Positions 1 to 30,484 of a DNA stretch of 30,484 bases are shown here, one piece after another. Location of the stretch: IMG/VR virus record IMGVR_UViG_3300035698_010104, positions 1 through 30,484 of that record. One strand, 5' to 3'. Both the position numbers and the translations under genes were made by a program. The DNA comes from a virus. Every line of letters starts with the position of its first letter. Position 1 is the first letter of the stretch. Below the pieces are notes generated by a model. It was not told the origin of the DNA. It was given only the letters and a program-made list of their open reading frames with translations, and made no database searches.

Positions 1-114
1 AAAAGAATCAAATACTTCTGTTATTGTACCGATATTACCATCTGTATATTCTATTTGATGATGATATGCTCCATCCTTTTTGATACTAACTTTATCATTT
101 AATTTGAACTTCAT
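1..114 (-). CDS. Small barrel-like protein, 3' end outside window
   Basis: N-terminal 38 residues of a minus-strand gene that runs off the left edge. It begins MKFKLNDKVSIKKDG and continues with alternating polar and hydrophobic residues and DGNIGTITEV. The start K-x-K-x-x-D-x-V resembles the openings of other small left-arm proteins here (MKKFKVGDTIVDI, MKQKYKIGDKLICI), which suggests a small SH3- or KOW-like beta-barrel (inference). The ATG sits two bases after a copy of the repeated leader motif. No function can be assigned. Confidence 0.6.
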   Translation of the reverse strand, partial: MKFKLNDKVSIKKDGAYHHQIEYTDGNIGTITEVFDSF

Positions 115-115
115 A

Positions 116-133
116 TTGCGTCTTATGTGGATT
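116..133 (-). promoter_or_regulatory. Leader motif copy 1
   Basis: Sense AATCCACATAAGACGCAA, directly before the ATG at 114. It overlaps the stop codon of the upstream gene (TAA within ACATAAG). One of a family of near-identical motifs in front of minus-strand genes. Confidence 0.6.
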
Positions 134-485
134 CCCTTAATTCTTTATCAGCAGACAAAAACTCTTCAAAAGTCATTCTACTAACTGGAGTTGTATCTTT
201 GAATCCTAAAAATTGCCATTTTGTTTCTTCCCCATCTTTACCATAAGCTTCGTCGGTTTGAATGAATGGCAACCAAGTTAATAATTTAAACCTTCCCTTT
301 TTACCATTTGGTATTTGGAAATGATGAATAGAGCCGTGTACTTCATAGTGTGCGACTCTTTTTGTGTAGTCAGCATGTTCATCTCCTGCTAATCTACTTT
401 GATAGTTTTTGTATTCCTTATTATAAATTGCTATAAGAAATAACTCTTTACTTTTTTTTATTAGTTTCTTTATTTTGTTTATCAT
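123..485 (-). CDS. Hypothetical protein, 120 aa
   Basis: I do not recognise this family. The N-terminus is very basic (KIKKLIKKSKE), followed by a hydrophobic/aromatic stretch (LFLIAIYNKEY) and a soluble region with GKKGRFKLLTWLPF and EETKWQFLGF. It could associate with membrane or nucleic acid through the N-terminal basic helix (inference). The start overlaps the end of the upstream gene by 38 bases, as in other overlapping pairs in this arm. The stop lies inside leader motif copy 1. Confidence 0.6.
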   Translation of the reverse strand: MINKIKKLIKKSKELFLIAIYNKEYKNYQSRLAGDEHADYTKRVAHYEVHGSIHHFQIPNGKKGRFKLLTWLPFIQTDEAYGKDGEETKWQFLGFKDTTPVSRMTFEEFLSADKELREST

Positions 486-753
486 ATTTTTTTTCTAAAC
501 ATATTTTATTAAGTTCTTTAGTTGTTCTTTTATCTATTTCATAAGAAAGGAATTTTTCAAATATACCACTTAGAAATTCACTGAACCAATATATTGGTCC
601 TTTATTATAATAGTCGTTATTACTAATTCTAACTACTGTTCCTGTTAATTCTTTTTTCCATCCACCACCTCCACAGTTCGGGTCATTATCATTATAACCA
701 GTACTATTTCCTATACATATGAGTTTATCTCCAATTTTATATTTTTGTTTCAT
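448..753 (-). CDS. Small protein with KELN-x2-CL tail, 101 aa
   Basis: The N-terminal part (KYKIGDKLICIG) and TGTVVRI look like strands of a small SH3/KOW-like barrel. The segment NDPNCGGGG is a glycine-rich loop. The C-terminus carries a helix TTKELNKICLEKKY, which recurs in two other left-arm proteins (ITTKEINKQCLKERY and TSIKELNKRCLKKRY) and loosely in a right-arm protein. The three left-arm proteins therefore form a paralogous set with a shared tail. Function unknown. The gene is the first one downstream of the E1-like gene, three bases away, so it may be co-transcribed with the conjugation cluster. Confidence 0.65.
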   Translation of the reverse strand: MKQKYKIGDKLICIGNSTGYNDNDPNCGGGGWKKELTGTVVRISNNDYYNKGPIYWFSEFLSGIFEKFLSYEIDKRTTKELNKICLEKKYDKQNKETNKKK

Positions 754-756
754 AAT

Positions 757-1431
757 TTATGGTTGTGCTATTATTTCTACAACTTCTTTCTTTTTCTTTT
801 TTTCATAAACATCTTTTAAGAAGGTGTTGCCTACAAAGTCGTAGATTATTTCACAATCTTTAATTTTCTTTTTAGCATAATCTCTTACAAAGTTTGATAT
901 AAGTCCTCCGATAACTGCACAATTAAAACAGATTGACCTTGCTGTACATGGGTCGTGTTCTACTTTGTCTGGTGGAGCAGTTGTTTTTAAATAGTTTTTA
1001 GATTTGGAACAATAGATTTCTAATTGTAGTCCACCCATTCTTCCATCTATAATATATATATCTCTATTTTTATATATCTCACCAAGCCTTATTCTTTCTT
1101 CCATAGAATCTAGGGCTATAATAACAAGTCCTTTCTTTATATGTTCTTCTACATCATTATTAGCAGTTTTAATTTCTACTCCTGTTTGTTCTTTAACGTT
1201 ATCTCTAAGAGCTTCTACTTTGGGTTTACCAAGTTGTTCCTCTTTAAAGAATTGAGATGCTACATTATGATTCTCCACGACGTCATCATCGTAAACAATT
1301 ATATTTTTACATCCCATTTTAGCTAACAGTAAGGTTGTCCAACTTCCTATTCCACCACCTCCTATAACGTGGATATTAAAGTTGACCTCTGCAGGCTTAA
1401 TGATATCTATTTGTCTATCGTGTCTTTTCAT
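757..1431 (-). CDS. ThiF/E1-like ubiquitin-activating enzyme
   Basis: 224 aa with a Rossmann fold of the E1/ThiF/MoeB superfamily. The nucleotide-binding loop is HVIGGGGIGSWTTLLLAKMG at residues 21-40. It is followed by IIVYDDDVVENHNVASQFF (about 44-62), whose acidic pair (D48, D50) corresponds to the DxD that contacts ATP/Mg, and by LGKPKVEAL (68-76), where the family has its conserved Lys. IIALDSMEER (104-113) matches the usual ALD(N) segment. Near the C-terminus DPCTARSICFNC supplies Cys162, Cys168 and Cys171, candidates for the thioester-forming or zinc-binding cysteines. Known family role: adenylate the C-terminal glycine of a beta-grasp protein and form a thioester. Context with JAMM, E2-like and ubiquitin-like genes supports conjugation over cofactor sulfur transfer. 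Length is close to minimal ThiF (about 240 aa), with no extra E1 domains. Confidence 0.88.
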   Translation of the reverse strand: MKRHDRQIDIIKPAEVNFNIHVIGGGGIGSWTTLLLAKMGCKNIIVYDDDVVENHNVASQFFKEEQLGKPKVEALRDNVKEQTGVEIKTANNDVEEHIKKGLVIIALDSMEERIRLGEIYKNRDIYIIDGRMGGLQLEIYCSKSKNYLKTTAPPDKVEHDPCTARSICFNCAVIGGLISNFVRDYAKKKIKDCEIIYDFVGNTFLKDVYEKKKKKEVVEIIAQP

Positions 1432-1441
1432 TTGTTTAATT

Positions 1442-1642
1442 TTAAATTATTGATAAAGTTTTCACCTTCTTTTTTTGTTTTAAATCTTCTTTGTTAAAAT
1501 TCCTATTTATTTTACATTTGTAACATTGACAATGCTCAAAACAATAATCATTTTTTAATCTCCATATCTTATTTTCTAACTCGTGTAATTCTTTGTATAT
1601 TGGTAATCCTTCACCATGTTTAATTTTTGTTTTTCTTTTCAT
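1442..1642 (-). CDS. Cys-rich mini-protein between E1 and JAMM genes
   Basis: 66 aa and strongly basic. The central motif C-FEH-C-Q-C-YK-C (residues about 34-43) could bind zinc together with the nearby His. It is preceded by an amphipathic helix (YKELHELENKIWRLKND). No family is recognised. Its place between the adenylating enzyme and the JAMM peptidase, 10 bases from the former, suggests it belongs to the conjugation cluster, for example as an adaptor or minimal E3-like factor. That is inference only, because four cysteines are too few for a RING finger. The start follows leader motif copy 2. Confidence 0.6.
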   Translation of the reverse strand: MKRKTKIKHGEGLPIYKELHELENKIWRLKNDYCFEHCQCYKCKINRNFNKEDLKQKKKVKTLSII

Positions 1643-1646
1643 ATGT

Positions 1647-1665
1647 TTGTGTCTTTAGTGGATTA
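1647..1665 (-). promoter_or_regulatory. Leader motif copy 2
   Basis: Sense TAATCCACTAAAGACACAA, between the stop of the JAMM gene (1667) and the ATG at 1642. Confidence 0.6.
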
Positions 1666-1666
1666 A

Positions 1667-2788
1667 TTATATTGCTAGTCCTTTATTTATTTCCTTTCCA
1701 AATTCTTCTGCATCTATTTCATCTTCTTTTGCTATTCTTTTATTTTCTTTTATTATTGCATCCATTAGTTCTTCGGGAGGAATAATTCCCTGACAATGTG
1801 GGCAAACTGGATGTGCATCATCTTCTATTTGGTAATAATCTAAATCTATTTCACTATCACAGAATGGACATTTTATTATTTCATATCTATCTTCTTCATA
1901 TTCATCATCTTTGTCAGCATTTATTGTACCTATTCCAGTTGTCATAACATCAAGTTCTCTTTCATAGTTTAATTGTTCTTCAAAATTTATATCTTCTATT
2001 TCTGCATCTGTCTTTGTACCAATATTTCTTGGTTGTGTATAGTTAATGTTTCTTCTACCAAATGAATCGTAGTATTTATAACTTTCATCACGACCATGTC
2101 CACCTTGCCACCATCCTTTATTGAGAATTGGTAGTAGTTTTGGTTTTGATACTTTTTCTTCTACTTCTTTTTCACAAGCACTTTGTAGTTCTTCATCTTC
2201 ATAATACTCATCTTCTATATCTTCTATTTGACATTCTATATCATCTAATACTTTTTCTGTTTCTTCTTTCATTTCTGTTAATCCTTTTGTTCGTTCTTCT
2301 ATCTCTTCTTTCTTTTCATCGTTGTTTATTATTTCTATATCTATTTCATCTTCCTTATAAGATATTGCTGTATCGAATGGTGAATTGTCTGTTGGGAATA
2401 TATCTACCCTTGCTAACATCTTTCCTTTCTTATTTGTTACAAGTGAAACAAGATATGGTTGTTGTCCCATATGAGATTCCATTGTATCAGTGTCCGTAGT
2501 GGACCAAAATACATCCATATCTGCGTGGGAATGCCACCATAGAGTCCACTTGGTTAAGTCCTCTCCCTTTTGGCTAAGCTCGTAAGTAAATTTAGCCATA
2601 GCTTCTTCATCTAATTCTGTTTTTGCAGATGAACAAACTTGTTTAAATATTATTATATCCTCTAATAACATTTCTTTATCCTCATTAAAAGAAACCTTAC
2701 CCATACCAGAGATTTCTCCATCTGTGGCATCTACATAGTATTTGAGTTTCTTCTCTATTTCATGAGGAATGATTAATTTCTTTTTCAT
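1667..2788 (-). CDS. JAMM/JAB metallopeptidase with C-terminal zinc ribbon
   Basis: 373 aa. Residues 1-145 form a JAB/MPN domain with an intact JAMM signature: Glu25 (DGEISGMG), then HSH at 86-88, seven residues, Ser96, two residues, Asp99. These are the catalytic Glu, zinc ligands and Ser of isopeptidases such as Rpn11 and of bacterial Ubl-associated JABs. Residues 147-215 are very acidic and probably helical. A Gly/Tyr-rich linker (about 220-250) follows. A zinc ribbon with CPFC at 307-310 and CPHC at 329-332 precedes a charged C-terminal helix. Expected role: trim the two residues after Gly-Gly of the 75-aa ubiquitin-like protein and/or remove it from targets. The long extension with a zinc ribbon is unusual and may bind substrate. 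Confidence 0.9.
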   Translation of the reverse strand: MKKKLIIPHEIEKKLKYYVDATDGEISGMGKVSFNEDKEMLLEDIIIFKQVCSSAKTELDEEAMAKFTYELSQKGEDLTKWTLWWHSHADMDVFWSTTDTDTMESHMGQQPYLVSLVTNKKGKMLARVDIFPTDNSPFDTAISYKEDEIDIEIINNDEKKEEIEERTKGLTEMKEETEKVLDDIECQIEDIEDEYYEDEELQSACEKEVEEKVSKPKLLPILNKGWWQGGHGRDESYKYYDSFGRRNINYTQPRNIGTKTDAEIEDINFEEQLNYERELDVMTTGIGTINADKDDEYEEDRYEIIKCPFCDSEIDLDYYQIEDDAHPVCPHCQGIIPPEELMDAIIKENKRIAKEDEIDAEEFGKEINKGLAI

Positions 2789-2808
2789 ATTTTAAAATTA
2801 TTTTTAGT

Positions 2809-3948
2809 TTAACCTATTGGTGTTGATGGACCAACTGCATATTCTTCATTTCTTTCTTCACCATCTTCATCTTCATCTTGTGGTTCTGGTGATGGGCTCG
2901 GTGTAGTTCTATTTCCGTCATGTTTTGCTATAATTTCTGATAATTCTTTTGTAAACTTTTTTCCATCCCATGATTCATTTTCTCTCCAGTAATTTCTATC
3001 AAACCACTTGAATGGGTCTCTTGGTCTAATTGTTACTGGTTGAGCACAGTAATAATGTCTTGCGTCTACATATGGTCCATTATAGTTTGGTTTTTCTAAA
3101 AATCCTATCAATGAATATATTATTTGTAATAGCAAATGTTGTTGTCTATATGTTTGTATTTCTTGACCAAACACTGAACCGAGACATACACTACAGTTTC
3201 TATCAACACATGGATGATGGAAGTCACCTTTTTGAAGTTGTCTTTTATAGTTTGCTATTTTTATATTATCATCTAAACTAATTGGAATTAGTATTTTATA
3301 TGCTCCAAGTTCAAATGTTGGTAGGTCTCTATTTTCATCACTGAATGTTAGAGAGTTTGTTGTAATAAGAAGATATCTTTTTTCATCTTTTTCTATAACT
3401 TCTATTTCTTTTACTTTTGGATGTTTACTAAGTTTTTCGTACTGTTTTTCTAATGGAGCTATGCTTGTTGATATTGATGATACTTCGTTCTTTAATTCTG
3501 TAAGGTTCTGTAATTCTTTTGTTAGGTTTGTTTCCCTTTCTGATAAGTCAAACTCTCTTTGTTTGATATCTGATTTCTTACTTTTAATACCTTCTTCTTT
3601 CTTTTTAAGTTCGTTTGGAACTTCAATAGACCTTTTTACATTTGTTTCTTTAAGTAATTTAACAAACTCTCCCTTCCTTTTATCTTTACATTCATAGGTT
3701 TCTAATACTTTGAAATCTCTGTCGTTAAGATAATAATAGGTTGGTTTGTTCAAGCATGTTTCTAATAGATGAGTAAATTGGTATTCTTTTTCAAAATCAA
3801 TACCATATCTTTTACCAATCTTTTCAATTACAACACCAGTCAATCCTTCTTCGGGAATCTCGACTTCATTCCCGTCATGGTCTTCTGGTTTAAAGTTTTT
3901 GTTTGTTTGAATTTTGTCTCCTAAGAAGACTTCTTTCTTTTTTTGCAT
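2809..3948 (-). CDS. E2-like conjugating protein with fused N-terminal domain and coiled coil
   Basis: 379 aa with four parts. Residues 1-85 (VFLGDKIQTNKNFKP ... YYYLNDRDFKVLE) are paralogous to the whole 89-aa protein encoded next door at 3977-4246. Residues about 110-175 are a charged coiled coil. Residues about 180-295 resemble a UBC/E2 core: a strand LPTFELGAYKILIPISLDD, then HHPCVDRNCSVCLG (244-257), equivalent to the E2 HPN...ICL motif with Cys255 as candidate catalytic residue, then a helix LLLQIIYSLIGFLEKPNYNGPY that matches the E2 helix followed by P-N-x-x-x-P. The C-terminus (about 345-379) is an acidic Pro/Ser-rich tail. The assignment rests on motif order and operon context; overall identity to known E2s is low. 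Start follows leader motif copy 3. Confidence 0.75.
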   Translation of the reverse strand: MQKKKEVFLGDKIQTNKNFKPEDHDGNEVEIPEEGLTGVVIEKIGKRYGIDFEKEYQFTHLLETCLNKPTYYYLNDRDFKVLETYECKDKRKGEFVKLLKETNVKRSIEVPNELKKKEEGIKSKKSDIKQREFDLSERETNLTKELQNLTELKNEVSSISTSIAPLEKQYEKLSKHPKVKEIEVIEKDEKRYLLITTNSLTFSDENRDLPTFELGAYKILIPISLDDNIKIANYKRQLQKGDFHHPCVDRNCSVCLGSVFGQEIQTYRQQHLLLQIIYSLIGFLEKPNYNGPYVDARHYYCAQPVTIRPRDPFKWFDRNYWRENESWDGKKFTKELSEIIAKHDGNRTTPSPSPEPQDEDEDGEERNEEYAVGPSTPIG

Positions 3949-3953
3949 ATTGT

Positions 3954-3972
3954 TTGCGTCTTATGTGGATTA
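3954..3972 (-). promoter_or_regulatory. Leader motif copy 3
   Basis: Sense TAATCCACATAAGACGCAA, six bases before the ATG of the larger E2-like gene (3948) and after the stop of the gene at 3977. Confidence 0.6.
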
Positions 3973-3976
3973 TTAT

Positions 3977-4246
3977 TTAGTAATCGTTTTCGATTTCAAA
4001 CTCATCTTTACTTAAGAAATAACCACACTTGTGTGATAGTAATCCGTCTAGTTGATTTGCCCAACTCAACTTACCAAATCTGATACCATACTTACCATCC
4101 TTCTTTCTTTTTGTTACAACCATTCCTCTAAAGGCTCCGATAGTGGTTATCTTATCTCCCTTTTCGTTTAATGGTTTAAACTTGTTGTTTGTTGAAATCA
4201 TGTCACCTATAAAGACTCTATCTTTATTTTTTTTAGCGTTTTTCAT
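3977..4246 (-). CDS. Stand-alone E2-associated barrel domain, 89 aa
   Basis: Paralogue of residues 1-85 of the larger E2-like protein: RVFIGDMISTNNKFKP here aligns with EVFLGDKIQTNKNFKP there. Both continue with a Gly-x-V-V strand, KYGI(R/D)F and a terminal Y-F/Y-L-x-x-D-x-F-x-(I/V). It is probably a small all-beta domain (inference). Its ATG overlaps the TAA of the second E2-like gene (4243-4246, ATGA-type arrangement on the minus strand), so the two products are likely made together. They probably act together, reproducing as two polypeptides what the larger E2-like protein has as a fusion. Confidence 0.75.
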   Translation of the reverse strand: MKNAKKNKDRVFIGDMISTNNKFKPLNEKGDKITTIGAFRGMVVTKRKKDGKYGIRFGKLSWANQLDGLLSHKCGYFLSKDEFEIENDY

Positions 4247-4683
4247 AATTTGTTTCTATTTAATATTAAACTTGTTATTGTTCTATATGGAGTGCTATAG
4301 TCTGGTTCTTCTAACCAGTTTATGATTAAGTATATTATTTCTTTTGGTCTTTTATATTTCTTTAATTCTGCTAACATTATTTGAATATTTGGACCCCAAC
4401 AAATACTTTTACCATTATGAATACATGGATGAGCTATATCATAATCAAGATTATAAATTTCTGTCATACCAGATATTGTCATTGGAATATTTATTCTAAA
4501 TCTTCCAAGTAAATACTTTTTTCTACTAAATAGACGTTTCCTTCTAGAGTTTCCTTTATAATAAAGTTTCTTTGTTGTTACTATTATTTCTTCAAACTTA
4601 TCTTCACCTCGAATTCTTTCTTTAACTTCTATGCTTTCTATTTTGTCTTTATTTAATTTGTCTTTTTCTAAATATTTATACAT
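4243..4683 (-). CDS. Second E2-like conjugating protein, 146 aa
   Basis: A compact E2-like domain. A central strand pair YLLGRFRINIPM is followed by IAHPCIHNGKSICWGPN, which resembles the E2 HPN-(x)n-G-x-ICL active-site segment; the Cys of ICW (residue 95) is the candidate catalytic Cys. Next come a helix and IINWLEEPDYSTPY, matching the E2 crossover helix followed by P-x-x-x-x-P. It shares this order with the larger E2-like protein. The frame is open 20 codons further upstream, but only with a non-ATG start, and that part would encode a strong hairpin. I therefore start at the first ATG (4683). Confidence 0.75.
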   Translation of the reverse strand: MYKYLEKDKLNKDKIESIEVKERIRGEDKFEEIIVTTKKLYYKGNSRRKRLFSRKKYLLGRFRINIPMTISGMTEIYNLDYDIAHPCIHNGKSICWGPNIQIMLAELKKYKRPKEIIYLIINWLEEPDYSTPYRTITSLILNRNKL

Positions 4684-4703
4684 AAAATTATTAGGGGGGG
4701 TTA

Positions 4704-4727
4704 GAGCCTCTCCATAAAGAGAGGCTC
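4704..4727 (-). terminator. Strong hairpin between Ubl and E2-like genes
   Basis: Perfect 9-bp stem GAGCCTCTC/GAGAGGCTC with a 6-nt loop, 30 bases downstream of the Ubl stop codon. On the minus strand it is followed by TAACCCCCCC and not by a U tract. A canonical intrinsic terminator is therefore not shown. mRNA stabilisation, partial termination or processing that uncouples Ubl from E2 levels is equally possible. Confidence 0.6.
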
Positions 4728-4757
4728 CTTGAATACATACCAAGATCTCGATATATA

Positions 4758-4985
4758 TTATTTTACTCCACCCTCTTTTTTACCAACAATTTGAATCTGA
4801 TCACCATCGTCGATGATGCTGTCCAATCCTGCCTTTTCTCCTGCTACCCAAACAGTCTCGTTGTCACTTAAATCAGTGATGCCTACTGACTCTAGAACTT
4901 CTTCTAGTGTAGCACCCTCATCAAGGTGAGCTGTTTGTGGTTCAAGACCCATTCTGGTGATTGTTGCTGTTAAACCATTTCTCAT
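4758..4985 (-). CDS. Ubiquitin-like beta-grasp protein ending GG-VK
   Basis: 75 aa, the usual size of ubiquitin or ThiS/MoaD. Visible elements: strand GLTATITRMG, strand PQTAHLDEG, helix TLEEVLESVG, strand TVWVAGEKA, then SIIDDGDQIQIVGKKEGGVK, where DGDQIQIV is the typical last strand of ThiS/MoaD/Ubl proteins. The di-glycine (Gly72-Gly73) is followed by Val-Lys, so maturation by the nearby JAMM peptidase would be needed before activation by the E1-like enzyme. Base composition is clearly richer in GC than the adjacent E2-like genes, which suggests selection for high expression or a separate origin. It is the first conjugation-cluster gene to be transcribed. Confidence 0.85.
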   Translation of the reverse strand: MRNGLTATITRMGLEPQTAHLDEGATLEEVLESVGITDLSDNETVWVAGEKAGLDSIIDDGDQIQIVGKKEGGVK

Positions 4986-5041
4986 AGGTTTAGTTTGACA
5001 AAACCATTAGACTAATGACTAATAATTCTATCGATTAATAA

Positions 5042-5164
5042 TTATATAAACCCCAATGGGGATTTATTCTTTAATATTTCTATTATTAAATAATGAAAAG
5101 TTCCTGCTACAATAATAGTCATCGTTGCTATGAATATAAAATATAGTATTTTAATTATTGTCAT
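5042..5164 (-). CDS. Small membrane peptide, 40 aa
   Basis: MTIIKILYFIFIATMTIIVA begins a peptide that is mostly one hydrophobic helix (residues about 3-21), followed by GTFHYLIIEILKNKSPLGFI. The start overlaps the end of the upstream gene by 14 bases. The 3' end is formed by a CCCCA/TGGGG hairpin (5048-5065) that could also serve as an attenuator before the Ubl gene. No homologue is recognised; it is proposed from its membrane-helix composition and spacing. Confidence 0.5.
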   Translation of the reverse strand: MTIIKILYFIFIATMTIIVAGTFHYLIIEILKNKSPLGFI

Positions 5165-5378
5165 ATCGTTCTTTTAAACATTGTTTATTAATCTCCTTAG
5201 TGGTTATTATTTTCTTTACTTCAAAATATTCTTGTATTACTTCTTCTCCTAATTCGTGTCTAGTTTCACCCTCTATTGAATAATGAGGAGTATTAAAAAC
5301 AGAATATATTTTTTTAATTACAAATTCTTCATCATCATGTATATCTACGATTGTATCTCCAACTTTAAATTTTTTCAT
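5151..5378 (-). CDS. Small protein with KEIN-x2-CL tail, 75 aa
   Basis: Starts MKKFKVGDTIVDIHDDEEFVIKKI, a probable small beta-barrel of SH3/KOW type. It ends with the shared helix ITTKEINKQCLKERY found in its neighbour (5365-5607) and in the protein at 448-753. Overlaps the upstream neighbour by 14 bases. Paralogue; function unknown. Confidence 0.65.
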   Translation of the reverse strand: MKKFKVGDTIVDIHDDEEFVIKKIYSVFNTPHYSIEGETRHELGEEVIQEYFEVKKIITTKEINKQCLKERYDNN

Positions 5379-5607
5379 ATCTTTTCTTTAGACACCTTTT
5401 GTTTAATTCTTTAATTGAAGTTTCTATTAATTTCCAGTTTTCTTCACACCTGCAAGCTCTATCTGTTTTTCTACTTCGAGCCCAAAGTCTATCGTCTAAA
5501 TATCCTTCTCCATTTCCATAATGCAAGTCACATATTTCTCCCATCTTAACTCCAGAGCAATCCCACCTTATTTTAACTATATCTTTTTCTCTAAATTCTT
5601 TTATCAT
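5365..5607 (-). CDS. Small protein with KELN-x2-CL tail, 80 aa
   Basis: MIKEFREKDIVKIRWDCSG and MGEICDLHYGNG suggest a short barrel with Cys residues. The C-terminal helix TSIKELNKRCLKKRY is the shared tail of this paralogous set. The ATG overlaps the end of the RlpA-like gene (5604-5607). Function unknown. Confidence 0.65.
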   Translation of the reverse strand: MIKEFREKDIVKIRWDCSGVKMGEICDLHYGNGEGYLDDRLWARSRKTDRACRCEENWKLIETSIKELNKRCLKKRYEKI

Positions 5608-6029
5608 AATTGTCTTACAGCTACATTGAGAACTCCTTGTTTTGAGTTGTCAGAAATCTCAAAGAAGCTTGTGCTAGATAAATCAATAATTCTTTCTGGG
5701 AATATACTTGCATCTGGACCATAATCCGTAACCCGACAGGTCACTTGCTTTCCGTTATCAACATTAGTGACTTGAACTTTACTATATCTTATAAAATCTC
5801 TTGTTGCACAAACAAAATGACCACGAGAAGACCACCCACTTTTTAAGACATAATCATAATAACTGGCTTTTCCCAGTATGATTTTATCTTCATTTGTTGG
5901 TAGGTGGTTTGTGACTGTTGTGGATTCATTTGTTTCTATTGGCTCTTTGGTCTTAATTATTATAAACGTAGACCAAATTATGACTTCGATTATTATTATT
6001 GTAAATATTGTTTGTTCAACTTTTGTCAT
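5604..6029 (-). CDS. Membrane-anchored RlpA-like double-psi beta-barrel protein
   Basis: 141 aa. Residues about 8-26 (IFTIIIIEVIIWSTFIIIK) are a single membrane anchor or uncleaved signal. A Thr/Asn-rich linker leads to a DPBB domain (about 50-141): LGKASYYDY, then CATRDFIRYSKVQVTNVDNG, then CRVTDYGPDA and RIIDLSSTSF, ending GVLNVAVRQL. These match the RlpA order G-x-A-S-x-Y, T-x-x-x-V-x-V, V-x-D-x-G-P, R-x-I-D-L-S-x-x-A-F. Known RlpA proteins bind or cleave peptidoglycan glycan strands. The Asp of TDYGP is present. A role in lysis or cell-wall remodelling from the membrane is likely. It follows the HAD phosphatase gene with a 3-base gap. Confidence 0.8.
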   Translation of the reverse strand: MTKVEQTIFTIIIIEVIIWSTFIIIKTKEPIETNESTTVTNHLPTNEDKIILGKASYYDYVLKSGWSSRGHFVCATRDFIRYSKVQVTNVDNGKQVTCRVTDYGPDASIFPERIIDLSSTSFFEISDNSKQGVLNVAVRQL

Positions 6030-6032
6030 AGT

Positions 6033-6440
6033 TTAAAAATTACCATAGCCAACTTGTAGACAGGTTAATCCCTCTTCTCTCCACATTTTGACTACTTGGT
6101 CTCTATCGTCTAATACGAATAAGATTCTAAACTTCTTTTTAATTTTGTCTAAAAATCTTTTCTTAATAATAGTATCTTTTTCGTTGTTTCCTTTTTCTCT
6201 TATAAAAAGAAAATCACAATCTATATCATTTTTATCTAACCATTTTGTTGTTTCTTCTTCGCATGAGCCATCTCTTCCAGAGACAACTATAATAATATAT
6301 CCTAATTGGCTCATTGAATTTACTAGAGTTTTGATTGGTTCGTTTACTTTATCTTTACTAACCTTACTCCAATCGTATGGACTTCTTCCTTGCATTTTGG
6401 CAAGTGTTCCGTCTATGTCTACAATTATTGCTTCTTTCAT
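6033..6440 (-). CDS. HAD-family 3'-phosphatase (T4 Pnk phosphatase-domain type)
   Basis: 135 aa. Motif I is DIDGTLAKMQGRSPYDWSKV (residues 8-27), with both HAD aspartates (DxDGT) and the RSPYDW insert typical of the phosphatase half of T4 polynucleotide kinase. Motif II is VVSGRDG. The segment TTKWLDKNDIDCDFLFIRE and a Lys precede motif III/IV VLDDRDQVVKMWREEGLTCLQV. There is no kinase domain or P-loop, so only the phosphatase module is present. Likely reaction: removal of 3' phosphate or 2',3'-cyclic phosphate from nucleic acid ends, as in repair of cleaved RNA or DNA. Length fits the domain alone. Confidence 0.88.
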   Translation of the reverse strand: MKEAIIVDIDGTLAKMQGRSPYDWSKVSKDKVNEPIKTLVNSMSQLGYIIIVVSGRDGSCEEETTKWLDKNDIDCDFLFIREKGNNEKDTIIKKRFLDKIKKKFRILFVLDDRDQVVKMWREEGLTCLQVGYGNF

Positions 6441-6457
6441 ATATTAAAAATTGATTT

Positions 6458-6483
6458 ATTAAAAAGGCTTTTTAGAGAAGCCT
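6458..6483 (-). terminator. Rho-independent terminator
   Basis: On the minus strand AGGCTT-CTCTAAA-AAGCCT is followed by TTTTTAAT. It lies 9 bases after the stop of the 61-aa gene and before the HAD phosphatase gene. The stem is only 6 bp, so readthrough is likely. Confidence 0.6.
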
Positions 6484-6491
6484 AACTCTTT

Positions 6492-6677
6492 CTATTTTAT
6501 ACTGTTTTTTATGATTTGTTGTTGCCATTTCTTTGGAAGGAGTTTACAAATAAATCCTTCGTACATCTTAAAATTTGGTTTTTGTTTTTCACACTTTAAA
6601 CACTTTTTGTTTCTTGCTTGAATATTATTCTCACAATATTCGTCAAGGGCTTCGACAAATTCTTTTTCACTAGGCAT
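6492..6677 (-). CDS. Cys-containing mini-protein, 61 aa
   Basis: N-terminal helix SEKEFVEALDEYCENN, then KKCLKCEKQKPNF with a CxxC pair, and FICKLLPKKW. Too few ligands for a classical finger, but metal binding is possible. It is one of the few left-arm genes with a clear Shine-Dalgarno (AGGAGG seven bases before the ATG), placed between leader motif copy 4 and the start. Function unknown. Confidence 0.6.
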   Translation of the reverse strand: MPSEKEFVEALDEYCENNIQARNKKCLKCEKQKPNFKMYEGFICKLLPKKWQQQIIKNSIK

Positions 6678-6691
6678 TGTTTACCTCCTGT

Positions 6692-6710
6692 TTGTGACTT
6701 TAGTGGATTA
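6692..6710 (-). promoter_or_regulatory. Leader motif copy 4
   Basis: Sense TAATCCACTAAAGTCACAA, 14 bases before the ATG at 6677. Here a separate AGGAGG ribosome-binding site lies between motif and start, so the motif is not itself the ribosome-binding site. Confidence 0.6.
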
Positions 6711-6711
6711 A

Positions 6712-6855
6712 TTATTCTTTACCTATTTTAAATGCTATACGAACTCGTTCTTTACAACCACAAAAACTACACCATATCTTTTTAATCGCATCTTCTGTGA
6801 CTATATTACATGGATTGTCACACTGTGGACATGGAGTGTTTTTCTTTGAGTTCAT
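6712..6855 (-). CDS. Zinc-ribbon mini-protein, 47 aa
   Basis: Small gene with CPQCDNPC near the N-terminus and WCSFCGCKERV in the second half, a two-knuckle zinc-ribbon pattern as in transcription-factor or primase-type ribbons. The start overlaps the end of the preceding gene by 38 bases, and the stop abuts leader motif copy 4. No specific function. Confidence 0.6.
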   Translation of the reverse strand: MNSKKNTPCPQCDNPCNIVTEDAIKKIWCSFCGCKERVRIAFKIGKE

Positions 6856-7018
6856 AAAGCACAAGTATTTTATTTAACTTATTATATTCATCATCATCAT
6901 AGATAAGGAAAGCTTTTTTTAAATTGTACTGAGTGTTTGTCTTTAAGAATAGTTTTATTCTATCTATTGGACTTGCTTCTCCTTCTTTTGATTTGTAATA
7001 AGGTTTTTTAATAATCAT
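6818..7018 (-). CDS. Hypothetical protein, 66 aa
   Basis: Basic N-terminus (MIIKKPYYKSKEGEASP), then a predicted helix DRIKLFLKTNTQYNLKKAFLIYDDDEYNKLNKILVLYELKEK. No family recognised. It starts two bases from the stop of the upstream 59-aa gene, in a typical phage early or middle operon. Confidence 0.55.
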   Translation of the reverse strand: MIIKKPYYKSKEGEASPIDRIKLFLKTNTQYNLKKAFLIYDDDEYNKLNKILVLYELKEKHSMSTV

Positions 7019-7020
7019 AT

Positions 7021-7200
7021 TTATTTAAGTTTATCTAATTGTTCCCAAACATTATTCATTCTTTCTTTTAAACGATCAGCTACTTCACTACCATAATCTA
7101 CAGAATTTCCATTACTACCAAGTGAATGATAATCCTTGCTTAAAGAAGCATATAATATACTAAGTCTTTCTTTTTCTTTTTGTATATATTCTTTTTCCAT
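7021..7200 (-). CDS. Helical mini-protein, 59 aa
   Basis: MEKEYIQKEKERLSILYASL at the start and DRLKERMNNVWEQLDKLK at the end are two amphipathic, probably coiled-coil helices joined by a Ser/Gly/Asn-rich loop (SLGSNGNSVDYGS). The leader contains a partial leader motif (TTAATCCATAATA) and, further upstream, the 13-bp inverted repeat 7234-7305. Function unknown. Confidence 0.55.
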   Translation of the reverse strand: MEKEYIQKEKERLSILYASLSKDYHSLGSNGNSVDYGSEVADRLKERMNNVWEQLDKLK

Positions 7201-7233
7201 ATTATTATATATTATTATGGATTAATTAACAAA

Positions 7234-7305
7234 TTAGACAGAATCATATGTTAAGATAACACTATGTCAAAAGCAACGGAGAATTGTTTTTTTGATTCTG
7301 TCTAA
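7234..7305 (-). ncRNA. Stem-loop element with 13-bp closing helix
   Basis: Perfect inverted repeat TTAGACAGAATCA (7234-7246) / TGATTCTGTCTAA (7293-7305) enclosing 46 bases. Inside is a TGTTA-aga-TAACA hairpin and a possible CAA/TTG arm, giving a three-way-junction shape of 72 nt. It lies between two minus-strand genes. It may be a small RNA or 5'-UTR element. It lacks tRNA landmarks. Strand is assumed from gene direction. Confidence 0.45.
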
Positions 7306-7309
7306 ACTG

Positions 7310-7468
7310 CTAACTAATGAATTCTATATCAATCATAATATCTATTGTATATTCTCTTATAAATTTACATTTTGCTTCTAATGCATTCTTTGCTGATATT
7401 ACTGTTATATATTCTTGTTTTCCAAAAGGATGACGATATTTTATTTTGTATGTTTTATTTTTGTTCAT
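7310..7468 (-). CDS. Small hypothetical protein, 52 aa
   Basis: MNKNKTYKIKYRHPFGKQEY followed by ITVISAKNALEAKCKFIREY: a beta-beta-alpha pattern common in tiny phage proteins. Preceded by leader motif copy 5. No function can be given. Confidence 0.5.
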   Translation of the reverse strand: MNKNKTYKIKYRHPFGKQEYITVISAKNALEAKCKFIREYTIDIMIDIEFIS

Positions 7469-7473
7469 ATTGT

Positions 7474-7492
7474 TAGTGACTTATGTGGATTA
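7474..7492 (-). promoter_or_regulatory. Leader motif copy 5
   Basis: Sense TAATCCACATAAGTCACTAA, six bases before the ATG at 7468 and next to the stop of the gene at 7494. Confidence 0.55.
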
Positions 7493-7493
7493 A

Positions 7494-7757
7494 TTAATCT
7501 TCTGGTTCTAATTCGTTTGGATAATACCAATTAAAATTCATATTACAAAATGTAAATGATATATCTCTGTGCCAATATTGGTTAATGTTAAAAGAAAATA
7601 GTGTGAACCATATTCCAAGACAACATCGGTTCATAGAAAATTCAAATACCCTTTTTTCTTTAAATGGTTTCCCACAATATCCACATTCTCCAGACATTGT
7701 TTTTATCTTAAAGTTCCCACACTTACAAATTATTGATTGTTTTATTGGTTGATGCAT
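7494..7757 (-). CDS. Cys-rich protein with zinc-ribbon N-terminus, 87 aa
   Basis: CKCGNFKIKTMSGECGYCGKP (residues 11-31) gives CxC...CxxC, consistent with a rubredoxin-like zinc knuckle. The rest is aromatic and hydrophobic (FEFSMNRCCLGIWFTLFSF, WHRDISFTFCNMNFNWYYP), perhaps membrane-associated or a second metal site. No family recognised. Follows leader motif copy 6. Confidence 0.55.
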   Translation of the reverse strand: MHQPIKQSIICKCGNFKIKTMSGECGYCGKPFKEKRVFEFSMNRCCLGIWFTLFSFNINQYWHRDISFTFCNMNFNWYYPNELEPED

Positions 7758-7761
7758 ATGA

Positions 7762-7780
7762 TTGCGTCTTTAGTGGATTA
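7762..7780 (-). promoter_or_regulatory. Leader motif copy 6
   Basis: Sense TAATCCACTAAAGACGCAA, five bases before the ATG at 7757; it overlaps the stop codon of the upstream gene. Confidence 0.6.
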
Positions 7781-8035
7781 TTGTTGGTAAAATGGATTAT
7801 GGTTTTTGCCATCTGTAATTTCTTTTCCGTTAATATACATATAAACTCCTTCAACTGCTCCAGAATCATTATATGCTTTTATTAAAAGTTCTTCCATTTT
7901 TTTAGGCATATTTATTACACCTCTATTTAATCCCATCGCACTCATCATTTCAACAACTATTTCATCGTTGTGAATGTGTGCTTCACCTCCCATTTGTAAT
8001 TTAATTACTTTTCTTTTACATTCTTTGTTGTGCAT
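7778..8035 (-). CDS. Hypothetical protein, 85 aa
   Basis: KRKVIKLQMGGEAHIHNDEI is followed by a helix VVEMMSAMGLNRG, a helix KKMEELLIKAYNDSG and a hairpin EGVYMYINGKEI. It looks like a compact alpha/beta protein, with no recognised family. Leader motif copy 7 lies 14 bases upstream. Confidence 0.55.
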   Translation of the reverse strand: MHNKECKRKVIKLQMGGEAHIHNDEIVVEMMSAMGLNRGVINMPKKMEELLIKAYNDSGAVEGVYMYINGKEITDGKNHNPFYQQ

Positions 8036-8049
8036 AATGTTATCTTTTA

Positions 8050-8068
8050 TTGTGTCTTATGTGGACTA
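8050..8068 (-). promoter_or_regulatory. Leader motif copy 7
   Basis: Sense TAGTCCACATAAGACACAA, one mismatch to the consensus, upstream of the ATG at 8035. Confidence 0.55.
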
Positions 8069-8089
8069 TGTAAATTTATTTAATGATTG

Positions 8090-8218
8090 TGAGGATTGAT
8101 TAATGTTTGCCTCGAACAGATAACGAGAAACTTATAGTATCCTATTTCAATCATTGCTCGCACTATATTGAATGTCTATAAGTCTTATCCTAAACAAACA
8201 TTAAGAGCAATCCCCTCA
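8090..8218. ncRNA. Folded RNA element closed by a long helix
   Basis: TTAATGTTTG (8100-8109) pairs perfectly with CAAACATTAA (8195-8204). The helix is extended by ATTG/CAAT and TGAGG (8090-8094)/CCTCA (8214-8218). Inside are CTCG/CGAG near 8111-8126 and ACTTATAG (8130-8137)/CTATAAGT (8176-8183), with TTCAAT/ATTGAA nested within. No open frame of note. No G-U evidence settles the strand. Confidence 0.5.
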
Positions 8219-8221
8219 AAG

Positions 8222-8305
8222 CTTCAAGGAAGAGCTGAAATTAGCTCTTCATTGACTCTTCGAGTCTTCCTACGGAGATATATCTTCTCCACAGACTATT
8301 ATGGT
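8222..8305. repeat. Cluster of short hairpins
   Basis: Three hairpins in a row: GAAGAGCT-GAAATT-AGCTCTTC (about 8231-8252), GACTC-TTC-GAGTC (about 8256-8268) and GGAGA...TCTCC (about 8275-8291). They may belong to the same RNA as 8090-8218. No U tract marks any of them as an intrinsic terminator. Confidence 0.4.
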
Positions 8306-8379
8306 CGGCAGAGAACAGTATGTGTCCCCATTTCTTGATGAAAATCTTAATCATAATTCTCCTTTATATAAATTAATCT

Positions 8380-8481
8380 TTAAACTATTAAGACAAATAT
8401 TAGAACACCTAGTATTAAAAGTGTCAAGACTATTGTTATTATTTTTTGAGCTTTGTGTCCTTTGTGGATTAGATTGTGCAT
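8380..8481 (-). CDS. Membrane peptide, 33 aa
   Basis: MHNLIHKGHKAQKIITIVLT starts a peptide whose residues 13-33 form one continuous hydrophobic helix (TLLILGVLIFVLIV). A basic N-terminus and a terminal helix suit a tiny membrane protein. It lies alone between two structured non-coding stretches and contains a variant leader motif (copy 8) within codons 3-11. Coding status is uncertain. Confidence 0.45.
   Translation of the reverse strand: MHNLIHKGHKAQKIITIVLTLLILGVLIFVLIV
8453..8471 (-). promoter_or_regulatory. Variant leader motif copy 8
   Basis: Sense TAATCCACAAAGGACACAA, two or three changes from the consensus. It overlaps the start of the 33-aa peptide frame and is not placed upstream of it, so it may be decayed or coincidental. 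Confidence 0.35.
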
Positions 8482-8518
8482 AATGATTTATGTCTTATTT
8501 TGTTTAATGATTATTCTG

Positions 8519-8528
8519 CTAACATTAG
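8519..8528. repeat. Palindrome CTAACATTAG, distant copy
   Basis: Within the longer GCTAACATTAGC. Located at the edge of the large structured RNA, over 2 kb from the other three copies. Confidence 0.45.
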
Positions 8529-8554
8529 CGAACAATCATGATGATTTGATTATA

Positions 8555-9241
8555 TTAAATTCCTAATAAATAAAATGCAAAGGCGATTTCAACTATCACG
8601 ATAATAGTTGGTTCTTTAACATCCTCCGTAAGATGACTTCCTCTACGAACAGGGTTGCTTTATCGTAATAAGGAAGCGTTTGAAAATTATTCCGCAAAAG
8701 TCAAGCAACAAAACTCTTGAAGTTTGGATACAATTTTCGTTTGACTTTAATATCCTCCAACTGTGGATAACCTTCTTATCTTAACTTGCGTTAAGATGTT
8801 GGCATCGTTAATATTCAACACGGGATTTTAACTGACTTGGAATTACCCTTCTGCTGTTGAAACATTAATTTTAAGATGATTATCTTTAAATGTGACCTAT
8901 ACGCGAGCTATCCATTATTCTTACTATTCACTACTAAGATTAAAGGTTACGAGATTATAAGAGTCTTCCACTTGCAATAAGTGTATTCACTGTTAAAATC
9001 AACGACTATTTAATCCTTAACGCATTATGATTTTACTCGGCAACGAGTAAAGTCTTTTGCCTCGTACAACGAGCGTAGTTTCAGATAAGAGTAATTAAAG
9101 ATGCTATTGTCTAATTCTCCTACTTAAAGATAACCATTTTATAATTAACATTCCGTAATTGAGCAGGCAAATCAAGGGATTCCTAAGATTAACTCGAGAT
9201 CAAACTTTTCTTGATTAACCTGCTATATTATAGAATTTTAA
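8555..9241 (+). ncRNA. Large structured RNA candidate (about 690 nt)
   Basis: A non-coding stretch full of nested complementary segments. Closing helix TTAAATTC (8555-8562)/GAATTTTAA (9233-9241). Other helices: CTTCCT..ACG/CGT..AGGAAG; AAAGTCAAGC (8697-8706)/GTTTGACTTT (8739-8748), with one G-U; ATCTTAAC-TTGC-GTTAAGAT inside CCAAC/GTTGG; TTCAACA (8814-8820)/TGTTGAA (8855-8861); GTGACC/GGTTAC, with one G-U; CACTT/AAGTG; the 11-bp hairpin 9029-9054 with a GCAA loop and one U-G; CTCGT-ACA-ACGAG; GCAGG+AATCAAG (9163-9176)/CTTGATT+CCTGC (9210-9223). G-U pairs exist only when read on the plus strand, so that strand is inferred. Size, phage context and lack of coding resemble the large ornate phage RNAs ROOL and GOLLD. 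I cannot confirm membership without a covariance search. Confidence 0.6.
8762..8770 (-). promoter_or_regulatory. DnaA-box sequence inside structured RNA region
   Basis: Perfect TGTGGATAA, but isolated and within the RNA domain, so it may be chance. Confidence 0.3.
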
Positions 9242-9247
9242 AGACTA

Positions 9248-9496
9248 CTATATAATAGTAGCCTCTAATTTGTCAATGCTTTCACTAGATACTTTGTATT
9301 TATGAGCCAATCTTTTGAGCTCACTAACCTCGTGTATTTTAAGGTTTTCCTGATGCTTTTCTGCTATTGCATTCTTTTCCTCCATAAACTCTAGTATCTG
9401 ATTCTTATGTACGAGGTAATCGCCTATTCGTTGATACTTCGCTTCGTCCTCCGTTTTCGGTAGTTTACCAGTTTTATAAATAGTTGCTTTTGACAT
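9248..9496 (-). CDS. Helical hypothetical protein, 82 aa
   Basis: Begins SKATIYKTGKLPKTEDEAKYQ, then a long charged helix NQILEFMEEKNAIAEKHQENLKIHEVSELKRLAHKY and a short C-terminal helix. The second half resembles a small helical DNA-binding or dimerisation region, but no family is recognised. The stop lies inside a CTACTAT/ATAGTAG hairpin (9245-9261), which could mark the transcript end. Confidence 0.6.
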   Translation of the reverse strand: MSKATIYKTGKLPKTEDEAKYQRIGDYLVHKNQILEFMEEKNAIAEKHQENLKIHEVSELKRLAHKYKVSSESIDKLEATII

Positions 9497-9564
9497 ATGT
9501 TTTATTTAGTTTTTTAAAGTTCTTATTATATAGCCCATTATTTAATCGGCTATATGAAAGTCCT

Positions 9565-9717
9565 TTATAATGCCTTACTCAATACTTGACAAATACGATT
9601 GTGATACCATTGTTCAGTTTTTGACAATGTCTTTGTTTGTTTAATATAGTATAGTGTTTTTGATATAAACATTATTTGTCCCTTTGTTAGTTTGACGATT
9701 TGTTTTTCTTTTGACAT
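9565..9717 (-). CDS. Small basic protein, 50 aa
   Basis: Starts MSKEKQIVKLTKGQIMFISK and ends in a helix (TEQWYHNRICQVLSKAL). Basic and mostly helical, so a small DNA- or RNA-binding regulator is conceivable (inference). The start codon sits inside an inverted repeat (9716-9736), and two direct repeats lie just upstream, which suggests control at this start. Confidence 0.45.
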   Translation of the reverse strand: MSKEKQIVKLTKGQIMFISKTLYYIKQTKTLSKTEQWYHNRICQVLSKAL

Positions 9718-9736
9718 ATTCAGTTGTAATGAATAT
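9716..9736. promoter_or_regulatory. Inverted repeat over a start codon
   Basis: ATATTCA-7 nt-TGAATAT overlapping the ATG of the 50-aa gene. It could be an operator or a translation-blocking hairpin. Confidence 0.4.
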
Positions 9737-9739
9737 CAC

Positions 9740-9776
9740 TTAGTTCCTAACCAGTAAAACTCTTATTAGTTCCTAA
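9740..9776. repeat. Two direct repeats TTAGTTCCTAA
   Basis: Copies at 9740-9750 and 9766-9776, 26 bases apart, upstream of the 50-aa minus-strand gene. They may be tandem binding sites for a regulator. Confidence 0.5.
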
Positions 9777-9820
9777 TTAGTCAAATAAATGATGCTCTTT
9801 TTATTATCTTAAACTTTACA

Positions 9821-9849
9821 GGAAAATCCACTAATTAAAGTGAATTTCC
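9821..9849 (-). terminator. Hairpin after the 116-aa gene
   Basis: GGAAAATCCACT / AGTGAATTTCC imperfect stem just downstream of the minus-strand stop at 9858. There is no strong U tract, so terminator function is uncertain. Confidence 0.35.
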
Positions 9850-9857
9850 CTTAAAAT

Positions 9858-10208
9858 TTAGGTTCTTTGACCTTTTCCACTATCTACTGCAATTTCTGCA
9901 TTTGCAATAAAAGAAGCTTTTTCCTCTTCTGTTGCATTTCCCCAACTTTTTTGGCTTGACTTAAAATCAGCCATTTCGCTACTAATTGTCTCGTCAGCCT
10001 TAACTAATTCGGACAATTTAGCTTCTGCTAACTTTCTGTTAGTTCTTGCAAATTCTGTTAATGCTGTTTTTTCAATCTTTTCTTCTCTACTTTTGAAAAC
10101 CTTGTTAGTAAGATTTTCAAATTCTGTTGGATGTTGGTCAACAACTTCGGCTAAGGTTAAGGTTTCACCATTAACTAAATAGCCTTCACTTGTTTTTTGT
10201 ATTAACAT
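9858..10208 (-). CDS. Hypothetical protein, 116 aa
   Basis: First gene of the leftward arm. N-terminus MLIQKTSEGYLVNGETLTLA looks like a short beta-hairpin, followed by helices rich in Glu/Lys/Ala (FENLTNKVFKSREEKIEKTA; RTNRKLAEAKLSELVKADE). No family recognised. Its position next to the divergent control region, behind a putative leftward promoter, fits an early or highly expressed protein. Base composition is slightly richer in GC than the distal left-arm genes. Confidence 0.65.
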   Translation of the reverse strand: MLIQKTSEGYLVNGETLTLAEVVDQHPTEFENLTNKVFKSREEKIEKTALTEFARTNRKLAEAKLSELVKADETISSEMADFKSSQKSWGNATEEEKASFIANAEIAVDSGKGQRT

Positions 10209-10422
10209 AATGTTTTGGTTGCTAATATTAAAATCCCACTATATAGAAGGCTTTCAATATTGGCATATATTATATAAGTAAAAGGTACTTAACTTCTGAA
10301 TGCTTTTGTTGTTGCTAACTGGTATAATGTATGTGCTATATATGTATATGTGTTGTGTGTGTATATGCAGTACACCATACCCCTAGCCTATTGTTTGTGC
10401 CTTGTTTTACGGTACTATAAGT

Positions 10423-10451
10423 AGTATAGCATATATTTATACTAATTGCAA
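10423..10451 (-). promoter_or_regulatory. Putative leftward sigma-70 promoter
   Basis: On the minus strand TTGCAA, 17 bases, TATACT, about 215 bases upstream of the first leftward gene. A four-of-six -35 and five-of-six -10 match with ideal spacing. Confidence 0.45.
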
Positions 10452-10612
10452 GGGTACAATATAGGTGGGGGGTTCAGAAACCCGAACCAAATAGAAGCAC
10501 GGGGGTACTATTATTTATTACCCTACACCAACATAGACACACCCCAAAACATTAAGGAAACAGAGCATTCACTATCCCGTTTAGGATATCCCGTAGATCT
10601 TACAGTATGGGG

Positions 10613-10622
10613 CTAACATTAG
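10613..10622. repeat. Palindrome CTAACATTAG copy
   Basis: Member of a four-copy family (8519-8528, 10613-10622, 10772-10781, 10823-10832) of CTAACRTTAG; a probable regulator-binding site. Confidence 0.5.
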
Positions 10623-10751
10623 GGATTTGATTCTTTAGAATTCATCCTTATCAAATCCATTGTTATAGTGAAGTGGTATACCTGTTTCTAGAGTTATTCT
10701 ATCTTATTATAAAAAAATGGCGGTTCTTTTTTTATATGAAATTCTGTAAAG

Positions 10752-10760
10752 TTATCCACA
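10752..10760 (+). promoter_or_regulatory. DnaA box
   Basis: Perfect TTATCCACA. Confidence 0.6.
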
Positions 10761-10771
10761 GGTGTTCTTTG

Positions 10772-10781
10772 CTAACGTTAG
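10772..10781. repeat. Perfect palindrome CTAACGTTAG
   Basis: Exact 10-bp palindrome located between the two DnaA boxes. Same family as the CTAACATTAG copies. Confidence 0.55.
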
Positions 10782-10801
10782 TAAACCTGAATGTTTGTGA
10801 C

Positions 10802-10810
10802 TGTGGATAA
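10802..10810 (-). promoter_or_regulatory. DnaA box, inverted
   Basis: Perfect TGTGGATAA (TTATCCACA on the minus strand), 50 bases from the first box and facing it. Confidence 0.6.
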
Positions 10811-10822
10811 CTCTAGACTGTA

Positions 10823-10832
10823 CTAACATTAG
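10823..10832. repeat. Palindrome CTAACATTAG copy
   Basis: Ends 16 bases before the -35 hexamer of the rightward promoter, a position suited to control of that promoter. Confidence 0.5.
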
Positions 10833-10848
10833 GGAATACTAGGGGGGG

Positions 10849-10877
10849 TTGACAAGCTTTCTGGGAGATGCTATAAT
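10849..10877 (+). promoter_or_regulatory. Consensus sigma-70 promoter for the right arm
   Basis: TTGACA (10849-10854), 17 bases, TATAAT (10872-10877): a perfect match in both hexamers and in spacing. The leader of about 80 nt runs to an AGGAAAGGA ribosome-binding site and the ATG at 10967. It is the only strong promoter I see before the whole head module. Confidence 0.85.
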
Positions 10878-10966
10878 TAAAGTAGTAGTATAAAGATTAG
10901 AAAACATGTGGATATAAATTTTGTGGAAAGAACTAATAGTTCTTAATTTTGTTATAGGAAAGGATT

Positions 10967-11296
10967 ATGATGAAAAAGTTGGAACAATCAATTACACTAG
11001 AACATTGGAAACAATTAAGTAGTAGTGAAAAGGATTTAGTTATAAAAATATTTTTATCTCCTGGTCCTTATCTCTACGATGAAATTTATAAGAATGGTAT
11101 AGAACTTTCTACTAGTCATTTAATAGACTATTTAGGAGAAGATCTACACCAAATACACTTATTAAAAACGGATACCCTTCAAGACGAATGGAGAGTATAT
11201 GTTGGAAATAAGGAGTTTAAAGGAAAAGAGTTAGTAGACGTATTGTGGGAAGCTGTAAAAAATAAGCTAAAAACACATGAGAAAACTAAACGATAA
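10967..11296 (+). CDS. Hypothetical protein, first gene of right arm, 109 aa
   Basis: Contains a helical start (LEQSITLEHWKQLSSSEKDL) and SPGPYLYDEIYKNGIELSTSHLIDYLGE, then WRVYVGNKEFKGKELVDVLW. No known family. It has a good ribosome-binding site (AGGAAAGGA about 4 bases before ATGATG). It overlaps the small terminase gene by 20 bases, so it is translated with packaging genes and may be a packaging accessory or regulator (inference). Confidence 0.65.
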   Translation: MMKKLEQSITLEHWKQLSSSEKDLVIKIFLSPGPYLYDEIYKNGIELSTSHLIDYLGEDLHQIHLLKTDTLQDEWRVYVGNKEFKGKELVDVLWEAVKNKLKTHEKTKR

Positions 11297-11753
11297 CATG
11301 AAGCTATTTTGTGAGGAATATGTAAAGAATGGCTATAATGGTAGAAAAGCTTACGAAATTGCTTATGAACAAGACAATAAAAACGTATGTGCTGTAGAGG
11401 CACATAAACTCTTGAAGGATCAAAGAATTCAAGAGGAAATAAACAACGTCGAACTTTCTTTTAGGATTGCTGGATTTGACGCTGGAATCGACAAAAAAGC
11501 TATTATGAAGATTCTATGCGATATGATGTTTGCAACAAAGAAAGTTTTTTTTAATGGTGAAGAAGTTGGTGAAATTCCTGATCATATGGCACGTAACAAT
11601 GCTATTACTACTTGGGCTAAATTAACTGGAGACTTTACCGAAAAGAAGAAGTTAGAAATAGAAGACCATAGAGAAATAGAGGATATAGATCCTACTAAGA
11701 TCTCTAAAGAAGAAGCAAAAGAAATAGAGAAGAAGCTTTTAAATCAATTATAA
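11277..11753 (+). CDS. terS: Terminase small subunit
   Basis: 158 aa. The N-terminal helix-turn-helix MKLFCEEYVKNGYNGRKAYEIAYEQ ... AVEAHKLLKDQRIQEEI (about 8-55) matches the Terminase_2-type DNA-binding domain (F-x-x-E-Y-x-x-x-x-x-x-x-x-A...LL.x.x.I). A middle segment (IMKILCDMMFATKKVFFNGEEVGEIPDHMARNNAITTWAKLTGDF) is the usual oligomerisation part, and the C-terminus is acidic/helical (EEAKEIEKKLL). Role: recognise phage DNA and load the large subunit. The start may be 11277 or the ATG at 11298. The large subunit follows after three small genes. Confidence 0.85.
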   Translation: MRKLNDNMKLFCEEYVKNGYNGRKAYEIAYEQDNKNVCAVEAHKLLKDQRIQEEINNVELSFRIAGFDAGIDKKAIMKILCDMMFATKKVFFNGEEVGEIPDHMARNNAITTWAKLTGDFTEKKKLEIEDHREIEDIDPTKISKEEAKEIEKKLLNQL

Positions 11754-11762
11754 TTTTTTTAT

Positions 11763-11897
11763 TGAACCTTGGATACCTTCTAAGAGCTACCCAAACAAGA
11801 CGTTTTCTTGTGTAACGCAAGAAAAAGGCGTTACCCTCAACAAAGGGTAGGATATGAAGGTGAACAAAAGATGAGTCAAGAAGATGTTGAGGGTTCA
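11763..11897 (+). ncRNA. Structured intergenic RNA downstream of terS
   Basis: 160-base gap with nested pairs: TGAACC (11763-11768)/GGTTCA (11892-11897), ACCTTC (11775-11780)/GAAGGT (11856-11861) and TACCCT/AGGGTA (11832-11849). In the middle TTTTCTTG/CAAGAAAA (11803-11825) and GTAACGC/GCGTTAC (11812-11834) overlap and exclude one another. A short 16-codon frame (from about 11871) is inside and is not counted as a gene. Role unknown. Confidence 0.45.
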
Positions 11898-11913
11898 GTA
11901 AAAAACAAAAACT

Positions 11914-12114
11914 ATGTTTAAATACATTAATGAGAGAATTAAAAAGTTCAGTTTAACTGATCTTAAATTAATTCAATTGGCAACTATTTGTGCTTGTGGT
12001 ATTCTCTTTACTTACGTTCCTGTAATTTTGGATTTCGTTCCATTACATGCTTGGATCGCAGTAGGAGCCTTAGCACTTATTAAACCGCTAATATCATTCT
12101 TTTTTAAGAAATAA
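11914..12114 (+). CDS. Small two-helix membrane protein (holin-like)
   Basis: 66 aa. Basic N-terminus (INERIKKFSLTDLK), membrane helix 1 about residues 20-43 (LIQLATICACGILFTYVPVI), short turn, helix 2 about 46-63 (AWIAVGALALIKPLISFFF), and a KK end. The topology suits a class II holin or another small membrane protein. Placement inside the packaging genes is unusual for a holin, so function is open. Confidence 0.6.
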   Translation: MFKYINERIKKFSLTDLKLIQLATICACGILFTYVPVILDFVPLHAWIAVGALALIKPLISFFFKK

Positions 12115-12115
12115 T

Positions 12116-12223
12116 ATGGGAAAAACAATAAGAGGAAAAAGAGATGGGACTGGTCCTTTTAAGGGAAGTCCACGAAAAATTGGCAGACGAAAAGCTGTTG
12201 GAGAAAAATGTCCTAAAAAATAA
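12116..12223 (+). CDS. Basic mini-protein, 35 aa
   Basis: MGKTIRGKRDGTGPFKGSPR then KIGRRKAVGEKCPKK; very rich in Gly, Lys and Arg. Start in the TAATATG context used by most neighbours; stop TAA directly before the next TAATATG. The pattern GKRDGTGPFKGS with CPKK is common among tiny basic phage proteins. Possibly nucleic-acid binding (inference). Confidence 0.6.
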   Translation: MGKTIRGKRDGTGPFKGSPRKIGRRKAVGEKCPKK

Positions 12224-12224
12224 T

Positions 12225-12356
12225 ATGCCATTTACAAAAATATTATTTGGTAAAAATAAGGGAAAATATAAGAGTCCTTCTGGCAAGGTATTTACTTCTA
12301 AACAAGTAAAATTATACTATGTTAAGGATGGTTTCCTTAAAAAGAAAAAAGAATGA
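12225..12356 (+). CDS. Basic mini-protein, 43 aa
   Basis: MPFTKILFGKNKGKYKSPSG followed by KVFTSKQVKLYYVKDGFLKK. The SPSGKxFTxKQVxLYY pattern suggests a conserved small fold. The frame is open further upstream, but the ATG at 12225 follows the neighbour's stop as TAATATG. The stop overlaps the large terminase start (ATGA at 12353). Confidence 0.65.
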   Translation: MPFTKILFGKNKGKYKSPSGKVFTSKQVKLYYVKDGFLKKKKE

Positions 12357-13051
12357 AGGATGTAAAATATTTACAAAAGCTAAATAAATCAGTGGACCTA
12401 CAAGATTTAGAGTGGAGTAAGTGTTATAATGATCCTTATTACTGGCTTACGAATTGGGCATTTACACTAGATGTACATGACCAAGAAAAACCAATTAAAC
12501 CATTTCCTGAAAAGGAATATATACGAATCATTGTAGACGAATGGGTTGATTACCCGCTATTAATGATAGCAAAGAGTCGTCAAATGATGGTATCTTGGTT
12601 ATTTACCGCACTTTATTTGTGGGATACACAATTTCATGAAGGAAGATTAACCTTCTTTCAATCCAAAAAGTCAGACGATGCTAACGATTTAATAAGACGA
12701 GCAAAGACTATTTGGGACAATGAACCAAAGTTTCTTAAAAGGTATTTTAGTGATGGAAGATTCTATGAACTAAAATGCAATCCTCAACATAATGGTCAAC
12801 ATGTATATGGGTTAATGACTTTCCCAGACATACATGCAGAGATCAGAGGAATTCCTGAGGGAGGAGATATAATTAGAATGCATACTGCATCTGGGATATT
12901 CTCAGACGAGGTAGGCTTCCAACCAGAGGCTAAAGCTGCATTTACTGCTGCTAAACCTACAATATCTTCTATGGGAAGATACACTGCTGTTAGCACGGCC
13001 GAGGACTCGACCTGGTTCGAAAATATGGTGTTCGACCGTATCGAAATTTAG
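12353..13051 (+). CDS. terL: Terminase large subunit, N-terminal ATPase part
   Basis: 232 aa covering the packaging ATPase only. DPYYWLTNWAFTLDVHDQ and the Q-motif-like region lead to LLMIAKSRQMMVSWLFTALY (about 73-92), the R-x-x-x-x-S/T-W Walker A variant of large terminases. A Walker B-like IFSDEVGFQPEA (about 181-192) has the acidic pair, and motif III is TAVSTAEDSTWFENM. It ends with TAG where family members continue into a linker and the nuclease domain. That domain is encoded separately at 13449. The two parts must associate, or be joined, for packaging. It overlaps the preceding gene by 4 bases. Confidence 0.88.
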   Translation: MKDVKYLQKLNKSVDLQDLEWSKCYNDPYYWLTNWAFTLDVHDQEKPIKPFPEKEYIRIIVDEWVDYPLLMIAKSRQMMVSWLFTALYLWDTQFHEGRLTFFQSKKSDDANDLIRRAKTIWDNEPKFLKRYFSDGRFYELKCNPQHNGQHVYGLMTFPDIHAEIRGIPEGGDIIRMHTASGIFSDEVGFQPEAKAAFTAAKPTISSMGRYTAVSTAEDSTWFENMVFDRIEI

Positions 13052-13078
13052 AACTATTATTAAAATTTATAAAAAAGT

Positions 13079-13447
13079 ATGACAAAAAAATGTATAACAA
13101 CAAAAAAAGATTTTGATCTTTTTGTTAAAGAATGTAAAAGGTATGAAAAAGAATTTGAATTGAGTAAATGGGATATTGCATATTTCCATGAACAAAAAAT
13201 GTCAGATGCTTTATCAGTATGTTCTAGAAGTAGATTATCTGATAGAACATTAAGTGTATATCTTTCACCAAGTTGGGGAATAGATCTTGTCACTGAAAAA
13301 CAAGTTAAGGGATGTGCAAAACACGAAATGCTACATTGTTTATTATCTGAATTAGCTTTAAATGCTGATAACAGATATGTTTCAAGAGATGCAGTATACG
13401 GTAGTGAAGAAGAAATAATCAATAAGTTAGTAAAGATCATAAAGTAA
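13079..13447 (+). CDS. HExxH metallopeptidase-like protein inserted between terminase halves
   Basis: 122 aa. The motif CAKHEMLHCLLSELALNADNRY (residues 79-100) holds HEMLH, the HExxH zinc-peptidase signature, with His82, Glu83 and His86, and acidic or Asn candidates downstream. Before it is WDIAYFHEQKMSDALS and a predicted beta region SVYLSPSW. Length and layout resemble small SprT/WLM-like phage metallopeptidases. It lies between two terminase genes with a TAATATG junction to the second. Possibly a maturation protease or only a passenger gene; no target can be inferred. Confidence 0.65.
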   Translation: MTKKCITTKKDFDLFVKECKRYEKEFELSKWDIAYFHEQKMSDALSVCSRSRLSDRTLSVYLSPSWGIDLVTEKQVKGCAKHEMLHCLLSELALNADNRYVSRDAVYGSEEEIINKLVKIIK

Positions 13448-13448
13448 T

Positions 13449-14438
13449 ATGTATCTTGATATCAATCAACCAGAAGTAATTAAAGGATTAAAGATTTGGA
13501 AGAATCCAAAGAACAGATTTAATATAGTGATGCTTCACTATACAACTGATCCAGATAAAGATCCAGAACTAAAAGGAAAGGATTGGTATGAGAATGAAAG
13601 GAGAGGTGTTCCTAAAGCCGATTGGAAAAAGGAATACGAGATTGATTTTACCACAAAGTCTGGTAAACTCATTTACGGCACAGAGTTTTGCGACTTTGAT
13701 CCAAAAATACATCTTATAAACTCATTTGAGTTGGGGAACAAAATTGAATACATACTAGGATTAGATTTTGGACAAAGAAATCCAACATGTGCTTTAGTAG
13801 GTGCATGGACAACGGATAACGTACTTTACATAATCGATGAATATTACAAACCAGCATTACCATCTGTTTCTTCCAGAGAAATATTCAAACAGTTTGACTA
13901 TTTAATAGGAGACACAGAAAGTAAGTCATTTTCTAAAAAAAGAACATTGGCTGATAATGCTTTTCAAATAAAAATCATTGATCCAACAACTAAATCTAAA
14001 AACAGATCTAAAGTTCGTGATGGAGAAGAAATACCTTACTCCATTGTAGAAGACTTTTACGATAATGGTTTAGATTTTGAACTTGGTATAAATGATGTTG
14101 GTGCTGGTATTACGAGGGTTAGGGAATATTTTCAGTTGGATGAAAATGATAAGTCTCATCTTTATATTTTTAAAGATAAGTGTCCTTATCTAGCGTGGGA
14201 AGTTCAAAGATATAAGTATAGGGAACTTACAGAGATTCAAGATAGAACAAAGAATGAATCTGAGGAACCTATAAAGAAAGATGATCACGCATGTGACTGT
14301 CTAAGATATCTTTTAATGACTAGACCACAACATCCATCTATTGCTCCCAAACCTAAAACTAAAATTGAAAAAGATATAGAAAATTTATTAAAACCCAAGA
14401 TCATTGCTCATGACTTTGATAATGATTCAGGGCTATAA
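13449..14438 (+). CDS. terL: Terminase large subunit, C-terminal nuclease part
   Basis: 329 aa. EVIKGLKIWKNPKNRFNIVM and LHYTTDPDKDPE correspond to the linker of TerL proteins, and WKKEYEIDF to the end of the ATPase half. The RNase H-like nuclease follows: ILGLDFGQRNPTCALVGAW (first catalytic Asp), a central VEDFYDNGLDFELG region, and KKDDHACDCLRYLLMTRP (final D-x-x-D-x-L-R-Y motif). It cuts concatemers during packaging. It begins in the TAATATG context after the metallopeptidase gene. It is not in frame with the ATPase part (offset +1), so simple readthrough cannot join them. Confidence 0.88.
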   Translation: MYLDINQPEVIKGLKIWKNPKNRFNIVMLHYTTDPDKDPELKGKDWYENERRGVPKADWKKEYEIDFTTKSGKLIYGTEFCDFDPKIHLINSFELGNKIEYILGLDFGQRNPTCALVGAWTTDNVLYIIDEYYKPALPSVSSREIFKQFDYLIGDTESKSFSKKRTLADNAFQIKIIDPTTKSKNRSKVRDGEEIPYSIVEDFYDNGLDFELGINDVGAGITRVREYFQLDENDKSHLYIFKDKCPYLAWEVQRYKYRELTEIQDRTKNESEEPIKKDDHACDCLRYLLMTRPQHPSIAPKPKTKIEKDIENLLKPKIIAHDFDNDSGL

Positions 14439-14443
14439 AAAAA

Positions 14444-14653
14444 ATGGCAAAGAAAGAAGAAGCTAAGAAAGAAGTAACGTTTGTAGAAAGACAACAGCTT
14501 TATCAAGAAGAGCTGATTGCAATTTCTGAAAAGTATGGAATTGATTTATATGCTGCTAATGTTTTAACAAAAGCTGGCGAAGTAGTTCCATTAGTAAAAA
14601 TGTTCGATAGAGAGTCTGTTAAAAAACAAAAAGAAGATATAGTAACATTATAA
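14444..14653 (+). CDS. Small hypothetical protein, 69 aa
   Basis: Lys/Glu-rich helix at the N-terminus (MAKKEEAKKEVTFVERQQLY) and a second helix EELIAISEKYGIDLYAANVL. No family recognised. It starts 5 bases after the terminase nuclease gene, in the same transcription unit as GroES. Confidence 0.6.
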   Translation: MAKKEEAKKEVTFVERQQLYQEELIAISEKYGIDLYAANVLTKAGEVVPLVKMFDRESVKKQKEDIVTL

Positions 14654-14664
14654 AAGATGAATAT

Positions 14665-14949
14665 ATGAAAATAGAACCCGCAAAAGATCTATTACTAATT
14701 AAAAAACACGAGAAGACGCAATTAAAAGCTGATATAGTATTAGAAGAAGATGATGATGATAAGAAGTTAATCACTGGAGAGATTATTAGCCTGGGGTCAA
14801 ACCTTGTTGGTAATCCAAACTACTCCGATGGTGATACTGTTATCTTTGGACCATATGCTGTTATGAAGTTGGTTGTTAGTGGAGAAATTTATCACTTTCT
14901 TCATGTAGATGATATTGTTGGAACGTGTTCATATAAGGAGGATGTCTAA
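14665..14949 (+). CDS. groES: GroES-like co-chaperonin
   Basis: 94 aa, like host GroES (about 97). MKIEPAKDLLLIKKHEKT aligns with the GroES start M-x-I-x-P-x-x-D-x-x-x-I-x-K. The mobile loop ends with ADIVLEEDDDD where host proteins have GGIVL. TGEIISLGSNL matches R/T-G-E-V-x-x-x-G, and YSDGDTVIFGPYAVMKL matches V-G-D-x-V-x-F-x-x-Y. HVDDIVGT replaces the usual E-x-D-I-L-A. It should cap the phage GroEL at 16007, or the host one, as T4 gp31 does. Altered mobile-loop residues may tune partner choice (inference). Confidence 0.85.
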   Translation: MKIEPAKDLLLIKKHEKTQLKADIVLEEDDDDKKLITGEIISLGSNLVGNPNYSDGDTVIFGPYAVMKLVVSGEIYHFLHVDDIVGTCSYKEDV

Positions 14950-15526
14950 AGTAAATATAGTTTGTAAAACTTGTAGTAAGATTTTTAAAGATTATTTATC
15001 AAATAATAGAAAATTTTGTTCTAGAAAATGTTTTGAGTTTAATGAGAATAAGAATAAATCTGTTGCAAAAAAGAATAAAATAAATTCTATTGGTAATAAA
15101 AATTCTTTAGGAAAGAAACATACTAAAGAAACTAAGAAAAAAATTAGAGAGAAAGCAAAAGAAAGAATGAGAAATCCTATAAATAGAATGAAGTGTGCCA
15201 GATATGGAAAAGAAGCTTCTAATTGGTGTGGTGGAAAATCTTTTGAAAAATATCCTCAAGAATGGAAAGATACATTAAGAGATGCTATTAGACAAAAAAA
15301 CAATTATATTTGTCAAGAATGTGGTATTCATCAAGATGAATTAGGCACATTTATTGTACATAATGTAATTGTACAAAAAAAATTAGATGTTCATCATATA
15401 GATTATAATAAACATAATTGCGATCCAGAAAATTTAATAAGTCTTTGTAAAAGTTGTCATTCAAAAACAAACTTTAATAGAACTTATTGGTCTAAGTATT
15501 TCTCTGAATGTGATTACAAAGAATAA
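14942..15526 (+). CDS. HNH homing-type endonuclease
   Basis: 194 aa from the ATG at 14942. N-terminal zinc knuckle CKTCSKIFKDYLSNNRKFCS with CSRKC. A middle region KNSLGKKHTKETKKKIREKA resembles NUMOD3-type DNA-binding repeats. The C-terminal HNH domain has CQECG ... LDVHHIDYNKHNCDPENLIS ... LCKSCH, with His-His, Asn and the four zinc cysteines. A stand-alone mobile endonuclease; it sits between groES and groEL and overlaps groES by 8 bases. The AAGGAGG before the ATG is too close to act as a normal Shine-Dalgarno; an in-frame ATG at 14909 is the alternative start. Confidence 0.82.
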   Translation: MSKVNIVCKTCSKIFKDYLSNNRKFCSRKCFEFNENKNKSVAKKNKINSIGNKNSLGKKHTKETKKKIREKAKERMRNPINRMKCARYGKEASNWCGGKSFEKYPQEWKDTLRDAIRQKNNYICQECGIHQDELGTFIVHNVIVQKKLDVHHIDYNKHNCDPENLISLCKSCHSKTNFNRTYWSKYFSECDYKE

Positions 15527-15527
15527 T

Positions 15528-15797
15528 ATGCACGATGGAACAAGTGTTAGTCATGGTGCTAGTCTCGATACTTGTGATACTAGATGGTCAACTGGAACAT
15601 TATATATTGATGGTGAAAGTGGACGTGAGTTTACAGAACTTGAACCATATCTTGAAAATTTAGATATAAAAATATCTAATTTAAATGGAGATATTGATTA
15701 TAATTGTTTTAGAAACAAGTGTGTACAAACACTAGATGATTCTATAAAAGAGGCTAACAGAGAATGTCTCAAATTAAAAGATAAACTAAAAAAGTAA
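15528..15797 (+). CDS. Hypothetical protein with KEAN-x2-CL tail, 89 aa
   Basis: MHDGTSVSHGASLDTCDTRW begins a Ser/Thr/Asp-rich beta-like part, then NLDIKISNLNGDIDYNCFRN and the C-terminal helix DSIKEANRECLKLKDKL. That helix resembles the shared tail of three left-arm proteins. Start chosen at the TAATATG junction. Function unknown. Confidence 0.6.
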   Translation: MHDGTSVSHGASLDTCDTRWSTGTLYIDGESGREFTELEPYLENLDIKISNLNGDIDYNCFRNKCVQTLDDSIKEANRECLKLKDKLKK

Positions 15798-15798
15798 T

Positions 15799-15990
15799 AT
15801 GGATAAAAGAAGAAAAGAGTTTTTATTGTGGCAAGGTGATATTCCTTTGTTTAAAAAAGTTGCAACACACTATCAAGAAAGAAAAACAGATAAAACGAGA
15901 TATAAAAAAAGTTATGGCATATTTGTCAAAATTGTTAGATTTTGGAATGCCCTTATAAATTTTAATCCTAAGTTTAGGATACATACTTAA
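15799..15990 (+). CDS. Small basic protein, 63 aa
   Basis: MDKRRKEFLLWQGDIPLFKK, then HYQERKTDKTRYKKSYG and an aromatic C-terminus (FVKIVRFWNALINFNPKF). Basic and probably helical, perhaps peripheral to membrane or DNA. No family. Sits directly upstream of groEL. Confidence 0.55.
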   Translation: MDKRRKEFLLWQGDIPLFKKVATHYQERKTDKTRYKKSYGIFVKIVRFWNALINFNPKFRIHT

Positions 15991-16006
15991 TATGTACTAA
16001 AAAAAT

Positions 16007-17578
16007 ATGTTTAAAGAATTACTTTTCAACGAAGATGCAAGAAAGAAAATAATCAGTGGCGTTAATGTTGTTGCTGATGCTGTTACAAGCACATTGGGTC
16101 CTAAGGGACAGAATGTGATCTTTGAAGAAAGTAGCTACCCCACAATTACTAAAGACGGTGTTACCGTTGCCCAACAAATTTTCTTAAAGGATAAATTTGA
16201 AAACATGGGTGTAATGATTACAAGGGAAGCTGCCGAAAATACTAATAGAGAAGCTGGAGATGGAACAACATCAACAGTCACATTATTGAGAGCAATTGTC
16301 AATGATGGAAATAAGTATATTACTGCAGGAATGAATCCAATTCTTCTTAAAAGAGGAATGGAGGCTGCACTTAAAGATGTCGTAACTGTTCTTGAAAAAC
16401 AATCAAAAGAAATAAAAACATTAAAAGAGAAAGAACAAATAGCTACAATTTCAGCTAATAACGATGTAGACCTCGGCAAAATGATTTCGGGGGTTTTAGA
16501 AAAAGTTGGTAAGGATGGAATTGTAACTGTATCTAATTCTAATTCATTAGAAAATAGTGTTGAATATATTTCTGGAACAAAATTAGATAAAGGATATCAG
16601 TCACACATGTTTATTAATGATAGAAGAAGGTTGACTACAAATATGGAGAATCCTACTGTTATTGTTACAACAGATAGAATTACTTCACCTAATCAATTGC
16701 TTAAATTAATACAGAGTTTATTATCCGCTGGTAAGTTTCAAATAGTTCTGTTTGCACAGGCTATAGAGGGACAAGCATTAGCATTTCTTGTACAAAATCA
16801 TTTACAAGGAAAGTTTACATGTGTACCAGTAGAGATTCCAACGTTTGGAGGTTATCAAAGAGATTTGATTTACGATCTTGCTACATTGACAGAATCAACA
16901 GTTCTTGGTGAAGAAGACGCAAAGAATATTGTAGATGGAACATTTGAGGATTGTGGTACTGCAGAGACTATAATAATTGGTAGAGAAGAGACTGTTATAA
17001 GTGGTGGTAAGGGAAGTATTAAGAAAAGGATTGCTGAAGTAAGAACATTAATAGATGAAGAAAAGGATACCTTTAAAAAGGAGCAATTAAGGAAAAGGTT
17101 AGGTAGACTAACTGGATCTATTGCTAATATTAAGGTAGGAGCTGCTTCAGAAACAGAACAAACAGAAATTAGATATAGATTAGAAGATGCATTAAATTCA
17201 ACAAAATCTGCTACCGAAGAAGGAATAGTTGAAGGTGGTGGAGTTGCTTTATTAAAAGTAAAACAAAAGATAAAAGAACCAGAACTTACACGTGGCAAAG
17301 AGTTTGTTGCTGGATATAATATAGTTGTTAATGCGTTAGATAAACCAATTAAAGATATTTTAGAAAACGCTGGTTTACCATCTGATGCTGTTATTGCTAA
17401 GATTACAGAAAACAATAAAGGATATAACGTTTTAACTGATCAATACGAGGACTTATTTGAGACTGGAGTTGTTGATCCAACAAAGTGCGTTAAAAATGAG
17501 ATTATTAATGCTGTTTCTACAGCGTCTATATTGCTTACATCTAATGTAGCAATAGCTAATAAAGAAGAAGAAAAATAA
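16007..17578 (+). CDS. groEL: GroEL-like chaperonin
   Basis: 523 aa (host GroEL about 545). The equatorial domain is well kept: TSTLGPKGQNVIFEESS, ITKDGVTVAQQI, and NREAGDGTTSTVTLLRAIV with the catalytic Asp of GDGTT; later EEGIVEGGGVALLK and the C-terminal ATP-site Asp region (FETGVVDPTKCVKNEI). The apical domain (about 185-370) is divergent and shorter, for example GYQSHMFINDRRRLTTNMEN in place of GYLSPYF. The Gly-Gly-Met tail is missing (ends NKEEEK). Function: ATP-driven folding, presumably of virion proteins encoded next to it. A divergent substrate-binding domain suggests specialisation for phage clients (inference). Confidence 0.93.
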   Translation: MFKELLFNEDARKKIISGVNVVADAVTSTLGPKGQNVIFEESSYPTITKDGVTVAQQIFLKDKFENMGVMITREAAENTNREAGDGTTSTVTLLRAIVNDGNKYITAGMNPILLKRGMEAALKDVVTVLEKQSKEIKTLKEKEQIATISANNDVDLGKMISGVLEKVGKDGIVTVSNSNSLENSVEYISGTKLDKGYQSHMFINDRRRLTTNMENPTVIVTTDRITSPNQLLKLIQSLLSAGKFQIVLFAQAIEGQALAFLVQNHLQGKFTCVPVEIPTFGGYQRDLIYDLATLTESTVLGEEDAKNIVDGTFEDCGTAETIIIGREETVISGGKGSIKKRIAEVRTLIDEEKDTFKKEQLRKRLGRLTGSIANIKVGAASETEQTEIRYRLEDALNSTKSATEEGIVEGGGVALLKVKQKIKEPELTRGKEFVAGYNIVVNALDKPIKDILENAGLPSDAVIAKITENNKGYNVLTDQYEDLFETGVVDPTKCVKNEIINAVSTASILLTSNVAIANKEEEK

Positions 17579-17579
17579 T

Positions 17580-17852
17580 ATGAATGAATTAATTACTATA
17601 TTAGTACCATTATTTTGTTTTGTATTTGTAATTGCATTTATATTACTAAATCAAAGATTTGAGAAAGATAAGATGGAAGCAGAAAAAGAACGATTTAGAG
17701 AATTTGTAAAGGCAATTAAATCTAAAACATTAATCGATTATCAAGATTCAACAGAAGAAGAAAAGGAATTACCAGTTGAAAAGGAAGATGAGTTCGTTGA
17801 TGTTGAGAATGTTGAGGAAGAACGATTGATTAAAAGTTTAAATAAAAACTGA
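17580..17852 (+). CDS. Single-pass membrane protein, 90 aa
   Basis: N-terminal helix ELITILVPLFCFVFVIAFIL (residues 3-22), then a charged coiled region (FEKDKMEAEKERFREFVKAI) and an acidic tail. Type of topology seen in spanin-like or membrane-anchored phage proteins; function unknown. Stop overlaps the next start (TGATG). Confidence 0.6.
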   Translation: MNELITILVPLFCFVFVIAFILLNQRFEKDKMEAEKERFREFVKAIKSKTLIDYQDSTEEEKELPVEKEDEFVDVENVEEERLIKSLNKN

Positions 17853-18112
17853 TGAAAATAACGAAGGTTAAAGTTAAAAAAGTTATTCCAAACGAAGGTC
17901 TAGTTGGCTTTGCGTCGTGTGTATTAGATGATTGTTTATATATTGGGAATATAGCTATTTTTAGCAGATTGAATAGGCCAGATGAATATAGAATAGTTTG
18001 TCCTATTAAAGAAAAAGATGGAAAGAAAATTGCATTGTTTTATCCATTAACGTCTGACTTTTATTTTGAGCTTGAAAAAGCAGTGGCAGATGAATATAAA
18101 AAAGAAATATGA
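17852..18112 (+). CDS. SpoVG-like protein
   Basis: 86 aa, the size of SpoVG. MKITKVKVKKVIPNEGLVGF matches the SpoVG opening M-x-I-T-x-V-R-v-r-x-V, followed by ASCVLDDCLYIGNIAIF (A-x-x-x-x-L-D-D-x-x-x-x-x-x-I-x-V), YRIVCPIKEKDGKK and the C-terminal helix FYFELEKAVADEYKK. SpoVG homologues bind nucleic acid and are often found in phages. Here it lies directly before the portal gene with overlapping start, so it is made with head proteins. Regulatory or nucleic-acid role inferred. Confidence 0.7.
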   Translation: MKITKVKVKKVIPNEGLVGFASCVLDDCLYIGNIAIFSRLNRPDEYRIVCPIKEKDGKKIALFYPLTSDFYFELEKAVADEYKKEI

Positions 18113-19974
18113 TAGATTTACAATCTTTGAAAGAAGATAAAATAAAAGCAGGGAAGAGTGATGGTATTGTTGAATACATTAACAACCTTTATGATTCTAC
18201 TGCCAAAATGTATCTTAAACAACACAAAGATTGGTATCTTAATGACAGATTTGTTAGAGGAGACCATTGGATTGTTTATAACAAGACAATTAATAAAATA
18301 CAGGTTATTCCAGTATCGCAAGGCGAGGTTAGAAGAACTGTAAATAAAATAAGATCACAGCTAAGAGGTGTGAAGAATTTTATTAAGAGAAATCAACCAC
18401 GCTGGGAAGTACATCCAAATAATAGTACAGATGATGCATACGAAGAAGCTAGTAAGAAGAATAAGATTCTTCAAAATTATTATAGAACAAGAAGAATGAC
18501 ATTAAAAATGACAGAGGTTATTGTTAATGCATTGAAGTATTCTGTTGGTGTGTTAGAAGGTGGTGTTGTTAAGAGAAACGGAAAAGAATACTTAGATTTT
18601 TGGGTTGATAGCACATATGATATTGTGTTTGATCCATATACAACAAATATACAAGATTGTAGATACATTTTTAAAACATTTGTAAAACCAGTTGAGTCTA
18701 TTAGGAATAATCCAGATTACACAGTTGTAGATAAGAAACTTGCTGATAATAAAGAGGCTGCCTCAGAGTATAAGAACGTTCTTGAAATGGAACGTTATAG
18801 CAGAGAGAGCCATAAAGCAAGTAAAGATCTTGAAACAGCTATTGTTAAAGAAATGTGGATGAAATGGGAAGAAGATGGCGAAACAAGAATAAAGGTTATT
18901 ACTATTTGTGGTAATAATGTTTTAAGTGTTTATGAGCCAAAATATAAACGTTACCCATTTTTTGCATATAATCCCGAAAGGATTGGTGATTCAATTTATA
19001 GTGATCCCTGGATTAAAGACCTTATTTCAATGAATAAGTCTTTAGATAAGACAGCTTCACAGATTGAGTCTTACATACAAAGAATGCTTGCTGGTAAGTT
19101 TTTAATAAAGAATGGCGTTGAGGTTTCTAGTATTACAGACAAAGGAGCTGAAAAAATATATTATAAAGGAAATACAAAACCAGAACACCTTGATTTACAA
19201 CCACTACCATCTTCACCATTTAGTTATGTAAATAACTTAGAGAGATGGATAGAAGAGCTTGGTGGAACTAGAGAAGCTTCCTTAGGAAGAGTTCCTGGTT
19301 CATTACAATCTGGTAAAGCAGTTGAAGCCCTACAAGCGGCTGATGCTCAAACAGTATCTGAACCAGTAGAGAATTTAGAGAAGTTTTTAGAAGATGTTGC
19401 AGAGTTTATTTTAGAAGTTATTTCAGAATATGATATTTCATCAAAAGAAATAGTTGAAGAAGGAGAGAAAATTAAATATATTGGTAATTTACCAGAAGGT
19501 GAAGTTGCCCCAGAGGGTGCTTTACAAGTTAATGGAGAAGATGAGGTTAAAGTTATGATAGTACCAGAAATATCCTATGGTGATGACGCAAAGAAAGAAT
19601 GGTTAATGAGATTAGCTGAAGCTGGTATTGTAGATAAACAAACAGTACTTGAAAGATTTAACTTTACTAATGTTGCTGATATTATTGAAAGAGTTAAAGA
19701 AAACAATAAAGAAGAATTTAAACAAGAGATAGTTAAACAAAAGGAAAGTCATAGAACTGATGGTCAAGCACCAAATGATTCTGCTGCATTAGCAGACCAA
19801 GAGAACATGCAAATGGCCTCTGGACAAGAAGTGCCAATGACACCACAAGCTTTATGGGTTCCAGAACATACCCAACTTCACATGGCGTTTATCAAAGAGA
19901 ATAGAGATGCTTACGGACAGCAAGAGGAGTTATTTGATGCTCACATAACGGCAGAGGAAGGGTACGCACAATAA
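18109..19974 (+). CDS. Portal protein
   Basis: 621 aa, in the usual position upstream of scaffold and capsid genes. Typical features: N-terminal helices with WYLNDRFVRGDHW, VRRTVNKIRSQLRGVKNFIK (crown/wing region), DFWVDSTYDIVFDPYTTNIQ, a central RYPFFAYNPERIGDSIYSDP and SMNKSLDKTASQIESYIQRM (stem helices), and GSLQSGKAVEALQAADAQTV, which matches the portal motif (S/G)-(G)-x-A-(I/V)-x-x-L. The C-terminal region (about 545-621) is Gln/Met-rich. It forms the dodecameric DNA channel at the head vertex. Two terminase genes upstream and capsid genes downstream support the call. Confidence 0.88.
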   Translation: MIDLQSLKEDKIKAGKSDGIVEYINNLYDSTAKMYLKQHKDWYLNDRFVRGDHWIVYNKTINKIQVIPVSQGEVRRTVNKIRSQLRGVKNFIKRNQPRWEVHPNNSTDDAYEEASKKNKILQNYYRTRRMTLKMTEVIVNALKYSVGVLEGGVVKRNGKEYLDFWVDSTYDIVFDPYTTNIQDCRYIFKTFVKPVESIRNNPDYTVVDKKLADNKEAASEYKNVLEMERYSRESHKASKDLETAIVKEMWMKWEEDGETRIKVITICGNNVLSVYEPKYKRYPFFAYNPERIGDSIYSDPWIKDLISMNKSLDKTASQIESYIQRMLAGKFLIKNGVEVSSITDKGAEKIYYKGNTKPEHLDLQPLPSSPFSYVNNLERWIEELGGTREASLGRVPGSLQSGKAVEALQAADAQTVSEPVENLEKFLEDVAEFILEVISEYDISSKEIVEEGEKIKYIGNLPEGEVAPEGALQVNGEDEVKVMIVPEISYGDDAKKEWLMRLAEAGIVDKQTVLERFNFTNVADIIERVKENNKEEFKQEIVKQKESHRTDGQAPNDSAALADQENMQMASGQEVPMTPQALWVPEHTQLHMAFIKENRDAYGQQEELFDAHITAEEGYAQ

Positions 19975-19975
19975 T

Positions 19976-20281
19976 ATGAAACTTATACCACAACAAAAGT
20001 TAAAAAAGAAGTTTAAAGCAATAAAAAAGAAGTTTACAAAGAAAAGTTTTTTAGATTCTATAACAGCTGGGATGACAAAATCAGAAAGATCAAGAACTGG
20101 TAAAAGTAAGACATGGAGAAAACCATCTGCCAAACAGATGACAAAATCAGAGAAATCAAGAACTGGCAAGAAGATGACATATGTAAAAAAGAAATCACTT
20201 ACTGAAAAAAGAAGAGATAGAATAGAAGGTGGAGTTAAAGCTTCATATAGAAAATTAAGTACTTTAAGGGATCTTAAATAA
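19976..20281 (+). CDS. Highly basic repeat protein in head module, 101 aa
   Basis: Lys/Arg-rich throughout. Two near-identical repeats, MTKSERSRTGKSKTWRKPS and MTKSEKSRTGKKMTYVKK, encoded by direct DNA repeats near 20072 and 20139. Likely disordered and DNA- or RNA-binding; possibly an internal head protein packed with the genome (inference). Starts one base after the portal stop, in the TAATATG context. Confidence 0.65.
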   Translation: MKLIPQQKLKKKFKAIKKKFTKKSFLDSITAGMTKSERSRTGKSKTWRKPSAKQMTKSEKSRTGKKMTYVKKKSLTEKRRDRIEGGVKASYRKLSTLRDLK

Positions 20282-20356
20282 AACTAAGGAATTTATATAT
20301 TTTCCCAGGTCGGTTATCTGGGTTATCAATTTAATCGTTAATTATTTAAAAATTAT
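20282..20356 (+). promoter_or_regulatory. Intergenic hairpin before scaffold-like gene
   Basis: CCCAG (20304-20308)/CTGGG (20318-20322) hairpin overlapping a direct GGTTATC repeat. Could adjust expression of the downstream genes; no promoter consensus seen. Confidence 0.3.
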
Positions 20357-21118
20357 ATGGAAGAAGAAAAAAAAGATGACGTAAAAACTCAGGAAGAGCA
20401 ATCTACTGAGGGTGAGGAAACGTCTACCACTGAAGAAGAAGAATCTTCGAAGGAAGTAAATACTGAGACTGAGGAATCCAAAGAGGATAAAACTCAGACT
20501 GAAAAGATTGACAAAACACAGAGTCAAATTGATAATTTGAACACTGCGTTACGTCAAGAACGCGAAAGTCGGAAGACTGATAAAGACAAGATGGCAAATC
20601 TTGAAAAAAAGTTGGAAGAAAAAAGCGAGACAATGGATAAACTGAAAGATGTATTTGTTCCCGAAAGCGAAGATGGCGATGATGAGCCACAATACATGAC
20701 CAAAGACGAGGTTGAAACATACATGGAAAAAAGAGAGAAAGAGAAACAGCAAGAGGCAACAAAGACTAAGCAACGGGACCAAATTAAGAAAGAAATTTCT
20801 GATTTGGAAACTGAATGGACTGGTAAGGATGGAAAGCCAAAATATGAAGACGATGAAGTCTTAAAATGGCAACAGGACAATGATAAGCTTAGTTTAACTC
20901 CTAAAGCTGCTTTTCTTGAAATGAAGTTGGATGATATTGTCGACTATAAAATGAAGACAAGAGGTAAAAAGAAACCAGATGTTAAAAACGTCGAATCTCC
21001 TGGTGGAACTCCTGACGGGCGAGAGCCTGCCGAAAGGAAAGAGCCAATGAGTGACATGGAAACACGTAGTGCGATTATCGAAGCTATGGACGCTGCAGAG
21101 GACGAAGGTAATTCATAA
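20357..21118 (+). CDS. Scaffold-like acidic head assembly protein
   Basis: 253 aa, extremely Glu/Asp/Lys/Thr-rich. The start (DDVKTQEEQSTEGEETSTTE) is disordered and acidic. A long coiled coil follows (about 60-105, QIDNLNTALRQERESRKTDK; KLEEKSETMDKLKDVF), then YMTKDEVETYMEKREKEKQQ and a C-terminal helix (RSAIIEAMDAAEDEG). This composition and position between portal and major capsid genes are typical of phage scaffolding proteins. No protease domain seen. Confidence 0.75.
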   Translation: MEEEKKDDVKTQEEQSTEGEETSTTEEEESSKEVNTETEESKEDKTQTEKIDKTQSQIDNLNTALRQERESRKTDKDKMANLEKKLEEKSETMDKLKDVFVPESEDGDDEPQYMTKDEVETYMEKREKEKQQEATKTKQRDQIKKEISDLETEWTGKDGKPKYEDDEVLKWQQDNDKLSLTPKAAFLEMKLDDIVDYKMKTRGKKKPDVKNVESPGGTPDGREPAERKEPMSDMETRSAIIEAMDAAEDEGNS

Positions 21119-21123
21119 TAATC

Positions 21124-21168
21124 TGCAGTATAAATTGTTCTTTTATAAAAATTAATTTTATTGCAGAT
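21124..21168 (+). promoter_or_regulatory. Inverted repeat in capsid gene leader
   Basis: TCTGCA ... TGCAGA pairing across about 30 bases in the 60-base gap between the scaffold-like and capsid genes. It may shield or stabilise the capsid mRNA start. No promoter consensus recognised. Confidence 0.3.
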
Positions 21169-21178
21169 ATCTAAATAA

Positions 21179-21571
21179 ATGCAATCAGTTACTAATTTGG
21201 CTGGAGCTGCAATGAGGATTTATGATAAAGAGGTACACGAACAAGTGTTTACTAAGAATGTTCTATATAGCAACATTCTAAGGAATGTAGCACATAATAC
21301 TGGAAGTACTACTAAGTACATTACAGTACATTATGCTAGAAACACTGGTTCTGCCGCTGGATCAGAAACTCTTACATTGCCAACAGCTGGATATCAAGGA
21401 TACATGCAAGCTAACGTTACAATGAAGTATAATTTTCATACTATCTCATTGACTGACGTTTCATTGCAGGCATCCAAACGTTCTAAGGAATTTTTAGTAA
21501 ATGTCTTAGAATCAGAATATAATGGTGCAAAGAATGACGTACAGAGACAATTATCTCGTCAAGGGTATGGT
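21179..21571 (+). CDS. Major capsid protein, exon 1
   Basis: Codes residues 1-131: SVTNLAGAAMRIYDKEVHEQ, FTKNVLYSNILRNVAHNTGS, TLTLPTAGYQGYMQANVTMK and an amphipathic helix ending RQLSRQGYG. Location after portal and scaffold, size after splicing (402 aa) and Gly/Ala/Thr-rich beta character fit an HK97-fold capsid protein. The unspliced frame would add 15 unrelated residues and stop at 21619. The exon ends with U (GGT at 21569-21571), as group I introns require. Joining to 22314 keeps the frame (QGYG|GTGAIC). Confidence 0.85.
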
Positions 21572-22313
21572 ATTAAACAAATTTTTACAAAATTACTGAT
21601 TCCATCGTTTGCCCTATAAACAAACAAATAAAATTATCACTAATAAGGGGAATCCTGAAATTGGCAACCCCTAGCAAGCACATTACAATTTATTTCGACT
21701 TTAATTAAATGAAACAAACAAAAGCAATAAAACTTTCATATGTTGCTGGTTTTTTTGACGGAGAAGGTTCTGTTATAATAGTCAAAAGAAAACCAAGAAA
21801 CAAAGAAAGGATAAGTTATTCTTACAGTATTTTAGCAACAATATCACAAAGGGATGGAGCAATAATGGATTGGCTCGTTGGAAACTTTGGTGGAACAGTT
21901 GTATATAAAGATAAAAAGGATTATCTATGCTATGATTGGAGAATAACACATAAAAAGGCTGAGATTTTCTTAAAAGAGATTTTACAGTTTACTAAATATA
22001 AGAAACCACAAATAGAAGTAGCTCTCAGGCTACAAAACAGATTAAAGAAAACTATTAAAAGAAAAGATGGAACATGTGATGTTTTATCTGATAATGAATT
22101 AAAAATACGAGAAAAATTAAGGAACAAGTGTAAAGAATTAAAACACATTTATAAAGAATCAAAATATCGAAATAAATTAAATAATGATGCAGCTGTAACG
22201 ACTAAGTGTGATAACCGTGAAAACGGAAGCGATAGTCTGAACTTACAGGAATAAAAACTGTAAGATACTAACAGAAATGATTAGTATCTCTATTAATAGA
22301 GAATAACAAATTG
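21572..22313 (+). mobile_element. Group I intron (td-like) in the capsid gene
   Basis: 742 nt. The 5' part contains GGGGAATCC ... GGCAACCCC (21647-21671), resembling the P/Q region of phage T4 td. The 3' part has AACGACTAAG (22197-22206), whose GACTA pairs with TAGTC (22233-22237) of the GCGATAGTCTG segment (R and S elements). A perfect CCGT-GAAA-ACGG P8-like hairpin lies between them. Stems CTTACAG/CTGTAAG, ATACTAA/TTAGTAT and CTCTAT/ATAGAG form the P9 region. The last intron base is G, the upstream exon ends in U, and the exons join in frame. It carries the LAGLIDADG gene. Confidence 0.88.
21709..22254 (+). CDS. LAGLIDADG homing endonuclease, intron-encoded
   Basis: 181 aa. One LAGLIDADG motif near the N-terminus, LSYVAGFFDGEGSVIIVKRK, with the catalytic Asp/Glu position in DGEG. 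SYSILATISQRDGAIMDWLV and GGTVVYKDKKDYLCYDWRIT form the DNA-binding beta-sheet, and KAEIFLKEILQFTKYKKPQI is a helix. A single motif implies a homodimer. It cuts intron-free alleles to spread the intron. The last ~18 codons overlap the conserved 3' intron core, a constraint on both RNA fold and protein. Confidence 0.9.
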   Translation: MKQTKAIKLSYVAGFFDGEGSVIIVKRKPRNKERISYSYSILATISQRDGAIMDWLVGNFGGTVVYKDKKDYLCYDWRITHKKAEIFLKEILQFTKYKKPQIEVALRLQNRLKKTIKRKDGTCDVLSDNELKIREKLRNKCKELKHIYKESKYRNKLNNDAAVTTKCDNRENGSDSLNLQE

Positions 22314-23129
22314 GGTACTGGAGCTATTTGTCGTATAAACGACGCAGGCCCCGACACTACTTTAACTTTTGACACCCCATTCGCTGGTAAATATCCTATG
22401 GACTATTTCGATGTTGGAAATGGTATATTGTTTTCTAGTGCTGTTGATTCCGTTGCATCTGCCCTCTACGATGAGGTTACTGCTATTACAGGCAACTACG
22501 ATATGACTGTTGCTTCTGCATCTGGTACTGCTGACAATGACTTTGTTTTCTTAGCTCATGACAATGGTACTGCTACTCCTACAGTTTCTAATATTAATGC
22601 TGAAGTCATGGGTCTTGCTGGACTCGTTGATGACAGTACTAATGTTGATTCACTGCAAGGAATTGCAAGAAGCTCATACATTTGGTGGAAGTCTTATGTT
22701 AATGACAATGCAACTCAGAGATCAGTTACAGATGCTTTAATGCACTCTACTTTCTTAGAATCACAAAAGAAAGGTAACCCTAGCTTAGCATTGACACACT
22801 GGGATGTTTTCTCAGCTTACGGTCAAACTCTAAGTCCAGATAGGCGTTATACAGATAAAATGAGTCTTAAAGGTGGATTCAAGGGTTTAGATTTCAATGG
22901 TATTCCATTGGTTCCAGACTATGACTGCCCTTACGATGAGGTTTATTTCTTAGATACTAGCACATTATCAGTTGAGGATCTTGCTCCAATTTCATTTTTA
23001 AATGAAGATGGTTCAATTCTTGACAGAAGTTCAACAACTCCTACTTGGAATGCAACTTTGAGATACTATGCTAATCTATGCACAAGTGCTCCTAATAAGA
23101 ACGCAGTTTTGAGAGATGTTATAAGGTAA
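22314..23129 (+). CDS. Major capsid protein, exon 2
   Basis: Codes residues 132-402 of the spliced product. It continues GTGAICRINDAGPDTTLTFD, with MDYFDVGNGILFSSAVDS and a central domain rich in Gly, Ala, Thr and Asp (ALYDEVTAITGNYDMTVASA; NAEVMGLAGLVDDSTNVDSL). It ends with a C-terminal part including LKGGFKGLDFNGIPLVPDYD, CPYDEVYFLDTSTLS and ATLRYYANLCTSAPNKNAVL. F-x-G-I-P-x-(V)-x-D-x-D-C-P is a recurrent capsid pattern. A strong hairpin (23142-23171) follows the stop. Confidence 0.85.
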   Translation, partial: GTGAICRINDAGPDTTLTFDTPFAGKYPMDYFDVGNGILFSSAVDSVASALYDEVTAITGNYDMTVASASGTADNDFVFLAHDNGTATPTVSNINAEVMGLAGLVDDSTNVDSLQGIARSSYIWWKSYVNDNATQRSVTDALMHSTFLESQKKGNPSLALTHWDVFSAYGQTLSPDRRYTDKMSLKGGFKGLDFNGIPLVPDYDCPYDEVYFLDTSTLSVEDLAPISFLNEDGSILDRSSTTPTWNATLRYYANLCTSAPNKNAVLRDVIR

Positions 23130-23141
23130 AAATTTATATAG

Positions 23142-23171
23142 TTGTGGGGGTAAACTAAAATTACCCCCCAA
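23142..23171 (+). terminator. Strong hairpin after capsid gene
   Basis: GGGGGTAA-ACTAAAA-TTACCCCC, extended by TTG/CAA past one bulge. A-rich and not U-rich sequence follows, so partial termination or mRNA 3' end protection is possible. Confidence 0.5.
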
Positions 23172-23177
23172 CAAAAA

Positions 23178-23232
23178 TTTAATCTTAGTATCTCTTTTAG
23201 TCGAGAGGGTAAACTATGATTGAGATTAAATA
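23178..23232 (+). promoter_or_regulatory. Folded leader between capsid and next virion gene
   Basis: TTTAATCT/AGATTAAA closes a loop containing CTCT...AGAG. With the adjacent hairpin it fills the 121-base gap. Probably a UTR structure; no promoter consensus seen. Confidence 0.35.
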
Positions 23233-23250
23233 AAACTTAAAAATAAATAT

Positions 23251-23871
23251 ATGATTAGAGATAAGAATATAGATCCGTTAGGACTATCTTCAACTAGTCT
23301 TAGAGCAAGACAGCAAATGGTTATTCTTAAACCAGACGTTGCTGTTGATAGTATTGTAGCCGCTGAGGATGTTTCATCCGATGTTGCTGCTGCTTCTCTT
23401 GTTAAGACAAACTTGGATTTTCCAAGAAATTTGCTTTACACATTGACTGATGATGCTTCTTCTAGTTTAATAGGAACATTTACAGTTGTTGGTACAGATC
23501 AGTTTGGTAATGTTGTTACTGAAATAACTGATGTAACACAAGCAACAGCCGTTTCTGGAGAACAGATTTTTGCAACAATTGCTTCTGTAGCAATTGATGT
23601 AACAAATGGTGCTTCATCCGATACAGCTGATGTTGGTGTATCTATTGAGGCAGACGTTGCTTCATTTGGTTTACCAGATGAAATAGCTGCTGTTACAGAT
23701 GTTAAGAATGTTGCCTGGATTGATGATGGTACAACTGCAACTCAGAATATTGATAGTACTTCAGTTGTTGTTGCAAGAAATTGCTTTAGACCAGAACAAA
23801 CAGTTGCTGCTGCTGATGATTATATCATCACATACAAAAGCACATACGTAGTTCACAACAAGACAGTATAA
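23251..23871 (+). CDS. Probable virion protein, 206 aa
   Basis: Ala/Val/Thr/Asp-rich beta-type sequence: DVAVDSIVAAEDVSSDVAAA, SSLIGTFTVVGTDQFGNVVT, EQIFATIASVAIDVTNGASS, ending AADDYIITYKSTYVVHN. GTDQFGNVVTEITDV recurs in decoration and head-fibre type proteins. Directly downstream of the capsid gene and bracketed by strong hairpins, so probably abundant. Decoration or minor head protein is the best guess. Confidence 0.65.
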   Translation: MIRDKNIDPLGLSSTSLRARQQMVILKPDVAVDSIVAAEDVSSDVAAASLVKTNLDFPRNLLYTLTDDASSSLIGTFTVVGTDQFGNVVTEITDVTQATAVSGEQIFATIASVAIDVTNGASSDTADVGVSIEADVASFGLPDEIAAVTDVKNVAWIDDGTTATQNIDSTSVVVARNCFRPEQTVAAADDYIITYKSTYVVHNKTV

Positions 23872-23886
23872 TAATGATGATTTTTA

Positions 23887-23910
23887 TTGGCGGTAAATTT
23901 TTACCGCCAA
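23887..23910 (+). terminator. Hairpin after virion gene
   Basis: TTGGCGGTAA-ATTT-TTACCGCCAA, a perfect 10-bp stem 16 bases after the stop at 23871. No U tract follows, so either weak termination or a transcript-end stabiliser. Confidence 0.5.
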
Positions 23911-23939
23911 AGATAAGTAATTATTAATATAAAACAATT

Positions 23940-24233
23940 ATGAAATTCGTAAACAATGGTCAAGAATTTATTCTTGTCTTTAATTCAACAGATTATCCAA
24001 TTCCAAATGGAGAGTTTGAAGTCAGTGATGACCAACTCGGAAATTTTATTGTATATAAATGCAGAGAATGGGATAAAAAAATTCAATGTTTAGATGGTTC
24101 ACCACAAAAAGCTAAGATTACAGAAGTAAATCCAGCTATTAGTGTTAAAGAAGCACCAAAAACAGAATTAGTAAAAGAACCAAAAGAAGAATCAGTAAAA
24201 GAAACAACTAAAAAAACAAATAAGAAAAAATAA
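23940..24233 (+). CDS. Hypothetical virion-region protein, 97 aa
   Basis: N-terminal beta domain (KFVNNGQEFILVFNSTDYPI; FEVSDDQLGNFIVYKCREW) and a Lys/Glu/Thr/Pro-rich low-complexity tail (KEAPKTELVKEPKEESVKE). The tail is probably disordered. Common type of head-tail connector-region protein, but no family assigned. Confidence 0.6.
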   Translation: MKFVNNGQEFILVFNSTDYPIPNGEFEVSDDQLGNFIVYKCREWDKKIQCLDGSPQKAKITEVNPAISVKEAPKTELVKEPKEESVKETTKKTNKKK

Positions 24234-24236
24234 GAA

Positions 24237-24554
24237 ATGATTTTAGAAAATGTTGTAAAAAAGTATGATAAAATGTTGTGTGTTAAGAGGAAATTAGATG
24301 GATCAAAAGAGATTTGTAGACAAAGTCCTTTTAATACAGATACACAATATCCAGTATTTACTATAAAAAATGAAAATATTGGTAGTGGTCTATGGGTTAG
24401 AAAGAAACTTATGTTTAAAGATAACCAAAGATTTGATATTGTTGGATCTATATTAGACGATACAAGACGTATAAAAAATAAACAAAGTGATGATCGTGTA
24501 CATAGAGAAATAGCAGATTTTATAGAAAAAGGTGGAGAATCATTTGTTACATAA
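24237..24554 (+). CDS. Hypothetical virion-region protein, 105 aa
   Basis: MILENVVKKYDKMLCVKRKL, then FTIKNENIGSGLWVRKKLMF and FDIVGSILDDTRRIKNKQSD with a C-terminal helix. Four bases after the previous stop. Position suggests a connector or head-completion factor; no sequence evidence. Confidence 0.55.
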   Translation: MILENVVKKYDKMLCVKRKLDGSKEICRQSPFNTDTQYPVFTIKNENIGSGLWVRKKLMFKDNQRFDIVGSILDDTRRIKNKQSDDRVHREIADFIEKGGESFVT

Positions 24555-24575
24555 GAAAATTAAAAATAAAATTAT

Positions 24576-25058
24576 ATGAACAACACAAACAAAGTAAAGC
24601 GTATTTCTTTGTATAGTAGTGAAACACTAGAATCAAACGAAGCCGATACACAGGCTGTTGGTGATAGAGTGATTGTCGATACTTTCTATGCAGATACATT
24701 AAACCTTGTAGCTAAGTATACAGTTGGTACTGGTGAAACCAATAACAACTGTTATATAAAAGCATGGGGATATATTGGAACATTCCAAGAAGCTAATGCA
24801 TTTCCATATACTGGAACAAATAGTAGTGATCTTGTAAATGATACAGATAATTGGATTCAAATTGGTGAATTTGATAGTTCTTCTGGAACTTGTACATTTA
24901 CTGCAAGACAATTTAAGATTGTTGGTGCAGCTTCTGCAACAACATATGATGCACACTTTATTTTTGACATTACATGGCCAAAAATTAGATTTTCAGCACT
25001 TGAAGATGGCGTTGCTTCTAACAAAGGTAGTTTAACTGCTACAGTACTTATTCAATAA
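24576..25058 (+). CDS. Probable structural protein, 160 aa
   Basis: Thr/Asn/Ser/Asp-rich beta sequence: ISLYSSETLESNEADTQAVG, NLVAKYTVGTGETNNNCYIK, WIQIGEFDSSSGTCTFTARQ, YDAHFIFDITWPKIRF. Looks like a jelly-roll or Ig-like virion protein. No family recognised. Confidence 0.6.
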   Translation: MNNTNKVKRISLYSSETLESNEADTQAVGDRVIVDTFYADTLNLVAKYTVGTGETNNNCYIKAWGYIGTFQEANAFPYTGTNSSDLVNDTDNWIQIGEFDSSSGTCTFTARQFKIVGAASATTYDAHFIFDITWPKIRFSALEDGVASNKGSLTATVLIQ

Positions 25059-25072
25059 TCATTAAAAAACAT

Positions 25073-25831
25073 ATGTCTACAAATAGAGCAAATTCAAACC
25101 CAATACGTTTTACAAGTGATATTGAAATAAGATCTGGAGTTTCTTCTACTGCTTCTGCAATTGCAACAGAATATAGCGGAACTCTTGGATATGAACCTGG
25201 CGTTGGTACACTTTATATGTCTACTAACGGGGTTTTATTTATACATGATAGTGCTGGAGCTACACAGTATGCTTGGTCAAATATTACAGACTTAGGACCA
25301 TCATTGAGCCCATCTGTAAGTCCTTCAGTTTCACTTAGCCCTTCATTGAGTCCTTCTGTAAGTCCTTCAGAATCAGTATCTCCTTCATTGAGCCCTTCTA
25401 TTAGCCCTAGTATTTCACCATCGTTAAGTCCATCAGTGAGTTTTTCATTGAGTCCGTCAGTATCTCCAAGTGTTTCAGTAAGTCCATCAGTAAGTCCATC
25501 AGTAAGTCCATCGTTAAGTCCTTCAATATCATCATCAATTAGTCCTTCAGTAAGTCCATCAGTATCTCCAAGTATTTCATTAAGTCCTTCGTTGAGTCCA
25601 TCAATATCACCGAGTTTATCACCTTCAGTATCATCATCAGTGAGTCCTTCATTGAGCCCATCAGTATCTCCAAGTATTTCACTAAGCCCATCGTTAAGCC
25701 CCTCAGTATCTCCAAGTATTTCTCCTTCAGTAAGCACCTCAGTATCTCCTAGTATATCACCTTCAGTAAGTCCTTCTGCAAGTATATCACCTAGTCCACA
25801 ACCTTCAATTAGCCCTTCACCATCTGCATAA
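25073..25831 (+). CDS. Virion-type protein with long Ser-Pro repeat tail
   Basis: 252 aa. Residues 1-76 form a folded head: NPIRFTSDIEIRSGVSSTAS and YEPGVGTLYMSTNGVLFIHD, typical of small head-fibre or tail-fibre N-termini. Residues about 77-252 are made almost only of Ser, Pro, Leu, Val and Ile in SPSxSPSx units. The tail would be an extended rod-like or mucin-like stalk, possibly glycosylated; two glycosyltransferase-like genes lie 2-4 kb downstream (inference). Repeat number is likely variable because the DNA is itself repetitive. Confidence 0.7.
   Translation: MSTNRANSNPIRFTSDIEIRSGVSSTASAIATEYSGTLGYEPGVGTLYMSTNGVLFIHDSAGATQYAWSNITDLGPSLSPSVSPSVSLSPSLSPSVSPSESVSPSLSPSISPSISPSLSPSVSFSLSPSVSPSVSVSPSVSPSVSPSLSPSISSSISPSVSPSVSPSISLSPSLSPSISPSLSPSVSSSVSPSLSPSVSPSISLSPSLSPSVSPSISPSVSTSVSPSISPSVSPSASISPSPQPSISPSPSA
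25298..25826 (+). repeat. Degenerate tandem repeats coding SPSxSPSx
   Basis: Units of 12-24 bases such as AGTCCATCAGTAAGTCC repeat with synonymous changes (TCA/TCT, AGT/AGC). Not a CRISPR: spacers and units are all in one reading frame. Confidence 0.8.
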
Positions 25832-25850
25832 TTAAAATAAAATTAAAAAT

Positions 25851-25973
25851 ATGAAAGAAAGTACAAAGAAATTACTTATTACTATCTTAAAATGGTTAAG
25901 TGGTAAAAAAGGTGCTATTTCTGGTATCATAGGATTATCTATAGCTTATTTAGCTGTAAAAGCTATTATATGA
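25851..25973 (+). CDS. Membrane peptide, 40 aa, possible first part of an interrupted gene
   Basis: KESTKKLLITILKWLSGKKG then AISGIIGLSIAYLAVKAII and TGA. The same frame stays open beyond the TGA for 31 more codons (25974-26066), reading EAEVILYSGLNVIIFGG and ASYATGKLVYPTKK, then TAA. Together they would be a 71-72-residue protein with two membrane helices, the size of a small holin. Either two separate peptides, a decayed gene or readthrough. Confidence 0.55.
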   Translation: MKESTKKLLITILKWLSGKKGAISGIIGLSIAYLAVKAII

Positions 25974-26069
25974 GAAGCAGAAGTTATTCTCTATAGTGGT
26001 TTAAATGTTATAATTTTTGGTGGTGCTAGTTACGCAACTGGTAAACTTGTTTATCCAACTAAAAAATAA
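25974..26069 (+). pseudogene. In-frame continuation after TGA
   Basis: 31 codons and a TAA stop in phase with the preceding peptide, with a hydrophobic segment (VILYSGLNVIIFGGASYA) and a basic end. No ATG of its own in this frame. Best seen as the rest of a two-helix membrane protein split by TGA at 25971-25973. Confidence 0.4.
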
Positions 26070-26076
26070 AAGAGAT

Positions 26077-26322
26077 ATGCAAGAAAAATATATAACAGAA
26101 GAACGATATCAACATTCATTAGATAAAATTCATGATAAAATGAAAGATATTTCAGAGTCTGTTAATAAAGGAAATGTTGCTATTGCAAAACTCCCAGAAA
26201 AAATCTTAGAGAAAACAGATGAAAGATATGCACCAATGTGGACTGCAACCTTATGGAAAGCGGTTATTGGTGTTGTTGGTAGTGCTATTATTATAGCTGG
26301 ATTAGTATTGATTATAAAGTAG
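26077..26322 (+). CDS. XhlA-like membrane protein, 81 aa
   Basis: Soluble helix EERYQHSLDKIHDKMKDISE with SVNKGNVAIAKLPEKILEKT, then a C-terminal membrane helix (WKAVIGVVGSAIIIAGLVLI). The layout matches XhlA/haemolysin-type holin partners. Start at the ATG at 26077, although the frame is open further upstream. It follows the small membrane peptides, so this may be a lysis cassette that continues to the M23 peptidase. Confidence 0.6.
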   Translation: MQEKYITEERYQHSLDKIHDKMKDISESVNKGNVAIAKLPEKILEKTDERYAPMWTATLWKAVIGVVGSAIIIAGLVLIIK

Positions 26323-26345
26323 TTTATTAAATAAAATTAAATAGT

Positions 26346-27101
26346 ATGAATAAGAATAAAGATGTAGTGTTAATAGACATTGAAACAAGTTACACAGTTT
26401 CTGCTACATGGGGTTTATACGAAACCAATGTAGCAATGGTATTAAGAGACCCACATATAATAAGTTTTGCATGGAAACATCTTGGAGAGAAAAAAACAAA
26501 TGTTATAGCACTCCCAGATTTTAAAACCTATAAAAAAGACAAACACAACGATAAAGAGCTTGTTGAATTTATATGGAAAATATTAGATGATTCTAAAATT
26601 ATTATTGGTCACAATGGAAACTCTTTTGATTACAAATGGATATATGGAAGATTTGCAGTTCATAATATAAAACCACCATCTCCTTGTAAACTTGTTGATA
26701 CACTTATTATTGCAAGAAGTAAGTTTAAATTTAATAGTAATAGATTAAAAGATTTAGGAAAATACTTTAATATTGGTAGTAAAATTGAAACAGGTGGAAT
26801 AAATTTATGGTATGAATGTATAGAATTGGGAGATAAAAAAGCATGGTCCTTAATGAAACGTTATAATAAAAATGATGTAGTTCTTTTAGAAAAAGTTTAC
26901 CTTCGCATGTTAGCATACATTACAAATCATCCAAACATTAGTTTGATTAATGATGAAAAAGAATCTTGTCCAAATTGTGGTAGTGATAATGTTAGAAAAG
27001 AAGGACTTCGTTATACCCGTGTTGGTAAAAAACAAAGATGGCACTGTCGTGAATGTGGTTCTTGGCATCAAGCTCCATTAAATGGTGGTCAAATAAGATA
27101 A
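26346..27101 (+). CDS. DEDD 3'-5' exonuclease with C-terminal zinc ribbon
   Basis: 251 aa. RNase H-like exonuclease motifs: VVLIDIETSY (Exo I, D-x-E), IIIGHNGNSFDYKWIYGRF (Exo II, N...F-D), and MKRYNKNDVVLLEKVYLRML (Exo III, Y-x(3)-D). This places it with DnaQ/RNase_H_2-type predicted exonucleases. The end carries CPNCGSDNVRKEGLRYTRVG and RWHCRECGSWHQ, a zinc ribbon like those in transposases and some nucleases. Likely acts on nucleic acid ends or as DNA repair/degradation factor. Position among lysis and virion genes is unusual. Confidence 0.8.
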   Translation: MNKNKDVVLIDIETSYTVSATWGLYETNVAMVLRDPHIISFAWKHLGEKKTNVIALPDFKTYKKDKHNDKELVEFIWKILDDSKIIIGHNGNSFDYKWIYGRFAVHNIKPPSPCKLVDTLIIARSKFKFNSNRLKDLGKYFNIGSKIETGGINLWYECIELGDKKAWSLMKRYNKNDVVLLEKVYLRMLAYITNHPNISLINDEKESCPNCGSDNVRKEGLRYTRVGKKQRWHCRECGSWHQAPLNGGQIR

Positions 27102-27106
27102 ACATT

Positions 27107-27841
27107 ATGTTTAAATTACAATTACCACTTCGTCATATACATGTTACACAACCTTTTGGTGTTAATTATGTTGATTTTTATAAAAAACTCGGCTTAAAAG
27201 GTCATAATGGTATTGATTTTAGAGCTAGAGGTGGTTTTGATTGTTTTGCTGCACATGATGGTCAAATATTATATGCAGGCAAAGACGGCACAGGCGGTAT
27301 AGGTATAGAAATTATAGATAGAATAAATGGATATAAGACTATTTATTATCATCTTAAAAAGTTTGTAGTAAAGAAAGACCAAGTAGTACAAGCAGGAGAC
27401 TTAATAGGAGCTTGTGATAATACTGGTAAATATACTACTGCAGACCATTTACATTTTGGTTTAAAGCTGTGTGATATGCACGGTAATACTTTAAACAAGA
27501 ATAATGGATATAGAGGAGCAATAGATCCTGCTCCATATTTCCCTAAGAATTGGGATAAAAGCAGAGCTTATCATAGATATGGTAAGAAACGTAATTGGTT
27601 AGCTGAATTTTATTTTAGATTTGCCCCTATGGGCGTGTATAATGCATGGTCTAATGGTGGAAGATGGGTTCATAGACAAATGATTAAACTTGGTATGAAA
27701 CCGTTTTTATCAGGAGAACAAGTAAACGCTGTTATATACGGTGCTTGGGACTTCGAAGCTATTATAAACCCAGCAATGCGTATAAATTACGCTTATTTAA
27801 CTAAAGAAGAGTATTTAAAAGGCCAAAGACCTTTTCATTAA
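27107..27841 (+). CDS. M23-family peptidase (endolysin or tail-associated)
   Basis: 244 aa from the ATG at 27107. LysM-free M23/LytM domain: VTQPFGVN, GLKGHNGIDFRARGG (HxxxD: His33, Asp37), then IYYHLKKFVVKKDQVVQAGD and IGACDNTGKYTTADHLHFGL (HxH). Zinc ligands of M23 are therefore complete. Known function: cleavage of peptidoglycan peptide cross-bridges. The C-terminal ~100 residues (about 145-244, KKRNWLAEFYFRFAPMGVYN ... INYAYLTKEEYLKG) could bind cell wall or virion. No signal peptide. Confidence 0.88.
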   Translation: MFKLQLPLRHIHVTQPFGVNYVDFYKKLGLKGHNGIDFRARGGFDCFAAHDGQILYAGKDGTGGIGIEIIDRINGYKTIYYHLKKFVVKKDQVVQAGDLIGACDNTGKYTTADHLHFGLKLCDMHGNTLNKNNGYRGAIDPAPYFPKNWDKSRAYHRYGKKRNWLAEFYFRFAPMGVYNAWSNGGRWVHRQMIKLGMKPFLSGEQVNAVIYGAWDFEAIINPAMRINYAYLTKEEYLKGQRPFH

Positions 27842-27845
27842 AAGT

Positions 27846-28652
27846 ATGATATTATCAGTTATAATACCGAGTTATCGTGATCCCTTATTACATAAGACAA
27901 TTGATTCACTCCTTGAAAACTCGGAGCTTGGAGATCAATTGGAAATAATACCGATTCTAGATGGTTATTGGCCAATAAAGTCAATAAAAGATAATCCAAG
28001 AATAAATGTTGTACATCTTGGTAAAAATAGTGGAATGAGAGAAGCTATTAATGCTGGTGTAGAAGTTGCTAGAGGAAAGTATTTAATGCGTATGGATGAA
28101 CATCAAATTGTTTGTCCTGGGTATGATAAAATTTTAACAGATCCTAAAAACATTAAAGATGATTGGATAGTAACACCAAGACGATTTTTCCTTGACACAA
28201 AGAAATGGGAAATAATGGATATTCCTCCAGTAGATTATATGAAGTTAAAGATTGTTGGATCTGGTAAATCTAGAAAGTTTTCTGGAGTTGAATGGAAAAC
28301 TAGAGCAAAAACAAATGCACACAAGATGATAGATCAGACAATGGCAATGCAAGGAAGTTGTTGGGTTATGAAGAAATCTTGGTGGGAGAAAGTTATTAAA
28401 AGATTAGAAACAGAGAACTATGGCCCACATTATCAAGACAGTCACGAGATGCAATTTAAGACATGGAAAGCAGGAGGTAAGTTAGTTGTTAATAAAAAAG
28501 CTTGGCATGCACATAAACATAGAAGTTTTCCACGTACCCATAGTAATGGTACAAAAGAAAATCCATCTAATAATGAATTTTGTTTTGCTAACTCACTAAA
28601 AATTTGGAAAAACTATTATGAAGAAGAAGTTTTACCAATATGGAAAATATGA
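27846..28652 (+). CDS. Glycosyltransferase family 2-like protein
   Basis: 268 aa. GT-A start LSVIIPSYRDPLLHKTIDSL; sugar-nucleotide region HLGKNSGMREAINAGVEVAR (as in N-x-G-x-x-x-A-x-N-x-G); metal site GKYLMRMDEHQIVCPGY (D-x-E/D); later QGSCWVMKKSWW and YQDSHEMQFKTWKAGGKLVV with HAHKHRSF. Transfers a sugar, possibly to virion proteins or the host surface. Overlaps the next gene (ATGA). Confidence 0.85.
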   Translation: MILSVIIPSYRDPLLHKTIDSLLENSELGDQLEIIPILDGYWPIKSIKDNPRINVVHLGKNSGMREAINAGVEVARGKYLMRMDEHQIVCPGYDKILTDPKNIKDDWIVTPRRFFLDTKKWEIMDIPPVDYMKLKIVGSGKSRKFSGVEWKTRAKTNAHKMIDQTMAMQGSCWVMKKSWWEKVIKRLETENYGPHYQDSHEMQFKTWKAGGKLVVNKKAWHAHKHRSFPRTHSNGTKENPSNNEFCFANSLKIWKNYYEEEVLPIWKI

Positions 28653-28846
28653 GAATAGAATTTCCACAAACACAAGAAATACAATTTGATAATGGCAGAA
28701 GGTTATTATTACGTGATGTTACAATGATAGAACAAGGAAACATGACACATATTACAGCATTTGGTGGTAAGGAATATGTTATAAATTCAGAGAGAGTTCT
28801 TTTTATAAAGATTTATCCTAGTGATAAAACCGACTATGAATCATAA
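28649..28846 (+). CDS. Small hypothetical protein, 65 aa
   Basis: Beta-rich: RIEFPQTQEIQFDNGRRLLL, DVTMIEQGNMTHITAFGGKE, YVINSERVLFIKIYPS. An ATG at 28640 also gives an in-frame start; I prefer 28649 because it overlaps the stop of the glycosyltransferase. Function unknown. Confidence 0.6.
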   Translation: MRIEFPQTQEIQFDNGRRLLLRDVTMIEQGNMTHITAFGGKEYVINSERVLFIKIYPSDKTDYES

Positions 28847-28849
28847 ATT

Positions 28850-29791
28850 ATGAAGAAGTTTTCAAACTATCAATACGTTGGTGGTGAAATGAGTAAACGA
28901 GACAAACAAGAAGAAGGAAGTAAATTCTGGAATGAAGGAAAGTTTAACAATTTCGTTAAACCTTTTTTAAATAAAGATTGTAAAGAAAAGATTTTTATTG
29001 ATATGGGTTGTAATGCTGGTGTATTTTTAAAACAAGCCCAAGATATGGGGTTTAATAAGATTATAGGAGTTGAAGCCAATAAGGTCGCAATAAAGAAAGG
29101 AATGAGATTTCGTAAAAAGGTTGGAGGTAAGTGGGTATTTATGCCAAGAGATATAAGAAATTCTTTAGATAAAATTCCTGTTGCAGATTATATTGTAATG
29201 GCTATGTCACATTATTATCTTCCTATTGATTGCTGGCTTGAGTTTTTAGATGTATTGCATACAAAAACAACTCATTGTATTATAGTAACAGCTAACAAAA
29301 AAGAGAAGTTATGTAAAGCTGCAGCTGATACAGAGAGTATTAGAGACTATTTTAAACACTGGGAAGAGGTTGGTTATATACCAGAAATGCCACCAGGCGA
29401 TGATCCTTTCCCACGCAGTCAATGGAGCTTTTGTTTTAAGAGTCCTACTGTTGAAAGAGTTAATATTGATACATTAGATAATGGTAATCAAGTTCAAGTA
29501 GGTATTTGGGGTGACATTGATAAAGGTAAAGATCCGTTTAAGAGTCGTTATTACAGGATACTTAAAAATTATAGATTAACTAAGAATCCAGAGTCTCCTG
29601 GGATTTGGGAAGAAAAGAAGTTAATAGATTTTGTAAACAATAAGATTGAGTTATATAAAGATATAAAGAAAAATGGTTTAAAAAATCCAATAATTATAAA
29701 TTCTAAAGGAAGAGTATTAGATGGAAATCATAGATGTGAAATGTTAAAACATCTTGGTTTTAAGACTATATTAGTAAGAAAAGTTTTATGA
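28850..29791 (+). CDS. SAM methyltransferase fused to a ParB-like domain
   Basis: 313 aa. Residues about 20-190: methyltransferase with IFIDMGCNAGVFLKQAQDMG (motif I, D-x-G-x-N-x-G) and IIGVEANKVAIKKG (motif II acidic), then VADYIVMAMSHYYLP (motif IV region). Residues about 225-313: YRLTKNPESPGIWEEKKLID, YKDIKKNGLKNPIIINSKG and GRVLDGNHRCEMLKHLGFKT, a ParB/sulfiredoxin-like fold with the D-G-N-H-R signature. Target of methylation unknown. Joining methyltransfer to a ParB-like NTP/DNA-handling domain is uncommon, and the neighbours are glycosyltransferases. Confidence 0.8.
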   Translation: MKKFSNYQYVGGEMSKRDKQEEGSKFWNEGKFNNFVKPFLNKDCKEKIFIDMGCNAGVFLKQAQDMGFNKIIGVEANKVAIKKGMRFRKKVGGKWVFMPRDIRNSLDKIPVADYIVMAMSHYYLPIDCWLEFLDVLHTKTTHCIIVTANKKEKLCKAAADTESIRDYFKHWEEVGYIPEMPPGDDPFPRSQWSFCFKSPTVERVNIDTLDNGNQVQVGIWGDIDKGKDPFKSRYYRILKNYRLTKNPESPGIWEEKKLIDFVNNKIELYKDIKKNGLKNPIIINSKGRVLDGNHRCEMLKHLGFKTILVRKVL

Positions 29792-30477
29792 AGGACCTAA
29801 CTGTAATATTTCTGACAGTAAATAAACTCCCAAAAGATTGGGTTGAGTTTCAGAAAAAGACACTCCTTGAAGCTATAGGAGATACTCCTGTTATTACAGT
29901 TTCTAGAGAGCCATTAGATTGGGGACATAATATAATACAAGATGGAAAAGCAAGTGCAAGTAACATTTATTATCAAATGTTAAGAGCTGCAAAACTTGTG
30001 AAGACTCCATATTTAGCAATAGCTGAAGATGATACATTATATCATAAAGAACATTTTATAAAATATAGACCCGAAGAAGATGAATTTATTTATAACGTGA
30101 CAAGGTGGGGACTTTTTACATGGAATTATACAAAGCTTAAACAAATGTATTTTCACAAGGGTAGAGTAACTAATGCAACTTTAATTGCACCAACACAATT
30201 AACAATTAAAGCATTAGAAGAAAGATATGAAAAATATCCAGATGGAACACCAGAAAAATATACAGGAGAGTTAGGAAGAAGGATATTAAATGATCGTTTA
30301 GGATTATCACAGTATAAGTTAAGAGGATTTAATTCATGCATCGGTGTTATTCAATTTGATCATATATATTCTATAAATCCACATGAAAGAAATCATAGAA
30401 AAAGAATGGGATTTATAAGAGCATATGATATACCTCATTGGGGTAAAGCTGAAGATTTAGTAAAGAATTTTAAATAA
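29788..30477 (+). CDS. Glycosyltransferase-like protein, 229 aa
   Basis: LTVIFLTVNKLPKDWVEFQK opens a GT-A fold. ISGEPL-like PVITVSREPLDWGHNIIQDG, then YYQMLRAAKLVKTPYLAIAE and DDTLYHKEHFIK (AEDD is the likely metal-binding D-x-D equivalent). The middle FIYNVTRWGLFTWNYTKLKQ and the C-terminal HIYSINPHERNHRKRMGF are typical of phage and nucleo-virus glycosyltransferases. Overlaps the previous gene by 4 bases (ATGA). Confidence 0.7.
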   Translation: MKDLTVIFLTVNKLPKDWVEFQKKTLLEAIGDTPVITVSREPLDWGHNIIQDGKASASNIYYQMLRAAKLVKTPYLAIAEDDTLYHKEHFIKYRPEEDEFIYNVTRWGLFTWNYTKLKQMYFHKGRVTNATLIAPTQLTIKALEERYEKYPDGTPEKYTGELGRRILNDRLGLSQYKLRGFNSCIGVIQFDHIYSINPHERNHRKRMGFIRAYDIPHWGKAEDLVKNFK

Positions 30478-30478
30478 T

Positions 30479-30484
30479 ATGAAT
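30479..30484 (+). CDS. Start of next gene, cut by window edge
   Basis: TAATATGAAT after the preceding stop repeats the local start pattern. Only two codons (Met-Asn) are visible. Confidence 0.4.

Follow-up and report, generated by a model that had tools for sequence, protein, structure and literature searches.

Full bacterial sets of a ubiquitin-like protein (Ubl), an E1, an E2 and a peptidase are known chiefly as antiphage defences, which raises the question of what such a set would be doing in the genome of a phage. The DNA examined here, hereafter the window, is the whole of IMG/VR virus contig IMGVR_UViG_3300035698_010104 (30,484 bases), and an earlier note had proposed that a complete set of this kind lies on one of its strands. 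By its profiles and motifs the set is a real phage-encoded one for Ubl conjugation and deconjugation, conjugation itself being what we infer from the anatomy of its parts. That it forms a reversible, phage-encoded conjugation pathway seems to us probable, the reactions, targets and purpose being read from the genes. The several strands of evidence (ThiF at 4e-21, N11/Rpn11 at 1.8e-8, SAMP2 at 9e-5 and a gene order recurring in 83 of 93 loci) agree beyond chance.

The gene run and its phage

With a terminase, a portal and a major capsid protein found in a PHROGs scan of the window proteins, the record is, by gene content, a tailed phage. From ~11 kb the plus strand bears the small and large terminase subunits, an HNH endonuclease, a GroEL-like chaperonin, the portal and the major capsid protein, and the same block holds a DNA polymerase exonuclease subunit, an endolysin and a ParB-like protein. 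Judged by capsid and portal, it comes closest, among named phages, to those of Arthrobacter and Microbacterium (about 20-32% identity). The 20 window proteins compared with PHROGs include no integrase and so give no hint of a life as a resident prophage, and a scan of bacterial genomes with the window-type E1 gave a single good match, on an uncultured-bacterium contig, and no host. Two features of the structural block deserve mention in their own right. The matches to the large terminase subunit are split across two open frames (12353-13051 and 13449-14438, plus strand) with the HNH endonuclease (14909-15526, plus strand) nearby, and the split is maybe an intron or insertion; the chaperonin (16007-17578, plus strand; PHROG 5725 at 1e-132) lies within the head genes and could be a capsid-folding aid.

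The Ubl set sits outside this block, amid small unknown ORFs, and upstream of it is a gene for a polynucleotide kinase 3'-phosphatase-like protein (6033-6440, minus strand; phrog_505, 2e-55). Every protein that the earlier note had named was found where it had been placed. The genes are on the minus strand and run Ubl, E2a, a small 89 aa protein, E2b, JAMM, a Cys-rich ORF and E1 (Table 1). The description of the set as complete holds for the Ubl, E1, E2-like and JAMM proteins, all of which are present; no E3 was identified for it.

Table 1. Genes of the Ubl run, in order along the minus strand
Feature	Position	Strand	Basis
Ubl, 75 aa beta-grasp protein, SAMP2/ThiS/Ub-Mut7C-like, end KKEGG-VK	4758..4985	-	Pfam and family profile
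E2a, second E2-like protein; start TTG 4743 or ATG 4683	4243..4743	-	profile homology to E2b
89 aa protein, a separate copy of the KOW/SH3-like domain found at the N-terminus of E2b	3977..4246	-	profile match
E2b, 379 aa, with a KOW-like domain, a coiled coil and a UBC-like domain (about 175-310)	2809..3948	-	profile, AF2 model
JAMM/Rpn11-type isopeptidase, a zinc-ribbon-like segment (CPFC...CPHC) at its C-terminus	1667..2788	-	family profile, motif
66 aa Cys-rich ORF (CFEHCQCYKC) in the JAMM-E1 interval; membership uncertain	1442..1642	-	open frame in run
E1-like ThiF-fold adenylating enzyme, 224 aa; candidate thioester Cys162	757..1431	-	Pfam ThiF

The 89 aa protein is linked by profile to the N-terminus of E2b at 1e-34, has sister copies in two related records (L132 and L133), and corresponds to a region of E2b (residues 1-84) whose model resembles the Spt5 KOW domain (Z 7.5). 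The Cys-rich ORF had no meaningful family match in family profile scans, and in the sister loci the gap between JAMM and E1 has no room for a counterpart. Two strong hairpins followed by CCCCCCC were also seen between the Ubl and E2a genes (4680-4765, minus strand; -28.8 kcal/mol, z -4.7), and these may mark an E2a insertion or a regulatory site.

The Ubl and its enzymes

The Ubl had been noted for a Gly-Gly near its end, and the terminal ...KKEGGVK bears this out. Alone it falls 0.2 bits under the cut-off of Pfam Ub-Mut7C (8.5e-5); five of the eight members of its family match that model, the best at 3.8e-9, and the family profile reaches Pyrococcus SAMP2 (PF1061) at 9e-5, with GG aligned to GG, so that the profiles place a beta-grasp domain in the family. 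The closest solved Ubls in the profile search were SAMP2, TtuB, MoaD and ThiS. Relatives keep the C-terminal Gly with which the domain ends: G72 is present in 8/8 family members and GG in 6/8, more distant Ubls end GGR or GG, and two related ones (L142 and L157) end GN plus one residue, not GG. Beyond the fixed GG the residues vary, from GGVK in the window to GGLL in the sister L133 and GG followed by 36 residues in the sister L134, and this variable tail points to maturation by a peptidase. BilA, too, is matured by its peptidase (PMC11354881).

The assignment of the E1 is the firmest: its identity as a ThiF-type E1, as judged from sequence, is certain. It matches Pfam ThiF at 4.2e-21 (75.6 bits against a cut-off of 28.1), which gives it the adenylation domain, and its profile also matches MccB, UBA5 and Uba1. 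The GxGxxG and DxD motifs that had been reported are present, as GxGGIG and D48-x-D50, together with N56, K71, D108 and C162; D48, D50, N56, K71 and D108 are invariant across 109 distinct phage E1s, and R6 is found in 98 of 99 phage sequences. The candidate for the thioester Cys is Cys162, present in 100 of 106 phage E1s. In the usual N-x-x-R-Q motif the Arg has given way to Ser59 in the window and to Gly in 84/109, and its loss may mean that the grip on the nucleotide has changed.

The HSH-x7-S-x2-D motif ascribed to the peptidase is complete (E25...H86-S-H88-x7-S96-x2-D99), and E25, H86, H88, S96 and D99 are invariant in four JAMM proteins, those of the window and its sisters. The window protein alone scores marginally (PADLOC JAB, 1.4e-3); the profile of the four-protein family reaches archaeal N11 at 1.8e-8 and yeast Rpn11 at 5e-5. 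Zinc-ribbon-like segments, in the JAMM protein of the window and in the E2b of the sisters, could help choose targets.

The two E2-like proteins call for more caution. Their active-site regions read HPCIHNGKSICWG in E2a and HHPCVDRNCSVCLG in E2b (HHPC...VC255LG...NGPY), and the two are homologous by iterated profile (6e-39), E2a being 30% identical to the UBC region of E2b. Against Pfam UQ_con, that region of E2b scored 21.3 bits (2.1e-4) and the gathering score is 27, so we class E2b as E2-like and not as a UQ_con member. A full-length E2b profile was swamped by the coiled coil and was cut to the UBC region; the resulting profile, built from eight sequences and searched against all solved chains in the PDB, gave 30 matches in the list, of which 27 are E2s (two entries named L3A2-1 counted). 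The best was UBE2L3, at E 0.007, with HPcverngsiCl aligned over HPNIDEKGQVCL, and UBE2L6, UBC9 and UBE2D were among the others. H245, P246, C255 and G257 are invariant in nine window-type E2 sequences, the corresponding stretch reads HPNISSDGDICWG in L138 and HPNISNSRFCYG in L135, and some relatives, as in L138, have the canonical HPN...GxIC motif. From these invariant residues and motif forms we predict that the catalytic Cys is the last of each motif, Cys255 in E2b and Cys115 in E2a, which align with the E2 active-site Cys. The key residues proposed earlier, Cys95 and Cys255, are these same two, Cys115 counted from the TTG start being Cys95 counted from the internal ATG at 4683; the Cys of HPC does not align in this way. 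Eukaryotic E2s have Asn where that Cys stands, and in the window HPC thus replaces HPN and the usual Asn is missing.

Structure comparison leans the same way. The AF2 model of E2b has a pLDDT of 76, with the blocks of the UBC region mostly at 76-95, and UBE2S, Pex4, UbcH7, UbcH10 and Rad6 align on it over 122-135 residues with Z 6.0-6.7: UBE2S at Z 6.7 (3.7 A, 122 aligned), where unrelated rows of similar Z match the KOW-like and coiled-coil parts, Pex4 at 6.4 (134 aligned) and UbcH7 at 6.3 (123 aligned), every Z being under 8. Foldseek searches with the models of E2b and of its counterpart in phage crAss001, gp78, gave no match at E under 0.001. Taken together, the weak profile and fold matches are favourable to a UBC fold, which we treat as putative. 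Of the claim of two E2-like proteins the HP...C.G regions and the E2 profile matches stand, the UQ_con score was missed and the fold matches are weak; the fold and profile comparisons that had been proposed as a check gave profile matches for E1 and JAMM, and for E2b the match to UBE2L3 at 0.007 and nothing from Foldseek under 0.001. In two related loci (L136:3517-4545 and L138:3393-4298) the UBC region of the E2-like proteins is followed by numerous CxxC motifs, and this part is perhaps an E3-like zinc domain fused to the E2.

Assembled in order, these parts suggest the following reactions. The JAMM peptidase would trim the Ubl after Gly-Gly, removing the tail VK in the window; the ThiF-type E1 would adenylate the C-terminal Gly and then take the Ubl on Cys162; the Ubl would pass to Cys255 of E2b or Cys115 of E2a, and the E2 would join it to target proteins at an amine group, probably that of a lysine, from which the JAMM protein could later take it off.

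Sister phages and a second, larger branch

The claim that the set belongs to a phage is upheld by the terminase, portal and capsid genes of the window, by the enzyme profiles and motifs, and by sister phages that share it. No match came from scanning viral and genome contigs with a single E1 or E2b sequence, and tblastn with E2a, E2b or the Ubl alone found no phage; relatives were reached via the capsid protein, E1 and JAMM. Three long sister phage records, reached via the capsid protein, carry the set, with E1 52-62%, E2b 32-34% and JAMM 35-45% identical to those of the window, and their gene order is that of the window wherever the record is complete. E2a is in the window and was not found in the sisters L133 and L134, which suggests that it arose by duplication.

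A second branch came from tblastn with the window E1, which matched Flavobacterium phage Fpv1 (31.8%, 2e-22), crAss-like phages and others; the neighbours of these E1s include JAMM, E2-like and Ubl-like genes. A first E1 alignment proved too diverse for scanning. The IMG/VR scan yielded 80 loci, and 93 phage loci entered the comparison; with profiles of the four families, the order Ubl-E2-JAMM-E1 was found in 83 of them, and in the other 10 part of the set is missing within the stretch fetched. This crAss-type branch includes the cultivated Bacteroides phage crAss001 (gp79-gp76) and Fpv1. Its iterated profiles match the window JAMM at 1.5e-42 and E1 at 2e-49, having been seeded without the window, whose rows may enter in later rounds, and 83 of its 89 JAMM proteins have H-x-H-x7-S-x2-D.

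The remaining two families are linked less closely. The crAss-type E2-like proteins (62 sequences) share an invariant SH...C.G...ES..G core, and their profile matches that of the window type weakly (probability 29%, E 6e-4). The best rows for the AF2 model of crAss001 gp78 (pLDDT 86) are mostly UBC/RWD folds, namely UbcH5, FTS, RWD, UFC1 and Atg3, at Z 5.0 or less. The crAss-type Ubl-like proteins had no meaningful Pfam or PDB match, and their profile did not match that of the window-type Ubls; 72 of 74 distinct sequences end in a K-x-SG-like fashion (a loose pattern), mostly with an extension, and from this end and the position of the gene we take them as putative beta-grasp proteins. Near the crAss-type set lie a primase (82 of 83 loci), a PD-(D/E)XK exonuclease (71/83) and a uracil-DNA glycosylase (64/83), a synteny with the replication block seen in this branch, whereas the window set is found among small unknown ORFs.

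Two further observations concern the wider family. The gene directly after E1 in 54 loci, crAss001 gp75 (L007:8339-9151) and its relatives, is without a family match and might be a fifth component of the crAss-type set. A human-gut phage scaffold (L006:3257-6747; MT835544) has a divergent set in adjacent genes: a Ubl-like ORF of 78 aa that lacks GG, a protein of 491 aa, and then JAMM-like and E1 genes.

Known systems and the role of the set

How does the window set compare with systems already described? Bacterial operons with these parts were classified as types 6a-6e, and a Ubl-JAB pair was recognized in lambda tail genes (Iyer et al., 2006; PMC1779556), while BilABCD provides a functional bacterial model (PMC11354881). 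As in BilABCD, the Ubl, E2, JAB/JAMM and E1 of the window are four separate adjacent genes. BilA, however, contains a pair of Ub domains, and BilD combines an adenylation pseudodimer with a Cys domain (PMC11354881), whereas the window set is phage-borne and has a single-domain Ubl of 75 aa and a minimal one-ThiF E1 of 224 aa; membership in BilABCD was rejected on the one-domain Ubl and one-ThiF-domain E1. Type 6d shares a stand-alone Ubl with a conserved C-terminal Gly, an E2-like protein with a conserved Cys, a JAB and an E1 (PMC1779556), but it also has a JAB-N domain and a further helical protein, and the His that usually precedes the Cys is absent from its E2s; in the window the E2s retain HP ahead of the Cys, and their set is carried by a phage. 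The PRTRC plasmid cassette also has a ThiF-family protein on mobile elements, to which the E1 has a weak match, and it was discarded at 32 bits against the 144.75-bit cut-off of NCBIfam PRTRC_ThiF, the other PRTRC models being unmatched. TAPI and TAPK of lambda and T1 are likewise a phage-encoded Ubl and JAB peptidase (PMC1779556), but they lie in tail genes with no E1 or E2 described, and the window set is outside the structural block. The archaeal SAMP2/N11-type systems resemble it in their SAMP2-like Ubl, ThiF-type E1 and N11/Rpn11-like JAMM; the window adds E2-like proteins, all in one phage gene run. Among open-access papers we found no report of a full phage-borne Ubl set; an earlier one may exist elsewhere.

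The earlier note had allowed for the tagging of host or virion proteins and for a counter to host Ubl defences. Among the roles that might be considered, a core phage role is the one we favour, over defence cargo or a stand-alone anti-defence device, because the order of the genes is fixed and because in the larger branch they are syntenic with primase, exonuclease and uracil-DNA glycosylase. Phages can carry defence cargo, and a Bil-like defence borne by the phage might tag structural proteins of competing phages and so exclude superinfection. Such a role would agree with the antiphage function of bacterial Ubl/E1/E2/JAB operons such as BilABCD (PMC11354881), but a single order near primase in 82 of 83 related loci is not that of a variable cargo site, the 20 scanned window proteins include no integrase, and the window E1 scores 46.7 bits where the NCBIfam model for the listed defence E1 (6A-MBL cap2_3) requires 320, so we regard this role as unlikely. 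Nor does a device against host Ubl-based immunity, in which the Ubl would be a decoy and the JAMM protein a deconjugase, fit much better: a full-motif JAMM could strip host Ubl, but neither decoy nor deconjugase needs an E1 and an E2 with a conserved Cys, and the Ubl, E2, JAMM and E1 travel together across phages, all of which makes this reading very unlikely.

Two other alternatives question the chemistry rather than the purpose. The nearest solved Ubls, SAMP2, TtuB, MoaD and ThiS, include some that serve thiolation, and the ThiF-like enzyme might make a Ubl thiocarboxylate used to thiolate tRNA or a cofactor, the E2-like protein being a non-catalytic partner; yet no rhodanese, cysteine desulfurase or tRNA thiolase is among the families found in the window, and it is typical of conjugation that a JAMM adjoins the E1 and that the E2 has an invariant Cys, which leaves little to be said for a sulfur carrier. 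That the E2-like proteins are RWD-like inactive scaffolds, with E1, Ubl and JAMM working in some other way, is a doubtful proposition as well. HPC in place of HPN and the weak E2 scores would be in keeping with it, as would the inactive E2-fold proteins of bacterial 6e operons (PMC1779556), whereas Cys255 and Gly257 are invariant in window-type E2s, an equivalent Cys occurs in 62 crAss-type proteins, and the canonical HPN...GxIC persists in some relatives (L138).

For the core phage role, then, the likeliest purpose is to control proteins where phage DNA is replicated or the host taken over, rather than to help assemble tails. It is tempting to extend this to many tailed phages, crAss-like ones included, which might carry their own Ubl pathway in the replication block and run infection through reversible tagging of phage or host replication proteins, and not as defence or counter-defence cargo; we offer this as a tentative proposal, somewhat short of even odds. 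As such sets lie beside replication genes, in cultivated phages among others, control of infection by Ubl tagging is directly testable, and phage Ubl sets bear on the origin of parts of the eukaryotic ubiquitin system.
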